Source: Pseudonocardia abyssalis (lineage in GTDB: Bacteria > Actinomycetota > Actinomycetes > Mycobacteriales > Pseudonocardiaceae). From it: a stretch of DNA of 64,000 nucleotides. Position 1 is the first letter of the stretch; each line of letters begins with the position of its first letter. Where the stretch lies: contig NZ_JADQDK010000001.1 of NCBI RefSeq assembly GCF_019263705.2, forward strand, positions 3,782,001-3,846,000. Direction: 5' to 3'. The position numbers were made by a program, and so were the translations under genes. Positions 1-64,000 of the stretch are shown here, in pieces. The notes beneath the pieces were generated by a model that did no database searches, had not been told where the DNA came from, and worked only from the letters and a program-made list of their open reading frames with translations.

Positions 1-1178
1 CGGGGGTCGCGGGCGAGCACCACGCCGTCGGCGGTGGTGACACAGAAGCAGACGTAGCCGACGGGCTTGGCGTCGGTACCGCCGCCGGGCCCCGCCACCC
101 CGGTGATCCCGATGCCGATGTCGGCGTCGAACCGCTCGCGCGCACCGTCGGCCAGCGCCCTGGCGACCTCCGGCGACACCGCCCCGTGCTCCGCGATCAG
201 CTCCGCGGGGACGCCGAGCAGCGCGGTCTTCGCCGCGTTGGAGTACGCGACGACGCCGCCGCCCACGTACGCGCTCGACCCGGCCCGGTCGATCAGCCGA
301 GACGCCAGCATCCCGCCGGTGCACGACTCCCCCGTCGCCACGGTCCACCCCTTGTCGAGCAGGCCGGCGGCGACCAGCTCGTCGGTGCTCGTGCCGTCGG
401 CGCTGACGAGGTGCCGCCCGTGCGCGGCGATCAGCGCGTCGGCGAGTGCGTCGGTCGACACACCCGGCTCCGGGCGCAGGTCGACCTCCAGCTCCGAGCG
501 GCGCAGGCAGGTCGTGACCTCGACGCCGGTCGTGTCCAGCTCGCGCAGGGTGGCGGCGATCTCCGACTCGGGCAGCCCGAAGTAGCGCAGCGAGCGCGAC
601 CGGGCGGCGGGCACGGTCGCCAGTAGGTCCGCGACGGGGGCGGACGCGAGCGCGGCGGGCCACATCCCCTGCAGCTCACGCGGCGGGCCCGGCAGCACGA
701 CGACAACCGGCCCCTCCGGCACCGTCACGACCAGCCCGGGCGCGGTGCCGACGGGCGTGAGCGCGGTGGCCCCGCGCGGCACCATCGCCTGCTTGCGGTT
801 GGCCTCCTCCAGCGCGGGACCGTCGAAGCCGGTGCGCCGCGCCCACGCCGCGAGGATCTCGGCGATGTGCGCGCGCATCGGCTCGTCGAGCTCCAGCGGG
901 ACACCGGCGAACGACGCGACGACCTCGCCCGTCAGGTCGTCGGCGGTGGGGCCGAGCCCCCCGCTGGTGACGACGAGCGACGCGCCCCGGACGAACTCCA
1001 GCGCGTCGGCGAGGTCGGCGGGCCGGTCGCCCACGATCAGCACGTGCGACACCTCGAACCCCAGCTCGCCGAGGCGCTCGGCGACCCACGGCCCGTTCTT
1101 GTCGGAGATCGCCCCGGTGAGCAGCTCGCTCCCGGTGACGACGACCGCGGCGCGCGGCCGACCCACTGATCCACTCAT
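1..1178 (-). CDS. cinA: CinA-family protein (competence/damage-inducible; NMN deamidase type), 3' end cut by the window
   Basis: Reading leftward from an ATG at 1178, about 392 residues are visible before the window ends. The N-terminal half is a MoaB/MogA-like domain (start VVVTGSELLTGAISDKNGPW, then TSGGLGPTADDLT). The C-terminal half is the CinA domain with GESCTGG and the start of the GITGVAGPGG motif. CinA proteins deamidate NMN to nicotinate mononucleotide and can have ADP-ribose pyrophosphatase activity. The start overlaps the stop of the upstream patatin gene by 4 bp. A TAGCGT box lies 7 nt before the ATG, inside that gene, so a leaderless internal transcript is also possible. Identity is secure; only the last few tens of residues are missing. 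Confidence 0.9.
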   Translation of the reverse strand, partial: MSGSVGRPRAAVVVTGSELLTGAISDKNGPWVAERLGELGFEVSHVLIVGDRPADLADALEFVRGASLVVTSGGLGPTADDLTGEVVASFAGVPLELDEPMRAHIAEILAAWARRTGFDGPALEEANRKQAMVPRGATALTPVGTAPGLVVTVPEGPVVVVLPGPPRELQGMWPAALASAPVADLLATVPAARSRSLRYFGLPESEIAATLRELDTTGVEVTTCLRRSELEVDLRPEPGVSTDALADALIAAHGRHLVSADGTSTDELVAAGLLDKGWTVATGESCTGGMLASRLIDRAGSSAYVGGGVVAYSNAAKTALLGVPAELIAEHGAVSPEVARALADGARERFDADIGIGITGVAGPGGGTDAKPVGYVCFCVTTADGVVLARDP

Positions 1179-2128
1179 GCCAGCGACGCTACCGCCGCCT
1201 GCGCCGACGCGTCGCCCACCTCGACCGCCTCGGCGACCCGGGAGGGGTCGGTGGACAGCGCGGCGATTCCCGCCGCCCGCGACGGGCCGAGCGCCAGCAG
1301 GTGCCCGGGGCCCCGGTCGGGGTGCGCGGCGTCGGTGACGAGGCGCAGGTCGTAGCGGCGGATGCCCTGCGCGAGGGTGCCGAGGCCGGGGACGAGGACG
1401 TCGAGGGTGCGGGCCCAGAGCGAGAGGTCGGACACGGCGTGGATCTCCGACTCCGGACGGCAGACCAGCACGAGCACGTGCGTCGCGCCGCCGCGCAGGG
1501 CCCGCGCCGTCGCCAGCGGCTCGCCGACCGAGCCGTCGACCCAGCGGCGCCCGCCGTGCTCCACCGGCGGCCCGGCGAGCAGCGGGATGGCCGCGGTGGC
1601 CCGCAGGGCCCGCTGCCAGTCCTCGACGGTCCTCAGGCCGGTGAGGACGTGCGGCTGCAGGTCGGCCGCGTCGGTCGCGACGACGTGCAGCGGTACCGGG
1701 CCGTCACGCAGCACCTCCCACGGCAGCGGCTTCGTGCCGCCGAGCACGGTGTCGATCAGGTGGTCGATCGACACCGCCGGTCGGCCGGTGGCGAGGCGGC
1801 GCAGGTCGATGAACGCGGAGGAAGCGAGGTCCTCGGGGAACGCGGCCGCCCCCGCGTCGGCGCGGCCGGTGAGGAACGACGCCGCCGACACCGCGCCTGA
1901 CGACGCCCCGTAGACCTCGTCGAACGCCTCGCGCAGGCCCGCACGGTCCAGGGCGTGCAGCATCCCGGCGACGTAGGCCCCGCGCATCCCGCCCCCGCCG
2001 ACGACGAGCGCGACGCGGTGCGGGTCTGTCCGGGCACCGGGCCGGGTGCCGCGCCGGTCGAGCAGCACGCGGAGCACGTCGAGGTCGCCGCGGAGGAAGG
2101 GGCCCGTCACGGGCGGAGAGTAGGGCAC
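1175..2128 (-). CDS. Patatin-like phospholipase (RssA/YjjU type)
   Basis: A 317-residue serine lipase/esterase of the patatin superfamily. The oxyanion-hole glycine loop (VVGGGGMRGAYVAG) is near residue 45, the nucleophile elbow GASSG (GxSxG) near residue 90, and the catalytic aspartate in WVDGSVGEP near residue 198. No signal peptide is seen, so it is probably cytoplasmic or membrane-associated; the lipid substrate cannot be told from sequence. The GTG at 2128 gives a protein starting MPYSPPVTG; no clear ribosome site precedes it. The gene overlaps cinA by 4 bp, so the two are likely cotranscribed. Confidence 0.85.
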   Translation of the reverse strand: MPYSPPVTGPFLRGDLDVLRVLLDRRGTRPGARTDPHRVALVVGGGGMRGAYVAGMLHALDRAGLREAFDEVYGASSGAVSAASFLTGRADAGAAAFPEDLASSAFIDLRRLATGRPAVSIDHLIDTVLGGTKPLPWEVLRDGPVPLHVVATDAADLQPHVLTGLRTVEDWQRALRATAAIPLLAGPPVEHGGRRWVDGSVGEPLATARALRGGATHVLVLVCRPESEIHAVSDLSLWARTLDVLVPGLGTLAQGIRRYDLRLVTDAAHPDRGPGHLLALGPSRAAGIAALSTDPSRVAEAVEVGDASAQAAVASLA

Positions 2129-2137
2129 GACACGTAC

Positions 2138-2167
2138 GCAGGCCCGGACCGTGCGGTCCGGGCCTGC
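2138..2167 (-). terminator. GC-rich 13-bp hairpin between genes, terminator-like
   Basis: The arms GCAGGCCCGGACC and GGTCCGGGCCTGC are perfect inverted repeats around a 4-nt GTGC loop. The hairpin follows the stop of the leftward membrane-protein gene (2193) and precedes the patatin start. There is no U-tract, as is common for actinobacterial terminators, so an operator role is not excluded. Confidence 0.5.
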
Positions 2168-2192
2168 GCGGGGCGGGGCGGGGCGGAGCGGA

Positions 2193-2909
2193 TCAGCGGC
2201 CGGCTCCCCGCGTGCCGCTGACCCACTCCTGGTCCGTCATCCGCAGCACGGTGATCCCGACGGCGAGCAGGAACACGCCCAGCGCGATCCCCTGGCCGAT
2301 GCCCTGCACCACGCCGATCGGGACGACGATCGGGAACACCAGTGCGAACGGGATCAGCAGCGTGGGCGCCCAGTGGAAGAACCCGGCGCGCCAGGCGGCG
2401 AGCCCCAGCACGGTCATGCCGACGAACGTCGCCATGATCAGCGGTCCGCCCAGGAACCCGCCCAGTGGCAGGGCCTGCGCCGCGTCGGAGGTCGCCACGG
2501 CCTGGTCGGCGGGCAGCGTCCGGCGGATCGCCATGTCGTAGAAGTCGGTGACGAGCAGCCCGGGCAGGGCCAGCGCCCCGCCGACGGCCAACCCGAACCC
2601 GACGTTGCCCGCGACCCGGTGGCGGCGTCTGGTCATCACCGCCAGCGCCAGCAGCACCGGGACGATGCCCATGTAGCCGTAGTGCAGGAGCAATGCGGCG
2701 ACCTGGCTGCGGATCGGGTCGGCCACCAGGGAGTCGAGGTAGGCGAGCGTGCCGGTGGAGGTCTCCCAGTTCGTCGTCGCGAACCCGGCGGCGGTGAGCA
2801 GGCCGCCGACGACCCCCGCGGCACCGACGGCGCGGCGGCGGAAGCGGGTGGCGGGGGCGACGGGGACGTCGGCGGGGAAGGTCGCGGCGGGGGCGGTGGC
2901 GGCGGTCAT
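2193..2909 (-). CDS. Hypothetical integral membrane protein, about six TM segments
   Basis: A 238-residue protein I do not recognise. It begins with a short polar tail rich in A, T and P. About six hydrophobic stretches follow, including AVGAAGVVGGLLTAAGF, LLLHYGYMGIVPVLLALAVM, VGFGLAVGGALALPGLLV and IALGVFLLAVGITVL. The start at 2909 is chosen because GAGGAG lies about 6 nt upstream; a longer frame reaches 3008 but lacks such a site. It lies divergent to the response regulator at 3046, with about 136 bp between them, so the two may share control. The general look is of a DUF998- or DUF4386-like membrane protein, but this is only a guess. Confidence 0.6.
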   Translation of the reverse strand: MTAATAPAATFPADVPVAPATRFRRRAVGAAGVVGGLLTAAGFATTNWETSTGTLAYLDSLVADPIRSQVAALLLHYGYMGIVPVLLALAVMTRRRHRVAGNVGFGLAVGGALALPGLLVTDFYDMAIRRTLPADQAVATSDAAQALPLGGFLGGPLIMATFVGMTVLGLAAWRAGFFHWAPTLLIPFALVFPIVVPIGVVQGIGQGIALGVFLLAVGITVLRMTDQEWVSGTRGAGR

Positions 2910-3045
2910 GGGCTGCTCCTCGGTGGGTCGGGTGGATGGGGGAAGGCTGCCGCGGCCGGGCCACCGGCGGACCGGTGTTCCCTGGCCGATCAGGAGTGGT
3001 GCCAGCACCCCGGTACCGGTGGGCCCGGCGTCCTACGCTCGTCGC

Positions 3046-3705
3046 GTGCAGACCCGAGTCGTCCTTGCCGAGGACAACGCCCTCCTGCGTGCGGGGCTCG
3101 TCCGGCTCGTCGCCGCCGCCGAGGACCTCAGCCTCGTCGGCGCGGCGGCCGACCTCCCCGCGCTCACCGCGCTCGTCGACCGGGAGCGGCCCGACGTCGT
3201 CGTCACCGACATCCGGATGCCCCCGACGCACACCGACGAGGGCATCGCGGTGGCCACGCGGCTGCGCGAGGAGCACCCGGAGATCGGGGTGCTCGTACTG
3301 AGCCAGTACGCCGAGGCGTCCTACGCGCTCACGCTGCTCGACGGCGGCACCGCGCGCCGCGGGTACCTGCTCAAGGAGCGCGTGGCCGACGGCGACGAGC
3401 TCGCCGAGGCGATCCGCCGGGTGGCCGCGGGCGGATCGGTGATCGACCCGACGGTGGTCGAGGGCCTGGTCGCGGCGAACCGCGCGGCGCCGTCGGACCT
3501 CGACCGGCTCACCCCGCGCGAGCTGGAGGTGCTCGGCGAGATGGCGCAGGGCAAGAGCAACGCCGCGATCGCCGCGACGCTGGTGCTCTCCGAGCGTGCG
3601 ATCGAGAAACACACGAACTCGATCTTCTCCAAGCTCGGGCTGTCCGAGGAGCGCGACCTCAACCGCCGCGTCAGCGCGGTGCTCGTGTACCTGCAGAGGA
3701 ACTGA
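3046..3705 (+). CDS. NarL/FixJ-family response regulator
   Basis: A 219-residue two-component regulator. The receiver domain has the acidic pair AED, phosphoacceptor Asp in VVVTDIRMPP, the conserved Ser in VLVLSQYAE and Lys in YLLKERVAD. A LuxR-type HTH follows (LTPRELEVLGEMAQGKSNAA, ending HTNSIFSKLGL). The GTG at 3046 is favoured because the box TACGCT at 3034-3039 ends 6 nt before it, a leaderless layout; longer upstream frames add unrelated sequence. The receiver-only gene follows 6 bp later. The HisKA_3-type kinase at 6397-7953 on the opposite strand is the natural partner, and the ABC exporter beside that kinase a likely target; both are inferences. Confidence 0.88.
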   Translation: MQTRVVLAEDNALLRAGLVRLVAAAEDLSLVGAAADLPALTALVDRERPDVVVTDIRMPPTHTDEGIAVATRLREEHPEIGVLVLSQYAEASYALTLLDGGTARRGYLLKERVADGDELAEAIRRVAAGGSVIDPTVVEGLVAANRAAPSDLDRLTPRELEVLGEMAQGKSNAAIAATLVLSERAIEKHTNSIFSKLGLSEERDLNRRVSAVLVYLQRN

Positions 3706-3711
3706 CCCCCG

Positions 3712-4089
3712 ATGGACCCGGTGCGGGTGCTCGTGGTGGACGACCAGCGACCGTTCCGGCTGGCCGCCGCCGCAGTGCTCACCCGGACGCCCGGGTTCCT
3801 GCTGGTCGGCGAGGCGGGTACGGGCGAGGAGGCCGTCGACCTCGCCGCGACGCTGCTCCCCGACCTCGTCCTGCTCGACGTCCGCCTGCCCGGCATCAAC
3901 GGCGTCGAGGCCGCGGCGCGGATCGTGGAACGGGCGCCGCGGACCGTCGTCGTGCTGTGCTCCAGCTACGCCCGCGCCGACCTGCCGTTCCCCCTCGACC
4001 GCCCCGGGGTCGCCGCCTACCTGCACAAGGAGGAACTGCGCCCGTCGACGCTGCGGGCGGTCTGGGAGAACACCCTCAGCCCTCCCTGA
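3712..4089 (+). CDS. Single-domain response regulator (CheY-like, no output domain)
   Basis: A 125-residue receiver with no DNA-binding or enzymatic output. All phosphotransfer residues are present: acidic pair in VVDD, phosphoacceptor in VLLDVRLPGING, Ser in VVVLCSSYA and Lys in YLHKEEL. It starts 6 bp after the NarL regulator and its last 14 bp overlap, tail to tail, the stop of the convergent ABC permease gene. It may act as a phosphate sink or competitor for the neighbouring kinase. A decayed second NarL regulator that lost its HTH is another option, but the receiver itself looks intact. Confidence 0.8.
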   Translation: MDPVRVLVVDDQRPFRLAAAAVLTRTPGFLLVGEAGTGEEAVDLAATLLPDLVLLDVRLPGINGVEAAARIVERAPRTVVVLCSSYARADLPFPLDRPGVAAYLHKEELRPSTLRAVWENTLSPP

Positions 4090-6400
4090 GCACCGCGGCC
4101 GAAGCCGTCCGCGCCACCCGCAGCGCCGGCCGGACCGCGGCGGCGACGGCCGCCAGAAGCACGACCGGCCCGATCGCGACGAGCGGCCCGACGGGCAGCG
4201 CGACGTCGCCGCCCACGCCGGTGGACGTGGCCACCTCCCACCACAGCAGCCGCGCGACGGCCAGCCCCAGCGGGACCCCGACCAGCAACGCGGGCACCAC
4301 GATCGACGCGGCCATGACGACGACCGCGGCGCACACCTGGCGCGGCGTCGCGCCCAGCACGGCGAGCGCGGCGAGGCTCGGCGCGGTGCGCCGGACCCCG
4401 GTGGTCACGGCGTGCACCAACCCGGCCGCCCCGACGAGCGCGAGACCCAGTGCGAGCAGTTCGGGCAGTGCGACGAGGTCGGCGAGATTGCGGATCTCGT
4501 CCGGGGTCTCGGCGAGGAACACCTCGAGGTCGCGCGACAGCTCCTCGAACAGCGGGCCGGCCTGGCCCGGCGCGGCCCGCAGGTACGCCCCGACCAGCGG
4601 TTCGCCGCCGGCGATCGCGGGGAGCTCGTCGGGCGTGACGAGCGCGACCTCGCCGAGCGCACTGACCTCCCCCGTGTCCTCGGAGAGCACGACGACGATG
4701 CCCGTGACCGTGAGCGCGACGGTGCCGCCACCCGGCGCGGCCACGTCGACGACGTCGCCGGCGACCACGCCGAGCCGCTCCGCCAGGCGGGGCCCGACCG
4801 CGATCTCCCCCGGCCGCTCCGGCGCGCGCCCGGACGGCGTCTCGACCGGCATGCGGCCGAGCCGGTGGTCCAGCGCGACGGCCTTGAACGGCTGCCCCGC
4901 CGCGGTGACGACGTCGGCGCTGGTCATCACGTCGAGCGCCGCGACGCGGGGGTCGGTGACGAGCCGGGCGATGTCGGGCTCGCGGGCGTCGATCAGGGAC
5001 AGGTCGGCCTGCTGGCCGTAGCGCGAGGGGGTGTCGACCAACCGCTGCAGCGCGGCGCCGAACGTCACCCCCGCCACCACCCCGGCGACGACGGCGGCCG
5101 CACCGAGCACCGCGACCCCGCGACGCCGCCGCCCACCCCGCAGCGCGATCCCGAGGCGCAGCGCCGGACTGCTCGGCAGCCACCACCGTGGCCCGCCGGA
5201 CACGGTGGCCCGGACCCGCCGCGGTCGGCCCGCCGCCCCGGCGGCGACCGCTGTGAGCAGCAGGAACACCACGCCGAGCAGCAGGGCGCCGACGAGCGCG
5301 ACGCCCCACGGCGCCAGGTGGCCCGGCGTCGGCTCGAAGCGCGCCTGGCTGCCCAGCGGCTGCAACCGACCGGACGCGAGCGCGACCGCACCCCCGCACA
5401 GCGCCGCCACCACCGCGGCCGGGACGGCGGCGAGCAGGCGCGCACCGACCCGGCCGCCCGCGGTGAGACCCAGCGCCGACTCGACGCGCTGCGCGGCGCG
5501 CGACGACCCGTGGTGGCGCGCCAGCCCCTGCCCGACCACGAGCAGCACCCCGCCGGCAAGCACCAGCGCGACGACGGCGAGGCCGGTGGTGAGCACGCGC
5601 TCCGCGGTGGCCACGGCCGGGTCGACCTGGGCGCGCGGCAGCTCGATCCGGGCCGGCAGGTACGTCCCGACGATCGACGGCGGCGCCTGCGCGACCGCCT
5701 CGGTGAAGGCCGCCGAGAACGCCTCGGCCGCCCCCGGGGCACCGTCGAGCCGGACGAACGTGGGGTGGATCGCGGCGTCCGCGCCGTACGCGCGGGCGAA
5801 CGCGGGCCCGGCGAGGACGTTCGACAGCGCGCCGCCCCAGTACGGCATCCGGGCGACGCCGACGACCTCCATCTCGGCCGTCGACCCATCGGGCTCACCG
5901 AACCCGACCGCGAACTGCGAGATCTCCTCCAGCGTCAGGAGCTTCAGGGTCAACCGGTCACCGACCCCCAGCCCGGACATCTCCGCGAACGGCTCCCCGA
6001 CGAGCAGCTCGTCGGGTGCGGCGGGGGCGGGCAACCGCCCGTCGAGGACGACCGGGTCGACGAGGCCGGGCGGCTGGTCGACCCCCGCGCCGACGGAGAC
6101 GTAACGCAGCACCGGTCCCTCGACCCGCGCGACCCAGCCGTCGGTGGTCCAGGCCCGCGCCACCCCGGGCATCTCGGGCACTGCCGCGGTCAGGTCGGGC
6201 TGGTCGTCGGGGACGACCACGCGGGCGTCGTCGAGGTGGACCGCCTCGACCAGCCGCGGGTACGCCGACGCGGTCCGCTGCGCGAGTGCGACGGTCCCCA
6301 GCACCGCCCCGCCGCCGAGCCCGAGCAGCAGACCGAGCACGAGCAGTGGGCGCAGGCGGGTACGCAGCTCCGCGCGGGCCACCGCCCGGATCGCGCTCAT
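4076..6400 (-). CDS. ABC exporter permease, FtsX/MacB type
   Basis: A 774-residue permease with an N-terminal membrane segment (LLVLGLLLGLGGGAVLG), a large extracytoplasmic region (roughly residues 40-220), two FtsX-like blocks of membrane segments and a second periplasmic domain between them. The C-terminus holds the usual last FtsX bundle. Proteins of this kind work with LolD-like ATPases in lipoprotein or peptide export, or in mechanotransmission. The ATG at 6400 overlaps the kinase stop by 4 bp (ATGA). The gene is third in an ATPase-kinase-permease operon, an arrangement typical of antimicrobial-peptide sensing and detoxification modules. The substrate is unknown. Confidence 0.85.
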   Translation of the reverse strand: MSAIRAVARAELRTRLRPLLVLGLLLGLGGGAVLGTVALAQRTASAYPRLVEAVHLDDARVVVPDDQPDLTAAVPEMPGVARAWTTDGWVARVEGPVLRYVSVGAGVDQPPGLVDPVVLDGRLPAPAAPDELLVGEPFAEMSGLGVGDRLTLKLLTLEEISQFAVGFGEPDGSTAEMEVVGVARMPYWGGALSNVLAGPAFARAYGADAAIHPTFVRLDGAPGAAEAFSAAFTEAVAQAPPSIVGTYLPARIELPRAQVDPAVATAERVLTTGLAVVALVLAGGVLLVVGQGLARHHGSSRAAQRVESALGLTAGGRVGARLLAAVPAAVVAALCGGAVALASGRLQPLGSQARFEPTPGHLAPWGVALVGALLLGVVFLLLTAVAAGAAGRPRRVRATVSGGPRWWLPSSPALRLGIALRGGRRRRGVAVLGAAAVVAGVVAGVTFGAALQRLVDTPSRYGQQADLSLIDAREPDIARLVTDPRVAALDVMTSADVVTAAGQPFKAVALDHRLGRMPVETPSGRAPERPGEIAVGPRLAERLGVVAGDVVDVAAPGGGTVALTVTGIVVVLSEDTGEVSALGEVALVTPDELPAIAGGEPLVGAYLRAAPGQAGPLFEELSRDLEVFLAETPDEIRNLADLVALPELLALGLALVGAAGLVHAVTTGVRRTAPSLAALAVLGATPRQVCAAVVVMAASIVVPALLVGVPLGLAVARLLWWEVATSTGVGGDVALPVGPLVAIGPVVLLAAVAAAVRPALRVARTASAAVLREG

Positions 6401-7953
6401 CCGACCGGCACCGTCGCCGTCACCGTCGTCCCGACGCCGGGTGCGGATACCCAGCGGACCGACCCGCCGACGGCGCCGAGGCGGTCGGCCATGTTCTGCA
6501 GGCCCGCACCGGTCGGGGCCGCGCCCGCGGGGAAGCCGGGCCCGGTGTCGGCGACCTCCACGACGAGCTGCCCGTCGCGCCGGCCGATCCCGATCTCCAC
6601 CTCGGAGCCGGGGGCGTGCTTGGCCGCGTTCTGCAGGGCCTCCAGGCAGCAGAAGTACACCGCGGCCTCGACCGGCTCCGGGTGCCTGCCGACGTCGGCC
6701 GCGCGCACCTGCACCGCAAGCGGGCTGCGGGCGGCGGCGGCGCGCAGCGCGTCGGGCAGCCCGGCGTCGCGCAGCAGGGGCGGGTAGATGCCGTGGGCGA
6801 GGTCGCGCAGCGCGGAGATCGACTCGCGGACGCCGCGGTCGAGCTCGTCGAGCAGCTCGACGTCGGCCGCGTTGCCCGCCTCCTCGGCGGTGTCGCGCAC
6901 CAGCCGCAGGCCGACCGCGATCGCGACGAGGTGCTGCTGCGCGCCGTCGTGCAGGTCCCGCTCGATGCGGCGGCGCTCCGCGTCGGCCGTGCTGACCAGG
7001 CGCGCGCGGGAGGCCCGGAGCTCGGTGTTGGCGCGACGCAGGTCCGCGAGGGTGTCGGTGAGCGCCTCGTCCAGCGCGCGGTTGCGGAGCACGATCGCGA
7101 GCCGCCGCGCCACCTCGCCGAGTGCACGCTCGTCGGCGCCGGTGACGGCGTCGGCGTCGCCGGTGCGCTCGACGACGATCAGCGCGAGCACCTTCCCCGC
7201 GTGCACCGCGGGTGCGAACCGCAACTGGGTGTCCGGACCCCGCCCCTCCAGCAGCCTCGGCAACCACAGCCGCAGCCACCCCGGCCCCCCGACGCCCGCG
7301 CGGGCGAGCAGCGCCAGGTCGGCCTCGTCCAGCGGCTCCGGTTCCGCATCCCCCGCGACGGCGGGTACGGCGAGGGTGCGGACCAGCTCGTCGCCGTCGC
7401 CGCCCGCGTTCACCGACCAGATCTCGACGCGCGCGAGCCGGTGCTCGCGGCGCAGCGACTCGGCGAGGCGGCGCAGCAGGTCGTCGGCGTCGGGACCGTC
7501 CCCCTCCGCGACGGCGTCGAGCAGCTCGTCCGGGGAGCTGCGGGTGCCGTGAAGGGCGGCGCGGGCCGACTGCGCGGCGCGGCGGGCCAGCGGCCGGGCC
7601 AGCACGGCCGCCACCGCGACCCCCACCAGCAGCGGCGTACCGAGCTCGCGCTCCGCCCCGACCGGCAGGCGCCCGAGCACGAGCGGCACGACGAGCAGGC
7701 CGACGGCCGCGGCGAGCCCGACCGCCCCCGTGACGGCCCCCGCCGCCAGCACCGTCGGGCTCGCGCGGCGCAGCGGCGGGACCTCCCCGGCCAGCGCACC
7801 CAGCAGCACGCACCCGGCCGCGACGGCCAGGGCCACCGGCAGCGGCGGGCCGCCGGCGAGCAGCGACCCCGCGACGGCGACGACGAGCACGCCCGCCGCC
7901 ACCAGCAGCCCCGCCACCAGCAGCGACCACCGCGCCCGGACCCCCGGCCTCAC
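6397..7953 (-). CDS. Sensor histidine kinase, HisKA_3 (NarL partner) type
   Basis: A 518-residue kinase. About four hydrophobic stretches (LLVAGLLVAAGVLVVAVAG onward) fill the first 125 residues. A GAF-like region follows near residues 140-280 and then a coiled linker (DTLADLRRANTELRASRARL). The dimerisation box ERRRIERDLHDGAQQH carries the phospho-His. The HATPase_c domain has the N-box EALQNAAKHA and G-boxes DTGPGFP and GAGLQNM. This class pairs with NarL-type regulators such as the one at 3046. It overlaps both operon neighbours by 4 bp. The multi-pass sensor region without a large outside loop suggests it senses membrane stress or transporter state, which is inference. Confidence 0.88.
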   Translation of the reverse strand: MRPGVRARWSLLVAGLLVAAGVLVVAVAGSLLAGGPPLPVALAVAAGCVLLGALAGEVPPLRRASPTVLAAGAVTGAVGLAAAVGLLVVPLVLGRLPVGAERELGTPLLVGVAVAAVLARPLARRAAQSARAALHGTRSSPDELLDAVAEGDGPDADDLLRRLAESLRREHRLARVEIWSVNAGGDGDELVRTLAVPAVAGDAEPEPLDEADLALLARAGVGGPGWLRLWLPRLLEGRGPDTQLRFAPAVHAGKVLALIVVERTGDADAVTGADERALGEVARRLAIVLRNRALDEALTDTLADLRRANTELRASRARLVSTADAERRRIERDLHDGAQQHLVAIAVGLRLVRDTAEEAGNAADVELLDELDRGVRESISALRDLAHGIYPPLLRDAGLPDALRAAAARSPLAVQVRAADVGRHPEPVEAAVYFCCLEALQNAAKHAPGSEVEIGIGRRDGQLVVEVADTGPGFPAGAAPTGAGLQNMADRLGAVGGSVRWVSAPGVGTTVTATVPVG

Positions 7954-8660
7954 GGTTCCCCCGGCCCGTCGCCGACGACGCGGCCGTCGCGCATCCGCAC
8001 CACCCGCTGTGCCGCGCCCGCCACCTCGGGGGCGTGGGTGACCACGAGGATCGTCTGCCCGGCGTCGTGCAGGCGCCCGAACAGGTCGAGCACCTCGGCC
8101 TGACCGTCGGAGTCGAGCGCGCCGGTGGGCTCGTCGGCGAGCAGGACCGTCGGACGGTTGGCCAGCGCCCGCGCGATCGCGACGCGCTGGCGTTGCCCGC
8201 CCGACAGGGCGCCCGGCAGCTCGTCGGAGCGGTCGAGCAGACCGAGCGTGTCGAGCAGGTCGCGCGCCCGTTGCCCCGCCCGCGCCGGCTTCTCGCCGGC
8301 GACCAGCGCGGCCAGCGCCACGTTCTCCAGCGCCGACATGTGCTCGACGAGGTGGAAGAACTGGAACACCAGCCCGACGTGGCGGCGGCGCAGCCGGGCG
8401 AGCGCGGCGGCCCCGAGGTCGTCGGCCCGGGTGCCGGCCAGCTCCACCTCGCCCTCGTCGGCGCCGTCGAGTCCGGCTACGAGGTGCAGCAGCGTCGACT
8501 TCCCGCAGCCCGACGGACCCATCAGTGCGACGAACTCGCCGCGCTCGACGGTCAGGTCGACACCGCGCAGGGCGCGCACCGCCACCTCGGAGGACCCGCC
8601 CGCCCCGTAGGTCTTGCGCAGCCCGCGCACCACGAGCGCGGGCCCCGTCGGATCCTCCAC
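7950..8660 (-). CDS. ABC exporter ATP-binding protein, LolD/MacB type
   Basis: A 236-residue ATPase. Walker A is GPSGCGKST, the Q-loop lies in VGLVFQFFHL, the signature is LSGGQRQRVAIARAL, Walker B is VLLADEPTGALD, and the H-loop is LVVTHAPEV. The segment LDSDGQAEVLDLF is typical of the LolD/FtsE group. The GTG at 8660 is chosen because TAGGGT (8668-8673) ends 7 nt before it; in-frame GTGs at 8669 and 8711 lack support. It opens a three-gene operon with the kinase and FtsX-type permease, using 4-bp overlaps, so subunits and sensor are made together. Confidence 0.88.
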   Translation of the reverse strand: MEDPTGPALVVRGLRKTYGAGGSSEVAVRALRGVDLTVERGEFVALMGPSGCGKSTLLHLVAGLDGADEGEVELAGTRADDLGAAALARLRRRHVGLVFQFFHLVEHMSALENVALAALVAGEKPARAGQRARDLLDTLGLLDRSDELPGALSGGQRQRVAIARALANRPTVLLADEPTGALDSDGQAEVLDLFGRLHDAGQTILVVTHAPEVAGAAQRVVRMRDGRVVGDGPGEP

Positions 8661-8715
8661 GCGGACCACCCTAGGAACGCGACGTTCGGGGCACCGGCCC
8701 CCTGACCCCACTGCG

Positions 8716-8737
8716 GGGGTGGTGGTAGCACCACCCC
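8716..8737. promoter_or_regulatory. Inverted repeat upstream of the kinase/ABC operon
   Basis: The arms GGGGTGGTG and CACCACCCC form a perfect 9-bp inverted repeat with a 4-nt spacer. It lies 43 bp upstream of the operon's TAGGGT box and 40 bp past the stop of the thioesterase gene. The position fits an operator for the nearby NarL regulator, but it could equally be a terminator for the gene at 8778-9212. Confidence 0.4.
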
Positions 8738-8777
8738 GGCGGATGGTCGGACCGTGCGCCCGCGGCGTTACCCCCGG

Positions 8778-9212
8778 TCAGAGACCGAGGACCGCCGGGT
8801 CCGTCGCCAGGTCGCGCAGCCGGGTGCCGGGGTCGGCCACCAACCGGCGCGTGCTCTGGTCCAGCAGCCCCATGACGCCCTCGATCTCCGCGGCGACGAC
8901 GCCGTCGGAGCGCCGCAGGGTGCTGTCCATCGTGAACACGCGGCGCTCCGAGAACGCCGGGCGGCAGTCGACGTCCACCTCGTCGCCGTGGCGCATCTCG
9001 CGCAGGAACCGGACACGGGTCTCCAGCAGCACGATGCCGATGCCGTGCTCGATCATCCGGCCGAACGAGCAGCCCGCGGCGGCGAGCAGTTCGCTGCGGG
9101 CGTGCTCGCCGAACTGGTGGTAGACGGCGTGGTTGACGTGCCCGTTCATGTCGAGCTCGTAGCTGCGCACGCCGACCCGCACGGAGAAGGGGCGCACGGA
9201 GGAGGAAGCCAT
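8778..9212 (-). CDS. 4HBT-family acyl-CoA thioesterase
   Basis: A 144-residue single hot-dog domain. The family's active-site helix region reads YELDMNGHVNHAVYHQFGEH near residue 19; the substrate is probably an acyl-CoA thioester. The ATG at 9212 gives a leader MASSSVRPFSV and has GGAG upstream; another in-frame ATG at 9233 would add seven residues but would overlap the divergent gene's start codon. It is divergent from a second thioesterase at 9232, with only 19 bp between the start codons. This suggests joint control of a thioester-hydrolysing pair. Confidence 0.8.
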   Translation of the reverse strand: MASSSVRPFSVRVGVRSYELDMNGHVNHAVYHQFGEHARSELLAAAGCSFGRMIEHGIGIVLLETRVRFLREMRHGDEVDVDCRPAFSERRVFTMDSTLRRSDGVVAAEIEGVMGLLDQSTRRLVADPGTRLRDLATDPAVLGL

Positions 9213-9231
9213 ACGGGCATGATCTCCGGCC

Positions 9232-9645
9232 ATGACGCAGATGCAGGACCCGGCCCGGGTGCGGATCCGGCGCCGGGTCGAGTGGGCCCAGACCGACGCC
9301 GCCGGGCACCACCACTGGACGGCGGTCCTGCACTGGGCCGAGCAGGCCGAGACCGTGCTGCACGAGCGCCTCGGCATCGCGGAGCGGACGTTCGGGCGCG
9401 AGCCCCGCGTCAACGCGACGGTGGACTTCACCGCACGGTTGTACTTCCGCGACGACGTCGACATCGCCGTCGAGCACGTCGGCACGACGTCCGCGCGCTA
9501 CGCGTTCGCCGTTCTCCGCGGCGACGGGACCGCCGCCCGCGGCACGCTGTCGACCGTGCTCGTGGACCCGGGGTCGGGACGGCCGTCCCCGTGGCCGGAC
9601 GACCTGCGCGCGGCTCTCACCAGCGGCGGCGACCAGGGGCGGTAG
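9232..9645 (+). CDS. 4HBT-family thioesterase
   Basis: A 137-residue hot-dog protein. The YbgC/4HBT active-site region reads VEWAQTDAAGHHHWTAVLHW, with the catalytic Asp at the TD pair, followed by the helix WAEQAETVLHERLGI. The protein length is normal for the family. It is transcribed away from the related gene at 8778-9212 but is not a close copy of it, so the pair is unlikely to be a recent duplication. The stop lies 1 bp from the stop of the convergent DUF2795 gene. The substrate is unknown. Confidence 0.8.
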   Translation: MTQMQDPARVRIRRRVEWAQTDAAGHHHWTAVLHWAEQAETVLHERLGIAERTFGREPRVNATVDFTARLYFRDDVDIAVEHVGTTSARYAFAVLRGDGTAARGTLSTVLVDPGSGRPSPWPDDLRAALTSGGDQGR

Positions 9646-9646
9646 C

Positions 9647-9919
9647 TCAGAGCGGCGGCCGGTCCTGCGCCGCGGCCTGCACGGGCGGGGTGGGGCGGTA
9701 CTCGCGGCGCGGCGGGGGCGCGGCCCACCCCAGCGCGGCGACGACCGCACCGAGACCGTCGTAGGTGCCCGCGGGCAGACCCCAGAGTTCGGTGCGGGTG
9801 GACGCGTCGGCGCCGTAGTCCTCCGCGTGGATGATCAGCTGCCACTTGGCCGCCGGGAACGCGACCCCGGCGAGCACGTGCCGGATCCGTTGGATGTCGA
9901 CCGGAGTTCCCTCGGGCAT
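9647..9919 (-). CDS. DUF2795-like small protein with a sigmaF/B-type promoter
   Basis: A 90-residue protein. The pattern IQRIRHVLAGVAFPAAKWQL followed by a spaced A-D-Y-G-A and L-x-G-L-P-x-G-x-Y resembles DUF2795, a small actinobacterial family of unknown function. The C-terminus is proline-rich. The ATG at 9919 has AAGGAGC about 8 nt upstream. An exact sigmaF/B-type promoter (GTTT, 16 nt, GGGTAC) lies at 9961-9986, so the gene is probably part of the general stress regulon read by the sigma factor at 26503-27282. Confidence 0.7.
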   Translation of the reverse strand: MPEGTPVDIQRIRHVLAGVAFPAAKWQLIIHAEDYGADASTRTELWGLPAGTYDGLGAVVAALGWAAPPPRREYRPTPPVQAAAQDRPPL

Positions 9920-9960
9920 CGTCGTGCTCCTTCCGCACCATCGACTGTACCTCCTCAGGT

Positions 9961-9986
9961 GTACCCAACATCACATTCTGGCAAAC
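9961..9986 (-). promoter_or_regulatory. SigmaF/B-type promoter for the DUF2795 gene
   Basis: On the minus strand, GTTT (9983-9986) and GGGTAC (9961-9966) are separated by exactly 16 nt. This matches the actinobacterial sigmaF/sigmaB consensus (GTTT, 14-17 nt, GGGTAY). It stands about 40 bp before the start codon of the DUF2795 gene. Confidence 0.7.
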
Positions 9987-10121
9987 GGGGGATTGCTCCG
10001 AACCGGTGACGGGGGGTGATGTTGTGCGCGTCCTGGGCCGGTCGTAGGGTTGGCCGGCGGTTGAGAACACAGTCCGCGCTTCCAGTCCGCGATCCGCGAT
10101 CACCTCGAGGAGCCGGTGCGC

Positions 10122-10535
10122 ATGAGTGGCGATCCCCCCGTCGACGACGGGGTGTCCGGTCCCGGACTCTCCGAGGATGCCGGCGACGTCGGCGAGGTCA
10201 TCCGGTTCGACGTGGTCGCCCACGGCGAGGGCGCGACCGTCGTCCACGTGGTCGGCGAGGTCGACACCCTGACGGCCCCGCTGCTGCGTTCCCAGCTCGA
10301 CGAGCAGATCGCGGCCGTGCCGTTGCTGGTGCTCGACCTGACCGACGTCTCGTTCCTCGGTTCCGCCGGGCTCGCCGTCCTGGTCGCGGCGAAGGACGAC
10401 GCCGACCGTCGCGGCCACCGGCTGCGCCTGGTCTGCGGATCGCGCATCGTCACCCGCGCCCTGCAGGCCACGGGTCTGCTCACGCTGTTCGACACGGCCG
10501 ACGGCGTGCCGGAGGCGCTCGACGTCAGCGCCTGA
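10122..10535 (+). CDS. STAS-domain anti-sigma factor antagonist
   Basis: A 137-residue protein: about 25 acidic residues, then a SpoIIAA/RsbV-like STAS domain. The phosphorylatable serine motif reads LDLTDVSFLGSAGLAVLVAA. Such proteins bind anti-sigma kinases in their unphosphorylated form and release the sigma factor. The ATG at 10122 is preferred over the GTG at 10116 because GAGGAG sits about 9 nt upstream. It is one of three STAS antagonists in this window (also 20910 and 25561). tRNA-Sec begins 15 bp after its stop, so read-through into that gene is possible. Confidence 0.85.
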   Translation: MSGDPPVDDGVSGPGLSEDAGDVGEVIRFDVVAHGEGATVVHVVGEVDTLTAPLLRSQLDEQIAAVPLLVLDLTDVSFLGSAGLAVLVAAKDDADRRGHRLRLVCGSRIVTRALQATGLLTLFDTADGVPEALDVSA

Positions 10536-10550
10536 TCCCCCGGGGTCCGG

Positions 10551-10646
10551 GGAGGCGTGAGGGTGCCTGGTGGCCCCCGCGGTCTTCAACACCGACGTGG
10601 CCGAGCATCTCGGCCAGGCGGGTTCGATTCCCGTCCGCCTCCGCCA
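10551..10646 (+). tRNA. selC: tRNA-Sec (selenocysteine), anticodon UCA
   Basis: About 93 nt plus an encoded CCA. GGAGGCG at the 5' end pairs with CGCCTCC near the 3' end. The anticodon stem CGGT/ACCG encloses the loop CTTCAAC, giving anticodon TCA at 10586-10588. A long variable arm (GTGGCCGAG/CTCGGCCAG region) and the T-loop TTCGATT with stem CGGG/CCCG are clear. The long variable arm and UCA anticodon are diagnostic of tRNA-Sec, which reads UGA as selenocysteine after charging with Ser by SerRS and conversion by SelA. It lies 37 bp upstream of a gene with an in-frame TGA; selD, selA and selB are 6-10 kb downstream. Confidence 0.95.
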
Positions 10647-10671
10647 CCCGGCGCGATCACCGGCCCGGCCC

Positions 10672-10677
10672 TACCGT
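10672..10677 (+). promoter_or_regulatory. Putative -10 box of the selenoprotein gene
   Basis: TACCGT ends 6 nt before the ATG at 10684 and no ribosome site is visible, so the transcript is probably leaderless with its own start just after the tRNA gene. The spacing equals that seen at many other genes in this window. Confidence 0.45.
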
Positions 10678-10683
10678 TCGGCC

Positions 10684-11295
10684 ATGCCTCGACTCCCGCT
10701 CGTCGACCCCGACGACCCCGGTGCCGACCCGCACGCCAGGGCCCTGCTCGGCCGGGTCCGTGAACTGCGTGGCCGCACGCTCAACGTCTACCGGGCCGTC
10801 GGCAACCATCCCGAGGTGCTCGAGGGGCTGCTGCAGTTCGGCTCGGCGGCCTACTTCCGCAACTCGTTGACGCCCGCGCAGAGCGAGTTGGCCTACCTCG
10901 GCGCCTCGGTCGCCAACGACTGCCACTATTGAATCCCGACCCACGTGGTGGCCGGTCGGGCCACCGGACTGACCGAGCAGAAGCTCGCACTGATCGGCGC
11001 GGACCCCCTCCCGGACGGCGTGTACGAGCCGGACGAGGCCGCGATCGTCCGCTACGCGCGGGCGTCGAGCCGGCTCGACCCCATCACCGACGAGCTGTAC
11101 GCGAGCCTGCTCGAGCACTTCACCGAGAAGCAGATCATCGAGATCTGCTTCACGGTCGGCATGTCGAACATGATCAACCGCTTCCACGCGACGTTCCACA
11201 CCGACGTCGACGGCGACACCGAGGAGCTGCTCGGCGCGGTCTGCCCCGTTCGGTTACCACCGCCACCCGGCGGGTCGGTGGCCGATAACCCCTGA
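10684..11295 (+). CDS. Probable selenoprotein: carboxymuconolactone decarboxylase/AhpD-like, Sec at residue 83 (in-frame TGA 10930-10932)
   Basis: Read with TGA at 10930 as selenocysteine, this is a single 203-residue protein. Before the TGA it reads LAYLGASVANDCHY and after it IPTHVVAGRATGLTEQK, both typical of the family. The active-site motif becomes C80-H-Y-U83-I-P-T-H87, matching the C-x-x-C-x-x-x-H of AhpD-type peroxidases with Sec at the second cysteine. A SECIS-like hairpin follows the TGA. Read as a stop, the gene would end inside its active site and leave an orphan second half in the same frame. Family knowledge suggests thiol-dependent hydroperoxide reduction or a related redox reaction; the true substrate is unknown. 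The gene lies 37 bp after tRNA-Sec. Confidence 0.88.
10930..10965 (+). promoter_or_regulatory. UGA-Sec codon and SECIS-like hairpin
   Basis: The recoded TGA is at 10930-10932. Twenty-one nt later a hairpin begins its loop: stem GGTGGCC (10947-10953) with GGCCACC (10959-10965), loop GGTCG (10954-10958). Bacterial SECIS elements place a small apical loop with exposed G and U about 16-37 nt after the UGA; E. coli fdhF has a GGUCU loop 18 nt after it. The loop here shares GGUC. SelB would bind this element to deliver Sec-tRNA. Confidence 0.7.
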
Positions 11296-11314
11296 TCAGT
11301 GGGATCGTGAGCCG

Positions 11315-12679
11315 ATGGACCCGGACGACCTCACGTCTTCGAGCGCGGCGCAGATCGCGGCGCGCGTGCACGACGGCTGGAGCAGCGCCGTCGACGTGGC
11401 CCGGGCCCACCTCGCCCGGATCGAGGCGCACGACGCCCACGTCGGCGCGTTCGAGGTCGTCGATCCCCGCCGCGTGCTCGCCGAGGCGGAGGGCGTCGAC
11501 TCCCGCGCCGACCGCTTCGCGCTGCCGCTGGCCGGCGTGCCGGTCGCCGTCAAGGACTGCGTCGACGTCGCCGGCTACCCCACCCGGCACGGAAGTGCCG
11601 CCACCTCCACCGAACCCGCCCGGCGCGACGACGACCTGGTCAAGCGGCTGCGCGCAGCGGGCGCGATCGTCGTCGGGAAGACCCGGATGCCGGAGCTGGC
11701 GATCTGGGGTTTCACCCACTCCGAGCTGGGCACCACCCGCAACCCGCTCGACGGGTCGTCGGACCCGGGCGGGTCGAGCGGGGGCAGTGCCGCCGCGGTG
11801 GCCGCGGGGATGGCCGCGCTCGCGCTGGGCACCGACGGCGGCGGGTCGATCCGCATCCCGGCCGCGTACTGCGGGCTCGTCGGCATGAAGCCGGGCGACG
11901 GCGTCGTCCCGCTCCCGGGCAGGCTGACCGAGCACTGGAACGGGCTGACCGCCGTCGGACCGCTCGCCCGCACCGCGCAGGACGCCGCGATCATGCTGGG
12001 TGTGCTGAGCGGGGCGCCCGTCGTCCTCGGCGACCGGGGCCCGTCGCGGATCGTGCTGTCGCTGCGCGTGCCGTCGCCGATCGGGCGGCTGCACCCCGAT
12101 CACCGCGCCGCCGCCGTCGGCGCCGCCGCCCGCCTGCGCACGGGCCCCGGCGGCGCGACCGTCGTGCTCGACGACCCGCCCTACCCGCGCGGCCTGGCCA
12201 CGCAGTGGATGCGCCGGTGGCACTCCGGGGTGGCGCAGGACCTCGCGGCGCTCGGCCTCGACCCCGACGACGTCGAGCCGCGCACCGCGTCCGTCGCCCG
12301 GCGGGGCCGCCGGGCCCGCCCCGGGGTGCACGCGGGCCGCGCGTGGCGCGACCGCATGGTCGCCTGGCTCGACGACGGCGGCTACGACCTGATGATCGGC
12401 CCCGCCGTCGCCGGGCCGGCACCGCGCGCCGGGTCCCTGCACGGCCGCGGCTACACCCGCACCCTGCTGGAGCAGACCCGCCAGGTGCCGTTCACCCAGG
12501 CCTGGAACCTGGCCGGGCTGCCGGCGATGGTGGCGCCCGTCGTCATCGGCGGCCGGGCGGTCGGGGTGCAGCTCGTCGGGCGCCCCGGCTCGGAGGCGGC
12601 CCTGCTCACCGCCGCCGCCCGCCTGGAGCGGCAGGTCGTCCCGATGGCGGGCGCCGCCGCACCCCGTATCTACGCCTGA
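11315..12679 (+). CDS. Amidase-signature family amidase
   Basis: A 454-residue hydrolase of the GatA/fatty-acid-amide-hydrolase fold. The catalytic triad is visible: Lys80 in PVAVKD, cis-Ser154 in GGSSGGSAAA and nucleophile Ser178 in GTDGGGSIRIPA, with the 24-residue spacing usual for the family. It is not part of a gatCAB set, and its sequence outside the core gives no substrate. It follows the selenoprotein gene by 19 bp but has no visible link to selenium. It converges with the PH-domain protein gene, overlapping it by 10 bp. Confidence 0.85.
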   Translation: MDPDDLTSSSAAQIAARVHDGWSSAVDVARAHLARIEAHDAHVGAFEVVDPRRVLAEAEGVDSRADRFALPLAGVPVAVKDCVDVAGYPTRHGSAATSTEPARRDDDLVKRLRAAGAIVVGKTRMPELAIWGFTHSELGTTRNPLDGSSDPGGSSGGSAAAVAAGMAALALGTDGGGSIRIPAAYCGLVGMKPGDGVVPLPGRLTEHWNGLTAVGPLARTAQDAAIMLGVLSGAPVVLGDRGPSRIVLSLRVPSPIGRLHPDHRAAAVGAAARLRTGPGGATVVLDDPPYPRGLATQWMRRWHSGVAQDLAALGLDPDDVEPRTASVARRGRRARPGVHAGRAWRDRMVAWLDDGGYDLMIGPAVAGPAPRAGSLHGRGYTRTLLEQTRQVPFTQAWNLAGLPAMVAPVVIGGRAVGVQLVGRPGSEAALLTAAARLERQVVPMAGAAAPRIYA

Positions 12680-14199
12680 GCCGGGTCGGGCTCGAGGAAC
12701 GGCGCCAGCAGGCCGGGCACGGCATCGGCGGCGACCCTCAGCACCTCGTCCTGGTCGGCGTAGGCGATCGTGTGGGCGCCCTTCCCGGCCGCCACCGCGG
12801 CCGTCACCGACAGCAGGCGCGGACGGCGCTGCAGCACGGTGCGCCGGAACCGCCAGGCGATGACGCCGTCGCGGCGCACCACGGCGGTGCGCCGCACCCC
12901 GGACCCGCTCCGGGCCACCAGGAACGCCCCCGACAGCGCGTGCCCGAGGTTGCCGAACTCCAGCACGGCCCCGGCCACTGCCGGCGGCACCAGAGCCAGC
13001 GCGAGCTGCCACGGCCAGTGCGGGAACACCCCGAGCAGCGCGGGCACCGCGAGCCCCACTGCCGGCAGCAGCGACACCGGCACCCACCGCAGGAGCAGCA
13101 CCCGCAGTGCCGCGGCCGGGTGCCTGCGCAGCGCCACCGCGGCGGGCGAGGACGCGGCGCCGAGGACGTCGGCCGTGACCCGGTGCGCCAGCGCGACGGG
13201 CACCGCGGGCAGCAGCAGGTCCGAGTCGCGCTTCTCGTTGCCCTCGGAGTCCTGCACCCCGAGCCCCGCGGCCACGATCTTCGCCTTCGCTCCCCCACCG
13301 AGCCGCAGCAGCAGCGGCTCGTCGACGCGGACCCCGCGGATCCTCGCCTCCTCGATCGTCACCGACCGCTGCGTGAGCAGGCCGTAGGTCAGGCGCAGGG
13401 TCCGGTCGTCGTCGCGGACCAGCCGGAAGCCGCCGTAGGACACGACGTAGAGCACCGTCGACAGGACGGTGTTGAGCAGCAGCAGGCCGCCGATCACCAG
13501 CAGCGCGAGCAGCGGCGGCGCCACTCCCCCGGCCCACGCGACGGCCGACCGCACCGGGCCCGACCCCCACAGCGCCTCGTAGTCGATCGCGTCGCGGAAC
13601 TGCCCGAGCGCCGCCGCCAGCACGCCGATCGCCACCAGCCCGGCGAGCGACAGCGGGGCCAGTCGGACCCAGGACGCTCCGAACTCCGCGAGCGGGGCGC
13701 GGTGGTCGGCCGGGGCGCCCACCGGTGCCGCCTCCCGGACGAGCAGCACCGACCGCAGTCGCTCGGCCTCCGCCGTCGACACCGACTCCAGCTTCAGCTC
13801 GTCATCGGACTCCCCACCCTGGCGCCCCGTGCCGATCGCGACGACGGCGAGCCCCGCCACCCGGTGCACGACGTCGACGGTCAGGTCGACCGACCGCAGC
13901 CGGTCGCGCGGCACCGACCGCGCGGACCGCACCAGCAGCCCGCTGCGCAGCTCGACGTGCGTGGCCGTGACGCGATACGTCGTCGTGGCCCAGGCCCACG
14001 CGCTCAGCACGAGGATCCCGACCACCACCACCGCGCCGATCGTCGGCTCGATCCAGCCGACGCGGTCCCAGCCCCGGAACGTGACGGCCACGGCGCCGGC
14101 CAGGAGCAGCCCGCCCCCCGGCTTGACCGCCTCCACCCAGATCGAGCGGCGGTCCAGCCGCCGCCAGTCGGTGACGGGCGGCGCGCCGGTGACCGTCAC
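12670..14199 (-). CDS. Bacterial PH-domain membrane protein (YdbT-like)
   Basis: A 509-residue membrane protein with repeated bPH_2 segments (for example VTATHVELRSGLLVRSARSV and RLVRDDDRTLRLTYGLLTQR) alternating with pairs of hydrophobic helices near residues 30-75, 180-245 and 345-400. It resembles B. subtilis YdbT, whose role with YdbS is unclear but linked to the envelope and to bacteriocin resistance. The GTG at 14199 overlaps the stop of the YdbS-like gene by 4 bp, so the two form a translationally coupled ydbS-ydbT pair. Confidence 0.8.
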   Translation of the reverse strand: MTVTGAPPVTDWRRLDRRSIWVEAVKPGGGLLLAGAVAVTFRGWDRVGWIEPTIGAVVVVGILVLSAWAWATTTYRVTATHVELRSGLLVRSARSVPRDRLRSVDLTVDVVHRVAGLAVVAIGTGRQGGESDDELKLESVSTAEAERLRSVLLVREAAPVGAPADHRAPLAEFGASWVRLAPLSLAGLVAIGVLAAALGQFRDAIDYEALWGSGPVRSAVAWAGGVAPPLLALLVIGGLLLLNTVLSTVLYVVSYGGFRLVRDDDRTLRLTYGLLTQRSVTIEEARIRGVRVDEPLLLRLGGGAKAKIVAAGLGVQDSEGNEKRDSDLLLPAVPVALAHRVTADVLGAASSPAAVALRRHPAAALRVLLLRWVPVSLLPAVGLAVPALLGVFPHWPWQLALALVPPAVAGAVLEFGNLGHALSGAFLVARSGSGVRRTAVVRRDGVIAWRFRRTVLQRRPRLLSVTAAVAAGKGAHTIAYADQDEVLRVAADAVPGLLAPFLEPDPAQA

Positions 14200-14705
14200 G
14201 TCGCGTCCCCGGGAGTCGCCTCCGTGGCCGCGGTGAGCCGCTCCACCAGCTCCACCGCGGCGTCCCGGTCCAGCCCCTTGATCTTCAGCGCGCCCGCGGT
14301 CGACGCCGTCGTGACCGTCACCGTCGAGAGGCCGAGCCACTGCTGCAGCGGCCCGCGCTGGGTGTCCACGGTCTGCACCCGCGAGAGCGGGGCCACGCGC
14401 CAGTCCTCGACGAACACGCCCTCCCGCACGTAGACGGCGACGGCGGTGCTCTCCCAGCGGTGCCGGGCGTAGCGGATCGGGGGCGCCACGACGACGTCGA
14501 CGACCGCGAGGACCGCCACCGCGACCTCCAGCGCCACCAGCCACCCGGGCCGCCAGAACACCAGCACCACCCCGACGGCGACCAGCACCGCACCCCAGAT
14601 CAAGGCGTCCTGCAGGCGCCACCAGGTGATCGCGCGGGGATCGACGTGGTGGGCGGGGGCGCGCAGCCGCAGATGCGGGGCTCCGGACGTCGGGACCGAG
14701 GTCAT
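14196..14705 (-). CDS. Bacterial PH-domain membrane protein (YdbS-like)
   Basis: A 169-residue protein with two hydrophobic segments (IWGAVLVAVGVVLVFW and LVALEVAVAVLAVVDVVV) and one bPH_2 domain (VREGVFVEDWRVAPLSRVQT, then TTASTAGALKIKGLD). Paired with the following YdbT-like gene through a 4-bp overlap. The ATG at 14705 gives MTSVPTSGAPHLRLR; a longer frame to 14744 starts in low-complexity sequence and lacks support. Confidence 0.78.
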   Translation of the reverse strand: MTSVPTSGAPHLRLRAPAHHVDPRAITWWRLQDALIWGAVLVAVGVVLVFWRPGWLVALEVAVAVLAVVDVVVAPPIRYARHRWESTAVAVYVREGVFVEDWRVAPLSRVQTVDTQRGPLQQWLGLSTVTVTTASTAGALKIKGLDRDAAVELVERLTAATEATPGDAT

Positions 14706-14819
14706 GCGTCCACCGTGCCCGCCGCGGTGGACGACGTCGTCCACCTTTCGTCCCCCGACCGACGACTTCGGCCGACGGTGGTCCTCCTACCCACGACCCG
14801 TCCCTCCACGACGGGCGTT

Positions 14820-15178
14820 CCGTGCCCGCCACCGCGCCCGTCGTCCTCGCCCGCCGATCGCCGTCGGTCCCACGCGTTCCACCGCGACTGTCTCGCCACC
14901 GCGGTCGGCGAACCGGCCGGCGACGGCGTCCACCTCATGCTGGTCCCGCCGACGCCTTCGGCTGGGTCCTCGGCGGCCGCCCCGTGCACACCGCGGGCGG
15001 CGAGTGCCTGATCGGCCTGGCCGCGGCGGCCGAGTCCAGGGTCGAGGCGCTCGTCGGGGCGGCGGTCCGGCCGGGGCGGCGGTCGTCGGGCGCCGGGGCC
15101 GGCCGTGGGGCCGCACGGCCGTGCTCGCCGATCCGGACGGCCACCCGTGGTCGGTCGAGGCGCACGCTCCTACCCCGG
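14820..15178 (+). pseudogene. Decayed VOC/glyoxalase-family gene with frameshifts
   Basis: No single frame is open, but three frames in order give pieces of a VOC-domain protein: DRRRSHAFHRDCLATAVGEP and GDGVHLMLVPP, then DAFGWVLGGRPVHTAGGECL with AESRVEALVGAAV, then LADPDGHPWSVEAHA. These are the usual start (fyrd-LG), middle (FGWVLG, VDALVAAA) and end (aDPDGHpWEva) of such proteins. At least two frameshifts separate them, so this is a relic. It converges with the Cds1-like gene. Confidence 0.7.
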
Positions 15179-16267
15179 CGGGGCCCACACCCCGTCGGTG
15201 ACGAACCGCTCCAGCGTCGCCGTGTACGGCGCGAGGTCCATGCCCTGCGCGGCGACCCAGGCGTCGTCGTCGTAGCTGTGGCGGTAGCGCTCGCCCCCGT
15301 CGCAGATCAGGGAGACGACGCTGCCGCGCCGCCCGTCGCGCAGCATCCGGGCGACGAGCTGGCACACGCCCCACAGGTTCGTGCCCGTCGACCCGCCCGC
15401 CCAGGTGCCGGTGCGCGCGCGCAGGAAGCGGGCGGCGGCGATGCTGGCGGCGTCGGGGACGGTCATCATCAGGTCGACGACGCCGGGCACGAAGCTGGGT
15501 TCCATCCGCGGGCGACCGATGCCCTCGATCCGCGACGGCAGGCCGGTGGCGTGGTCGGGGTCGCCGCTCGCCCACCCCGGCGCGAACGACGAGTTCTCCG
15601 GGTCCACGACGGCCAGGCGCGTGTCGTGGCGGCGGTAGCGCAGGTAGCGGCCGATCGTCGCCGACGTCCCGCCGGTGCCCGCGCCGACGACGATCCACTC
15701 CGGCACCGGGTGCGACTCCTGCGCCATCTGCTGGAAGATCGACTCCGCGATGTTGTTGTTGCCCCGCCAGTCGGTGGCGCGCTCGGCGTGGGTGAACTGG
15801 TCGATGTAGTGCCCGCCGCACTCCCCGGCGAGCCGCTGCGCCGCCTCGTACATCTCCGGGGCGTGCTCGACGAAGTGGCACCGCGCGCCGTACCGCTCGA
15901 TCAGCCCGATCTTCTCCGGGCTCGTCGAGCGCGGCATCACCGCGACGAACGGCACCCCGATCAGCCGGGCGAAGTACGCCTCGGACACCGCCGTCGACCC
16001 CGAGCTCGCCTCGACAACCGTCGTTCCTTCCACGATGTGCCCGTTGACCAGGGCGTACAGGAACAGCGACCGTGCGAGCCGGTGCTTGAGGCTGCCGGTC
16101 GGGTGCACCGACTCGTCCTTGAGGTAGACCTGCACGCCCCAGTCGCGGGGCAGCGGGAACACGTGCAGGTGCGTGTCGGCGGAGCGGTTGGCGTCCGCCT
16201 CGACCAGCCGGATCGCCTCGTGCACCCAGGCGCGGGTGCGGGCACAGGACCGGTCGACGGGAATCAC
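15170..16267 (-). CDS. PLP-dependent L-cysteine desulfhydrase, Cds1-like
   Basis: A 365-residue fold-type II PLP enzyme. The PLP lysine is in [13 protein letters not shown], the phosphate-binding loop is [16 protein letters not shown], and the substrate-loop motif is [13 protein letters not shown]. It has the features of the Rv3684/Cds1 group, which in M. tuberculosis splits cysteine to H2S, pyruvate and ammonia. The GTG at 16267 has a TAGCGT box ending 6 nt upstream, so it is likely leaderless. It lies between the selenoprotein and the sel genes; a link with sulfide or selenide supply is possible but only inferred. Confidence 0.8.
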
Positions 16268-16325
16268 GCCCCGACGCTAACCCTGATCGTCCGTGAGATG
16301 ACACCGAGCGTCATCTCCCGTGGGG

Positions 16326-16661
16326 TCAGATCCGCGACAGGAGCTCCGACGGAGCGACCACGCCTGCGTCACGCAGCCCACCGAGCTGGCGACGCTGGTG
16401 GAACACGACGTCGGGGTCCGCGGTGGGGGCAGGTCCCGGGGTGGCTGCCGGTGACGAGCGGGAGGAGGTCCGGACGGGGAAGTCCTCGTTCCTCTGGCTC
16501 ATCCAGCCGTCCTCGAGGAAGAACATCCGGCGGTCCGTGAGGATGACGAGTCCGGTCCCGTTGCTGTACGTACCCGACGTCATGCGGTCGACGGCTTCGC
16601 GTTCCCACAGGTGCTCGACGAGCTTGCGGATCTCCCGCTTCGCGCCGACCGTGTTGGCCAT
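16326..16661 (-). pseudogene. Probable remnant of a bPH/SHOCT-domain protein
   Basis: A 111-residue frame. The middle reads TGLVILTDRRMFFLEDGWMS, the usual strand of short bacterial PH-domain proteins. The C-terminus LGGLRDAGVVAPSELLSRI resembles a shortened SHOCT tail. The section between is low-complexity and does not fit either domain, so I read this as a gene damaged by frameshift and deletion. A small functional protein cannot be ruled out. It follows no operon and lies just before selD. Confidence 0.5.
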
Positions 16662-16742
16662 CCGAGCGGCGTGATCGGAGTCGCACTCGCTGTGCAGGCG
16701 GCCCGGCGGGACGTGTCGACGGCCACCCGAACGTGGCCGCCG

Positions 16743-17765
16743 TCAGCGCAGTGCGATGCGGCCCGTGCCCGTGCGGACCGTCCCGATCACCGCGGCCGGG
16801 GCGCCCAGCGCGGCCACCGCCTCCGCCGCCCGCTCCGGGGCCGCGCCGAAGAGCAGGCCGCCGGAGGTCTGGGCGTCGGCCAGGAGCAGGAGATCGACCT
16901 CCCCGTACGCCCCGGCGTCGACGCGCGGCGCCACCCAGTCGCGGTTGCGCCGCGAGCCGCCGGGCACCGTCCCGGCCTCGGCGAGCGCGCGCACGCCGTC
17001 GAGGAACGGCACCGCGGCGACGTCGATCTCCGCATCGACGCCCGACGCCGCGGCCATCTTGGACAGGTGCCCGAGCAGCCCGAACCCGGTGACGTCGGTG
17101 CAGCCGGTGGCGCCCGCGGCGAGCGCGGCGGAGGCGGCGGGGCCGTTGCTGCGCGTCATCGACGCCACCGCGGCCCCGGTCAGGCCCGCGGGCACGGTGC
17201 CGGCCTTGATCGCCGTCGTCGCGATGCCGATGCCGAGCGCCTTGGTCAGGACGAGCACGTCGCCGTCGCGCAGTCCGGCGTTGGTGAGGATGCGGTCCGG
17301 GTGCACCTCGCCGATCACGGCGAGCCCGTACTTGGGCTCCGGGTCGTCGACGCTGTGACCGCCGACGACGGCGAACCCGCTCTCCGCGCCGATCTCCGCC
17401 CCCCCGGCCAGCACCTCGCCGAGCACCGACATCGGCAGCTCGTCGCGCGGCCAGGCCACGATGTTGAGCGCGAACAACGGCCGCCCGCCCATCGCCCAGA
17501 CGTCCGACGCCGCGTTCTGTGCCGCGATCCGGCCCCAGGTGCGCGCGTCGTCGACGACGGGGGTGAAGAAGTCGGTGGTGGCGACGAGCGCACGGTCGGC
17601 GTCGAGACGCCACACGGCGGCGTCGTCGCCGGTCTCGGTGCCGACCAGCAGGTCCGGTGCGGTCGGCGGCGTGAGGGTGGCGAGCAGCTCGGCCAGGTGC
17701 TCCGGGCCGAGCTTGCACCCGCACCCGGCGCCGTGGCTGAACTCCGTGAGACGTCGACCGGTCAT
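16743..17765 (-). CDS. selD: Selenide, water dikinase
   Basis: A 340-residue enzyme that makes selenophosphate from selenide and ATP, the selenium donor for SelA. The N-terminal catalytic motif HGAGCGCK has Cys15 and Lys18, matching E. coli Cys17 and Lys20; the catalytic residue is Cys, not Sec. Other family motifs are GDDAAVWRLD, NAASDVWAMGGRPLFALNIV and GHSVDDPEPKYGLAV. The ATG at 17765 follows a TAGGCT box by 7 nt. It is divergent from selA with overlapping promoter boxes. Confidence 0.95.
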   Translation of the reverse strand: MTGRRLTEFSHGAGCGCKLGPEHLAELLATLTPPTAPDLLVGTETGDDAAVWRLDADRALVATTDFFTPVVDDARTWGRIAAQNAASDVWAMGGRPLFALNIVAWPRDELPMSVLGEVLAGGAEIGAESGFAVVGGHSVDDPEPKYGLAVIGEVHPDRILTNAGLRDGDVLVLTKALGIGIATTAIKAGTVPAGLTGAAVASMTRSNGPAASAALAAGATGCTDVTGFGLLGHLSKMAAASGVDAEIDVAAVPFLDGVRALAEAGTVPGGSRRNRDWVAPRVDAGAYGEVDLLLLADAQTSGGLLFGAAPERAAEAVAALGAPAAVIGTVRTGTGRIALR

Positions 17766-17772
17766 GTGACGC

Positions 17773-17782
17773 AGCCTACGAT
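17773..17782. promoter_or_regulatory. Overlapping divergent -10 boxes for selD and selA
   Basis: The 10-bp sequence AGCCTACGAT contains TAGGCT on the minus strand (17778 down to 17773, 7 nt before the selD ATG) and TACGAT on the plus strand (17777-17782, 6 nt before the selA GTG). The two boxes share the same TA step at 17777-17778. Both genes are then leaderless and start from one symmetric site. Confidence 0.55.
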
Positions 17783-17788
17783 CCCTCC

Positions 17789-19087
17789 GTGACCGACGTG
17801 CGCCGTCTCGTGCCGCGGACCGACGCCGTACTCGCGCAGCCGGCCGTCGCGGCGGCGGCGGAGCGGCTGGGTCGGGCGCTGGTGAAGGAGGCCGTCGTGG
17901 CCGCGCAGGCGCGCGCGCGGTCCGGGGAGATCGCCCCCGCCGACGTCGCGGACGCCGCCCTGGCCGCCCTCCCCGGCACCCCGACGACGCTGGCGCCCGT
18001 CCTCAACGCCACCGGCGTGCTGCTGCACACCAACCTCGGACGGGCCCCGCTCTCCGCCGCCGCGCGGGCCGCGCTCGACCTCGCCGCAGGCACCTGCGAC
18101 GTCGAGCTCGACCTCGCGACGGGCGGGCGCGGCCCCCGCGGTACCGCCGCGATCGACGCCCTGCTCGCCGCCGTGCCCGGGGCGGCCGCGGCGCACCTGG
18201 TGAACAACGGGGCGGCGGCGATCGCGATGGTCGCCGCGACACTCGCCGGGGGCGGCCGGGAGATCGTCATCGCCCGCGGCGAGCTGGTCGAGATCGGCGC
18301 CGGGTTCCGCATCCCCGACCTGCTGACGGCGACGGGCGCGCGGCTGCGCGAGGTCGGCACGACCAACCGCGTGCACCGCGACGACTACGCCGCGGCCGTC
18401 GGCGAGGACACCGCGTTCGTGCTCAAGGTGCACCCGTCGAACTTCGTGGTCAGCGGGTTCACGCACTCCTGCGGGGTCGACGAGCTGACCGGGCTCGGCG
18501 TGCCGGTCGTCGCCGACATCGGCTCCGGGCTGCTCGCCCCGCACCCCCTGCTCCCCGACGAGCCCGACGCCGCCAGCACGCTCGCGCAGGGCGCCGCGCT
18601 CGTCACCGCGTCCGGCGACAAGCTGCTCGGCGGCCCGCAGGCCGGGCTGCTGCTCGGCGCGCCCGGCGAGGGCGCCGACCTCGTCGCCCGCATCCGCCGC
18701 CACCCGCTCGCCCGTGCGATGCGCGTCGACAAGCTGACGCTCGCCGCGTTCGAGGCCACCCTGCGCGGGCCGGTGCCGCCCACCCGGCTCGCCCTGGACG
18801 CCGACCGGGCGACGCTGCGGACGCGGGCGGAGCGGATCCTCGCCCGGCTCCCCGGCGTCGACGCGGCCGTCGTCGACAGCGCCTCGACCGTCGGCGGCGG
18901 CGGTGCGCCCGGCGTCGCGCTGCCCAGCGCCGCGCTCTCGCTGCCCGCGTCCTACGCCGCCGCCCTGCGCGCCGGTCGGCCCGCCGTGCTGGGCCGCCTG
19001 GAGCACGGCCGGTGCCTGCTCGACCTGCGGGCCGTGCCGCCGGAGTCCGACGACGCGCTGGTGGAGGCGGTCGGCCGTGCGCGGTGA
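17789..19087 (+). CDS. selA: L-seryl-tRNA(Sec) selenium transferase
   Basis: A 432-residue PLP enzyme that converts Ser-tRNA(Sec) to Sec-tRNA(Sec) with selenophosphate. The PLP lysine is Lys278 in SGDKLLGGPQAGLLLG, as in E. coli SelA. The motifs NATGVLLHTNLGRAPLS and GTTNRVHRDDY are also typical of the family. The length is close to the usual 430-460 residues, so the decameric long form is expected. The GTG start lies 6 nt after TACGAT. Its end overlaps the chosen selB start by 11 bp, so the two are translated together. Confidence 0.95.
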   Translation: MTDVRRLVPRTDAVLAQPAVAAAAERLGRALVKEAVVAAQARARSGEIAPADVADAALAALPGTPTTLAPVLNATGVLLHTNLGRAPLSAAARAALDLAAGTCDVELDLATGGRGPRGTAAIDALLAAVPGAAAAHLVNNGAAAIAMVAATLAGGGREIVIARGELVEIGAGFRIPDLLTATGARLREVGTTNRVHRDDYAAAVGEDTAFVLKVHPSNFVVSGFTHSCGVDELTGLGVPVVADIGSGLLAPHPLLPDEPDAASTLAQGAALVTASGDKLLGGPQAGLLLGAPGEGADLVARIRRHPLARAMRVDKLTLAAFEATLRGPVPPTRLALDADRATLRTRAERILARLPGVDAAVVDSASTVGGGGAPGVALPSAALSLPASYAAALRAGRPAVLGRLEHGRCLLDLRAVPPESDDALVEAVGRAR

Positions 19088-20891
19088 CCGTGGCCCCGGC
19101 AACGGTCACCGCGCACGGGTGGTGGCCACCGCCGGTCACGTCGACCACGGCAAGTCCACGCTCGTCCGCGCTCTGACCGGCATGGAGCCGGACCGCTTCG
19201 CCGAGGAGCGCCGCCGGGGCATGACGATCGACCTGGGCTTCGCGTGGACCGACATCGGCGCGCGCACCGTCGCGTTCGTCGATGTCCCGGGCCACGAGCG
19301 GTTCGTCACGACGATGCTCGCCGGGATCGGGCCCGTGCCCGCGGTGCTGCTGGTCGTCGCCGCCGACGAGGGCTGGATGCCCCAGTCCGCCGAGCACCTC
19401 GACGCACTCGCCGCCCTCGGCGTCCGCGACGGCCTGCTGGTGATCACGCGCAGCGACCTCCTGGAACCCGACCTCGCGCTCGACGACGCCCGCTCCCACC
19501 TGCGCGGCACGACGCTGGAGGGGATCCCGGCCGTCGCGGTGTCGGCCCGGACCGGCGCCGGGATGGACGACCTGCGCACCGCGCTGGGCACACTGGTCGA
19601 CCGCCTGCCCGCCCCGGACGACGCCGCCGACGTCCGGCTGTGGGTCGACCGCGCGTTCACCGTGCGCGGCGCGGGCACCGTCGTCACCGGGACCCTGCAG
19701 GCCGGGCGTCTGCGGGTCGACGACGACCTGGAGCTGGCCGGGACCGACGGCACGCGGCGGGTGTCGGTCCGCGGGCTGCAGAGCCGGGGCGAACCCGTCG
19801 GGGAGGTGGGCGGGGTCAGCCGGGTGGCGGTCAACCTGCGGGGGGTGCCGCGCGAGACCCTGACCCGGGGCGACGTCCTGCTCACCCCCGGTGCGTGGCT
19901 CACCACCGATACCGTCGACGTGCGCCTGGACTCGGGCGACGACGACCTGCCGCGGGAGCTCACCCTGCACGTCGGGTCCGCCGCTGTCACCGTCCACGTG
20001 CGTCCGCTCGGTGCCGACACCGCACGCCTGCGGCTGCGGCACCCGCTGCCGCTGCGCATCGGCGACCGGGCCGTGCTGCGCGACCCCGGCCGCCGCCGCG
20101 TACGCGCCGGGATCAGCGTGCTCGACGTCCGCCCACCGGACCTGCGTCGCCGCGGCTCGGCGGCGGCCCGCGCCGTCGTGCTGGACACGATGGACGGCCG
20201 GGCCGACCCGGGCACGGAGCTGCGCCGCCGCGGGATCGTGCGGCGTGCCGAACTGGCCGCGATGGGCGTCCCGGTCGACGGTCTCGGGTCGGGCCCCTGG
20301 CTGGTCGACCCGGACCGCGCCGTGACGGCCGCGCGCGACCTCGCCGCCGCCGTCGACGCCCACGACCGCGCCGACCCGCTCGACCCCGGCCTGCCGACGG
20401 AGGCCGCCCGCCGTTCCGCGGACCTGCCCGACACCCGGCTCCTCGACGCGGTCCTGCCGTACGCCCCGGGGCTCGTCCACCGCGACGGGCGCGTCGTCCG
20501 GACGGCGGCCGCGGGACTGACGCCCGCCGTCGTCGCGGGGCTGGAGGCGCTGCGCGAGGACCTGGCACGGGAGCCCTTCGCCGCACCCGACGCCGCACGG
20601 CTCGCCGAGCTGGGCCTCGGTCCACGCGAACTGGCGTCGCTGGTGCGCGCGGGTGAACTGCTCCGCCTCGCCGACGGGGTGGTGCTCCTCGCCGGGGCCG
20701 ACGACCGCGCGGTGGCGACGCTCGCCGGCCTGCCCACGGAGTTCACCGCGAGCGCGGCCCGGCAGGCGCTGGGCACCAGCCGGCGGGTCGCCGTGCCGCT
20801 GCTGGAGCTGCTCGGGCGCACCGGACGCACCGTGCGCACCCCGAACGGGGCGCACCGGCTCCGCGCCTCGGGTGGCAGTGCACCCCCCTGA
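19077..20891 (+). CDS. selB: Selenocysteine-specific elongation factor
   Basis: A 604-residue translational GTPase that brings Sec-tRNA(Sec) to UGA codons marked by a SECIS hairpin. G1 is GHVDHGKST, G2 region RRGMTIDLGF, G3 DVPGHE, G4 TRSD (E. coli SelB has TKAD). EF-Tu-like domains II and III follow and the last 200 residues form winged helices that bind the SECIS. The GTG at 19077 overlaps selA; GTGs at 19119 or 19122 just before VATAGHVDHGK are alternatives. Immediately downstream is a STAS gene unrelated to selenium. Confidence 0.95.
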   Translation: MRGDRGPGNGHRARVVATAGHVDHGKSTLVRALTGMEPDRFAEERRRGMTIDLGFAWTDIGARTVAFVDVPGHERFVTTMLAGIGPVPAVLLVVAADEGWMPQSAEHLDALAALGVRDGLLVITRSDLLEPDLALDDARSHLRGTTLEGIPAVAVSARTGAGMDDLRTALGTLVDRLPAPDDAADVRLWVDRAFTVRGAGTVVTGTLQAGRLRVDDDLELAGTDGTRRVSVRGLQSRGEPVGEVGGVSRVAVNLRGVPRETLTRGDVLLTPGAWLTTDTVDVRLDSGDDDLPRELTLHVGSAAVTVHVRPLGADTARLRLRHPLPLRIGDRAVLRDPGRRRVRAGISVLDVRPPDLRRRGSAAARAVVLDTMDGRADPGTELRRRGIVRRAELAAMGVPVDGLGSGPWLVDPDRAVTAARDLAAAVDAHDRADPLDPGLPTEAARRSADLPDTRLLDAVLPYAPGLVHRDGRVVRTAAAGLTPAVVAGLEALREDLAREPFAAPDAARLAELGLGPRELASLVRAGELLRLADGVVLLAGADDRAVATLAGLPTEFTASAARQALGTSRRVAVPLLELLGRTGRTVRTPNGAHRLRASGGSAPP

Positions 20892-20909
20892 GCCCTACCG
20901 TGTACCGCG

Positions 20910-21323
20910 ATGTCCGAGACGCGTGAGAACCCGACCCCCGACCCCGCCCCGATCCGTCGTGGCGGGGATGCGGACGACCAGATCAGCCTGGCCACACGGC
21001 CCGCCGGGCCCGGTCAGGTCGTGATCGAGGTCGGCGGCGAGGTCGACATGCTCACCTCGCCCCAGCTGCGCGCGGCCGTCCTCGACCAGTTCGCCCCGGA
21101 GACGGGCACCGAGCTGGTCGTGCTCGCCCTCGACGGCGTCACGTTCCTCGGCACCAGCGGGCTCGCCGCGCTGATCGAGGTGCGCGAGGCCGCCCACACC
21201 GCCGGCACCGAGCTGCGGCTCGTCTGCACCGCGCGCCGGGTCCTGCGCCCGCTGACGATCGCCGGCCTCGTGCCGCTGTTCGACATCCACGAGACCCAGG
21301 AAGCCGCGCTCGTCGCCACCTGA
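20910..21323 (+). CDS. STAS-domain anti-sigma factor antagonist
   Basis: A 137-residue protein: a short charged leader, then a SpoIIAA-like STAS domain (VIEVGGEVDMLTSPQLRAAV) with the phosphoacceptor region LDGVTFLGTSGLAALIEV. It starts 18 bp after selB and may be cotranscribed with it. It belongs to the same partner-switching family as the genes at 10122 and 25561. It is in place to act on an anti-sigma factor such as the one at 26066-26506, which is inference. Confidence 0.85.
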   Translation: MSETRENPTPDPAPIRRGGDADDQISLATRPAGPGQVVIEVGGEVDMLTSPQLRAAVLDQFAPETGTELVVLALDGVTFLGTSGLAALIEVREAAHTAGTELRLVCTARRVLRPLTIAGLVPLFDIHETQEAALVAT

Positions 21324-21380
21324 GATCGGCCCCGCCGGGCGTGATCCGCATCACACCTGCGTCCAGGGACCCCGTTCGGC

Positions 21381-21406
21381 GTTTGGTCCACCGCTGACGC
21401 GGGAAT
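21381..21406 (+). promoter_or_regulatory. SigmaF/B-like promoter upstream of whiB
   Basis: GTTT at 21381-21384 and GGGAAT at 21401-21406 are separated by 16 nt. The -10 differs from GGGTAY at one key base. It is 59 bp before the whiB ATG. Confidence 0.45.
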
Positions 21407-21465
21407 CAGTGCTCCGATCGCCCGGTAGTTCCCCGGGCACGGACGCATGTGAGGTGACTCCCGCG

Positions 21466-21759
21466 ATGAGCGACGTTTCCCGGCTCCCCGGCCCGATGGA
21501 CCACGCCTGGCAATGGCAGCGCCTCGGCTCGTGCCGCGGCATGGACAGCGCCAGCTTCTTCCACCCGGACGGCGAGCGGAACCCGTCACGCGCCCGGCGC
21601 ACGGCACAGGCCAAGGAGGTCTGCCACCGCTGCCCGGTCATCGACATGTGCCGCGAGTTCGCGCTGGAGACCCGTGAGCCGTTCGGCGTCTGGGGCGGGC
21701 TGGCCGAGGCCGAGCGCCGCGTGATCCTGGAGCAGCGCGGGGTCCCGCTCGCCAGCTGA
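21466..21759 (+). CDS. WhiB-family iron-sulfur transcription factor (WhiB3/WhiD type)
   Basis: A 97-residue protein with the four cluster cysteines C23, C53, C56 and C62 (GSCRGMDSASFF, EVCHRCPVIDMC) and the turn GVWGG before a basic end. The start LPGPMDHAWQWQRLGSCRG with FFHPDGER is characteristic of the WhiB3/WhiD branch, which links redox state to development or stress response through a 4Fe-4S cluster and sigma-factor binding. The ATG at 21466 has GAGGTG upstream. A sigmaF/B-like promoter precedes it, and a strong terminator separates it from dps. Confidence 0.88.
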   Translation: MSDVSRLPGPMDHAWQWQRLGSCRGMDSASFFHPDGERNPSRARRTAQAKEVCHRCPVIDMCREFALETREPFGVWGGLAEAERRVILEQRGVPLAS

Positions 21760-21776
21760 TCCGGTCCGACACGGGA

Positions 21777-21805
21777 ACGGGCCCACCCGCGGGGGGTGGG
21801 CCCGT
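21777..21805. terminator. Bidirectional Rho-independent terminator between whiB and dps
   Basis: A 12-bp perfect stem (ACGGGCCCACCC with GGGTGGGCCCGT), 5-nt loop, followed on the plus strand by TTCTT. It lies 17 bp after the whiB stop and 17 bp from the stop of the convergent dps gene, so it can end both transcripts. Confidence 0.85.
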
Positions 21806-21822
21806 TTCTTCGTGCCCGGGGC

Positions 21823-22323
21823 TCAGGAGTTCTGGTAGCCGATGTTCTGGGCCTGCCACATCCAGCGGGCCTTCTCCAGCTCGGCGACCATGCCGATGAA
21901 GAGGTCCTGGGTGACCGGGTCGGTCTTGTCGGTCTCCTCGATGCGCGGGCGCAGTCGTCCGACGACCCCGTCGAGGGCCTCGAAGACCTGCGCGATGACA
22001 TCGCGGTCCTGGACCCAGCCGGCCTCGGGCGTCGCGATGCCGGTGGTGGCGGCGACGGTGGCGGTGCGGCCGTCCGGGGAGACGCCGACGGCAGCGGCGC
22101 GCTCGGCGACCGTGTCGGAGTAGAGGCGGGCGGTGTCGACCAGCTCGTCGAGGTGCAGGTGCACGTCGTGGAACTGGCGGCCGACGAGGTTCCAGTGCGC
22201 CTGCTTCGCGATCAGTGACAGGTCGATCATGTCGACGAGCGTGGCCTGCAGCGCGGCGCCGGTGACATCGCGCGCGGCATCGTCGAGAGTGCTGGGGATG
22301 GGGTGGGCCTGGGATGCACCCAT
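21823..22323 (-). CDS. dps: Dps-family ferritin-like DNA-protection protein
   Basis: A 166-residue Dps. The ferroxidase-site residues lie in QAHWNLVGRQFHDVHLHLDE and the helix AERAAAVGVSPDGR; the C-terminal helix ends WMWQAQNIGYQNS. Dps dodecamers oxidise and store iron with peroxide and can shield DNA. The ATG at 22323 (MGASQAHPIP) has GGAGG 8 nt upstream. A sigmaF/B-like promoter (GTTT, 16 nt, GGGTGC) lies at 22367-22392, in line with stress induction. Confidence 0.9.
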   Translation of the reverse strand: MGASQAHPIPSTLDDAARDVTGAALQATLVDMIDLSLIAKQAHWNLVGRQFHDVHLHLDELVDTARLYSDTVAERAAAVGVSPDGRTATVAATTGIATPEAGWVQDRDVIAQVFEALDGVVGRLRPRIEETDKTDPVTQDLFIGMVAELEKARWMWQAQNIGYQNS

Positions 22324-22366
22324 GACGGGACCTCCGGGGGTGTGGTGGTGTCGGTCGTGCGTACCT

Positions 22367-22392
22367 GCACCCTTCAACGGGCCCGCAGAAAC
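22367..22392 (-). promoter_or_regulatory. SigmaF/B-like promoter of dps
   Basis: On the minus strand, GTTT (22389-22392) is followed after 16 nt by GGGTGC (22367-22372), 43 bp upstream of the dps start codon. It fits the same spacing as the promoter of the DUF2795 gene. Confidence 0.5.
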
Positions 22393-22428
22393 CGCCATTC
22401 CACCTCGCCCCGCGGAGTGGGCAGGGCC

Positions 22429-23025
22429 TCAGCCCGCGTCGACGACCGTCAGCTCGTGGCAGCGGTAGCGCAGCAGCGGGATGCCGTAGACCTGAGCGAT
22501 CCGCTGGACCGCGCGGTCGACCACCGCCCGGTCGACGCCCGCCCGGCCCGGCTCGACGGCCGGCCCGAGGAGGTAGACGCCCGGCTCCGGGTCGAACCCC
22601 ACCAGCTCGCTGAGCGCGGCCACGAGGTCGTCCTCGGCCCCCGGGCCGAGCGGAGAGCGCAGCCCGAGCCGGTGCACACCCAGGTCGGGGAGCCCGAGCT
22701 CCGCGGCCCGTGCCCGCAGCTCGCCGCCGTCGTCGCGGTCGTCGTCGTCGAGGTCGTCGTCGTGGCCGCCGAGCTCCACGGCGTCGCCCACGCCCAGCAC
22801 CCCGACCGGGGCGGGGTCGCCGACGGGGCCGTCGTCACAGGCCACGAGCAGATCGACCGACCGGCCGCCCTCCAGCAGACGGACGAGATCGGACCCCGGC
22901 CGCAGCAGTTCGACGGTGCACACCGAGACGGCGACGAACCGCCGCTGCGTGACCGGTCGGACTAACCGGTCGGCGACGGAGGGGGTCTCTGGTGCGACGA
23001 GTCCGCCCACCGGTTCCGCGACCAT
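22429..23025 (-). CDS. Hypothetical protein, possibly a degenerate PIG-L-like fold
   Basis: A 198-residue protein with no clear family. It has an acidic patch (HDDDLDDDDRDDGGE) near residue 90. The order RARAAELGLPDLGVHRLGL, then EDDLVAALSELVG, then RIAQVYGIPLLRYRCHEL recalls the second half of PIG-L/LmbE deacetylases. The metal-binding HPDD motif is replaced by ACDDGP and HPDH is missing, so a catalytic role is unlikely. The ATG at 23025 has GAGGGGG upstream. A strong palindrome lies 85 bp upstream. The PIG-L link is weak inference. Confidence 0.5.
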   Translation of the reverse strand: MVAEPVGGLVAPETPSVADRLVRPVTQRRFVAVSVCTVELLRPGSDLVRLLEGGRSVDLLVACDDGPVGDPAPVGVLGVGDAVELGGHDDDLDDDDRDDGGELRARAAELGLPDLGVHRLGLRSPLGPGAEDDLVAALSELVGFDPEPGVYLLGPAVEPGRAGVDRAVVDRAVQRIAQVYGIPLLRYRCHELTVVDAG

Positions 23026-23110
23026 CCACCGCCCCCTCAGACCATGCCGCCCGCGGGCTCCGTTGCCCGCCGATCCGGCCTTTCGGGAACGAGTGAACCG
23101 CGTCCGGCGG

Positions 23111-23135
23111 GTACCCGTGCACCGTGCACGGGTAC
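23111..23135. promoter_or_regulatory. 25-bp near-perfect palindrome, operator-like
   Basis: GTACCCGTGCAC and GTGCACGGGTAC are perfect 12-bp inverted repeats around a single C. The site sits between the stop of the LOV-phosphatase gene (23205) and the start of the gene ending at 22429. The 1-bp spacer is too short for an RNA hairpin loop without opening several pairs, so a dimeric repressor site is more likely than a terminator. Confidence 0.6.
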
Positions 23136-23204
23136 ATACGCCCAGCGGCCCGGAACGATCTCCGAGCGGCGACTTCACGCAGCCGTGACGCAACCGTTCC
23201 GTGA

Positions 23205-25385
23205 TCAGGCCGTGAGCCGGACCGCCAGCAGCGCGACGTCGTCGCTGAGCCGGGTGGGCGCGCACGCGGCCAGCACGCCCTCCACCAGCTCCTCCGCCTC
23301 GACGCCCGGCCGCTGGGCGACGACGGTGCGCTCCAGCAGCGCCGTCCGCTCGTCGGCGTCGTGGCCCGCCATGTCGGTCAGCCCGTCGGTGTAGAGCAGC
23401 AGCACGGAGCCGAGCGGGCAGGACAGCTCCGCCTCGGCGCGCACCCGGCCCGACGAGTGGCCGAACATCGGGACCGCGCCGATCATCGGGGAGCGCTGCT
23501 CGTCGAGGCGGCGCAGCCCGCCGTCGGGCCCCAGCACGAGCGGCGCGGGGTGCCCGGCGTTGGCGTAACGGACGACGCGCACGCCGTCGGCGTCGGGCGG
23601 CTCGATGCGGGCGTAGAACGCGGTGGCCATCGCGGCCATCTCCAGGCCCTGCACGAGCTGGTCGCAGCGGTCGAGCACCGAGCCCGGACCGCGACCCTCC
23701 CACGCGTAGGAGCGGACGACGCCGCGCAGCTGCCCCATCGCGGCGGCCGCGGCGAGGTCGTGCCCGACCACGTCGCCCACCGCGATGCCGACGGCCCCGT
23801 CGGGCAGCGGCAGGACGTCGTACCAGTCGCCCCCGACCTGGTTGCCGTCGGCGCCGACGAGGTAGCGCGCCGCGACCTGCAGCCCGGCGACCTCGGGCAC
23901 CACCGGCAGCAGGCTGTGCTGCAGCGTGGCCGCGGCGGCGTGCTCCACCTCGTAGAGCCGGGCGTTGTCGACCGTCAGCCCGGCGCGGCCCGCGAGATCG
24001 GCGGCCAGGTGCAGGTCCCGCGAGCCGTACCGGCGGCCGTAGGGCAGCTGGGTGAGCAGGGTCAGCGTGCCGAGCACACGCCCGCGCGCCCGGATCGGCA
24101 CGACCATCGCCGACCGCAACCGCAGCTCGTCGTAGACCGCCGCGGACCCGGGGTCGTCGGGGTGCCGCTCGGCCCCCGTCTCGGGCAGTTCGGCGATCAA
24201 CCGCGGTACGTCGCCGACCGGCACGCGGCCCGTGGCGCCCGCCTCGCCCACCGGATGGGCCCGGAACTCGCCCATGCGGCGCAGGCGGCCCTCGTCGGCG
24301 GCGTCGCGCGCGGCCACGGCCAGGCGGGTCGGCGCGCTCACCCCCGGCCGGTCGAACAGGTCGACCGCGCACAGGTCGGCGAGCTGCGGCACCACGATCC
24401 GGGCCAGCCGGGCGCAGGCGTCACCGACGTCGAGGGCCTCGGTCATCTGGGTGGTGGCCTCGGCGAGGAGGCGCAGTTGGCTGCGACTGGACTCCGCGTC
24501 GGCCAGCGCGGTGGCGCGCTCCTGCTCGACCGTCACCCGCTCGGTGACGTCGTTCTGCACGCCGACGAAGTTGATCAGCTCACCCGCGCCGTCGAAGACC
24601 GGGGAGATCGACACCTGGTTCCAGTAGGCCGACCCGTCCTTGCGGTAGTTGAGCAGGACCGAGGTGAACGGCTCGCGACGACTCAGCGCCCGGGAGATCC
24701 GCTCGATCTCCGCCCGGTCGGTGTTGGGGCCCTGCAGCAGCCGGCAGTTGCGGCCGACCACGTCCTCGTAGGTGTACCCGGTGAGCCGGGTGAACGACGG
24801 ATTGACCCAGATCAGCGGGTCGTCGGGCCGGCGGGGGTCGGTGATGGTGAACGACATCTCGGTGGCCACGACGGCGCGGTCGCGCAGCACCTCGAGCTGA
24901 CGTCGGTCGCCGTGCTCGGTGCCGGAGATCTGCAGGAACACCACCAGGGCCCGCGACTCCAGCCCGGCCCCCTCCGGCGTCGGCGCCACCCCTGCGAGCC
25001 CGAATCCGGTCACCCACAGCAACCGGCCCTCGCTGGCGTCGCGCTGCTCGTCGGTGACGGTCGACCCGCGCCGCGCGGAGTCGTGCACGGCCACCGGCTC
25101 GCCCGCGACCGGTACGCCGGCGGCCACCAGCGACAGCGGCGAGTTCGTCTCGCTCATCCGCTGCCCGCCGAGGTCGGTGAGCCCTGCGGCGTCCCCCCAC
25201 GCGTCGACGTCGACGGGCAGGTGCACCCGGTCGCCGGTCAGCTCGATGGCGGAGGCGTTGGCGTACACGACCTCGCGGGTGGCGAGGTCGATCATCAGGA
25301 CGGCGGCGGGCGCCCCGTGCACGACGTGCGGGAGTTCGGTGGCCGCGACCGGGGCCACGCCCGCGGTGCCGGAGATCTCGGTCAC
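23205..25385 (-). CDS. PAS-LOV-GAF-PP2C (SpoIIE/RsbU-type) phosphatase, likely blue-light sensor
   Basis: A 726-residue sensor phosphatase. A degenerate PAS comes first (about 20-150), then a PAS/LOV domain (about 170-290) with the photoactive-cysteine motif GRNCRLLQG (Cys214) and the typical N-Y-R-K-D-G and VGVQNDVTERV strands. A GAF domain follows (about 310-470). The PP2C phosphatase ends the protein, with GGDWYDVLPL, VGDVVGHDLAAAA and LLYTDGLTD as metal-binding motifs. Such enzymes dephosphorylate STAS antagonists to free a sigma factor. TAGAGT ends 7 nt before the GTG at 25385. The STAS, anti-sigma and sigma genes are adjacent on the other strand. Confidence 0.85.
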   Translation of the reverse strand: MTEISGTAGVAPVAATELPHVVHGAPAAVLMIDLATREVVYANASAIELTGDRVHLPVDVDAWGDAAGLTDLGGQRMSETNSPLSLVAAGVPVAGEPVAVHDSARRGSTVTDEQRDASEGRLLWVTGFGLAGVAPTPEGAGLESRALVVFLQISGTEHGDRRQLEVLRDRAVVATEMSFTITDPRRPDDPLIWVNPSFTRLTGYTYEDVVGRNCRLLQGPNTDRAEIERISRALSRREPFTSVLLNYRKDGSAYWNQVSISPVFDGAGELINFVGVQNDVTERVTVEQERATALADAESSRSQLRLLAEATTQMTEALDVGDACARLARIVVPQLADLCAVDLFDRPGVSAPTRLAVAARDAADEGRLRRMGEFRAHPVGEAGATGRVPVGDVPRLIAELPETGAERHPDDPGSAAVYDELRLRSAMVVPIRARGRVLGTLTLLTQLPYGRRYGSRDLHLAADLAGRAGLTVDNARLYEVEHAAAATLQHSLLPVVPEVAGLQVAARYLVGADGNQVGGDWYDVLPLPDGAVGIAVGDVVGHDLAAAAAMGQLRGVVRSYAWEGRGPGSVLDRCDQLVQGLEMAAMATAFYARIEPPDADGVRVVRYANAGHPAPLVLGPDGGLRRLDEQRSPMIGAVPMFGHSSGRVRAEAELSCPLGSVLLLYTDGLTDMAGHDADERTALLERTVVAQRPGVEAEELVEGVLAACAPTRLSDDVALLAVRLTA

Positions 25386-25560
25386 GGCGAACACTCTAGA
25401 AGAGGCCGCCACCCCGTGCCCGCGACGACCACCGACGGTAGGGTCCGGGGAAGACGCGGTTGAGCCAACAGCCGCCGTACGTCGCCGGCCGAGACCGGCG
25501 CGGTCGTCCGTGCGCACCGTCCGCGGACCGTTCTGCCGCCCGCGCGTGGAGGTACCCCGA

Positions 25561-25953
25561 GTGTTCGACACGATCCCGTCCACCACGGGTGACGGAGACG
25601 CCGCTCAATCCATCGACACCGTGCTGACCCGCCCCGCGCCGGGCACCGCGCTGCTGACGGTGTGCGGCGAGATCGACACCGTCACCGCGCCGCACCTCGA
25701 GGCGGCCCTGCACTCGTTGCTCGACACGGACGACGCCACGTTGGTGGCCGATCTCGACGGCGTCACGTTCCTCGCCTCCAGCGGTCTGGCCGTGCTGATC
25801 CAGGCCGCCCACCGCGCGGAGCGTTCCCGCCGCAAGCTGCGCCTCGTCGCCTCCGGCCGCCAGGTGCGGCGCCCGCTGGCGATCACCGGGACCGACCAGC
25901 TGTTCGAACTGCACGAGGACCGGGCGTCCGCGGGACTCCCTGGGCCCGCGTGA
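25561..25953 (+). CDS. STAS-domain anti-sigma factor antagonist (RsbV-like)
   Basis: A 130-residue STAS protein with the phosphoacceptor segment DLDGVTFLASSGLAVLIQAA. The GTG at 25561 has GGAGG about 9 nt upstream. It stands directly before the anti-sigma and sigma genes on the same strand and opposite the LOV phosphatase. This makes it the most likely substrate of that phosphatase and partner of the anti-sigma factor. The last 15 residues are a proline/glycine tail. Confidence 0.87.
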   Translation: MFDTIPSTTGDGDAAQSIDTVLTRPAPGTALLTVCGEIDTVTAPHLEAALHSLLDTDDATLVADLDGVTFLASSGLAVLIQAAHRAERSRRKLRLVASGRQVRRPLAITGTDQLFELHEDRASAGLPGPA

Positions 25954-25963
25954 GGCGGGCCTC

Positions 25964-25989
25964 GATTGATCTCCCGGTGCCCGGGGTAG
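25964..25989 (+). promoter_or_regulatory. SigmaF/B-like promoter upstream of the anti-sigma/sigma pair
   Basis: GATT (25964-25967), 16 nt, GGGTAG (25984-25989), 77 bp before the anti-sigma GTG. Autoregulated sigmaF operons in other actinobacteria have such sites. Confidence 0.5.
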
Positions 25990-26065
25990 CAAGATGACCC
26001 CTCAGCACCACCACGACCGGTCCGGCACGACCGGCACCAGCACGACCCGGAAGGAGACCGGCAGC

Positions 26066-26506
26066 GTGTCCGATCTGGACTCCCCCCATCCCGCCGAGAC
26101 GCTCGACGGGGTGTCCACCGTGGAGGTCCGGACCTCGGCCAGTGCGGCGCTCATCCCGACCATCCGGGCCGTCGCCTCCGATCTCGCCGCCCGCGCCGAC
26201 TTCGATCTCGACGCGATCTCCGACCTCCGGATGGCCGTCGACGAGGCGTGCGCCACGCTCGTCGACGTCGCCGCCCCGCGCTCGGTCCTGCACTGCACGT
26301 TCCACGTCCGCGCCGACGGCATCGAGGTGCGCGCCGAGGTCGAGGTCGGGGAGCCGGCCCCCACCGTGTCGACCGACACCTTCGGCTGGCGGGTCCTGCA
26401 GACCCTCGCCGACGACGTCGACGTCCTGTCCGGCCCCGGGGTGAACGGCGGACGCCCCACGGTGGGCATCCGGTTGGACAAGCTCGCCGGCGACCCACCC
26501 CGGTGA
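26066..26506 (+). CDS. Anti-sigma factor, RsbW/UsfX-like GHKL protein
   Basis: A 146-residue GHKL-fold anti-sigma factor. The helix LDAISDLRMAVDEACATLVD is the counterpart of the N-box region, and STDTFGWRVLQTLADDV is a typical end for actinobacterial RsbW proteins. The N-box asparagine is not evident (AVDEACATL) and the G-box is weak, so ATP binding or kinase activity may be reduced. The GTG at 26066 has AAGGAG 9 nt upstream and is preferred to the ATG at 25994. It overlaps the sigma gene by 4 bp (GTGA), so the two proteins are made in step. Confidence 0.85.
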   Translation: MSDLDSPHPAETLDGVSTVEVRTSASAALIPTIRAVASDLAARADFDLDAISDLRMAVDEACATLVDVAAPRSVLHCTFHVRADGIEVRAEVEVGEPAPTVSTDTFGWRVLQTLADDVDVLSGPGVNGGRPTVGIRLDKLAGDPPR

Positions 26507-27282
26507 CCAGAGGCGACTCCGAGTACGGCCACCTGGCACCCCTGCTGGAGCGGTACGCCTCACTGCCTGCGGACGACCCGGCGCGCGAGCGGCTGCGCGA
26601 CGAGCTCGTCACCGGTTTCCTACCCGTGGCCCAGCACATCGCCCGGCGCTTCGCGCACCGCGGCGAGCCCCTCGACGACCTGGTCCAGGTCGCGACCGTC
26701 GGCCTGATCAACGCCGTCGACCGGTTCTCCCCCGAACGCGGTTCCGACTTCTTCTCCTTCGCCGTGCCCACGATCAGCGGCGAGGTGCGCCGGCACTTCC
26801 GCGACCTCGGCTGGTCGATGCGGGTGCCCCGGCGGCTCAAGGATCTGCACGTGTCGATCAACGGCGCCGTGTCGCACCTCGCCCAGGAGATCGGGCGTGC
26901 CCCGCGGCCCAGCGAGATCGCGCAGCACCTCGGCATCTCCGTCTCCGACGTCCTGGAGGGCCTGGAGGCCTCGGAGGTCTACCGCAGCTCCTCGCTCGAC
27001 GAGATGCTGTCCTCCGACGCCGGCAGCGCCACCGTCGGCGAGCTCGTCGGTGAGGCCGACGCCGAGCTCGCCCGCGTCGATTTCATGCAGGCCCTGCGAC
27101 CGGTCATGAGCGAGCTGCCCGAGCGCGAGCGCACGATCGTGCTGCTGCGGTTCTTCGGCAACCGCACGCAGACCCAGATCGCCGAGGAGGTCGGGATCTC
27201 ACAGATGCACGTGTCCCGCCTGCTGTCCCAGACCCTCGACCGGCTGCGCAGCCGACTGGACCCCGACACCCGCGTCGGCTGA
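26503..27282 (+). CDS. SigB/SigF-family RNA polymerase sigma factor
   Basis: A 259-residue group 3 sigma factor. Region 2 reads LDDLVQVATVGLINAVDRF and ends EVRRHFRDLGWSMRVPRRLK; region 3 includes IGRAPRPSEIAQHLGIS; region 4 has TQTQIAEEVGISQMHVSRLL. These are hallmarks of the sigmaF/sigmaB stress group that reads GTTT-N(14-17)-GGGTAY promoters, four candidates for which lie in this window. The GTG start overlaps the anti-sigma stop by 4 bp. Confidence 0.92.
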   Translation: MTRGDSEYGHLAPLLERYASLPADDPARERLRDELVTGFLPVAQHIARRFAHRGEPLDDLVQVATVGLINAVDRFSPERGSDFFSFAVPTISGEVRRHFRDLGWSMRVPRRLKDLHVSINGAVSHLAQEIGRAPRPSEIAQHLGISVSDVLEGLEASEVYRSSSLDEMLSSDAGSATVGELVGEADAELARVDFMQALRPVMSELPERERTIVLLRFFGNRTQTQIAEEVGISQMHVSRLLSQTLDRLRSRLDPDTRVG

Positions 27283-27309
27283 CCGGACGTGATCGGTCAG
27301 GATGGCCCC

Positions 27310-28506
27310 ATGCAACCCGAGCACGTGCTGGTGGTGGGGGCGGGCCTGGGCGGGCTGCGCACGGCGGAGCAGCTGCGTGCGGCCGGTCACCAGGGCCGGA
27401 TCAGCCTCGTCGGCGCGGAGTCCCACGCCCCCTACGACCGTCCGCCGCTGTCCAAGCAGGTCCTGACCGGCGACTGGGAGCCGGAGAAGGTCGTCCTCCG
27501 CGACGTCGACGCGCTCGGTGAGCTGGGTGTGCGAGCCCACCTCGGCACGTCCGCGGTCGCGCTGCGCCACGGCGAGCGCGGCTCGATCGCCCTCGAGCTC
27601 TCCGACGGGTCCTCGCTGCACGGCGACGCCGTCGTCGTCGCGACCGGGGTGGTGGCGCGGACGCTGCCCGGACAGCCCGACACCGCGTTCACGCTGCGCA
27701 CCCTCGACGACTCCCTCGCCCTGCGCGCGGCACTGGCCACGGCGTCGTCGCTGCTGGTGGTCGGGGGCGGGTTCATCGGGGCGGAGGTCGCCAGCGCGGC
27801 GGTGGGTCGCGGGATCGCGGTCACCGTGCTGGAGTCCGCGGCCGTGCCCGCCGAACGCGCGCTGGGCGCGGTGCTGGGCGGGGTCGCCGCGCGGCTGATG
27901 ACCGAGGCCGGCGTCGACCTGCGCACCGGCACGTCGCTGACGGGGTTCGTCGACGGCGGCGTGGTGCTCGCCGACGGCACGGAGCTCACCGCCGACGTGG
28001 TGGTCGTCGGCGTCGGGGGCGCCCCGGAACTCGGCTGGCTCGCCGCCGGCCGCACCCTGGACATCGCGAACGGGCTCGCCTGCGGGCCCACCGGGCGCGT
28101 GCACGGGCTGCCCGGGGTGTGGGCGGTCGGTGACGTCGCCGCCTGGGACGGGCACCGCACCGAGCACTGGACGAGCGCGGGCGACCAGGCCGCCGCGGTG
28201 GCCCACGACATCCTCGGCGTCGACCCGCCGCCGTCGACCGTGCCGTACTTCTGGTCCGACCAGTTCGGACTCAAGATCCAGCTCATCGGGCACCCCACCG
28301 CCGATGCGGAGGTCCTGCCCCTGCTCGGGGCGGGCCTCGACGGCGGCGCGGTCCGCGGCACCGTCGTCGGCTACGTCGTCGACGACCGGCTGGTGGCCGT
28401 CGCCGGGTTCGGCGCGGCCCGCCACCTGGCCCGCTACCGGGCGCTGGTCGCCGACGGCGCCGACCGGGCCGCGGCCCTCGAGCTCGCGGCCGCGCAGAGG
28501 GGCTAG
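27310..28506 (+). CDS. FAD-dependent ferredoxin/rubredoxin reductase-type oxidoreductase
   Basis: A 398-residue pyridine nucleotide-disulfide oxidoreductase without redox cysteines. The FAD fingerprint VVGAGLGGLRTAEQLR is at the start, PYDRPPLSKQVLTGDW follows, the NAD fingerprint VVGGGFIGAEVASAAVG is near residue 155 and AVGDVAAWDG near residue 275. The C-terminal region PYFWSDQFGLKIQLIG is typical of BphA4/ThcD-type ferredoxin reductases serving oxygenases or P450s. No ferredoxin or oxygenase gene is beside it. The ATG at 27310 gives MQPEHVLVVG. Confidence 0.85.
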   Translation: MQPEHVLVVGAGLGGLRTAEQLRAAGHQGRISLVGAESHAPYDRPPLSKQVLTGDWEPEKVVLRDVDALGELGVRAHLGTSAVALRHGERGSIALELSDGSSLHGDAVVVATGVVARTLPGQPDTAFTLRTLDDSLALRAALATASSLLVVGGGFIGAEVASAAVGRGIAVTVLESAAVPAERALGAVLGGVAARLMTEAGVDLRTGTSLTGFVDGGVVLADGTELTADVVVVGVGGAPELGWLAAGRTLDIANGLACGPTGRVHGLPGVWAVGDVAAWDGHRTEHWTSAGDQAAAVAHDILGVDPPPSTVPYFWSDQFGLKIQLIGHPTADAEVLPLLGAGLDGGAVRGTVVGYVVDDRLVAVAGFGAARHLARYRALVADGADRAAALELAAAQRG

Positions 28507-28724
28507 CTGAAGAGCTTCTTCAGGATCGCGATGCCGACGAGCGCGCCGACGGCGATCAGGCCGTACTTGATCCGGGGGTCGGCGAGCCGGACCTGGACCG
28601 CCTGCTTGCCCTGGTCGGCGAACCGCTTGGGACTCGCCTTCTCGCCGAGGGCGTCCAGGCTCTCGGCGAGGGCGTCCCTGGCCTTCTCGATCTCACGCTG
28701 GATGGTGTCCGGGTCGCGGGCCAC
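28503..28724 (-). CDS. DUF3618-family small membrane protein
   Basis: A 73-residue protein. The helix PDTIQREIEKARDALAESLD and the end KYGLIAVGALVGIAILKKLF match the DUF3618 family found in most actinobacteria; the latter is a single membrane span. The GTG at 28724 has AGGAGG about 6 nt upstream. Its stop overlaps the convergent reductase stop by 4 bp. Function unknown; many such proteins sit with DUF1469 partners, absent here. Confidence 0.8.
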   Translation of the reverse strand: MARDPDTIQREIEKARDALAESLDALGEKASPKRFADQGKQAVQVRLADPRIKYGLIAVGALVGIAILKKLFS

Positions 28725-28805
28725 GACGCCTCCTGTGTAGTGCGGCAGTTGCAGGTCGCCACCGTAGATCACACGGTGTCGGGGCGTCGTGCCAGGATCG
28801 CGAGC

Positions 28806-29273
28806 ATGACCAACCGCCTCTCCCCCGGTGACGCCGCGCCGGACTTCACCCTCCCCGACGCCGACGGCAGGCCCGTCTCGCTCGCCGACTACCGCGGCCG
28901 CCGCGTCGTCGTCTACTTCTACCCCGCGGCGAGCACCCCGGGATGCACGAAGCAGGCCTGCGACTTCCGCGACAGCCTCTCCCACCTCGGCGAGGTGGGC
29001 CTCGACGTCGTCGGCATCTCCCCCGACAAGCCCGCCAAGCTCGCGAAGTTCCGCGACAAGGAGTCCCTGACGTTCCCGCTGCTCTCCGACGAGGACCGGT
29101 CGGTGCTCACGGCGTGGGGGGCGTTCGGGGAGAAGACGATGTACGGCAAGACCGTCACCGGCGTCATCCGCTCGACCTTCGTCGTCGACGCGGAGGGGAA
29201 GATCGAGGTGGCGCAGTACAACGTCCGCGCCACCGGCCACGTCGGCAAGCTGCGGCGGGACCTGAACGTCTGA
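28806..29273 (+). CDS. bcp: Thiol peroxidase, BCP/PrxQ family
   Basis: A 155-residue peroxiredoxin. The peroxidatic Cys is in PAASTPGCTKQACDFRDSL and the second Cys five residues later fits the BCP-type resolving position. The motifs FTLPDADGRPVSLADYRGRR and GVIRSTFVVDAEGKI are typical. It reduces hydroperoxides with thioredoxin-like donors. The ATG at 28806 gives MTNRLSPGDAAPDF. Both Cys codons are TGC; there is no Sec codon in this gene. Confidence 0.92.
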   Translation: MTNRLSPGDAAPDFTLPDADGRPVSLADYRGRRVVVYFYPAASTPGCTKQACDFRDSLSHLGEVGLDVVGISPDKPAKLAKFRDKESLTFPLLSDEDRSVLTAWGAFGEKTMYGKTVTGVIRSTFVVDAEGKIEVAQYNVRATGHVGKLRRDLNV

Positions 29274-29284
29274 ATCCCCCTCGG

Positions 29285-29693
29285 ATGCCTCGACCCCGGA
29301 GCTGGACCGACGAGCAGCCCCGCCGCCACGGTCGCGGACGGCGGATCCGTGCACGATGTGCTCCGTCACGCGGGCCGGGTACCCAACGGTGGTCCGTTCC
29401 GGACCTCGTCGCACACAACCGGCGACACGACCTCGACACCGGCTACCTCGGCGGCGGGCAGGGAGGGGCACAGGGCCGACGATTCCCCGGCCGGGAGCCC
29501 GACCGCCGTCCGAACTGCTGGTAGCCGATTCGACCGCGGTCTCGTCCGACCGGCTGCGTCAGCGCGGGGACAGCCGCTCCCGCCGGCGCTCGACCACAGC
29601 AACGGCGACCACACCGACAACCGGCTGGAGAACGTCCGTATCCTGTGCCCGAACCGCCACGCACCCACCGACATGTGGTGCGGGCGCAATGCC
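29285..29693 (+). pseudogene. Decayed HNH-endonuclease-like gene
   Basis: Fragments in different frames match the order of a common actinobacterial HNH protein: MPRPRSWTDEQP at 29285, then SVHDVLRHAGRVP-like and RHDLDTGYLGG segments, then LLVADSTAVSSDRLR, and finally LDHSNGDHTDNRLENVRILC followed by PNRHAPTDMWCGRN. The last has the HNH core, but the zinc-ligand cysteine of PNCH is replaced by Arg. Several frameshifts and deletions have removed function. It abuts the unusual tRNA gene. Confidence 0.65.
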
Positions 29694-29694
29694 A

Positions 29695-29769
29695 GCCGAC
29701 GTAGCCCAACTGGCAGGAGGCCACCGGTTTAGGGCCGGGACAGTGCGGGTTCGAATCCCGCCGTCGGCA
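29695..29769 (+). tRNA. Unusual class-I tRNA with UAG anticodon (Leu codon CUA by anticodon)
   Basis: The acceptor GCCGACG pairs perfectly with CGTCGGC, the T-arm is GCGGG TTCGAAT CCCGC, and the discriminator is A. The anticodon stem CCGG/CCGG encloses TTTAGGG, giving anticodon TAG (29730-29732). A true tRNA-Leu has a long variable arm; this one is short. The D-arm has a 3-bp stem and an enlarged loop, and the fifth anticodon-stem pair is A-G. CCA is not encoded. It may be a noncanonical tRNA, a tRNA used outside translation, or a decaying copy. Confidence 0.7.
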
Positions 29770-29794
29770 CCGACCCACCCGCTACCGTGCGTCG

Positions 29795-30442
29795 TCAGTC
29801 CGCGGTGACGGCGACCGCCGGGCGGCGGGCCGCCAGCAGCGCGCCCCCGATGCCCAGCAGCCCGCAGACCAGCGAAACCGTCAGCAGGACCGGGTGGGGG
29901 CTACCTCCGGTCACGGCGTCGCCCAGGACCACCACGGCGACGGTGCCGGGCAGGATCCCGAGGACGGTGCCCAGCACGTACGGGACGAAGCGCACGCCGG
30001 AGAGACCGGCCGCGTAGTTCAGCACCGCGAACGGCACCATCGGGATCAGCCGCAGCGACAGGACGGCGAGCAGGCCGCTGCGGTCGAGGCGGGCGCGCAC
30101 CCAGGTCACTCCGCGGCGGTGCGCGTGCCGCTCCACGAACGTCGCCCCGAGCAGGCGCACCAGCCAGAACGCGGCCGCGGCGGCGAGGGTGGTGCCCGCG
30201 ACGGCCAGCAGGACGCCCGTGACCGAGCCGAACAGCACCCCGGCGGCGACGGTGAACACGGTGCGCGGCACCGGCGTCACGGTGACGGCGCCGGAGAACA
30301 GCACGAACAGCAGCGGCGCCCAGACCCCCGACGCCTCGACGGCCCCGCGCACGTCGGGCAGGCCCGCGGAGCGCACGGTGAGCACCACGACCACGGCGGC
30401 GACGAGCGCCACGAGACCGAGGGCCACACGCCGGGGATTCAC
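29795..30442 (-). CDS. TVP38/TMEM64-family (DedA-like) membrane protein
   Basis: A 215-residue protein with about six hydrophobic segments. The family signature is seen as FTVAAGVLFGSVTGVLLAV and then LRLIPMVPFAVLNYAAGLSG. Homologues belong to the SNARE-associated/DedA superfamily, involved in lipid handling in the membrane. The GTG at 30442 (MNPRRVALG) is chosen for length; a longer frame to 30508 adds a charged leader. It is divergent from pcaC with 106 bp between. Confidence 0.8.
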   Translation of the reverse strand: MNPRRVALGLVALVAAVVVVLTVRSAGLPDVRGAVEASGVWAPLLFVLFSGAVTVTPVPRTVFTVAAGVLFGSVTGVLLAVAGTTLAAAAAFWLVRLLGATFVERHAHRRGVTWVRARLDRSGLLAVLSLRLIPMVPFAVLNYAAGLSGVRFVPYVLGTVLGILPGTVAVVVLGDAVTGGSPHPVLLTVSLVCGLLGIGGALLAARRPAVAVTAD

Positions 30443-30548
30443 GCCGTCGACGGTACCGGCGGACCCTCCCCCGTCGTCGCGCCGGGTGACGCGCACCCCA
30501 CCCGTCACCCGGCCGCCACCCGCCCGTCATCCGGCTACGGTGATCGCC

Positions 30549-30956
30549 GTGACGACTGCATCCGATCCTGCAGGCCTCGACCTCGATCCCGACGGCCTGG
30601 CGGTGCGCCGCGAGGTGCTCGGCCCGGAGTACGTCGACGCCGCGCTGGCCCGCGCCGACGCCACCACGGCCGACTTCCAGGAGATGATCACGAAGTACGC
30701 CTGGGGCCACGTCTGGACGCGCCCGGGCATCGACCGCCGGATGCGCAGCGCCGTCACCCTCACCGCCCTCGTCGCGCACGGCCACCTCGCCGAGCTCGAA
30801 CTGCACCTGCGCGCGGCCCTGCGCAACGGGCTCACCCGCGAGGAGATCGTCGAGATCCTGCTGCAGACCGCGATCTACTGCGGCGTTCCGGCGGCGAACT
30901 CGGCGTTCGGGGTGGCCCGCCGGGTGCTGGCCGAGGAACAGGCCCCGGAGGGCTGA
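30549..30956 (+). CDS. pcaC: 4-carboxymuconolactone decarboxylase
   Basis: A 135-residue CMD-family protein. It matches PcaC closely through VRREVLGPEYVDAALA, TKYAWGHVWTRPGIDRRMRS and ILLQTAIYCGVPAANSAF. PcaC makes beta-ketoadipate enol-lactone in the protocatechuate branch. It has a single Cys (YCG) rather than a CxxC, unlike the selenoprotein at 10684. The GTG at 30549 follows TACGGT (30536-30541) by 7 nt. No other pca genes are near, so pathway assignment rests on sequence. Confidence 0.85.
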   Translation: MTTASDPAGLDLDPDGLAVRREVLGPEYVDAALARADATTADFQEMITKYAWGHVWTRPGIDRRMRSAVTLTALVAHGHLAELELHLRAALRNGLTREEIVEILLQTAIYCGVPAANSAFGVARRVLAEEQAPEG

Positions 30957-31009
30957 ACCCGGCGTCGGGTGGGCGCGCCCGCCCGTTGCCCCGCCCCCGT
31001 TGCCGTAGG

Positions 31010-31045
31010 GCCACCTTCCCCGCCGTCTCGTTGCGACAAGGTGGC
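31010..31045. repeat. Inverted repeat after pcaC
   Basis: GCCACCTT (31010-31017) and AAGGTGGC (31038-31045) flank 20 nt including GTTGCGAC. It lies between the convergent pcaC and rdgB genes and could be a weak terminator or a dispersed intergenic element. The rest of 30957-31105 is G/C-rich with GGGC runs and no gene. Confidence 0.35.
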
Positions 31046-31105
31046 TGTGCTGCAATCCGGCGCGGGCCGGGTCGGTGCGGCCGGGCGGGCGGGCGGGCGC
31101 GTGCG

Positions 31106-31699
31106 TCAGTCGGAGAGCGCCTGCAGGTGCGGGACGAGCGCGGCGAGGGCCAGTGCCCGGTGCGATGCCGCGTCCTTCTCGTCCGCGCTGAGTTCGGCCG
31201 AGGTGCGGTCGGACCCGTCGGGTACGAAGACGGGGTCGTAGCCGAAGCCGTTGGTGCCCCGGGGCGCGCGCACGATCGTGCCGGTCCACTCCCCGTGCAC
31301 GACGGTCTCGGTCCCGCCGGGCACCACGAGGGCCGCCGCGCAGACGAACGCGGCGCCGCGGCGGTCGTCGGGCACGTCACCGAGCTGGGCGAGCAGCAGC
31401 TCGAGGTTGGCGATGTCGTCGCCGTGGCGCCCGCTCCACCGCGCCGACAGCACGCCCGGCATGCCGTTGAGGGCGTCGACGGCGAGACCGGAGTCGTCGG
31501 CCACCGATGTCAGACCGGTCGCCTCCGCGGCGTCACGGGCCTTGGCCAGCGCGTTCTCCGCGAACGTCGCGCCGGTCTCGGGCGCGTCGGGGAACTCGGG
31601 GACGTCGGCGAGCCCGACGATCTCGAACCCCGACAGCATCCGCCGCAGCTCGACGAGCTTCCCGGCGTTGCGGGTCGCGAGCAGGATCCGCGCGCTCAC
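31106..31699 (-). CDS. rdgB: dITP/XTP pyrophosphatase (RdgB/HAM1)
   Basis: A 197-residue house-cleaning NTPase. The N-terminal substrate loop is [17 protein letters not shown]; also [35 protein letters not shown] and [14 protein letters not shown]. It hydrolyses non-canonical purine NTPs to monophosphates. The GTG at 31699 overlaps the rph stop by 4 bp. The rph-rdgB pair matches Rv1340-Rv1341 in M. tuberculosis. Confidence 0.94.
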
Positions 31700-32439
31700 G
31701 GGAGCTCGCCGGGGTAGGGCGCGGCGAGCGCCTCGGCCTGCGCCGCGCACAGCCGCTCGATGCCGCCGAGCGCGGAGTCGAGCATGGCGTCGAGGGTCGC
31801 GCGGCTGAACGTCGCTCCCTCCCCGGTGCCCTGCACCTCGATCAGCGTGCCCCGGTCGGTGGCGACGACGTTCGTGTCGACCTCGGCCCGCGAGTCCTCC
31901 TCGTAGGGCAGGTCGAGGCGCACGCGCCCGTCCACCACCCCGACGCTGACGGCCGCGACCTGGCACGACAACGGCTGGGGGTCGGCGAGGCGACCGTGCG
32001 CGCCGAGCCAGGTGACGGCGTCGGCGAGCGCGACGTAGGCCCCGGTGATGGCCGCGGTGCGGGTGCCGCCGTCGGCCTGCAGGACGTCGCAGTCCAGCGC
32101 GATGGTGTTCTCCCCCAACGCCTTGAGGTCGATGCAGGCCCGCAGCGAGCGGCCGATCAGCCGGCTGATCTCGTGCGTGCGCCCGCCGACGCGGCCCTTC
32201 ACGGACTCGCGGTCGCTGCGGGTGTGCGTGGCCGACGGCAGCATCGCGTACTCCGCGGTGAGCCAGCCCAGGCCCGAACCGGTACGCCAGCGCGGCACGC
32301 CCTGCGTCACGCTCGCCGCGCACAGCACCTTCGTGCCCCCGAACTCGACGAGCACCGAGCCCGCCGGGTGCGCCTGGAAGCCGCGGGTCAGCCTCACCGG
32401 GCGCAGTTCGTCGTCGGTCCTGCCATCGAGTCGGTTCAC
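31696..32439 (-). CDS. rph: Ribonuclease PH
   Basis: A 247-residue phosphorolytic 3' exoribonuclease for tRNA maturation. Motifs: [34 protein letters not shown] and [20 protein letters not shown]. The start is placed at the GTG at 32439 ([15 protein letters not shown]) because TAGGGT (32447-32452) ends 7 nt before it, so the mRNA is probably leaderless; a GTG at 32448 would overlap this box. rdgB follows with a 4-bp overlap. Confidence 0.94.
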
Positions 32440-32502
32440 GCAGGACACCCTATGCGCGCCGCGGTCACGCCCGCCTCACCACCGTTCGTGTGGGATGTCC
32501 GG

Positions 32503-32973
32503 ATGTACACCGTCGTGGGCCTGCCGCTGCACCCGCTGATCGTCCACGCCGTCGTGGTGCTGCTGCCGCTGGCTGCGGTCGGCACCCTGGCCGCCGCGGC
32601 GCGGCCGGCGTGGCGGCGCGTGCTCGCGATCCCGACCCTGCTGGTGGCCCTCGGCGGGGCGGTCGCGGTGCCGCTGGCGTCGTCGAGCGGATGGCAGCTG
32701 CGGTCGTCGACGGGTGGCGGGAGCCCGCTGGTGGCCGAGCACGCCGCCCGCGCGTCGTTCCTGCTGCCCGCCGCCGTGCTGTTCGTCGCCCTGCTCGCCG
32801 CGGTGGTGTACGCCGACCGGCGGGTGCCGGTGGCGGCGGGGAGCCATGCGGGGCCCGTGGCCGCGTCCCGGCTCGCGCCCGGCCTGGCGGTCGCCGCCGC
32901 GGTCGTCGGGGTGGCCGTGGCCGCACTCGTGGTCTGGATCGGCCACGCGGGGGCGTCGGCCGTGTGGTCCTAG
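32503..32973 (+). CDS. DUF2231-family membrane protein
   Basis: A 156-residue protein with four hydrophobic segments. The start VVGLPLHPLIVHAVVVLLPL is the signature of DUF2231, a haem-associated or redox-linked membrane family of unclear role. It lies opposite its neighbours, nested between rph and the MBL hydrolase of the conserved leftward block, so it may be an insertion. Its TAG stop overlaps the convergent MBL stop by 4 bp. Confidence 0.8.
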   Translation: MYTVVGLPLHPLIVHAVVVLLPLAAVGTLAAAARPAWRRVLAIPTLLVALGGAVAVPLASSSGWQLRSSTGGGSPLVAEHAARASFLLPAAVLFVALLAAVVYADRRVPVAAGSHAGPVAASRLAPGLAVAAAVVGVAVAALVVWIGHAGASAVWS

Positions 32974-33743
32974 ACGTCGTAACCGGCGTCGGCCGCGACG
33001 ACCTCGACCGGTCCGCCGAACGCCGCCTTCGCCTCGGCCGCCAGCTCGGCTGCGTCGAACCAGGGCGGGCAGTGGGTGAGCAGCAGGCGGCCCACACCCG
33101 CGGCCGCGGCGTGCTCTCCGGCCTGGCGGCCGGACAGGTGCACGCCGGTCGGCGGCTCGTCCCACACCGAGGTGACGTGCGGCCAGGTGGCCTCGCAGAG
33201 CAGGACGTCGGCGCCGCGGGCGAGCTCGACGAGAGCGTCGGTGGGGCCGGTGTCGCCGCTGTAGACGAGGCTGCGCCCGCCGTGCTCGACGCGCAGCGCG
33301 TAGGCCTCGCAGGGGTGGTCGACGGCCGCGGTGCGCAGCACGACGTCGCCGATCGCGGTCTCGGCGACGTGCGGGCGGAAGTCGAACGCGTCGGTCAGGT
33401 CGGTCTCGGCGCGCTCGGCGGCGTCGGGGGCGTAGGCGGCGGCGAAGCGGTCCGGCGCCTCGACGGGGGCGAACACCGCGAGTCGGCCCACGTCGGCGGG
33501 CGGGAACGGGTGGTAGCGGCGGTGCACGACGAGCGCGGTGAAGTCGGCGCAGTGGTCGGGGTGCAGGTGCGAGAACGCGACGGCGTCGAGGAACCACGGG
33601 TCGAGGTGGCGCTGCAGCGCGCCGAGGGTGCCGTTGCCGAGGTCCATCACGAGCCGGACGTCCCCGGCCTCCACGAGGTACCCGGACGCGGGTGAGGACG
33701 GCCCCGGGCCGCTGCCCGAGCAGCCGAGAACGAGCAGGCGCAT
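32970..33743 (-). CDS. MBL-fold hydrolase (Rv1339-like, possible cAMP phosphodiesterase)
   Basis: A 257-residue metallo-beta-lactamase-fold enzyme. The metal motif is FSHLHPDHCADF; the second Asp is in YSGDTGPTDAL and the late His in LLLTHCPPWFD. The position between murI and rph matches M. tuberculosis Rv1339, which has been reported to hydrolyse cAMP, so a nucleotide phosphodiesterase role is likely by orthology. The ATG at 33743 follows TAGCGT by 7 nt, a leaderless layout. Confidence 0.82.
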   Translation of the reverse strand: MRLLVLGCSGSGPGPSSPASGYLVEAGDVRLVMDLGNGTLGALQRHLDPWFLDAVAFSHLHPDHCADFTALVVHRRYHPFPPADVGRLAVFAPVEAPDRFAAAYAPDAAERAETDLTDAFDFRPHVAETAIGDVVLRTAAVDHPCEAYALRVEHGGRSLVYSGDTGPTDALVELARGADVLLCEATWPHVTSVWDEPPTGVHLSGRQAGEHAAAAGVGRLLLTHCPPWFDAAELAAEAKAAFGGPVEVVAADAGYDV

Positions 33744-33753
33744 GGCCGTCACG

Positions 33754-34146
33754 CTAACGCGATCGGGTGCGCCGCAGCCACCACAGACCGACCAGCGGCA
33801 GGACGAGCGGGATGTAGCCGTAGCCCCGGCCGAACTCCGACCACACCGTGTCGTCGGGGAAGTCGCCCGCGTCGAACACCGACAGCATCCCGACGACCAG
33901 CACCCCGGCCAGCTCGAACCCGACGGCCCCCCAGGCCAGCCGCCGCGCACCGGGGCCGCTGCGCGCGAGCCCGATCGTCGCGAGGATGTAGACGACGCCC
34001 GCGAGCGCCGAGAGCAGGTAGGGCAGCGGGGCCTCGGAGAAGCGGGTGGCGATCTGCACCCCCGCGCGGGCGGTCGCCGACAGCGCGAAGATGCCGTAGA
34101 CGGTGATCAGCAGGCGGCCGAAGCCGCTCGACGTCCGTTCAGGCAC
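33754..34146 (-). CDS. Hypothetical four-TM membrane protein
   Basis: A 130-residue protein with about four hydrophobic segments: LLITVYGIFALSATARAGV, PYLLSALAGVVYILATIGLA, WGAVGFELAGVLVVGMLSVF and GYIPLVLPLVGLWWL. The end VWSEFGRGYGYIPLVLPL is a pattern I have seen in actinobacterial membrane proteins, but I know no function. The GTG at 34146 overlaps the stop of the preceding small membrane protein by 8 bp, so they are probably one unit. Confidence 0.65.
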   Translation of the reverse strand: MPERTSSGFGRLLITVYGIFALSATARAGVQIATRFSEAPLPYLLSALAGVVYILATIGLARSGPGARRLAWGAVGFELAGVLVVGMLSVFDAGDFPDDTVWSEFGRGYGYIPLVLPLVGLWWLRRTRSR

Positions 34147-34501
34147 CGGCGTCCCACAGCCCCTGGAGCCGGACCACCGCGACCGCCGTGCCGATCGCGC
34201 CCGCGGCGACGACCGCACCACCCCAGCGCGTCGGCTCCGCCGTGGCGAACTGCGTGGCGATCGGCAGCACGCACACCGACACGACGAGGTAGATGAGGAA
34301 CGTCGACGTCTCGGGCAGCTCGACGCCGGAGAACACCCGCACCGCCGCGATCGCCGCCTGGACGACGAGCAGCGCGACGACCCCGGCGACGGCCAGGCGG
34401 GTCCAGCGGTCGGGCGGGCGGTTCAGCACGGTGGTGACGAGGCCGTACACGGCGACCGCACCGAGGGCCACCACCACGACCAGCACGAGCGCGTCGATCA
34501 C
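34139..34501 (-). CDS. Hypothetical small membrane protein
   Basis: A 120-residue protein with four hydrophobic segments: LVLVVVVALGAVAVYGLV, RLAVAGVVALLVVQAAIAAV, FLIYLVVSVCVLPIATQFA and GGAVVAAGAIGTAVAVV. The family is not recognised. It overlaps the MFS gene by 4 bp and the next gene by 8 bp, so it is in the murI-MFS operon. Confidence 0.65.
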   Translation of the reverse strand: MIDALVLVVVVALGAVAVYGLVTTVLNRPPDRWTRLAVAGVVALLVVQAAIAAVRVFSGVELPETSTFLIYLVVSVCVLPIATQFATAEPTRWGGAVVAAGAIGTAVAVVRLQGLWDAGA

Positions 34502-35661
34502 GCGGCGACGCTACCGGGTGCGGGTTCCTGCCTCAGTGCCAGCACCAGGAGCCCCAGGGAGCCCAGGGAGAGGACGGCCCCGACGAGAGGCAGCGCCAGC
34601 ACCCCGAACACGGCGACGACTCCCCCGCCGACCAGCCCGGCCAGCCCGATCCCCAGGTAGATCGCCGAGGCGTTGAGCGAGAGCACGAGCGCGCTGCCCG
34701 ACGGCGCGAGCTCGATGAGCCGCGTCTGCACCGGCGCGTTGACGACGAACCCGCCGCCGAGCACGAACATCGCGATCCCCGCCCCGACGACCGAGGTGAT
34801 CGTGAACGGCAGCGTCACCAGCGCGAGTGTGATCACCGGCAGCGTCATGAGCAGCGGGCGACGGCTGCCGAAGCGGTCGGTGAGCCGCCCACCGAGATCG
34901 TTGCCGATCAGGGCGCCGATGCCGTAGACGACGAGCAGCGCGCCGAGCAGCGGCCCGGTGACGCCCGCGGACTCGGCGAGCAGCGGGGCGATGTAGGTGT
35001 AGACCGTCAGCACGGCCATCAGCCCGAGCACGGTGATGCCGAGGATCGTCAGCACACGGCGGTCGGCGGCCACGGCGAGGCGCTCGCGCAGCCCCACCGG
35101 GGCCGGGGCGTCGACCGTCGGCAGCAGTGCGCGGACGCCGAGCGCCCCGGCCAGGCACAGTGCCGCGACCACGGCGAACACCCCGCGGTACCCCACGATC
35201 CCGCCGATCAGGGTGCCCGCGGGCACACCCACCACCAGCGACAGCGTGATGCCCGTGAACACCGCAGACACCGCCCGGCCGCGGCGCTCCGGCGGGCTCA
35301 GCAGGGTGGCGGCATGCGTCGCGGCCGGGGTGAACGCGGCCGCGCCCAGCGCCGTGAGCACCCGCCCGACCATCAGCAGCCCGTAGCTCGGCGCGAGCGC
35401 GGACAGCAGGTTGCCGAGCGCGGCGATCAGCAGCGCGGCGACGAGCACGCCGCGGCGATCCCGGCGGCCGAGGAGGGTGGCGAGCAACGGCGCGCCGAGG
35501 GCGTAGGCGAGGGCGAACGCCGTCGTCAGCTGGCCTGCCGCGGAGATCGAGACACCGAGCTCGGCGCTGATCTGCGGGAGCAGCCCGGCGACGACGTACG
35601 CGCTCGTGCCGACGGCGAACGCGCCGCCGGCGAGGAGGGTGAGGCGCAACGGCGAGATCAC
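34498..35661 (-). CDS. MFS exporter, 12-TM (AraJ/NepI-like)
   Basis: A 387-residue major facilitator transporter with twelve hydrophobic segments. The loop after TM2 is [19 protein letters not shown], and the antiporter-type motif C region is near [20 protein letters not shown]. It resembles sugar- or nucleoside-efflux AraJ/NepI-type proteins; the substrate is unknown. Its GTG overlaps the murI stop by 4 bp and it is followed by two small membrane proteins. These three genes are not part of the M. tuberculosis order and look inserted between murI and the MBL hydrolase. Confidence 0.82.
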
Positions 35662-36464
35662 GAGGTCAGGGCCGCGACCGCGCCCACCTCGGGCCCGAGG
35701 AACCGGCGGCCCAGGCGGGCGAACGGCTCCGGGTCACCGGTGGCCAGGAACTCGTGCGGCCCGGCGAGCGGGCCGGGCTCGCGCGCGAGCCCGGCCTCCC
35801 ACAGCACCCGGACCACGTCCTTCGCCGTCTCCTCCGCGCTGCTGACGAGCGTGACGTCCGGGCCCATGACGATCTGCAGCACCGCGCTGAGCAGCGGGTA
35901 GTGCGTGCAGCCGAGGACGAGGGTGTCGACGCGGGCGCGCTGCAGCGGCTCGAGGTAGCTCTGCGCGAGACCCAGCACCTGGCGGCCGCTGGTGGTGCCG
36001 CGCTCGACGAAGTCGACGAAACGGGGGCACGCGACCGCCGTGATCTCGACGTCGCGCGCCGCGGTGAACGCGTCGACGTAGGCGCCCGAGGCGATCGTGG
36101 CCCGCGTGCCGATGACCCCGATCCGTCCGGTGTGCGTGGCCGCGACGGCCCGGCGGACCGCGGGCCGGATCACCTCGACGACCGGCACGGGATAGCGCTC
36201 ACGGATGTCGGGCAGGCAGGCGGCGGTGGCGGTGTTGCAGGCCACGACCAGCGCCTTGATGCCGCGCTCCATCAGGGAGTCGCCGACGGCGAGCGCGTGG
36301 CGGCGGATGTCGGCGATCGCCAGCGGACCGTACGGGCCGTGCGCGGTGTCGCCGACGTAGACCACGCGCTCCGCGGGCAGCTGGTCGATGATCGAGCGGG
36401 CGACGGTGAGACCGCCGACGCCGGAGTCGAAGATGCCGATCGGGGCGTCGAGGTCGGGCGTCAC
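35658..36464 (-). CDS. murI: Glutamate racemase
   Basis: A 268-residue racemase giving D-Glu for peptidoglycan. The start [17 protein letters not shown] has the active-site Asp-Ser; the two catalytic cysteines are in [12 protein letters not shown] and [12 protein letters not shown]. The GTG at 36464 has TAGGCT 7 nt upstream (leaderless). It follows the rhomboid gene by 10 bp and overlaps the MFS gene by 4 bp. Confidence 0.95.
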
Positions 36465-36474
36465 ACCGCCGAGC

Positions 36475-37092
36475 CTACGTCGCCGGGAGCACCGGCTCGG
36501 GTCGGTCGGCGCGGGCCACCATCCACGCGGCGAGCACGCCCGCGGCCGCCCCGAACAGGTGCGCCTGCCAGGAGATCCCCGGCTGCCCGGGCAGCACGCC
36601 GAACAGGATGCCGCCCCAGACCAGGAACAGCACGATCGCCACCGCGATCTGGCGCCCGCTGCGGGCGAAGAACCCGCGCGTGAGCAGGAACGCGAGCCAG
36701 CCGAACACGAGCCCGGACGCCCCGATGTGGTAGCTGTTGTCGTCGCCGGTGAGCCACACGCCCAGCCCGCCGAGCAGCCAGATCGTGGCCGTGACCAGCA
36801 CGAACTGCCGGATACCGCCCGCCATCGCGAGGAACCCGAAGATCAGGAACGGGAGGGTGTTGGCGGCCAGGTGCGCCCAGTCGTCGTGCAGGAGCGGGGC
36901 CCAGAGGATGCCGTCGAGATCCCCGGTGTCGCGCGGGACGATGCCGTTGAACTGCAGTGTCTGTCCGGAGATCACGTCGGCGACCTCGACGACGTAGAGG
37001 AACACCGTGAACACCAGCATCGTGACCGCCGAGCGGCCGGGGGCGGCGGGCAGCACGCGGCCGATTGTGCGGCGGGGCACCGGGGCGGTCAT
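36475..37092 (-). CDS. Rhomboid-family intramembrane serine protease
   Basis: A 205-residue six-TM rhomboid. The nucleophile lies in [14 protein letters not shown] (GxSG) and the catalytic His in [37 protein letters not shown] is the usual TM2 signature. It cleaves substrates in the membrane; targets in actinobacteria are poorly known. This is the Rv1337 position, between cysM and murI. The ATG at 37092 follows TACCCT by 7 nt. A tandem-repeat tract lies 59 bp upstream. Confidence 0.9.
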
Positions 37093-37150
37093 GGTTCCGA
37101 GGGTACCGACGGGACCGGGGGTGGGAGTGGGCCGAACGCCCGACCGGACC

Positions 37151-37368
37151 CCGGCGAGTTTGCCACCACCACCCGGCGAGTTTGCCGACGGCGCCCGGCG
37201 AGTTTGCCACCACCACCCGGCGAGTTTGCCGACGGCGCCCGGCGAGTTTGCCGCAGACGCTCGGCGAGCTTGCTGCATCGCCCGGCGAGTGAGCTGCAGT
37301 CGCCGGCGAGTGTGCAGGTGGCGCTGGGCGAGTTCGGCGACGGTGCTCGGCGGGTTCGTCGCTGCCGA
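37151..37368. repeat. About ten tandem copies of a 21-22-bp repeat
   Basis: Starts at 37151, 37173, 37195, 37217, 37239, 37261, 37282, 37303, 37325 and 37347. The unit is close to CCGGCGAGTTTGCC plus eight variable bases, alternating ACCACCAC and GACGGCGC in the first five copies and decaying to the right. The core GGCGAGTTTGCC can form a short hairpin. Copies abut with no spacers. It sits in the 726-bp gap between cysM and the rhomboid gene. Confidence 0.85.
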
Positions 37369-37818
37369 TCGACGTGATGGTCGGTAGGCATTCCGGGGCG
37401 TCTCAGACGCGCAGCCGGGTGCCGGTTTCGGCCGTGGTCCGGCTACCGCGGGCCAGGACGCCAGCCGGTCGGACACGCGGTCGATCCGGGCGGTGGGGTT
37501 GCGGTTCGGGACCACCGGACGTCTCGCCCCACCCGGCAGGAGGGCTGGGTCGGGAGCCGGGCACGTCGGTCGGGGACGGCCGCCGACCCAGCCAGGCAAT
37601 CCGGTTGTTCCTCGGGCGACCCGCCACCCGGCCGGCACCCGCGCACCCGTACCGAGGAGGGCCACCGTCGATTGTTCGGCGACCGCCCGACCACGAACCC
37701 AACGATGCGCCGAACGGTCCCTGAGCTGCGACGATTCGCTTCTGCTCGAACACATGCCCCGGGCCGCCACCACCGCCGGACGTCCCCGGCGGCGGCTGGT
37801 TCGCCCGCGCCCAGGGCG
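37369..37818. other. Intergenic stretch without a recognisable gene
   Basis: Between the repeat tract and the cysM stop. All six frames give low-complexity or unrelated peptides; I see no RNA gene or promoter that stands out. Base usage is less codon-like than in neighbouring genes, so this may be decayed sequence. Confidence 0.5.
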
Positions 37819-39043
<1,225 letters not shown>

Positions 39044-39087
39044 GCGAATGCTCTCCAGGTGAAGGACGGACGGGGTCGAGACGGACG

Positions 39088-39666
39088 TCAGCCGAGGTCC
39101 GGGACGTCGTCCGCGCCGGTGTGCGCGAACATGTAAGTCTCCACGACGTCGACTTCTTCCTCGGTGACCACACCGTCCACGATCCGGAACGACCGCAGAT
39201 CGTGCCCGCGCACCCGCGGCTCGGCGTCGGGACGCGTCGAGACGATCACGTAGTGGATGCGCGGGTCGTTGGCCGGGCCGGACGCCACGTCGATGTCGAC
39301 CTGCGACGGGTACGCCTCGCTGCGTGTGTGCGAGTGGTAGATGACGGTCGGCCATTCGTCGGCGGCGTCCATCGCGCGCTGCGCGCGCAGCCGTTCCTTG
39401 ACGTCCCACGTGTAGTACGTCAGTGACGAACGTCGCTCGCCCCGGTACTCCGCGTGCGCCTCGCCCAGCACGAGGGCGCGGTGGGCCTGCTCGCGCTCCT
39501 GCGCCTCGGCGTCGCCGGTCGGCTTCGCCGCGTTCGTCATCCGGAAGAACCGCTCGGGCCGCTCCGTGCCCTCGGCACCCGCGATCATCCCGCACGCCTC
39601 GTGGGGATGCTCCGCACGGGCGTGCGCCATGATCTCCTCGACGAGGTCGGCGCGGATCTGCAGCAC
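39088..39666 (-). CDS. mec: JAMM-family CysO-cysteine peptidase Mec, with an insertion
   Basis: A 192-residue zinc peptidase that releases cysteine from CysO-Cys. The JAMM motif is HSHTRSEAYPSQVDID, with upstream Glu in HARAEHPHEACGMIAG. It is about 45 residues longer than M. tuberculosis Mec because of an inserted segment (about 50-85: TGDAEAQEREQAHRALVLGE and SSLTYYTWD) after TNAAKP. The start GTG at 39666 (MLQIRADLV) has TAGGCT ending 6 nt upstream; a GTG at 39669 is in frame too. Upstream is the ACT-GNAT gene. Confidence 0.9.
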   Translation of the reverse strand: MLQIRADLVEEIMAHARAEHPHEACGMIAGAEGTERPERFFRMTNAAKPTGDAEAQEREQAHRALVLGEAHAEYRGERRSSLTYYTWDVKERLRAQRAMDAADEWPTVIYHSHTRSEAYPSQVDIDVASGPANDPRIHYVIVSTRPDAEPRVRGHDLRSFRIVDGVVTEEEVDVVETYMFAHTGADDVPDLG

Positions 39667-39675
39667 CACGCCAGC

Positions 39676-40488
39676 CTACGTGGCGTTCCCGGGCGGTCGC
39701 ACCCCGGCGGCGGATGCGGTCACAGGGCGGCGAACCAGGCAGGTGTCACCGGGCGGGGCGAAGCCGTAGCGGGTGTAGAGGTCGTGGGCGTCGTCGGTGA
39801 ACAGCACCCAGCGGATCCGCCCCGGCCCGTCGAGCATCGCCTCGACCAGCGCCTTGCCCAGCCCGGCGCCGCGGGCGGAGCGGAGCACGAAGACGTCGGC
39901 GAGGTAGCCGAACGTCACGTCGTCGGTGACGGCGCGGGCGAAACCGACGAGCTCCCCCGTGTCGCGCCGGTACGCCCCGACCTGCCGCCGGGACGCGGCG
40001 AGCTGCGCCTCGAACCCGGCGCGGGTCCGTGAGCCGTTCCAGTAGGCCTCGGTGGACAGGAACGCCCACACGGCGTCGCGGTCGACGCGGCCCGGGTCGT
40101 CGTCGGTCTCGTACTCGCCGACCACCACGCGGGTGGAGCCCTCGGGCAGCCCCGCCAGCACCTCCATCGCGTCACCCGCCCGCTCGACGGAGACGAACAG
40201 GTGGTCGTGGTGGAACCCCGCGACCGGGTTGACGCTGATCCCCCGCGCCGCCAGCGCCGCCGTCACCCGGGCGAGCAGGCCCACGCCGTCGAGCGCGGTG
40301 TACGCGCGCAGGGTGATCCACGCGCAGCGGTAGGTCGCGGCCAGGCCGAGCCGCAGCGCGTCGGCCTCGGGCAGCACCACGGTCCGGCCCTCCCGCTCGA
40401 CGATCGACGCCACCGGCTCGACGTCGATCGTGGTGCCGGGCGCGAGGGTGGCGAACACGTGCACCCCGTCGTTCAGATCGATGTTCAC
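39676..40488 (-). CDS. ACT-domain/GNAT acetyltransferase fusion protein
   Basis: A 270-residue protein with two parts. Residues 1-130 form an ACT_7-like pair (WITLRAYTALDGVGLLARVT, ISVNPVAGFHHDHLFVSVER). Residues 135-260 form a GNAT acetyltransferase with the acetyl-CoA loop LRSARGAGLGKALVEAML and the end DDAHDLYTRYGFAPPGDTCL. Both modules are usually separate proteins. The ACT part may sense an amino acid and tune acetylation; this is inference. The GTG at 40488 is 67 bp from the divergent nucleotidase. It lies 9 bp upstream of mec, possibly linking it to cysteine supply. Confidence 0.75.
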   Translation of the reverse strand: MNIDLNDGVHVFATLAPGTTIDVEPVASIVEREGRTVVLPEADALRLGLAATYRCAWITLRAYTALDGVGLLARVTAALAARGISVNPVAGFHHDHLFVSVERAGDAMEVLAGLPEGSTRVVVGEYETDDDPGRVDRDAVWAFLSTEAYWNGSRTRAGFEAQLAASRRQVGAYRRDTGELVGFARAVTDDVTFGYLADVFVLRSARGAGLGKALVEAMLDGPGRIRWVLFTDDAHDLYTRYGFAPPGDTCLVRRPVTASAAGVRPPGNAT

Positions 40489-40555
40489 ACCGCCGAAACT
40501 AGATCGCCCCCGTTCCGGTCGGCACGGATTTCCGGTCGCCGCGATACTCGCGCCC

Positions 40556-42271
40556 GTGCCGTCGCAGACCCGGAAGCTCTCGCGTCCAGCCGTCGTCGCT
40601 CTCGTCGCCGTCCTGGTCCTGGTCGTGGCCGGGATCGTCGCGCTGGAGGTGCGCAACGTGCGCGGTTCCGCGCCGGTCGCCGGCGGCGAACCGGTGCCGG
40701 TGCGGATCGTCGCGTTCAACGACCTGCACGGGAACCTGGAGCCGCCGTCGGGCTCGTCCGGCGAGGTCGACGACGCCGCGGGCACGTCCGTGGAGGCGGG
40801 CGGTGCGGCCTACCTCGCCGCGCACGTCGCGCGGCTGCGGGCCGAGGCCGCGAACACGGTCCTGCTGTCGTCCGGCGACAACGTCGGCGCCTCCCCCGTC
40901 GCCTCGGCGCTGTTCCACGACGAGCCCACGATCGAGGTCCTCGACGCGCTCGGGGTGGCCGCGAGCACCGTCGGCAACCACGAGTTCGACGAGGGCTCCA
41001 CCGAGCTGCGGCGGCTGCAGGACGGCGGCTGCCACCCCGTCGACGGCTGCGTCTTCCGCCCCGACTTCGACGGCGCGTCGTTCCCGTTCCTCGGCGCCAA
41101 CGTGCTCGACACCGCGGGCGCACCGGCCCTGCCGACGAGCACGGTCGTCGAGGTGGGCGGGGTCCGGATCGGCGTCATCGGGGTGACGCTGCGCGAGCTG
41201 CCGACCGTCGTCACCGCCGAGGCGGTGGCCGGCCTGACCTTCGGCGACGAGATCGCCGCCACCGACGCCGCGTCGGCCGAGCTGACCGCCCAGGGCGTCG
41301 CCGCGCAGGTGCTGCTCGTGCACCAGGGCGACGAGGGGGCGGGCGGCGGCCCGTCCGACTGCTCCGTCGAGCCCGGCGGCGCGGGCTCGGCGATCGCGCG
41401 GGGCGTGGGTGCCGACGTCGACGCCGTGTTCACCGCACACACCCACCAGCAGTACGTCTGTGCGCAGCCCGACCCGGCCGGGAACCCGCGCCCGCTGGTG
41501 CAGGGCCTGTCGTTCGGGCGGCTGCTGTCGGTGCTCGACCTGGTCGTCGACCCCACCACCGGCGACGTCGTCCGCGAGAGCACCACCGCCCGCAACGAGG
41601 TCGTCTCCCGCGACGTCGAGCCGGACGCGGCGGTGCAGGCGATCGTCGACGAGGCCGTCACCGACGCCGCGCCGATCGCGGACGAGCCCGTCGGCTCGAT
41701 CACCGCCGACCTGCTGCGCAGCGGCGGGCCGTCGGGCGAGACCCCGCTCGGCGACGTCATCGCCGACGCCCAGCTCGCCGCCACCCGCGACGCCGGCGCC
41801 CGGGTCGCGATCACCAACCCCGGCGGGATCCGCGCCGACCTCCCGTTCGCCCCCGACGGCGTCGTCACCTACGGCGAGGCGTTCACGGTGCAGCCGTTCG
41901 GCAACATCATGCAGATCATCACGCTCACCGGCGCCCAGCTCGACGCGGTGCTGGAGCAGCAGTGGGCGGGTCAGTCGAGCCCGCGGATCCTGCAGATCTC
42001 CTCGACGCTGCACTACAGCTGGTCGAAAGCCGCGCCGGTCGGCGACCGCGTCACCGCGATCACGATCGACGGCGTCCCGGTCGACCCGGCCGCGCCGTAC
42101 CGCGTGGCCGTCAACAACTTCCTCGCCGCCGGCGGCGACAACTTCACCGCGTTCGCCGACGGCACCGACCTCACCGGCGCGGAGATCGACCTCGACGCCC
42201 TGCTCTCCTATCTCGGCGCCAACCCCGGGCTGGCCCCGCCCGCGCAGGACCGGATCACGGTGACGGACTAG
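40556..42271 (+). CDS. Secreted or membrane-anchored 5'-nucleotidase/UDP-sugar hydrolase
   Basis: A 571-residue UshA-family enzyme. A basic start and the hydrophobic segment AVVALVAVLVLVVAGIVALEV make a signal anchor. Metal motifs follow: IVAFNDLHGNLEPP, LLSSGDNVGASP, TVGNHEFDEG and FTAHTHQQYVC. The C-terminal 5_nucleotid_C domain has ITNPGGIRADLPF and NNFLAAGGDNFTAF. It releases nucleosides and phosphate from extracellular nucleotides. It is divergent from the ACT-GNAT gene and converges with the DUF2017 gene by a 4-bp overlap. Confidence 0.9.
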   Translation: MPSQTRKLSRPAVVALVAVLVLVVAGIVALEVRNVRGSAPVAGGEPVPVRIVAFNDLHGNLEPPSGSSGEVDDAAGTSVEAGGAAYLAAHVARLRAEAANTVLLSSGDNVGASPVASALFHDEPTIEVLDALGVAASTVGNHEFDEGSTELRRLQDGGCHPVDGCVFRPDFDGASFPFLGANVLDTAGAPALPTSTVVEVGGVRIGVIGVTLRELPTVVTAEAVAGLTFGDEIAATDAASAELTAQGVAAQVLLVHQGDEGAGGGPSDCSVEPGGAGSAIARGVGADVDAVFTAHTHQQYVCAQPDPAGNPRPLVQGLSFGRLLSVLDLVVDPTTGDVVRESTTARNEVVSRDVEPDAAVQAIVDEAVTDAAPIADEPVGSITADLLRSGGPSGETPLGDVIADAQLAATRDAGARVAITNPGGIRADLPFAPDGVVTYGEAFTVQPFGNIMQIITLTGAQLDAVLEQQWAGQSSPRILQISSTLHYSWSKAAPVGDRVTAITIDGVPVDPAAPYRVAVNNFLAAGGDNFTAFADGTDLTGAEIDLDALLSYLGANPGLAPPAQDRITVTD

Positions 42272-42819
42272 CGGACCTGCATGCGGCTCTGCACCAGTGC
42301 GTCCTGCACGAACGTCAGCCACTGGTAGACCCCGAGGTGCGACGAGCGGGGGTCGTCGGGGTCGAGCTGCTCGGGCATGTCCTCGCTGACGTCGAGCGCC
42401 GTGCCCAGCGCGAGGCGGACGTCGTTGAGGGCGGCGAGCCAGGCGTCGGCCTGCTCGACCGTCAGCTCGATCTTCCCGCCCGACTCGGGCAGCGTGTCGA
42501 GCACGAGCGTGGCCGCGGCGTCCTTGGCCTCGATCAGCTCCGGCTCGTGCAGCGAGCGCAGACCGGCGGCGAGGTCGGCGTCCTCGGTGGTGAAGTCGGG
42601 CAGCAGCCGGGCCAGCACGCGGTCGTCGGGGCGCGTCGACGGGCCGGTGCGGATGCCGGTGATCATCGCGAGCTCGTCGGTCGGGTTCTGCTCGACGCGC
42701 CCGGCGAGCATCTGCTTCACCTCGGCGACGAGCCCGCGCAGCACCGCGGCCTCCTGCGCCTCCAGCGACGCGACGAGCCGCACCTTCGACCCGCGACCGG
42801 ACTTCTTCCACCCGTTCAT
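42268..42819 (-). CDS. DUF2017-family protein
   Basis: A 183-residue protein with the family's patterns LEAQEAAVLRGLVAEVKQML, RLLPDFTTEDADLAAGLRSL and LGVYQWLTFVQDALVQS. DUF2017 genes are regularly placed beside clpS in actinobacteria; function is unknown. The ATG at 42819 directly follows the clpS stop with no gap, so the two are translated together. Confidence 0.88.
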   Translation of the reverse strand: MNGWKKSGRGSKVRLVASLEAQEAAVLRGLVAEVKQMLAGRVEQNPTDELAMITGIRTGPSTRPDDRVLARLLPDFTTEDADLAAGLRSLHEPELIEAKDAAATLVLDTLPESGGKIELTVEQADAWLAALNDVRLALGTALDVSEDMPEQLDPDDPRSSHLGVYQWLTFVQDALVQSRMQVR

Positions 42820-43119
42820 CTACGACGCCTTCTGCATGGTCGCCCACAGCCCGGCCGCGTGGAGCTTCGCCACGTCCGCCTCGATCTTGTCCTTGTCGCC
42901 CGCCGACACCGCGGCCTTGCCCTTGTGGTGCACGTCGAGCATCAGCGCAGTGGCCTTCGGTTCGGGGTAGCCGAACAGCTTCTGCAGCACGTAGGCCACG
43001 TAGGACATGAGGTTGACCGGGTCGTTCCAGACGATCGCCTGCCACGGGACGTCACCCGCGACGTCCTCCTCGACCGCGGTGTCCGTCTGCCGAGTGGGGG
43101 CGGGAAGCGGCGCCGTCAT
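42820..43119 (-). CDS. clpS: ATP-dependent Clp protease adaptor ClpS
   Basis: A 99-residue N-end-rule adaptor that brings substrates to ClpC/ClpA. The binding segment [20 protein letters not shown] and the face [13 protein letters not shown] are clear. The ATG at 43119 ([10 protein letters not shown]) has GGGAG close upstream; an ATG at 43128 is possible. It is divergent from pncB, as Rv1331 is from Rv1330c in M. tuberculosis. Confidence 0.92.
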
Positions 43120-43156
43120 GTCTCCCATGGTGGCACGGGACATAGGGTGCGTTCCC

Positions 43157-43237
43157 ATGAGGAAGCGTCAGCGACCGGATCATCGGCGCAGCGTGGCCGC
43201 GCAGCGGGCGACCGAGGGCAGCGAGGGAGCACGATGA
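43157..43237 (+). CDS. Possible 26-residue upstream ORF coupled to pncB
   Basis: A short basic frame ([20 protein letters not shown], then GSEGAR) whose stop overlaps the pncB start as ATGA. The TAGGGT box at 43143-43148 ends 8 nt before its ATG, so the transcript may begin at this codon. It could be a leader that sets pncB translation, or simply untranslated leader. Too short for homology. Confidence 0.35.
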
Positions 43238-44529
43238 GTGGTGGCCCGCAGGCGGGCGGGGTCTCGACCGCCCTGCTCACCGACCGCTACGAGCTGACGA
43301 TGGTGGCCGCGGCGCTGGCCGACGGCACCGCCGACCGCAGCTGCGTGTTCGAGGTCTTCGCCCGACGCCTCCCCGACGGGCGCCGCTACGGCGTCGTCGC
43401 GGGCACCGGGCGGCTGCTGGAGTCGATCACCCGGTTCCGTTTCGGCGACGAGGAGCTGGCCGCACTGTCCGGTGTCGTCGACGCCGCCACGCTCGACTGG
43501 CTCGCGGCCTACCGCTTCACCGGCGAGATCGACGGCTACCCCGAGGGCGAGCTGTACTTCCCGGGCTCGCCGATCCTCACCATCCGCGGCACGTTCGCCG
43601 ACGCGGTGATCCTGGAGACGCTCGCGCTGTCGATCCTCAACCACGACTCGGCGATCGCCTCCGCGGCCGCGCGGATGGTCACGGCCGCGGCCGGGCGCCC
43701 GCTGATCGAGATGGGGTCACGGCGCACCCACGAGGCGTCCGCCGTGGCAGCGGCCCGGGCGGCGTACCTGGCCGGGTTCGGTGCCACATCGAACCTGGAG
43801 GCCGGGCGCAGCCACGCCATCCCGACCGCCGGCACCGCCGCGCACGCCTGGATCCTGCTCCACGACGACGAGCTGGGCGCGTTCCGGAGCCAGGTCGAGG
43901 CCCTCGGCGCCGACACGACGCTGCTCGTCGACACCTACGACATCCGCCGCGGCGTCGAGCTGGCCGTGCAGGCCGCGGGCACCGGACTGGGCGCGATCCG
44001 GATCGACTCGGGCGACCTCGGCGAGCTCGCCCGCCAGGCCCGCGAGCAGCTCGACGCGCTCGGCGCCGTCACCACGAGGATCGTCCTGTCCGGCGACCTC
44101 GACGAGTACGCGATCGCCTCGCTGCGCGCCGAACCCGTCGACTCCTACGGCGTCGGCACGTCCGTCGTCACCGGGTCGGGGGCGCCGACGGCGGGGATGG
44201 TCTACAAGCTCGTCGAGGTGGACGGGCGGCCGGTCACGAAGCGCAGCGCGGCGAAGGAATCGCGCGGCGGGGCGAAGTCGGCGGTGCGCCGGTTCAAGCC
44301 GACCGGCACCGCGGTGGAGGAGGTCGTGCACGCGGTCGGCTCCCGCGTCCCGGTCGGGCCGCACGACCGCGTGCTGCCGGTGCCGCTGGTCCGCGGCGGC
44401 GAACCGGTGCCCGACCTGCCGACGCTCGACGAGTCCCGCGAACGCCTGCGCGGCGCGCTGGTGTCGGTGCCGTGGGAGGGCCTCAAGCTCTCGCGCGGCG
44501 AGCCGGCGATCCCCACGGTGTTCGCGTGA
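43234..44529 (+). CDS. pncB: Nicotinate phosphoribosyltransferase
   Basis: A 431-residue NAPRTase for NAD salvage. Motifs: LLTDRYELTMVAAAL at the start, the phosphorylatable His region EMGSRRTHEASAV, GFGATSNLEAGRSHAIPTAG and GAIRIDSGDLGELARQ, then SYGVGTSVVTG. The ATG at 43234 has GGGAG 5 nt upstream. It overlaps the nicotinamidase gene by 4 bp, so nicotinamide to nicotinate to NaMN are encoded together. Confidence 0.94.
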   Translation: MSGGPQAGGVSTALLTDRYELTMVAAALADGTADRSCVFEVFARRLPDGRRYGVVAGTGRLLESITRFRFGDEELAALSGVVDAATLDWLAAYRFTGEIDGYPEGELYFPGSPILTIRGTFADAVILETLALSILNHDSAIASAAARMVTAAAGRPLIEMGSRRTHEASAVAAARAAYLAGFGATSNLEAGRSHAIPTAGTAAHAWILLHDDELGAFRSQVEALGADTTLLVDTYDIRRGVELAVQAAGTGLGAIRIDSGDLGELARQAREQLDALGAVTTRIVLSGDLDEYAIASLRAEPVDSYGVGTSVVTGSGAPTAGMVYKLVEVDGRPVTKRSAAKESRGGAKSAVRRFKPTGTAVEEVVHAVGSRVPVGPHDRVLPVPLVRGGEPVPDLPTLDESRERLRGALVSVPWEGLKLSRGEPAIPTVFA

Positions 44530-45071
44530 CGAGGGCGTTGATCGTCGTCGACGTGCAGAACGACTTCTGCGAGGGCGGCTCACTGGCCGTCGCCGGGGGT
44601 GCCGCGGTGGCCGCCGCCGTCTCCGCGCGGATGGGCGGGTACGACGTGGTCGTCGCCACCCGCGACCACCACGTCGACCCGGGCGACCACTTCTCCGACA
44701 CCCCGGACTTCGTGCACAGCTGGCCGCCGCACTGCCGCGTCGGCACGCCGGGGGCGTCGTTCCACCCGGCGCTCGACGTGGGGCCGGTGCAGGCCGTGTT
44801 CTCCAAGGGCGAGTACACCGCCGCCTACTCCGGCTTCGAGGGCGCCGACCCGTTCGGGGTGACGCTGCGCGACTGGCTCGTCGAGCGCCGCGTCGATGCC
44901 GTGGATGTGGTGGGCGTCGCCACCGACCACTGCGTGCGGGCCACCGCGCTCGACGCCGCGGCGGCCGGGCTCGACACGACCGTGCTGCTCGACCTGTGCG
45001 CGGGCGTCGCCCCGGACTCGACCGCCCGCGCGCTCGACGAGCTGCGGGCGGCCGGAATCTCGGTCTCCTAG
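44526..45071 (+). CDS. pncA: Nicotinamidase/pyrazinamidase
   Basis: A 181-residue cysteine hydrolase of the isochorismatase fold. Triad: Asp9 in VVDVQNDF, Lys94 in VFSKGEYTAAYSGF and Cys136 in GVATDHCVRATALDA; metal site DHHVDPGDHF with PPHC. It hydrolyses nicotinamide to nicotinate, the substrate of PncB just upstream. The GTG overlaps the pncB stop by 4 bp. It converges with the double hot-dog gene with a 4-bp overlap. Confidence 0.93.
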   Translation: MTRALIVVDVQNDFCEGGSLAVAGGAAVAAAVSARMGGYDVVVATRDHHVDPGDHFSDTPDFVHSWPPHCRVGTPGASFHPALDVGPVQAVFSKGEYTAAYSGFEGADPFGVTLRDWLVERRVDAVDVVGVATDHCVRATALDAAAAGLDTTVLLDLCAGVAPDSTARALDELRAAGISVS

Positions 45072-45955
45072 ACCTTCCGCATCCGGAAGGGCTCCAGCGT
45101 CGCCGACAGCTCGACGAGCCCGCCGTCGACCGCCTGCGCGTGGTGGGCGCCGGTCGCCTGCGCGAGCCCGATGCAGCGGGGGCCGTCGAAGAGGCCGCAG
45201 GCGTAGGTGACGGTCTCCGCGTCGAGTTCCAGGACGCCGACGCGCAGCTGGTAGATGCCCGGGTAGTGCACCTCGGCGAGGTACTGGACGGTGAGCGAGC
45301 TGGGCTGCAGGCCGTCGAGCGGGCCGCCCGTCGGGTAGCCGAGGACGTCGAGGTGCAGCTCGGCGAGCGCGTCGAGGTACCAGCCGGCGAGCGCGACGTT
45401 GTTGACGTGGCGGTTGGTGTCGATGTCGCCGAAGCGGGTGCGGATGTCGAGCCGGAACGGGTAGGCCTCGCGGACGACGAGGTCGCGGCCGCTGCGCGGG
45501 GACGGGTCGCCCACCACCCGCAGCCCCTCCAGCGCGGCGCGCACGGGGTCGGGCAGCGGGGTCGGGCCGTCGGCGGTGGCGTGCACGCTGACCGACTCCC
45601 CGGTCGCGACGCACTCCTCGCCCGCGAACACGGCGTAGACGTAGGTGAACGAGGTCGACCCGACGTGCGTGACACCGAGCCCGATGCGGTACTGCCCGGC
45701 CACCCGCAGCGGGGCGAGGACGTCGACGCGGACCGCGGCCAGCAGCAGGCGCATCTCGCCGCTCAGGCGCGTACCGAGGTCGCCGCCGAAGGTGTCGCGC
45801 TCCACGGCGACGCGGGCGTCCTCGAACCAGCGGACGAGGGCGTCGCGCCCGATCCGGCGGCTGGGGTCGAGGTCGCTGTAGCGGGCCGGGTGCTCGACGA
45901 GCACGGGGAACGAGGCGGGTTCGAGGCGCAGCTGCGTGGCGGTCACTTCGTCCAT
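45068..45955 (-). CDS. Acyl-CoA thioesterase with two hot-dog domains
   Basis: A 295-residue protein with two 4HBT-like halves: residues about 15-135 (VEHPARYSDLDPSRRIGRDA) and 150-280 (IRTRFGDIDTNRHVNNVALA). The second half carries the canonical D-x-N-x-H-V-N-N pattern; the first is less conserved. The substrate is probably a fatty acyl-CoA. The ATG at 45955 gives MDEVTATQLRL. Upstream is an inverted repeat and a divergent gap to dinG. Confidence 0.8.
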   Translation of the reverse strand: MDEVTATQLRLEPASFPVLVEHPARYSDLDPSRRIGRDALVRWFEDARVAVERDTFGGDLGTRLSGEMRLLLAAVRVDVLAPLRVAGQYRIGLGVTHVGSTSFTYVYAVFAGEECVATGESVSVHATADGPTPLPDPVRAALEGLRVVGDPSPRSGRDLVVREAYPFRLDIRTRFGDIDTNRHVNNVALAGWYLDALAELHLDVLGYPTGGPLDGLQPSSLTVQYLAEVHYPGIYQLRVGVLELDAETVTYACGLFDGPRCIGLAQATGAHHAQAVDGGLVELSATLEPFRMRKV

Positions 45956-45998
45956 TGTGCCTTCGCTCGAACAGGTGATGGCATCGGCCCCGGACAGC

Positions 45999-46033
45999 CG
46001 AACGCCGCCTGCGGTGGACACAGGCGGCGTTCG
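45999..46033. terminator. 13-bp perfect inverted repeat
   Basis: CGAACGCCGCCTG and CAGGCGGCGTTCG around a 9-nt loop. It lies 44 bp upstream of the thioesterase start. On the minus strand it follows the stop of a possible short frame at 46044. No U-tract on either side. Terminator or operator. Confidence 0.4.
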
Positions 46034-46043
46034 AGGACACGAG

Positions 46044-46247
46044 TCAGCGGGCTACCAGGCGTGCGCGGTCGGCCGTGTGGGTGGTCTCGGCATCGAAGGA
46101 CGGGTGTCGCCGTCCGATGCAGACCCACGGCCTGGTGCCTTCGCGGCGTGCTCCGCGTGGGTACCCGGTGCTCGTGCCGGGAACTGCGACCGGGAGGACG
46201 GATCTTCTCCACCGATCCGGCCTTGGCCTGTCGCCGTTCCGTGACAC
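46044..46247 (-). CDS. Doubtful short ORF upstream of dinG
   Basis: A 67-residue frame from a GTG at 46247 ending GRRHPSFDAETTHTADRARL-VAR. It matches no family I know. Support is only its clean end just before the 13-bp inverted repeat. The 46034-46337 gap otherwise shows just the dinG promoter, so this may be noncoding. Confidence 0.2.
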   Translation of the reverse strand: MSRNGDRPRPDRWRRSVLPVAVPGTSTGYPRGARREGTRPWVCIGRRHPSFDAETTHTADRARLVAR

Positions 46248-46337
46248 GATTTCTACCCGGGTGTGCCCATGGTCACAAGGGGTGTGCGTCGAACGGTTCC
46301 GGTCCGGGTTCCCCCACCGCCGAGTAGCCTCCTCCGG

Positions 46338-48335
46338 GTGCCGGCCAAGACCTCCCTCCCTGGTGTCGCCGAGCTGCTGGAGGCCGCGGTCGATGCCGTC
46401 GGCGGCACCCGGCGCGAGGGCCAGGACGCGATGGTCCAGGCCGTGCGCACCGCCCTGAGCAGCGGCGAGCACCTCGCCGTCCAGGCCGGCACGGGCACCG
46501 GCAAGTCGCTGGCCTACCTCGTGCCCTCGATCCACCACGCGATCGCCAAGGACAGCACCGTCGTCATCTCGACGGCGACGATCGCGCTGCAGCGCCAGCT
46601 CGTCGACCGCGACCTGCCCCGCCTGGCCGCGGCCCTGAAGCCGCTGATCGGGCGCGCGCCGACGTTCGCGATCCTCAAGGGTCGGCGCAACTACCTGTGC
46701 CTCAACAAGCTGCACGGCCCCGACGACGTCGACCCCGAGGACGAGCTGTTCGACCCGTTCGCGGTCTCCGCGATGGGCCGCGCGGTGAAGCGGCTGCACG
46801 AGTGGGCCGACACCACGAAGAAGGGCGACCGCGACGAGCTCGTCCCGGGCGTCACCGAGGCGGTGTGGCGGCAGGTGTCGGTCACCGCGCGGGAGTGCGT
46901 CGGTGCGTCGAAGTGCCCGGTGGGCGACGACTGCTTCGCGGAGCTGGCGAAGGCCGAGGCGGGCAAGGCCGACATCGTCGTCACCAACCACGCACTGCTC
47001 GCGATCGACGCGCTGGAGGGCCGCCCGGTCCTCCCCGAGCACGACGTGGTGGTCGTCGACGAGGCGCACGAGCTGGTCGACCGCGTCACCGGCGTCGCCA
47101 CCGCGGAGCTGACGTCCGGCATGGTCGGCGCGGCCGCGCGGCGCCTCGGCAAGCTCGTCGACCAGGCCGTCGCCGACCGGCTCGCCGAGTCCGGCGAGGG
47201 CCTGGCGATGGTGCTCGACGACCTGCCGCCCGGCCGCTGGGACGCCCTGTCCCCCGCCGCGTCCGGGGTGCTCTCGACGATCCGCGACAGCGCCGGGGAG
47301 TGCCGCCAGTCGCTCGGGCCCGAGCGCAAGGACGACCCCGACGCCGCCGTGGCGCGCAAGCTGGCACTCGCCGCGCTCGACGAGGTGTCCGAGGTCGCCG
47401 TCCGGCTGATCGAGGCGTTCGCCGAGCCCGACCCGTCCAAGCGCCGCGACGTCGTGTGGCTGGGCGAGCAGGGGCCCGACGGCTCCCGGCACAAGGTGCT
47501 GCGCGCCGCCCCGCTGTGGGTGGGCGGGCTGCTGCGCGAGCGGCTGTTCGGCCGGTCGACGGTGGTGCTGACCAGCGCCACGCTGGCGCTGGGCGGCAAC
47601 TTCGACGCGCTGGCCCGGCAGTGGGGCCTGCCGCCGTCGGACGCCCCGTCCGACGAGCTGGGCGCCCCGAAGTGGTCCGGGATGGACGTCGGGTCGCCGT
47701 TCGCACACGCGAAGAGCGGGATCCTCTACGTCGCGAAGCGGCTGCCGCCACCCGGGCGCGACGGCCTCGCCCCCGCCACCCTCGACGAGATCGCCGGGCT
47801 GGTGGAGGCCGCGGGCGGTCGCACCCTGGGCCTGTTCTCGTCCACCCGTGCGGCGAAGCAGGCCACCGAGGCACTGCGCGGTCGGCTGGGCACCCCGCTG
47901 CTGTGCCAGGGCGAGGACTCCACCATGCAGCTGGTGAAGAAGTTCGCCGAGGACGACGCCACGTCGCTGTTCGGCACGCTGTCGTTGTGGCAGGGAGTCG
48001 ACGTGCCCGGCCCGTCGCTGAGTTGCGTGATCATCGACCGCATCCCGTTCCCCCGGCCCGACGACCCCCTCGTCGCGGCGCGGCAGCGCGCCACCGACGC
48101 CCGCGGCGGCAACGGCTTCCTGTCCGTCTCCGCCACCCACGCCGCCCTCCTGCTCGCCCAGGGCGCCGGGCGGCTGCTGCGGGGCATGGACGACCGCGGT
48201 GTCGTCGCCATCCTCGACTCCCGCCTCGCCACGGCCCGCTACGGACGCTTCCTCCGCGCGAGCCTGCCCCCGTTCTGGGAGACCGACGACCGCGACAAGG
48301 TGCACGCGGCCCTGAGGCGCCTGCGCGGAGCCTGA
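46338..48335 (+). CDS. dinG: DinG-family ATP-dependent helicase
   Basis: A 665-residue XPD-like superfamily 2 helicase. Walker A is QAGTGTGKSLAYLVP and the DEAH box VVVDEAHELVDRV. Four cysteines for a 4Fe-4S cluster are in NYLCLNKL, ARECVGASKCPVG and DDCFAELA. The C-terminal motifs are SLWQGVDVPG and LAQGAGRLLRG. It unwinds DNA or R-loops in repair. The GTG at 46338 follows TAGCCT (46325-46330) by 7 nt. In M. tuberculosis dinG (Rv1329c) also neighbours pncB. Confidence 0.93.
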   Translation: MPAKTSLPGVAELLEAAVDAVGGTRREGQDAMVQAVRTALSSGEHLAVQAGTGTGKSLAYLVPSIHHAIAKDSTVVISTATIALQRQLVDRDLPRLAAALKPLIGRAPTFAILKGRRNYLCLNKLHGPDDVDPEDELFDPFAVSAMGRAVKRLHEWADTTKKGDRDELVPGVTEAVWRQVSVTARECVGASKCPVGDDCFAELAKAEAGKADIVVTNHALLAIDALEGRPVLPEHDVVVVDEAHELVDRVTGVATAELTSGMVGAAARRLGKLVDQAVADRLAESGEGLAMVLDDLPPGRWDALSPAASGVLSTIRDSAGECRQSLGPERKDDPDAAVARKLALAALDEVSEVAVRLIEAFAEPDPSKRRDVVWLGEQGPDGSRHKVLRAAPLWVGGLLRERLFGRSTVVLTSATLALGGNFDALARQWGLPPSDAPSDELGAPKWSGMDVGSPFAHAKSGILYVAKRLPPPGRDGLAPATLDEIAGLVEAAGGRTLGLFSSTRAAKQATEALRGRLGTPLLCQGEDSTMQLVKKFAEDDATSLFGTLSLWQGVDVPGPSLSCVIIDRIPFPRPDDPLVAARQRATDARGGNGFLSVSATHAALLLAQGAGRLLRGMDDRGVVAILDSRLATARYGRFLRASLPPFWETDDRDKVHAALRRLRGA

Positions 48336-48418
48336 GTGCGCCTCGCGGCGGCGCGCAGACGTCGTCGCCACGCACGTCCGGCCGTCACGCCCGGCCGCCG
48401 CGCGCACGTCCGGCCGCA

Positions 48419-48534
48419 ACGCGCACGCTCGAGGGTGCGCGTCGGGGCACGAGGTGCGCGTGGGCCCGTCGGGGAGCCGAGCACGCTTCCCACGCGCACC
48501 CCCGACCGTCACGCGCACGCTCGACGGTGCGCGC
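48419..48534. repeat. Two copies of a hairpin repeat upstream of the AbiEi-like gene
   Basis: Copy 1 at 48419-48442: ACGCGCAC, eight bases GCTCGAGG, GTGCGCGT. Copy 2 at 48511-48534: ACGCGCAC, GCTCGACG, GTGCGCGC. Shared core CGCGCAC-n-CTCGA-nn-GTGCGCG. Two related copies occur after the gene. The 48336-48646 gap holds nothing else I recognise beyond related half-copies. Confidence 0.75.
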
Positions 48535-48646
48535 GAGGGGGGACGGTGCGCGCGCGGCGAGGCGGTTATCCACATCGGACCCGGTTGTCCACAGCTGCGG
48601 CGTCGGGGGTTCCGCGGGGTGCGGGCGTCCCACCAGAGTCGTGGCC

Positions 48647-49564
48647 ATGAGCATCCCCCCACTCACCCTCCGCCGTGAGCTCCTGGGCGCGGGCTGGACC
48701 AGTGCCGAGGTGCAGCGGATGCGGCAGTCGGGCGTGCTGAGCCCCGTCCGCCGTGGCAGCTACGTCCGGCCACTCGATCCGCAGCCCGACACCCCGGAGG
48801 CGCAGCACCTCCTCCTGATCCGGGCCACGCTCCCCCACCTCGCACCGGGCTGGGTGCTGAGTCACACCTCCGCAGCAGTGGCCCTCGGACTCCCGGTATG
48901 GGGCCAGGACCTGACCCGGGTGCACGTCTCCCGCGACGGCAGCGGTGGCGGCCGGCTCACCCGCGGGGTGCACCGGCACGTGTCGCCCCTGGTCGAGGAG
49001 GAGGTGACCGTCGTCGACGGGTTGCGGGTCACCACGCCGGCCCGCACCGTCACCGATGTGGCGCGGACGGTGCCGTTCGAGCAGGCGGTGGTGGTCGCGG
49101 ACGCCGCGCTCGCGATGCTGCCGCTGGACCGTCCGGCGCTGCTCGCCGCGCAGACCCGGGCCGAGCTCTGGCGGGGGGCCCCGCAGGCTCTGCGTGCGAT
49201 CCGGTTCGCCGACGGCGGGGCGGGCAGCCCCGGTGAGTCCCGCAGTCGGGTGGCGATGCACCGGGCCGGCCTGCCACCGCCGGTGCTCCAGTACGAGATC
49301 CGGACGGGCGACGGCGCGGTCGTCGGGCGGGTCGACTTCGCCTGGCCGCAGCTACGGACGGTCGGCGAGTTCGACGGGAGGATCAAGTACGGCAGGCTCC
49401 TCGATCCGGGCCGGTCCGTCGGTGACGTGCTCTTCGAGGAGAAGGTGCGCGAGGACGCGATCCGCGCCTGCGGCTGGCGCATGGCCCGCTGGATCTGGCG
49501 CGACATCGGTTCCTTCGACCCGGTCGCGACGCGGCTCCGGCAGTTCTTCACCACCGGCGGGTGA
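48647..49564 (+). CDS. AbiEi-antitoxin/DUF559-like protein
   Basis: A 305-residue protein with two parts. The N-terminal third has an AbiEi-type winged helix (LLGAGWTSAEVQRMRQSGVL, then VRRGSYVRP) and the following VLSHTSAAVALGLPVWG. The C-terminal third, DFAWPQLRTVGEFDGRIKYG and ending EDAIRACGWRMARWIWRDI, looks like a Vsr/DUF559-type nuclease fold. Such proteins are abundant in actinobacteria and often have no AbiEii toxin partner, as here. The ATG at 48647 lacks a clear ribosome site. Hairpin repeats flank it on both sides, suggesting a mobile or phase-prone locus. Confidence 0.75.
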   Translation: MSIPPLTLRRELLGAGWTSAEVQRMRQSGVLSPVRRGSYVRPLDPQPDTPEAQHLLLIRATLPHLAPGWVLSHTSAAVALGLPVWGQDLTRVHVSRDGSGGGRLTRGVHRHVSPLVEEEVTVVDGLRVTTPARTVTDVARTVPFEQAVVVADAALAMLPLDRPALLAAQTRAELWRGAPQALRAIRFADGGAGSPGESRSRVAMHRAGLPPPVLQYEIRTGDGAVVGRVDFAWPQLRTVGEFDGRIKYGRLLDPGRSVGDVLFEEKVREDAIRACGWRMARWIWRDIGSFDPVATRLRQFFTTGG

Positions 49565-49661
49565 GCAGGCGTCGCCCTCGGCCCGGAGGCACACCCGTCG
49601 CCGTCGTGGGTGGCGACGTCGCTCGCCGTCCCCTGCACCCCACGCGCAGGTTCACGCCCGC

Positions 49662-49776
49662 CGCGCACTCTCGACAGTGCGCGTAGCGACAACACGTGCG
49701 CGCGGAGCGGCGCGCGGGTTCCGGCCGCACCCCACGCGCACCTTCGCCGCCCACGCGCACCCTCGACGGTGCTCGG
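49662..49776. repeat. Two copies of the hairpin repeat downstream of the AbiEi-like gene
   Basis: Copy 3 at 49662-49683: CGCGCACT, CTCGAC, AGTGCGCG. Copy 4 at 49753-49776: ACGCGCAC, CCTCGACG, GTGC then diverged. The 49565-49835 gap has further partial copies and no gene. Confidence 0.7.
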
Positions 49777-49835
49777 GGCGTAGCGAGGTGCGCGGGCGTA
49801 GCGACGGCGTGCGCGCCCGCCGTCGGCGTGGGCGG

Positions 49836-51776
49836 TCAGGTCGGAGCGGGGGTGAGCGGGAGGTGGGTCGCGGCCCAGGCCAGCAGTGGTGACGGGTCGC
49901 CCACGTCGAGGAGTTCGCGCAGGTCGGACTCCGCGGCGGGCGGGACCGGGAGCACCGCGCCGACGAACCGGTGCCCGCCGCCGCCGTCGGGCACGGCGCG
50001 GGCGCAGAGCAGCGCCCCCACCTCGACCGTGGTGCTCGCGGTGCGCTCGGTGATCGTGACGGCTTCCCCACCCCGACGGTCGCGCACGTCGAGCCCGTCG
50101 CCGGGTCGGACGGCGAGCACCTCGTAGAGCGCGCGGTCGGCGTCGAGCCAGGACGCACCCAGCGCCGCCTCGTCGGCGGGGAGCAGCGGCCCGCGCTCGG
50201 TGAGGAACTGTGCGAACCATCCGCCCTCGTGCAGCGCGGCGTCGGCGGTGAACGGGTCGACGTAGGCGGCGTCGAGATCACCCGCGTCGCCCGCGCGCCA
50301 GGACGCGTAGTCGATCAGGTCCTCCTCGGCCGTGCCCCCGCGTCGCTCCAGGTACGCGATCGACTTGCGCCACAGCCAGCCCACGCGTTCCGCGAGCGGC
50401 GGCGACATCGGCCGCCCGCTGTGGCACTGCTTGTACTTGCGCCCCGACCCGCACCAGCACGGTTCGTTGCGGCCCGGCTCGGCGCCCAGCCCGGAGGCGG
50501 CGCGCGCGGCGAAGGCGAGATCGGGGTCGTCGTCGGGGGTGCCGATCGAGCGCCAGCGTCCGGTGGCCGCGGCGGCGTGGCCGCGGTCGGACTCGTACCA
50601 GGCCAGGCGGTCCTCCACGAACGGCCAGCCCTCGGCCTCGCTGCACGCCGCCCGAAGGTGCGACTCGGCGTCGAGCACCCGTCCGTCGCGCTCGGCCGCG
50701 GCGGCAGCCATCCACCGCGCGACGGCGGCGCGGGGCGAGGTGCCCGCCGCGGCGACCATCCGGTCGGCGAGCACGACGTACGCGGCGAGCCGCTCCGCGT
50801 CGCCGTCGACGAGCAGTTCCTCGGTGACCGCGACGAGGACGTCGGGCTCCTGCAGCAGTTCCAGCGCGCGGCGCAGGGTGCCGGGATCACCCGCGGGGTC
50901 GGCGAGCAGGTCGAGCGCCTCCAACGCGGTGGTGGCGGCGCCGTCGGTGCCGAGGCGGTCGATCAGGCGCCAGTGCCGGTCGGCCTCCTCCCCCGCGGCC
51001 CACACCGACTCCGCGTGCGCGAACTCGGGCCCGCGCCGCTCCAGCCCCGCCGCCGCAGCCAGCTCCGAGAGCGGTGGCACCGGGGAGGCGAAGACCGCGC
51101 GGTCGGCGACACGCGCCCCGAGCACGAGGTTCTCCGCCGACACCGGCAGCCCCGGCTCGTCGGGCGAGTCCAGCTCGGCCTCGTACGCGGTACGCACCCG
51201 CGCGAGGAGGTCGGGCGGGACCACCGGGTCGGCGTCGAGGACGGAGAGCTCGACTCCCCCGTCGGCGGTGACCCGCACCGCGAGCAGCGCGTCGGCCGGG
51301 AGCGCGGCGAGCCAGTCCTCCGGGCCGATCCACGACAGCTCCCCGTCGACGTCGTCGACGTCGAGGTGCTCGTCGCCGACGTGGGGTGCGGGCACGCGCA
51401 CGAACCCGGCGAGGTCGACGTCGAGGACCAGGAAGCCGCCCTCACGCTCCTCGGCGGTGAGCCGGTGGGTGAGCACCGCACCGGCCATGAGCTCGGGGGC
51501 GTGCACCACGACCTCGGGCGCCAGCAGCGTGATCGGCGACGACGGGTCGAGCATCGCCTCGTCGCCCGCGTCGAGCAGCAGTTCGTCGTCGGCGGGGAGA
51601 CCGAACCGGGTGGCGAGCTGCGCCTCCAGCTCCTGCGCCCCGAGCACGACGCGGGTGCGCGCCAGCTCGACGTAGGCCGCCGTGACGGTCTCCACCGGCG
51701 GCCGCTCCACGGCCGCGCCCGGGCGCCCGCGCCGGGTACCGCCCCGGGCCAGGACCCGCTGTCTCGACGTATCCAC
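49836..51776 (-). CDS. SEC-C motif protein of unknown function
   Basis: A 646-residue protein. Residue about 446 starts the zinc-binding SEC-C motif GRNEPCWCGSGRKYKQCH. The N-terminal half has helical, acidic repeats with alanine-rich segments (ADRMVAAAGTSPRAAVARWM), suggesting TPR-like structure. The C-terminal part (PFTADAALHEGGWFAQFLTE) is common to actinobacterial SEC-C proteins. Function unknown; SEC-C domains bind zinc and often nucleic acid or SecB-like partners. The GTG at 51776 is 14 bp after the next gene's stop. Confidence 0.75.
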   Translation of the reverse strand: MDTSRQRVLARGGTRRGRPGAAVERPPVETVTAAYVELARTRVVLGAQELEAQLATRFGLPADDELLLDAGDEAMLDPSSPITLLAPEVVVHAPELMAGAVLTHRLTAEEREGGFLVLDVDLAGFVRVPAPHVGDEHLDVDDVDGELSWIGPEDWLAALPADALLAVRVTADGGVELSVLDADPVVPPDLLARVRTAYEAELDSPDEPGLPVSAENLVLGARVADRAVFASPVPPLSELAAAAGLERRGPEFAHAESVWAAGEEADRHWRLIDRLGTDGAATTALEALDLLADPAGDPGTLRRALELLQEPDVLVAVTEELLVDGDAERLAAYVVLADRMVAAAGTSPRAAVARWMAAAAAERDGRVLDAESHLRAACSEAEGWPFVEDRLAWYESDRGHAAAATGRWRSIGTPDDDPDLAFAARAASGLGAEPGRNEPCWCGSGRKYKQCHSGRPMSPPLAERVGWLWRKSIAYLERRGGTAEEDLIDYASWRAGDAGDLDAAYVDPFTADAALHEGGWFAQFLTERGPLLPADEAALGASWLDADRALYEVLAVRPGDGLDVRDRRGGEAVTITERTASTTVEVGALLCARAVPDGGGGHRFVGAVLPVPPAAESDLRELLDVGDPSPLLAWAATHLPLTPAPT

Positions 51777-51790
51777 CCCTCAACCCTGGT

Positions 51791-52969
51791 TCACGCCATG
51801 AGCTCGGCCTGCACCGGGGCCGGGTAGCGCACGGCGAACCGCACGTCGCCGAGCAGGCCCTCCAGCTCGTGGGCGTGGCGCTCCAGCTCCGCGACGGCCT
51901 CCGCCCCGACGTCGGCGAGCAGCCGCATCGCGATCACGCCGTCCCTGCGCTGCACCCAGCTGCCGACGATCCGCCCGTTCACCCACAGCATCGGGCCGCC
52001 GTTGCCGTTGCGGTCGAACAGGAGCGGCGCGTGCTCGGGATCGAGGTGGAAGCCCCGCTGCTTCCACCCCATCGTCGACGGGTCGAGGCCGGGCAGGAGC
52101 CGCGCGGAGGGTTCCGGCGGCGCCACCGGGTCGACGTCGTCGGGCAGCACGTAGCCGGTGCCCTCGTCGAGCTCCACCTGCACCGCCCCGACGTCGGCGA
52201 GCGCGGTCTTCGTGGTGGCGACCGTCCAGCCCGCCCACCACGCCACGTCGGTGCGGGTGGCGGGTCCGAACGCGCGGAGCCAGCGCCGCACCAACCCCGC
52301 CGCCGACTCACGCACGTCGGCCTCGCCGAACCCGCCGGGCAGCCACGGGTCGGCCGCGGCCCAGCGGTACTGGCCGTTGATCCACGTCCCCGTCGGGCGG
52401 GCCCGGATGACGTGCCCGGTGAAGCCCAGTACGAGCAGGACGCGGGAGTGCGCGGCCTGCGTCGCCGCGAACTTCCCGGCGCCGATCGTCAGTGGCCGCG
52501 CCAGCTCGGGCAGCCGCGTGCCCACCTCGCGGGCGGTGAGCGGGCCCTCCGCGGCGAGCAGCGCGTGCACCCGCTCGTCGGCGGCGGCCAGCCACGCCCC
52601 GGGGTCGGCGATGCCGCTCGCGCCGATCGACGCCAGCAGGTCGCGTCGCTGCACCCGCGCGACGGCCAGGGTGGCCCCGTGGTGGGCCAGCCGGGCCGCG
52701 TCGTGGCCCAACACCCACAGCGTGCGGCGCATCGCGTGGTGGCGGATCAGCGTGCGGTCGTCGTAGAGCGCGGCTGAGAGCGGCTCCAGCGCAGGCGTGC
52801 GCATGCGCGCCGCCACCGACAGGTAGACCGTGACGGGGTCGGTGGAGTGCAGCGCGACGAGGTCGTCGGTGATCGCGACGACGTCGTCGGTGCGCGCGGA
52901 CGGCACGTGCCGGTGCCGCAGCGCGAGGCGGGCGCGGCGCTCGGCGGCGTCGATACGGCGGGCGGTCAC
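51791..52969 (-). CDS. Winged-helix DNA-binding protein, AlkZ/HTH_42 family
   Basis: A 392-residue HTH_42 (PF06224-type) protein. The segment LVALHSTDPVTVYLSVAARM and RTLIRHHAMRRTLWVLGHDA are typical, and the motif NGQYRWAAADPWLPG is near residue 220. Relatives include AlkZ, a glycosylase that unhooks DNA interstrand crosslinks. The Q-x-Q catalytic motif of AlkZ is not evident, so activity is uncertain. Upstream lies the PTH2-like gene on the same strand. Confidence 0.8.
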   Translation of the reverse strand: MTARRIDAAERRARLALRHRHVPSARTDDVVAITDDLVALHSTDPVTVYLSVAARMRTPALEPLSAALYDDRTLIRHHAMRRTLWVLGHDAARLAHHGATLAVARVQRRDLLASIGASGIADPGAWLAAADERVHALLAAEGPLTAREVGTRLPELARPLTIGAGKFAATQAAHSRVLLVLGFTGHVIRARPTGTWINGQYRWAAADPWLPGGFGEADVRESAAGLVRRWLRAFGPATRTDVAWWAGWTVATTKTALADVGAVQVELDEGTGYVLPDDVDPVAPPEPSARLLPGLDPSTMGWKQRGFHLDPEHAPLLFDRNGNGGPMLWVNGRIVGSWVQRRDGVIAMRLLADVGAEAVAELERHAHELEGLLGDVRFAVRYPAPVQAELMA

Positions 52970-52997
52970 CGGCGCAGCATGCCAGCGACCCCCGACA

Positions 52998-56654
<3,657 letters not shown>

Positions 56655-56830
56655 GTGTTCACTCCCTGCGGTGGTCTGTTGAGCTCGGGTCGGAGCTTAG
56701 CTCTACTCGCTGTCGAAGGCCCACCGGGCGTCGCACCGAACCTGTGACGACGGCCGTCCGGGGCGTCCTGCACCCGTTCGGAGGATGCCGCGGTGGCGCG
56801 GTCCGGCCGCGCCGCACAGGATCTCGTCAC

Positions 56831-57664
56831 GTGAACATCGTGATCGGCCCGGCCCTGGCCGTGGCCATGGTGGTGGCCGTGCTGTTGGGTGCGGCAGTGG
56901 CCTGGGCGGCGCGGCTGGGCACCTCGCGCGCCACCGTGACCGCCGCCCTGCGCGCCACGCTGCAGCTGGGCGTGGTGTCGATGCTGATCGGCGGCATCGT
57001 CGGGTCGTTCGCGCTGAGCGCCCTGTTCGTCGCCGTGATGGTCGTGGTGGCGGCACGCACCGCAGGACGGCGGATGACCGGCAGCGGCAGCGGCTGGTGG
57101 GCGGCGTTGCCGGTCGCGGTCACCCCGCTCCCGGTGGTGGGGGCGCTCGTGCTGGCCGGGGTGGTACCGGCGAACGGGATCTCGGTGATCCCCACGGCGG
57201 GCATCCTCATCGGCGGCACGATGACGGCCACCGCGCTGGCCGGGAAGCGGGCCCTGGACGAGCTGGAGGCCCGTCGCGGCGAGGTCGAGGCGGCGCTGTC
57301 GCTGGGGTTCGTGGCCCGGGACGCCGCGATCGAGATCGCCCGGCCGTCGGCGGCGTCGGCGCTGGTTCCGGTGACCGACCAGACCCGCACGGTGGGCCTC
57401 GTCACGCTGCCCGGCGCGTTCGTGGGCATGCTGCTCGGCGGGGCGTCCCCGGTCCAGGCCGGAGCGGTGCAGCTGCTCGTGCTGGTGCTGCTCCTCGCCG
57501 TGGAGACCGTCGCGGTGGCGCTGGCCGTGGAACTGGTGTGCCGGGGCCGGATCCACCGCGACACCGAGCCCGCGGCGATCCGGGCCGAACGGGCGCACCC
57601 CGGGCGCTTCAGCGCAGGGGGAGGAACAGCTCCTCGAAGATCTCCGGCGCCGACGCCGGGTTGA
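56831..57664 (+). CDS. UPF0014/FetB-like ABC permease
   Basis: A 277-residue protein with about seven hydrophobic segments. It has the family patterns RATVTAALRATLQLGVVSML, GMLIGGTMTATAL-like sequence near residue 135, and LVTLPGAFVGMLLGGASPVQ. E. coli FetB with ATPase FetA exports iron; no FetA is beside it here. The GTG at 56831 gives MNIVIGPALAV. Its last 56 bp overlap, tail to tail, the convergent PIG-L gene, unusually long for this window. Confidence 0.8.
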   Translation: MNIVIGPALAVAMVVAVLLGAAVAWAARLGTSRATVTAALRATLQLGVVSMLIGGIVGSFALSALFVAVMVVVAARTAGRRMTGSGSGWWAALPVAVTPLPVVGALVLAGVVPANGISVIPTAGILIGGTMTATALAGKRALDELEARRGEVEAALSLGFVARDAAIEIARPSAASALVPVTDQTRTVGLVTLPGAFVGMLLGGASPVQAGAVQLLVLVLLLAVETVAVALAVELVCRGRIHRDTEPAAIRAERAHPGRFSAGGGTAPRRSPAPTPG

Positions 57665-58397
57665 TCGGCGGGTCGACGATGTAGAACTCCGTGCCCATCC
57701 CGAGGGCGAACATGGGGTCGGGCATCGTCAGCATGAAGTGGTCGGGGCCCATCTGGCTCGCGTGGGCCCGCATCGACGCGCGCTTCTGCTCGACGAAGTC
57801 GACGGCGTCGACGCGGTGGGTGATCTCGGCCTCGGCCTTGCCCATCGTGTCGAGGCCGGGGGGCGGGGTGAAGTCCGGGTTCTGCGCCTTGAGGCCGCGC
57901 AGCATCCAGTCGCGGTTGATCGTGCCCTGCACGACGACCGGCACCGCCGACAGCTCCGCGGCCCGTTTCCCCACCCGGTGCACCTGGATGTGGTCGGGGT
58001 GGCCGTAGCCGCCGTTGTCGTCGTAGACGGTGAGGACGTCGGGCTCCTCCTCGTCGAGGATCACGGCGAGCCGCCGGGCCGCGTGCTCGACGTCGGCCTG
58101 CCAGAAGCAGTACGGGGCCTCGTTGCTCGGCTCGCCGATCATCCCGGAGTCGGTGTAGCCGAGGAACTCGACGCGCTTCGCGCCGATCACCGCGGCGGAG
58201 GCGTAGCACTCCGCGGAGCGCCGCACCGGCAGCTGCTCCCCCGGCTCGAGCACGCCGGGGACGGGTTCGCCCAGCTCACCGCGGGTGGCGAAGACGAGCA
58301 CCACCCGGTGCCCTGCCGCGGCGGCCCGGGCCAGGGTGCCGGCCGAACCGATCGACTCGTCGTCGGGATGGGCGTGAAAGGAGACGATGGTTCCCAC
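57609..58397 (-). CDS. PIG-L (LmbE-like) deacetylase
   Basis: A 262-residue zinc deacetylase. Metal motifs AHPDDESIGSAGTL at residue 9 and YGHPDHIQVHRVG near residue 125 are intact. Relatives include the mycothiol enzymes MshB and Mca; EFLGYTDSGMIGEPSNEAPY is common in one actinobacterial branch of unknown substrate. The GTG at 58397 follows TAGGCT by 7 nt. It is not clearly MshB or Mca, so the substrate stays open. Confidence 0.83.
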   Translation of the reverse strand: MGTIVSFHAHPDDESIGSAGTLARAAAAGHRVVLVFATRGELGEPVPGVLEPGEQLPVRRSAECYASAAVIGAKRVEFLGYTDSGMIGEPSNEAPYCFWQADVEHAARRLAVILDEEEPDVLTVYDDNGGYGHPDHIQVHRVGKRAAELSAVPVVVQGTINRDWMLRGLKAQNPDFTPPPGLDTMGKAEAEITHRVDAVDFVEQKRASMRAHASQMGPDHFMLTMPDPMFALGMGTEFYIVDPPINPASAPEIFEELFLPLR

Positions 58398-58434
58398 GTC
58401 ACCGAGCCTACGGCCCCGGCCCGACCGCCCGCGT

Positions 58435-58640
58435 AGAGCCGTGCGCGTGCACCTGCAGATCGTCCCGCCCGACGAGCACTCCACGACGTGCGCGCGTTCA
58501 CCGGCGCCGGGGCGGACGCGGTGGCCGTCCACCTCGGCCCCACGACGGCACGGCGGGGCGGAGGGCCGAGTTCGCGCGCCGCGCCGGCCTCCGAGACCGG
58601 CGCGCGCCGCACGCCACGGCCCGCGGCGGGGCGACGACGT
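58435..58640 (+). pseudogene. Fragment of a DUF389-like gene
   Basis: A piece reading RVHLQIVPPDEHSTT continues after a one-base shift as DVRAFTGAGADAVAVHLGPT. This resembles the N-terminus of DUF389/TIGR00341 membrane proteins. The rest of the gene is gone. It fills most of the 257-bp gap between the PIG-L and ATPase genes. Confidence 0.35.
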
Positions 58641-58654
58641 GCGACGAGCAGCGA

Positions 58655-60490
58655 TCAGGCCAGGATGCGGGTCAGCGCCGGGGCGATCTCCGCCAACCGC
58701 TTGACGACCTGCGCCCGTCCCCCACCCCGGGTGGCCAGCGGGAACGCCGCGGCCTCGGCCTCCGGCCCGCCGAGCGGGACCAGCACGTGCAGGCGGTCGA
58801 TGCCGCCCAGCGCCTCGGCCGGGTCGTCGCCCGCGGTGTGCAGGCAGTCCGACAGCAGCACGACGAACCGCTCGTCGGCCACCGCGGACGCGAGCTGCTT
58901 CGACGCCTCCCGCAACCCTGCCGCGAGGTCGGTGGTGCCGTGGCCGCGCAGCGCGATGAGGTCCGACAGCAGGTCCTCCGGTGGGCGCCGCACCCCCTGC
59001 GCCTGCAGCACCTTCACCCCCGCGCCGAACGCGAGCACGGACGGCTGCAGCTGCGGCGGCCCGTTCTCGTTGGCCACCACCACCCCGGCCGCGGCGACCG
59101 CGGCCAGCGCGACCGCGAGGCCCTTCATCGACCCCGAGATGTCGACGACGAGGCAGACCGCGCGCCGGTGCGCGGTCCACGTACGGGTGACCAGCTCCTC
59201 GGGCCGCCGCGACGCCGACGGGTCCCACGCCTCGAGCGTGCGGTCGAGGTCCAGGTCGCCGTCGAGGCGCCGCGACGGACCGAGCCGCCGCGTACCCCGC
59301 GCCTTCGCCGGACCGACCCGCCCGAGCCGGATGAACACCCGTCCCGCGAGCCGGCGCGCGGCCGCCCGCAGCTGCACGTCGGTGGCCACGGCCATGTCGG
59401 CGAGCATCGCCGCCGCGCCCTCCGGGTCCTCGCCGGCGAGGCGGTCGAGGGCGTCGACGTCGAGTTCGCCCGGCTCGGGAGAGACCTCCTCGAACGACGG
59501 GTGGTTGGCCGCGATCTGCTGCCGACCCTGGGTGCGGCCCGGCTGCTCGCGGCCGGGGCGCGACCGCTGCTGGAAGCCCGGGTTGTGGCCCGGGCTAGGA
59601 GCTTTTCCCTCTGCGTCCGGGGACTCCGTGTCGTCAGGGGACTCGGTCGGGTCCTCGTCGGTGGGCCAGTGCGCGTCGAGCAGCTCGTCGATCACCGACT
59701 CGGCGGTGCGGTCCACACCGTCGACGATCCGGATGCGACCCGACAGCGCGGCGTAGGCGGCGTCGCGCGCGGTCTCCCTCGACGGTTCGGTCTCCTTGCG
59801 GAGGTCGGCCAGCCCGGTGAGCACGAGTGACAGGTCGATCGCGCCACGGACGGACGAGCCCATCCGCACGTCGCGGTGCTCGCGGGTCGCGCGGGTCAGC
59901 GTCACCGACAGATCGACCCACGTGCCGGCCAGCCCGCTGACCGATGCGGTGATCGCCCGCTCCCCGTCGAGGTCCTGGTAGCCCAGCACGACGCGGCACA
60001 TGCGGTCGGCGATGGCCTGGCTGACGCGCGCGGTGCCGACGGCGTCGAACGGGTTCATCGCGGCGATCAGCCGGAAGTCCTTGCCCGCGTGCACGGTGCC
60101 CAGGCGCGGGACCGCGATCTCGCCCTCGGTCAGTACGGTGATGAGGACGTTGAGCGTCTCCTCGGGCACGCGGTTGAGCTCCTCCATGTAGAGCAGCCCG
60201 CCGGTGCGCATCGCGGTGATCAGCGGGCCGTCGACGAAGGAGTCGGGCTGGTAGCCGGTGGCGAGCACCTGCGACGGGTCGAACTGGCCGACCAGCCGCG
60301 CGGGCGTCAGCTCGGCGTTGCCCTCGACGAACACGACCTCCTGCCCGGTGTCGCGGGCGATCGAGCGCAGCAGCGTCGACTTGCCGGTGCCCGGCGGCCC
60401 TTCGATGACGACGTGCCGGCCGGTGACGAGCGCGACGGTGAGCACCTCGCGCTCACGGCGCAGGCCGACGACGGGGGTGGGCGTGGTCAC
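58655..60490 (-). CDS. Fused MoxR-type AAA+ ATPase and VWA-domain protein
   Basis: A 611-residue protein joining two usually separate partners. Residues about 8-270 form a MoxR-like ATPase (Walker A EGPPGTGKSTLL, Walker B GLLYMEELNRVP, sensor IAAMNPFDAVG). An acidic low-complexity linker spans 280-350. Residues about 430-611 form a von Willebrand A domain with MIDAS VVDISGSMKGLAVAL. MoxR-VWA pairs act as chaperones inserting metals or cofactors (CoxD/CoxE, NorQ/NorD). The GTG at 60490 has GAGAGG upstream. It follows the alcohol dehydrogenase gene, a possible client. Confidence 0.83.
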   Translation of the reverse strand: MTTPTPVVGLRREREVLTVALVTGRHVVIEGPPGTGKSTLLRSIARDTGQEVVFVEGNAELTPARLVGQFDPSQVLATGYQPDSFVDGPLITAMRTGGLLYMEELNRVPEETLNVLITVLTEGEIAVPRLGTVHAGKDFRLIAAMNPFDAVGTARVSQAIADRMCRVVLGYQDLDGERAITASVSGLAGTWVDLSVTLTRATREHRDVRMGSSVRGAIDLSLVLTGLADLRKETEPSRETARDAAYAALSGRIRIVDGVDRTAESVIDELLDAHWPTDEDPTESPDDTESPDAEGKAPSPGHNPGFQQRSRPGREQPGRTQGRQQIAANHPSFEEVSPEPGELDVDALDRLAGEDPEGAAAMLADMAVATDVQLRAAARRLAGRVFIRLGRVGPAKARGTRRLGPSRRLDGDLDLDRTLEAWDPSASRRPEELVTRTWTAHRRAVCLVVDISGSMKGLAVALAAVAAAGVVVANENGPPQLQPSVLAFGAGVKVLQAQGVRRPPEDLLSDLIALRGHGTTDLAAGLREASKQLASAVADERFVVLLSDCLHTAGDDPAEALGGIDRLHVLVPLGGPEAEAAAFPLATRGGGRAQVVKRLAEIAPALTRILA

Positions 60491-60515
60491 TCTGTTCCTC
60501 TCGTGGACACACGGG

Positions 60516-60541
60516 AACGGCACCCCCGTGGGGGTGCCGTT
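60516..60541 (-). terminator. Hairpin between the alcohol dehydrogenase and ATPase genes
   Basis: AACGGCACCCC and GGGGTGCCGTT form an 11-bp perfect stem with a 4-nt loop, 24 bp after the dehydrogenase stop. No U-tract follows. It may be a partial terminator that lowers expression of the downstream ATPase. Confidence 0.5.
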
Positions 60542-60565
60542 CACCGGTGGGGGAAGTGCGGGACG

Positions 60566-61693
60566 TCAGCTGTAGACGATGACGCCCTTCTGGTTCGTGC
60601 CCGCGTGCATGGCCTCGTAGCCCTCGGCGACCTGGTCGAGGGTGTAGGTCGTGGTGATGACCTCGTCGAGCTTCAGCACGCCGGCCCGGTAGAGCTCGAT
60701 CTGACGCAGGATGTCCCAGTTGGGGTTCGACTCGCCGAACAGCGAACCCTGGATGCGCTTCTGGAACAGCGTGACGTCGGCCAGCGAGACCGGCAGCGGG
60801 GTGGTGTCGGCGATGTTGCCCAGCGCGGTGACGACGACGGTGCCCGCCTTGCGGATCGACGCCATGGCCTGCCCGACGTACTCGGGCTTGATGACGCCGA
60901 CGGTGATGATCGCCGAGTCGGCACCCTGGCCGTTGGTGAACTGCTTGGCCAGCTCGGTGGCCTCCTCCATCGTCTCGACGCCGTGGGTGGCACCGAGCTG
61001 GGTGGCGTTCTCGCGCTTCAGCGCGATCGGGTCGACGGCGATGATGTTGGCCGCACCCGCGTGCGCCGCACCCTGGACCGCGTTGATGCCGACGCCGCCG
61101 ATGCCCATGACGATGACGGTGTGTCCGGGCTGGACCTGCGCCGAGTTGACCGCGGCGCCCCAACCGGTGCCGACGTTGCAGCCGAGCAGGCAGACCTTGT
61201 CCAGCGGCAGGTCGCTGGGGACCTTCACCACGGAGTCGGCGGAGACGGTGGTGGTCTCCACGAACGTCGAGATGCCGCACATCTGGCCGACGGGGGTGTC
61301 GGTGCCGGCGAGCTTGAGCCGGAAGCTGGAGGTGTCCTCCCAGCGCGAGCCGGCGAGCAGGCCCGCGCCGAGGTCGCACAGGTTCTGCTGGCCCGAGGCA
61401 CACCAGCGGCAGTGACCGCAGGAGGGCAGGAACGAGAAGACGACGTGGTCGCCCTCCTTGATGCCCTTGTGGTTGGCCGGGGCCTTGGTGACGATGCCCG
61501 CGCCCTCGTGGCCGCCCGCGAACGGGTAGACGCCCACGGGGATGTCGCCGGTGGCGATGTGGTCGTCGGAGTGGCACAGGCCGGAGGCCACGAGCTTGAC
61601 CTGGACCTCGCCGGGACGGGGGTCGTCCACCTCGAGGTCGACGACCTCGTACTTGCCGGGTGCCTGACGGACGATCGCTCCGCGAGTCTGCAT
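60566..61693 (-). CDS. NDMA-dependent-type zinc alcohol dehydrogenase
   Basis: A 375-residue medium-chain dehydrogenase. Catalytic zinc ligands are in SGLCHSDDH and GGHEGAGIVTK; structural zinc cysteines in SCGHCRWCASGQQNLCDLGA. The NAD fold motif is MGIGGVGINAVQGAAHAGA. The pattern CDLGAGLLAG and the general sequence fit the actinobacterial NDMA-dependent group, which often binds NAD tightly and works on benzyl or aliphatic alcohols. The ATG at 61693 has GGGAG upstream. It is divergent from benzoate-CoA ligase, so it may oxidise benzyl alcohol-type substrates, by inference. Confidence 0.85.
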   Translation of the reverse strand: MQTRGAIVRQAPGKYEVVDLEVDDPRPGEVQVKLVASGLCHSDDHIATGDIPVGVYPFAGGHEGAGIVTKAPANHKGIKEGDHVVFSFLPSCGHCRWCASGQQNLCDLGAGLLAGSRWEDTSSFRLKLAGTDTPVGQMCGISTFVETTTVSADSVVKVPSDLPLDKVCLLGCNVGTGWGAAVNSAQVQPGHTVIVMGIGGVGINAVQGAAHAGAANIIAVDPIALKRENATQLGATHGVETMEEATELAKQFTNGQGADSAIITVGVIKPEYVGQAMASIRKAGTVVVTALGNIADTTPLPVSLADVTLFQKRIQGSLFGESNPNWDILRQIELYRAGVLKLDEVITTTYTLDQVAEGYEAMHAGTNQKGVIVYS

Positions 61694-61793
61694 GTGTTCT
61701 CCCTTGAACAGTCGGGGGTTCGGTAGCCGCATTGCGGCGCGCCACACGGTTCATAGCAGGGTGCGCATGTCTTGGGAAGATCTACGGAAACGT

Positions 61794-61820
61794 TGACGGC
61801 CGACCGCCCACCAGTAGAGT
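61794..61820 (+). promoter_or_regulatory. Candidate promoter of the benzoate-CoA ligase gene
   Basis: TTGACG (61794-61799), 15-nt spacer, TAGAGT (61815-61820), 31 bp before the ATG. The spacer is a little short for the main sigma factor. The same TAGAGT hexamer precedes boxC. Confidence 0.4.
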
Positions 61821-61851
61821 CCGGTGACCCCGAACACGGAGCGCCACCACC

Positions 61852-63447
61852 ATGACGGATTCGTTCAACGCCGCCACGTTTCTGACCGAGGACCGCGTCA
61901 CCGCGGGGGACGCGGACCGGGTGGCGATCCACCACCCCGGCGGGTCCCTCACCTACCTCCAGCTCACCGAGGAGGTCCGGCGCGTCGCCGCCGGGCTCGT
62001 CGCGATCGGGGTGCGTCCCGAGGAGCGGGTGCTGCTCGCGATGGTCGACGACGTCGAGCTCGCCACGGGCATCCTCGCCGCGATGTACGTCGGCGCGGTC
62101 GCCGTGCCGTCGTCGACGATGCTGACCGGGCCCGAGCTGGCCAAGCTCGTCGTCGACTCGCGCGCCCGCGTCCTGCTGGGCAGCAGCGAGTTCACCGCCT
62201 CGGTCACCATCGCCGCCACGGGGGCACCGGACCTGCGTCACCTCGTCCTCACCGGCGACACCGCACCGGAGGTACCCGGCGTCACGACGCTCACCTGGGA
62301 CGAGCTGCGCACCGCCGAGCCCCTCGACGCGCCCTACCCGACCTGGGAGGAGTCGCCCGCGCTGTGGCTCTACACCTCCGGCACGACCGGCACGCCGAAG
62401 GGCGCGATGCACCGGCACGCCGACATCCGCTTCGTCTGCGACACCTACGCACGTGAGGTGCTGCGGATCGGGCCCGACGACGTCTGCCTGTCCGGCGCGA
62501 AGCTGTTCTTCGCCTACGGCATCGGCAACTCGCTGTTCTTCCCGCTCTCGGTCGGCGCGGCCACGGTGCTCGAGCCCGCCCGCCCGAACCCGGCGCGGTT
62601 CGGCGAGCTCACCGCGCAGCACGGCGTCACCCTGTTCTTCGGCGGCCCGAGCTTCTGGGGCCCGCTGATGGCCGCCGACCTGCCACGCGAGCAGTTCGCC
62701 ACCGTCCGCAACGGCGTGTCGGCGGGCGAGGCCCTGCCCGCGCGGATGTTCCACGGCGTGCGCGACCAGTACGGCTTCGAGATCCTCGACGGCATCGGCT
62801 CCACCGAGGCGCTGCACATCTTCATCTCCAACTTCCCCGGCGCCGTGGTGCCGGGCAGCTCCGGGTTCCCCGTCCCCGGCTACCGCGTGGAGCTGCGCCG
62901 CACCGACGGAACGGTGATCGACGGACCCGACGAGCCCGGGATGCTCTACATCGCGGGCGACTCGATCTGCACCGGCTACTGGTGTCGCACCGAGGTCAAC
63001 CGCATGGTGTTCCAGGGCGAGTGGATGCGCACCGGCGACCAGTACGTCCGCGGCGCCGACGGCAGCTACACCTGCCTGGGCCGCGCCGACGACGTGCTCA
63101 AGGTCGGCGGAATCTGGGTCAGCCCGTCGGAGGTGGAGACCCGGTTGATGGAGCACCCCGGCCTCGCCGAGGCCGTCGTCGTCGGGGTGCCCGACACCGA
63201 CGGGCTCGACAAGCCGGTGGCCTACGTCGTCCCGAAGCCCGGGGTCGTCGTCGACGCCGACGAGGTCATCGCGTTCTGCCGGGCCGGGCTGGCGGCGTTC
63301 AAGCGGCCGCGGCTCGTCGTCGAGGTCTCCGAGCTGCCGCGTACCGCGACCGGGAAGATCCAGCGCTTCCGGCTGCGCGAGCTGGCCGCGGCCACCGTCG
63401 CGCCGGCCCCGCAGGCCGTCACCGACGTGGCGGAGGCGCAGGGCTGA
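61852..63447 (+). CDS. bclA: Benzoate-CoA ligase family protein
   Basis: A 531-residue ANL adenylating enzyme. The P-loop is LYTSGTTGTPKGAMHRH, A5 DGIGSTEALHIFISN, the aryl-acid site region SGAKLFFAYGIGNSLFFPLS, and the C-terminal lysine motif ATGKIQRFRLREL. The segment FFAYGIGNSLFFPL is characteristic of benzoate-CoA ligases. It makes benzoyl-CoA, the substrate of the box pathway, whose boxC starts 80 bp later on the same strand. The ATG at 61852 gives MTDSFNAATFLTEDR. Confidence 0.9.
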   Translation: MTDSFNAATFLTEDRVTAGDADRVAIHHPGGSLTYLQLTEEVRRVAAGLVAIGVRPEERVLLAMVDDVELATGILAAMYVGAVAVPSSTMLTGPELAKLVVDSRARVLLGSSEFTASVTIAATGAPDLRHLVLTGDTAPEVPGVTTLTWDELRTAEPLDAPYPTWEESPALWLYTSGTTGTPKGAMHRHADIRFVCDTYAREVLRIGPDDVCLSGAKLFFAYGIGNSLFFPLSVGAATVLEPARPNPARFGELTAQHGVTLFFGGPSFWGPLMAADLPREQFATVRNGVSAGEALPARMFHGVRDQYGFEILDGIGSTEALHIFISNFPGAVVPGSSGFPVPGYRVELRRTDGTVIDGPDEPGMLYIAGDSICTGYWCRTEVNRMVFQGEWMRTGDQYVRGADGSYTCLGRADDVLKVGGIWVSPSEVETRLMEHPGLAEAVVVGVPDTDGLDKPVAYVVPKPGVVVDADEVIAFCRAGLAAFKRPRLVVEVSELPRTATGKIQRFRLRELAAATVAPAPQAVTDVAEAQG

Positions 63448-63465
63448 GCGGTCCCCGCTCGACGT

Positions 63466-63502
63466 TCTACACCGATGGCGCGGATCGGTCGAATCTTGTA
63501 GA
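63466..63502. promoter_or_regulatory. Nested inverted repeats upstream of boxC, likely operator
   Basis: Outer half-sites TCTAC (63466-63470) and GTAGA (63498-63502) surround the inner repeat ACCGAT (63471-63476), 7 nt, ATCGGT (63484-63489). A -10-like TAGAGT (63499-63504) overlaps the right edge. The layout suits a repressor that answers to benzoyl-CoA or benzoate. Confidence 0.45.
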
Positions 63503-63527
63503 GTGATGCCCGACCAACGGAGGACGG

Positions 63528-64000
63528 ATGACCACCACCGCAGATCCCGACCAGGCCGAGATCCCCACGGTCTCCTTCGACGCGGAGCCCTCGACGTACC
63601 GCCACTGGAAGCTCGACGTCCAGGGCGAGGTCGCGTACCTGCGGCTCGACATCGACGAGACCGCCGGCATCGTCCCGGGCTACGAGCTGAAGATGAACAG
63701 CTACGACCTGGGCGTCGACATCGAGCTCTACGACGCCACGCAGCGGCTGCGCTTCGAGCACCCCGGCGTCAAGGCGGTCGTGCTCACCAGCGCGAAGGAC
63801 CGCAACTTCTGCGCGGGCGCGAACATCCGGATGCTCGCCCAGTCGAGCCACCCGTGGAAGGTGAACTTCTGCAAGTTCACCAACGAGACCCGCAACGGCA
63901 TCGAGGACGCCACGGCGAACTCCGGCCAGACCTGGATCGCCGCCGTCAACGGCACCGCGGCGGGCGGCGGCTACGAGATGGCGCTGGCGTGCGAGCAGAT
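63528..64000 (+). CDS. boxC: 2,3-epoxybenzoyl-CoA dihydrolase BoxC, N-terminal part (cut by window end)
   Basis: The first 157 residues of a crotonase-superfamily protein; the usual length is about 550. The start STYRHWKLDVQGEVAYLRLD, the stretch KMNSYDLGVDIELYDATQRL and the oxyanion motif NFCAGANIRMLAQS with NGTAAGGGYEMALACEQ fit BoxC. It opens the epoxide ring of 2,3-epoxybenzoyl-CoA with loss of formate in aerobic CoA-dependent benzoate degradation. The ATG has GGAGG 6 nt upstream. boxA and boxB are expected beyond the window. Confidence 0.92.
   Translation, partial: MTTTADPDQAEIPTVSFDAEPSTYRHWKLDVQGEVAYLRLDIDETAGIVPGYELKMNSYDLGVDIELYDATQRLRFEHPGVKAVVLTSAKDRNFCAGANIRMLAQSSHPWKVNFCKFTNETRNGIEDATANSGQTWIAAVNGTAAGGGYEMALACEQ

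Follow-up and report, generated by a model that had tools for sequence, protein, structure and literature searches.

Is a TGA codon inside an AhpD-like gene of Pseudonocardia abyssalis a stop, or is it read as selenocysteine (Sec)? And if it is read as Sec, what might the protein do beside the genes for Sec decoding? The gene lies in a 64,000-nucleotide stretch of the 6.3 Mb genome, which we call the window. A reading of the window made from its sequence alone had proposed a selenoprotein of the AhpD/carboxymuconolactone decarboxylase (CMD) family, encoded next to tRNA-Sec. We analyzed the gene, its relatives and their tRNA-Sec genes.

Results

An AhpD-like frame is interrupted once, at its active site

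We examined the 203-codon frame and found the TGA to be its sole interruption (Table 1). AhpD and CMD proteins share the active-site spacing E-x11-C-x2-C/U-x3-H. With the TGA read as Sec, the window's protein carries this pattern as E68-x11-C80-H-Y-U83-I-P-T-H87. The Pfam CMD match (PF02627; 50 bits, cut-off 23) covers residues 43–104 and bridges the TGA. The protein also matches the AhpD core model TIGR00778 (34.4 bits, cut-off 27.8), and the predicted structure of the 203-residue product has a mean pLDDT of 92.4. The sequence-only reading was right on three points: the TGA stands at the second active-site cysteine, frame and family similarity run unbroken across it, and tRNA-Sec ends (10646 by ARAGORN) 37 bp before the ATG at 10684.

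All four sel genes lie within the window, in the order STAS, selC, AhpD-like gene, amidase, further ORFs, Cds1, selD, selA, selB. The true start of selB is probably further in than that of its ORF, because the TIGR00475 match begins at ORF residue 73. Cds1, which also occurs in three other sel islands (L006, L121, L132), might supply selenium or sulfide.

Table 1. Features of the sel island in the window
Feature	Position	Strand	Evidence or remark
selC, tRNA-Sec, anticodon TCA	10551..10646	+	ARAGORN; Rfam RF01852 75.1 bits, cut-off 47 (10551-10642)
TACCGT, leaderless-type -10 element (TAnnnT)	10672..10677	+	ends 6 nt before start codon; putative promoter role
AhpD/CMD-family gene, predicted selenoprotein	10684..11295	+	203 aa; terminal stop 11293-11295
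In-frame TGA, predicted Sec codon (U83)	10930..10932	+	column TGA (12) or TAG (9) in 21 genes
SECIS-like hairpin GGTGGCC-GGTCG-GGCCACC	10947..10965	+	7 bp; apical loop starts 21 nt after TGA
Cds1, L-cysteine desulfhydrase	15170-16267	-	NF052478 622.2 bits, cut-off 600; between amidase and selD
selD, selenide, water dikinase	16743..17765	-	TIGR00476 387.8 bits, cut-off 125
selA, L-seryl-tRNA(Sec) selenium transferase	17789..19087	+	TIGR00474 387.6 bits, cut-off 267.9
selB, Sec-specific elongation factor	18903..20891	+	ORF as listed; TIGR00475 269.8 bits, cut-off 242.25

The gene occurs in two bacterial families

Searches in 390 Pseudonocardiaceae genomes recovered 12 genes from 11 genomes, counting the window's own. 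Their proteins are 49–100% identical to that of the window and all have TGA inside; the other matches listed were at 35% identity or below. An order-wide search (397 genomes, E ≤ 1e-25) gave eight genomes with a match, two already known and six from Geodermatophilaceae, and all six new genes carried TAG. When we searched 112 Geodermatophilaceae genomes, we obtained nine genes, these six among them, each with one TAG; TAG is also the codon in Geodermatophilus sp. DF01-2. In all, the gene was found 21 times in 20 genomes, the closest named relative being that of Pseudonocardia hydrocarbonoxydans (G283; protein 89% identical). This count leaves out two TGA-bearing sequences: a distant protein in genome G207 and a contig of an actinobacterial MAG that ends after the site (64% identity over residues 1–86). 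Plasmid records gave 309 matches at E ≤ 1e-5, all below 60% identity, the best among those listed at 32%.

In the alignment of the 21 genes, the stop occupies a single column flanked by invariant C80, Y82, P85, T86 and H87; E68 and U83 are invariant as well. A tree of the 21 proteins requires at least two codon changes, and the well-supported clade of the window (100/99) holds four TGA and five TAG genes. This tree was built without outgroups and replaced a first one, whose three Cys outgroups sat on branches about 10 long. We also counted differences at codon positions 1/2/3 between the window and three relatives. Upstream of the stop these were 4/2/6, 4/3/17 and 8/5/20; downstream of it they were 1/3/7, 2/2/14 and 8/13/21. 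Third positions lead in all comparisons, weakly in the closest pair upstream and in the widest pair downstream.

The stop codon follows the anticodon of tRNA-Sec

We compared the in-frame stop of each gene with the anticodon of the best tRNA-Sec match of its genome. Codon and anticodon agreed in 20 of 20 genomes (11 TGA/UCA in Pseudonocardiaceae, 9 TAG/CUA in Geodermatophilaceae), which does not amount to 20 independent events because each codon is confined to one bacterial family. Homologues had been expected to show Cys or Sec at residue 83; every one of the 21 genes has a TGA or TAG there that its own tRNA-Sec can match. All 20 genomes have a tRNA-Sec above the Rfam cut-off. This is weak evidence by itself, because such matches are common in Pseudonocardiaceae (271 of 390 genomes, a count that may run slightly high because the cut-off admits some tRNA-Ser). 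Indeed, eight further Geodermatophilaceae matches just above the cut-off of 47 (L101–L108, 47.5–49.7 bits) are tRNA-Ser, as is one just below it. These matches are thus not a second, UCA-type tRNA-Sec, and the anticodon count is untouched.

The nine CUA tRNAs themselves score 64.2–69.5 bits against the Rfam tRNA-Sec model. In each of the six regions that we read, out of nine in Geodermatophilaceae, selC has selA at a distance of up to about 2.1 kb and selB at up to about 3.5 kb. The UAG relatives are the strongest evidence for Sec: because UGA and UAG forms each match the tRNA-Sec of their host, comparing sequences is nearly enough to identify the predicted Sec.

We wondered whether other selenoproteins of the same 20 genomes use the same codons. 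Matches to the UGSC family carried TGA in 8 of 8 Pseudonocardiaceae cases and TAG in 12 of 13 Geodermatophilaceae cases, the remaining one having no stop. We read ten of these 21 matches: the residue before GSC was encoded by TGA in five (Pseudonocardiaceae) and TAG in four (Geodermatophilaceae), and was Cys in the stop-less one. As far as sequence tells, UGSC proteins follow the same codon rule as the AhpD-like gene. Formate dehydrogenase had TGA at NRTU-HAPSV in 9 of the 11 gene-carrying Pseudonocardiaceae genomes; the best matches of the other two, G283 and G314, have Cys at the Sec site. The gene-carrying Geodermatophilaceae gave no formate dehydrogenase match (E ≤ 1e-100) with an internal stop. 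Two loci of one genus (g5; L126, L127) have a stop-less formate dehydrogenase-like gene about 4.5 kb downstream of the AhpD-like gene.

A SECIS-like hairpin is kept after the stop

Bacterial SECIS elements are hairpins right after the Sec codon, with a G-bearing apical loop at 16–37 nt. A candidate in the window fits this spacing rule, with a 7-bp stem and the loop GGUC(G) 21 nt past the stop. The same 7-bp hairpin with a GGUC loop at this distance recurs in each of the 21 genes, with a mismatch in one. The loop register is 5 in the window's group and in four TAG genes (L073–L076), and 4 in the remaining genes. Among 15 distinct sequences, all seven pairs form in 14 and six in L017; L119, scored apart, has seven of seven.

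Folded alone, the 43 nt of the window did not outdo shuffles (z −0.06; an equally good fold in 81 of 200). Codon shuffles that kept the protein, scored by folding energy in ten sequences, gave fractions at least as stable from 0.0105 to 0.9465 (L017 highest), with 0.0535 for the window. After this mixed result we picked a test of stem and loop at a fixed place. Random codons for the same peptide produced the stem plus GGTC at frequencies of 0.00055–0.0091 and the stem alone at up to 0.0985, the window's value. Codon usage for the shuffles came from seven window genes and was applied to all lineages; an eighth gene, with four stops in frame, was dropped.

We then scored changes in the stem. In the 5-loop set (5 distinct rows), two pairs have changed on both sides, a result equalled by 20 of 500 shuffles. 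One such pair is seen in the 4-loop set (11 distinct rows), in 5 cells, a number of cells matched by 0 of 500 shuffles; by number of double-sided pairs this set is no better than shuffles (496/500). Sliding the partner lowered the paired cells from 98.7–100% to 26–52%, and one of the twelve slid versions retained one double-sided pair. Thus, the hairpin that had been proposed after the TGA is present and kept across the 21 genes, but the window's own fold does not stand out from shuffles. The support for this candidate SECIS is comparative.

The gene apparently starts in two ways and is often linked to selC

A TAnnnT element stands 6–7 nt before the start in all nine genes of the window's clade (four TGA, five TAG), whereas none of the 12 genes outside the clade has one within 15 nt of the start. 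By eye, GGAGG or GGAAGG precedes the start in 11 of these 12, L076 being less clear. There are apparently two ways of starting translation within this one family. Because TAnnnT is clade-wide and GGAGG or GGAAGG is found elsewhere, we think it probable that a separate leaderless promoter, placed between selC and the ATG, serves the window's gene.

The gene order of one other locus (L121, genome G291) equals that of the window, and two more (L005, L006) agree up to their contig ends. Genome G293 (L132, G293:C1:1206000-1221000) has the island as STAS-selC-amidase-Cds1-selD-selA-selB, with no AhpD-like gene between selC and amidase; it carries two AhpD-like copies elsewhere in the genome. This could reflect either a gain or a loss.

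The gene lies at most 80 bp from selC in 8 of the 20 genomes, from two families and with differing gene orders; the remaining 12 have it at a great distance from selC or on a separate contig. In four Geodermatophilaceae it sits inside the sel run, in the order selD, selC, gene, selA, selB in three (G542, G559, G674) and selD, gene, selC, selA, selB in G579. Both the adjacency and the location in the sel run were unexpected. An AhpD-like gene next to selC is not a family-wide rule: among the 30 best-scoring other selC loci from Pseudonocardiaceae tRNA-Sec matches (3.1 kb each), a single one has it (G207).

That locus of G207 is the distant sequence mentioned above: an AhpD-like frame of 28% identity (8728–9255 of L130, G207:C1:2948000-2965000; also seen in L029) with an in-frame TGA in N-D-C-T-Y-U-M and no His at +4. 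It lies near selB and a tRNA-Sec (7757–7851 of L130) and perhaps represents a second Sec-AhpD group linked to selC. G207 has two high-scoring tRNA-Sec genes (C1:1034947-1035037 and C1:2955760-2955850), one by selA and one by selB.

The sequence-only reading had also paired selC with its probable client. The adjacency holds, but another client exists: a Sec formate dehydrogenase is encoded about 2 Mb away, which rules out the AhpD-like protein as sole Sec client in the window's genome.

Databases hold half-proteins

A plain ORF listing splits the gene into ORFs of 120 and 116 aa. None of the best 120 of 175 database hits covers more than 58% of the query, and all twelve database sequences that we examined begin right after the stop. 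The predicted splitting by standard gene callers is thus real. With residues 1–100 as query, one protein was found, ending ...NDCHY. This end may be that of the contig itself, because the source contig has 511 bases, and the length rule of this search excludes proteins the size of the first half (82 residues). Neither this search nor the other database, Pseudonocardiaceae, order-wide and Geodermatophilaceae searches gave a close Cys form; Cys relatives appeared only at about a third identity or below. Likewise, ARAGORN labels all nine CUA tRNA-Sec genes, those of the nine Geodermatophilaceae selC loci (L086, L093–L100), tRNA-Pyl. This label is an annotation trap for UAG-Sec organisms. Annotation hides both the gene and the tRNA, because the listed entries are half-proteins and the CUA tRNA-Sec is called tRNA-Pyl.

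Discussion

Taken as a whole, the explanation that we consider likely is a 203-residue selenoprotein whose AhpD/CMD fold and active-site layout are predicted by modeling and homology. SelB would bind the hairpin and bring Sec-tRNA(Sec), encoded 37 bp upstream, to the UGA. Sec83 would replace the second cysteine of the CxxC motif, with protons relayed by Glu68 and His87. It would attack an oxidized substrate, most likely a hydroperoxide or disulfide; Cys80 would resolve the product as a selenenylsulfide, and a cellular thiol would then reduce it. Reaction, substrate and reductant are read across from the family, and by that analogy we lean towards thiol oxidoreductase or peroxidase activity as the main role. 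Sec might sharpen thiol-peroxidase chemistry, as had been suggested for this gene.

The presence of Sec at residue 83 is, by these comparisons, close to certain: it is supported by the match of codon and anticodon, the kept hairpin, selA, selB and selD in the island and the lack of a close Cys form in our searches. Could the TGA nevertheless be a real stop, leaving a pseudogene or a pair of short products, the first of 82 aa (120 aa if translation began further upstream) and the second of at most 116 aa? The two ORFs of the plain listing and the storage of the downstream half as a separate protein are what such a stop would give. However, the stop keeps to one column in 21 genes and tracks the tRNA-Sec anticodon, and it divides catalytic E68 and C80 from H87. 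Both halves keep their invariant residues in all 21 genes, and we judge termination here highly improbable. Readthrough that inserts another residue, such as Trp or Gln at UGA or pyrrolysine at UAG, would fit the tRNA-Pyl label. ARAGORN goes by anticodon in this call, however, and the nine CUA tRNAs fit the tRNA-Sec model well above its cut-off. selA and selB close to selC in all six regions read, the shared codon rule of the UGSC proteins and the UAG-Sec already published for Geodermatophilaceae (PMC5330540) also oppose this reading, to which we give practically no weight.

Two other proposals accept Sec and concern function. The protein might catalyze reductive dehalogenation, like the AhpD-fold debrominase Bmp8, instead of reducing peroxides or disulfides. 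Its identity to Bmp8 is 15% and a common fold proves no function, so we regard this role as quite unlikely. The protein might instead serve the Sec system itself, for example as a reductase of selenium compounds or a sensor of selenium supply, and hence be placed with selC, selA and selB. The short distance to selC in 8 of the 20 genomes, across two families and varied gene orders, and the place of the gene in four sel runs point this way. So do four genomes (G559, G579, G741, G314) with a tRNA-Sec and the AhpD-like gene, for which the searches gave no stop-bearing formate dehydrogenase (E ≤ 1e-100) and no UGSC match, a result that covers three selenoprotein families and, for G741, a genome 70% complete. 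On the other side, the gene is distant from selC or on another contig in 12 of the 20 genomes, and adjacency may reflect merely joint transfer. A role in the Sec system is therefore a minority view for us. We hold equally doubtful the further reading that it is a Sec-containing redox protein carried with selC which belongs to the selenium system as more than a client, handles selenium compounds or signals Sec supply, and in a few genomes is chiefly or solely what maintains Sec decoding.

How does the thiol oxidoreductase or peroxidase that we favor relate to known proteins? The AhpD proteins of Mycobacterium tuberculosis (1gu9, 1knc) and Streptococcus pneumoniae (6e8l), which we take to have Cys and not Sec, are 10% and 19% identical to the window's protein. 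Selenoproteins of AhpD or CMD type with a CxxU motif, by published accounts, have been known since 2005 (PMC1088965, PMC2398784, PMC13188914); Table 1 of PMC13188914 gives an 'AhpD-like protein' (TIGR01926) and a 'CMD-like protein' (PF02627), both CxxU. Like the AhpD-like members of the Sargasso Sea and GOS sets, as these are described, our group is of the CMD family and has Sec second in CxxC. Unlike that set, so far as its descriptions go, it is actinobacterial, often linked to selC and encoded with either UGA or UAG. TIGR01926 is the best NCBIfam match of the window's protein, at 46.8 bits, below its cut-off of 81.8. A further model, NF041238 (AhpD-related CFYUT (seleno)protein), corresponds to hypothetical protein 1 of the Sargasso set in the account of PMC13188914. 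All 21 members match it at E ≤ 1e-3, and C-F-Y-stop-T likewise stands at the site in every gene outside the window's clade but L076. However, NF041238 has 357 positions and a cut-off of 175, whereas the window's protein has 203 residues and scores 23.6; it is also below the NF053654 cut-off. By the scores of the window's protein, this may be an unmodelled group.

UAG-Sec in Geodermatophilaceae has likewise been described. PMC5330540, in the parts available to us, credits formate dehydrogenase and UGSC to Mukai et al. 2016 and adds AhpC of Blastococcus saxobsidens. Our TAG genes share with that set the bacterial family, the CUA tRNA-Sec and TAG at the Sec site; an AhpD-like protein is absent from the proteins named there. 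The literature searched, as far as its text was accessible, names no AhpD-like selenoprotein that is encoded with UAG or lies within a sel cluster. Published work, in what we saw of it, thus already includes AhpD-like selenoproteins with CxxU as well as UAG-Sec in Geodermatophilaceae, and of specialist interest here are the pairing of UGA and UAG in one family and the position among sel genes. With this gene, an AhpD-like protein would join the UAG-Sec proteins that the accessible text of PMC5330540 names for Geodermatophilaceae. That the gene lies among sel genes in two families hints at its function in a way that can be tested, and the family offers a clean natural test of a Sec codon swap in which hairpin and protein are retained.
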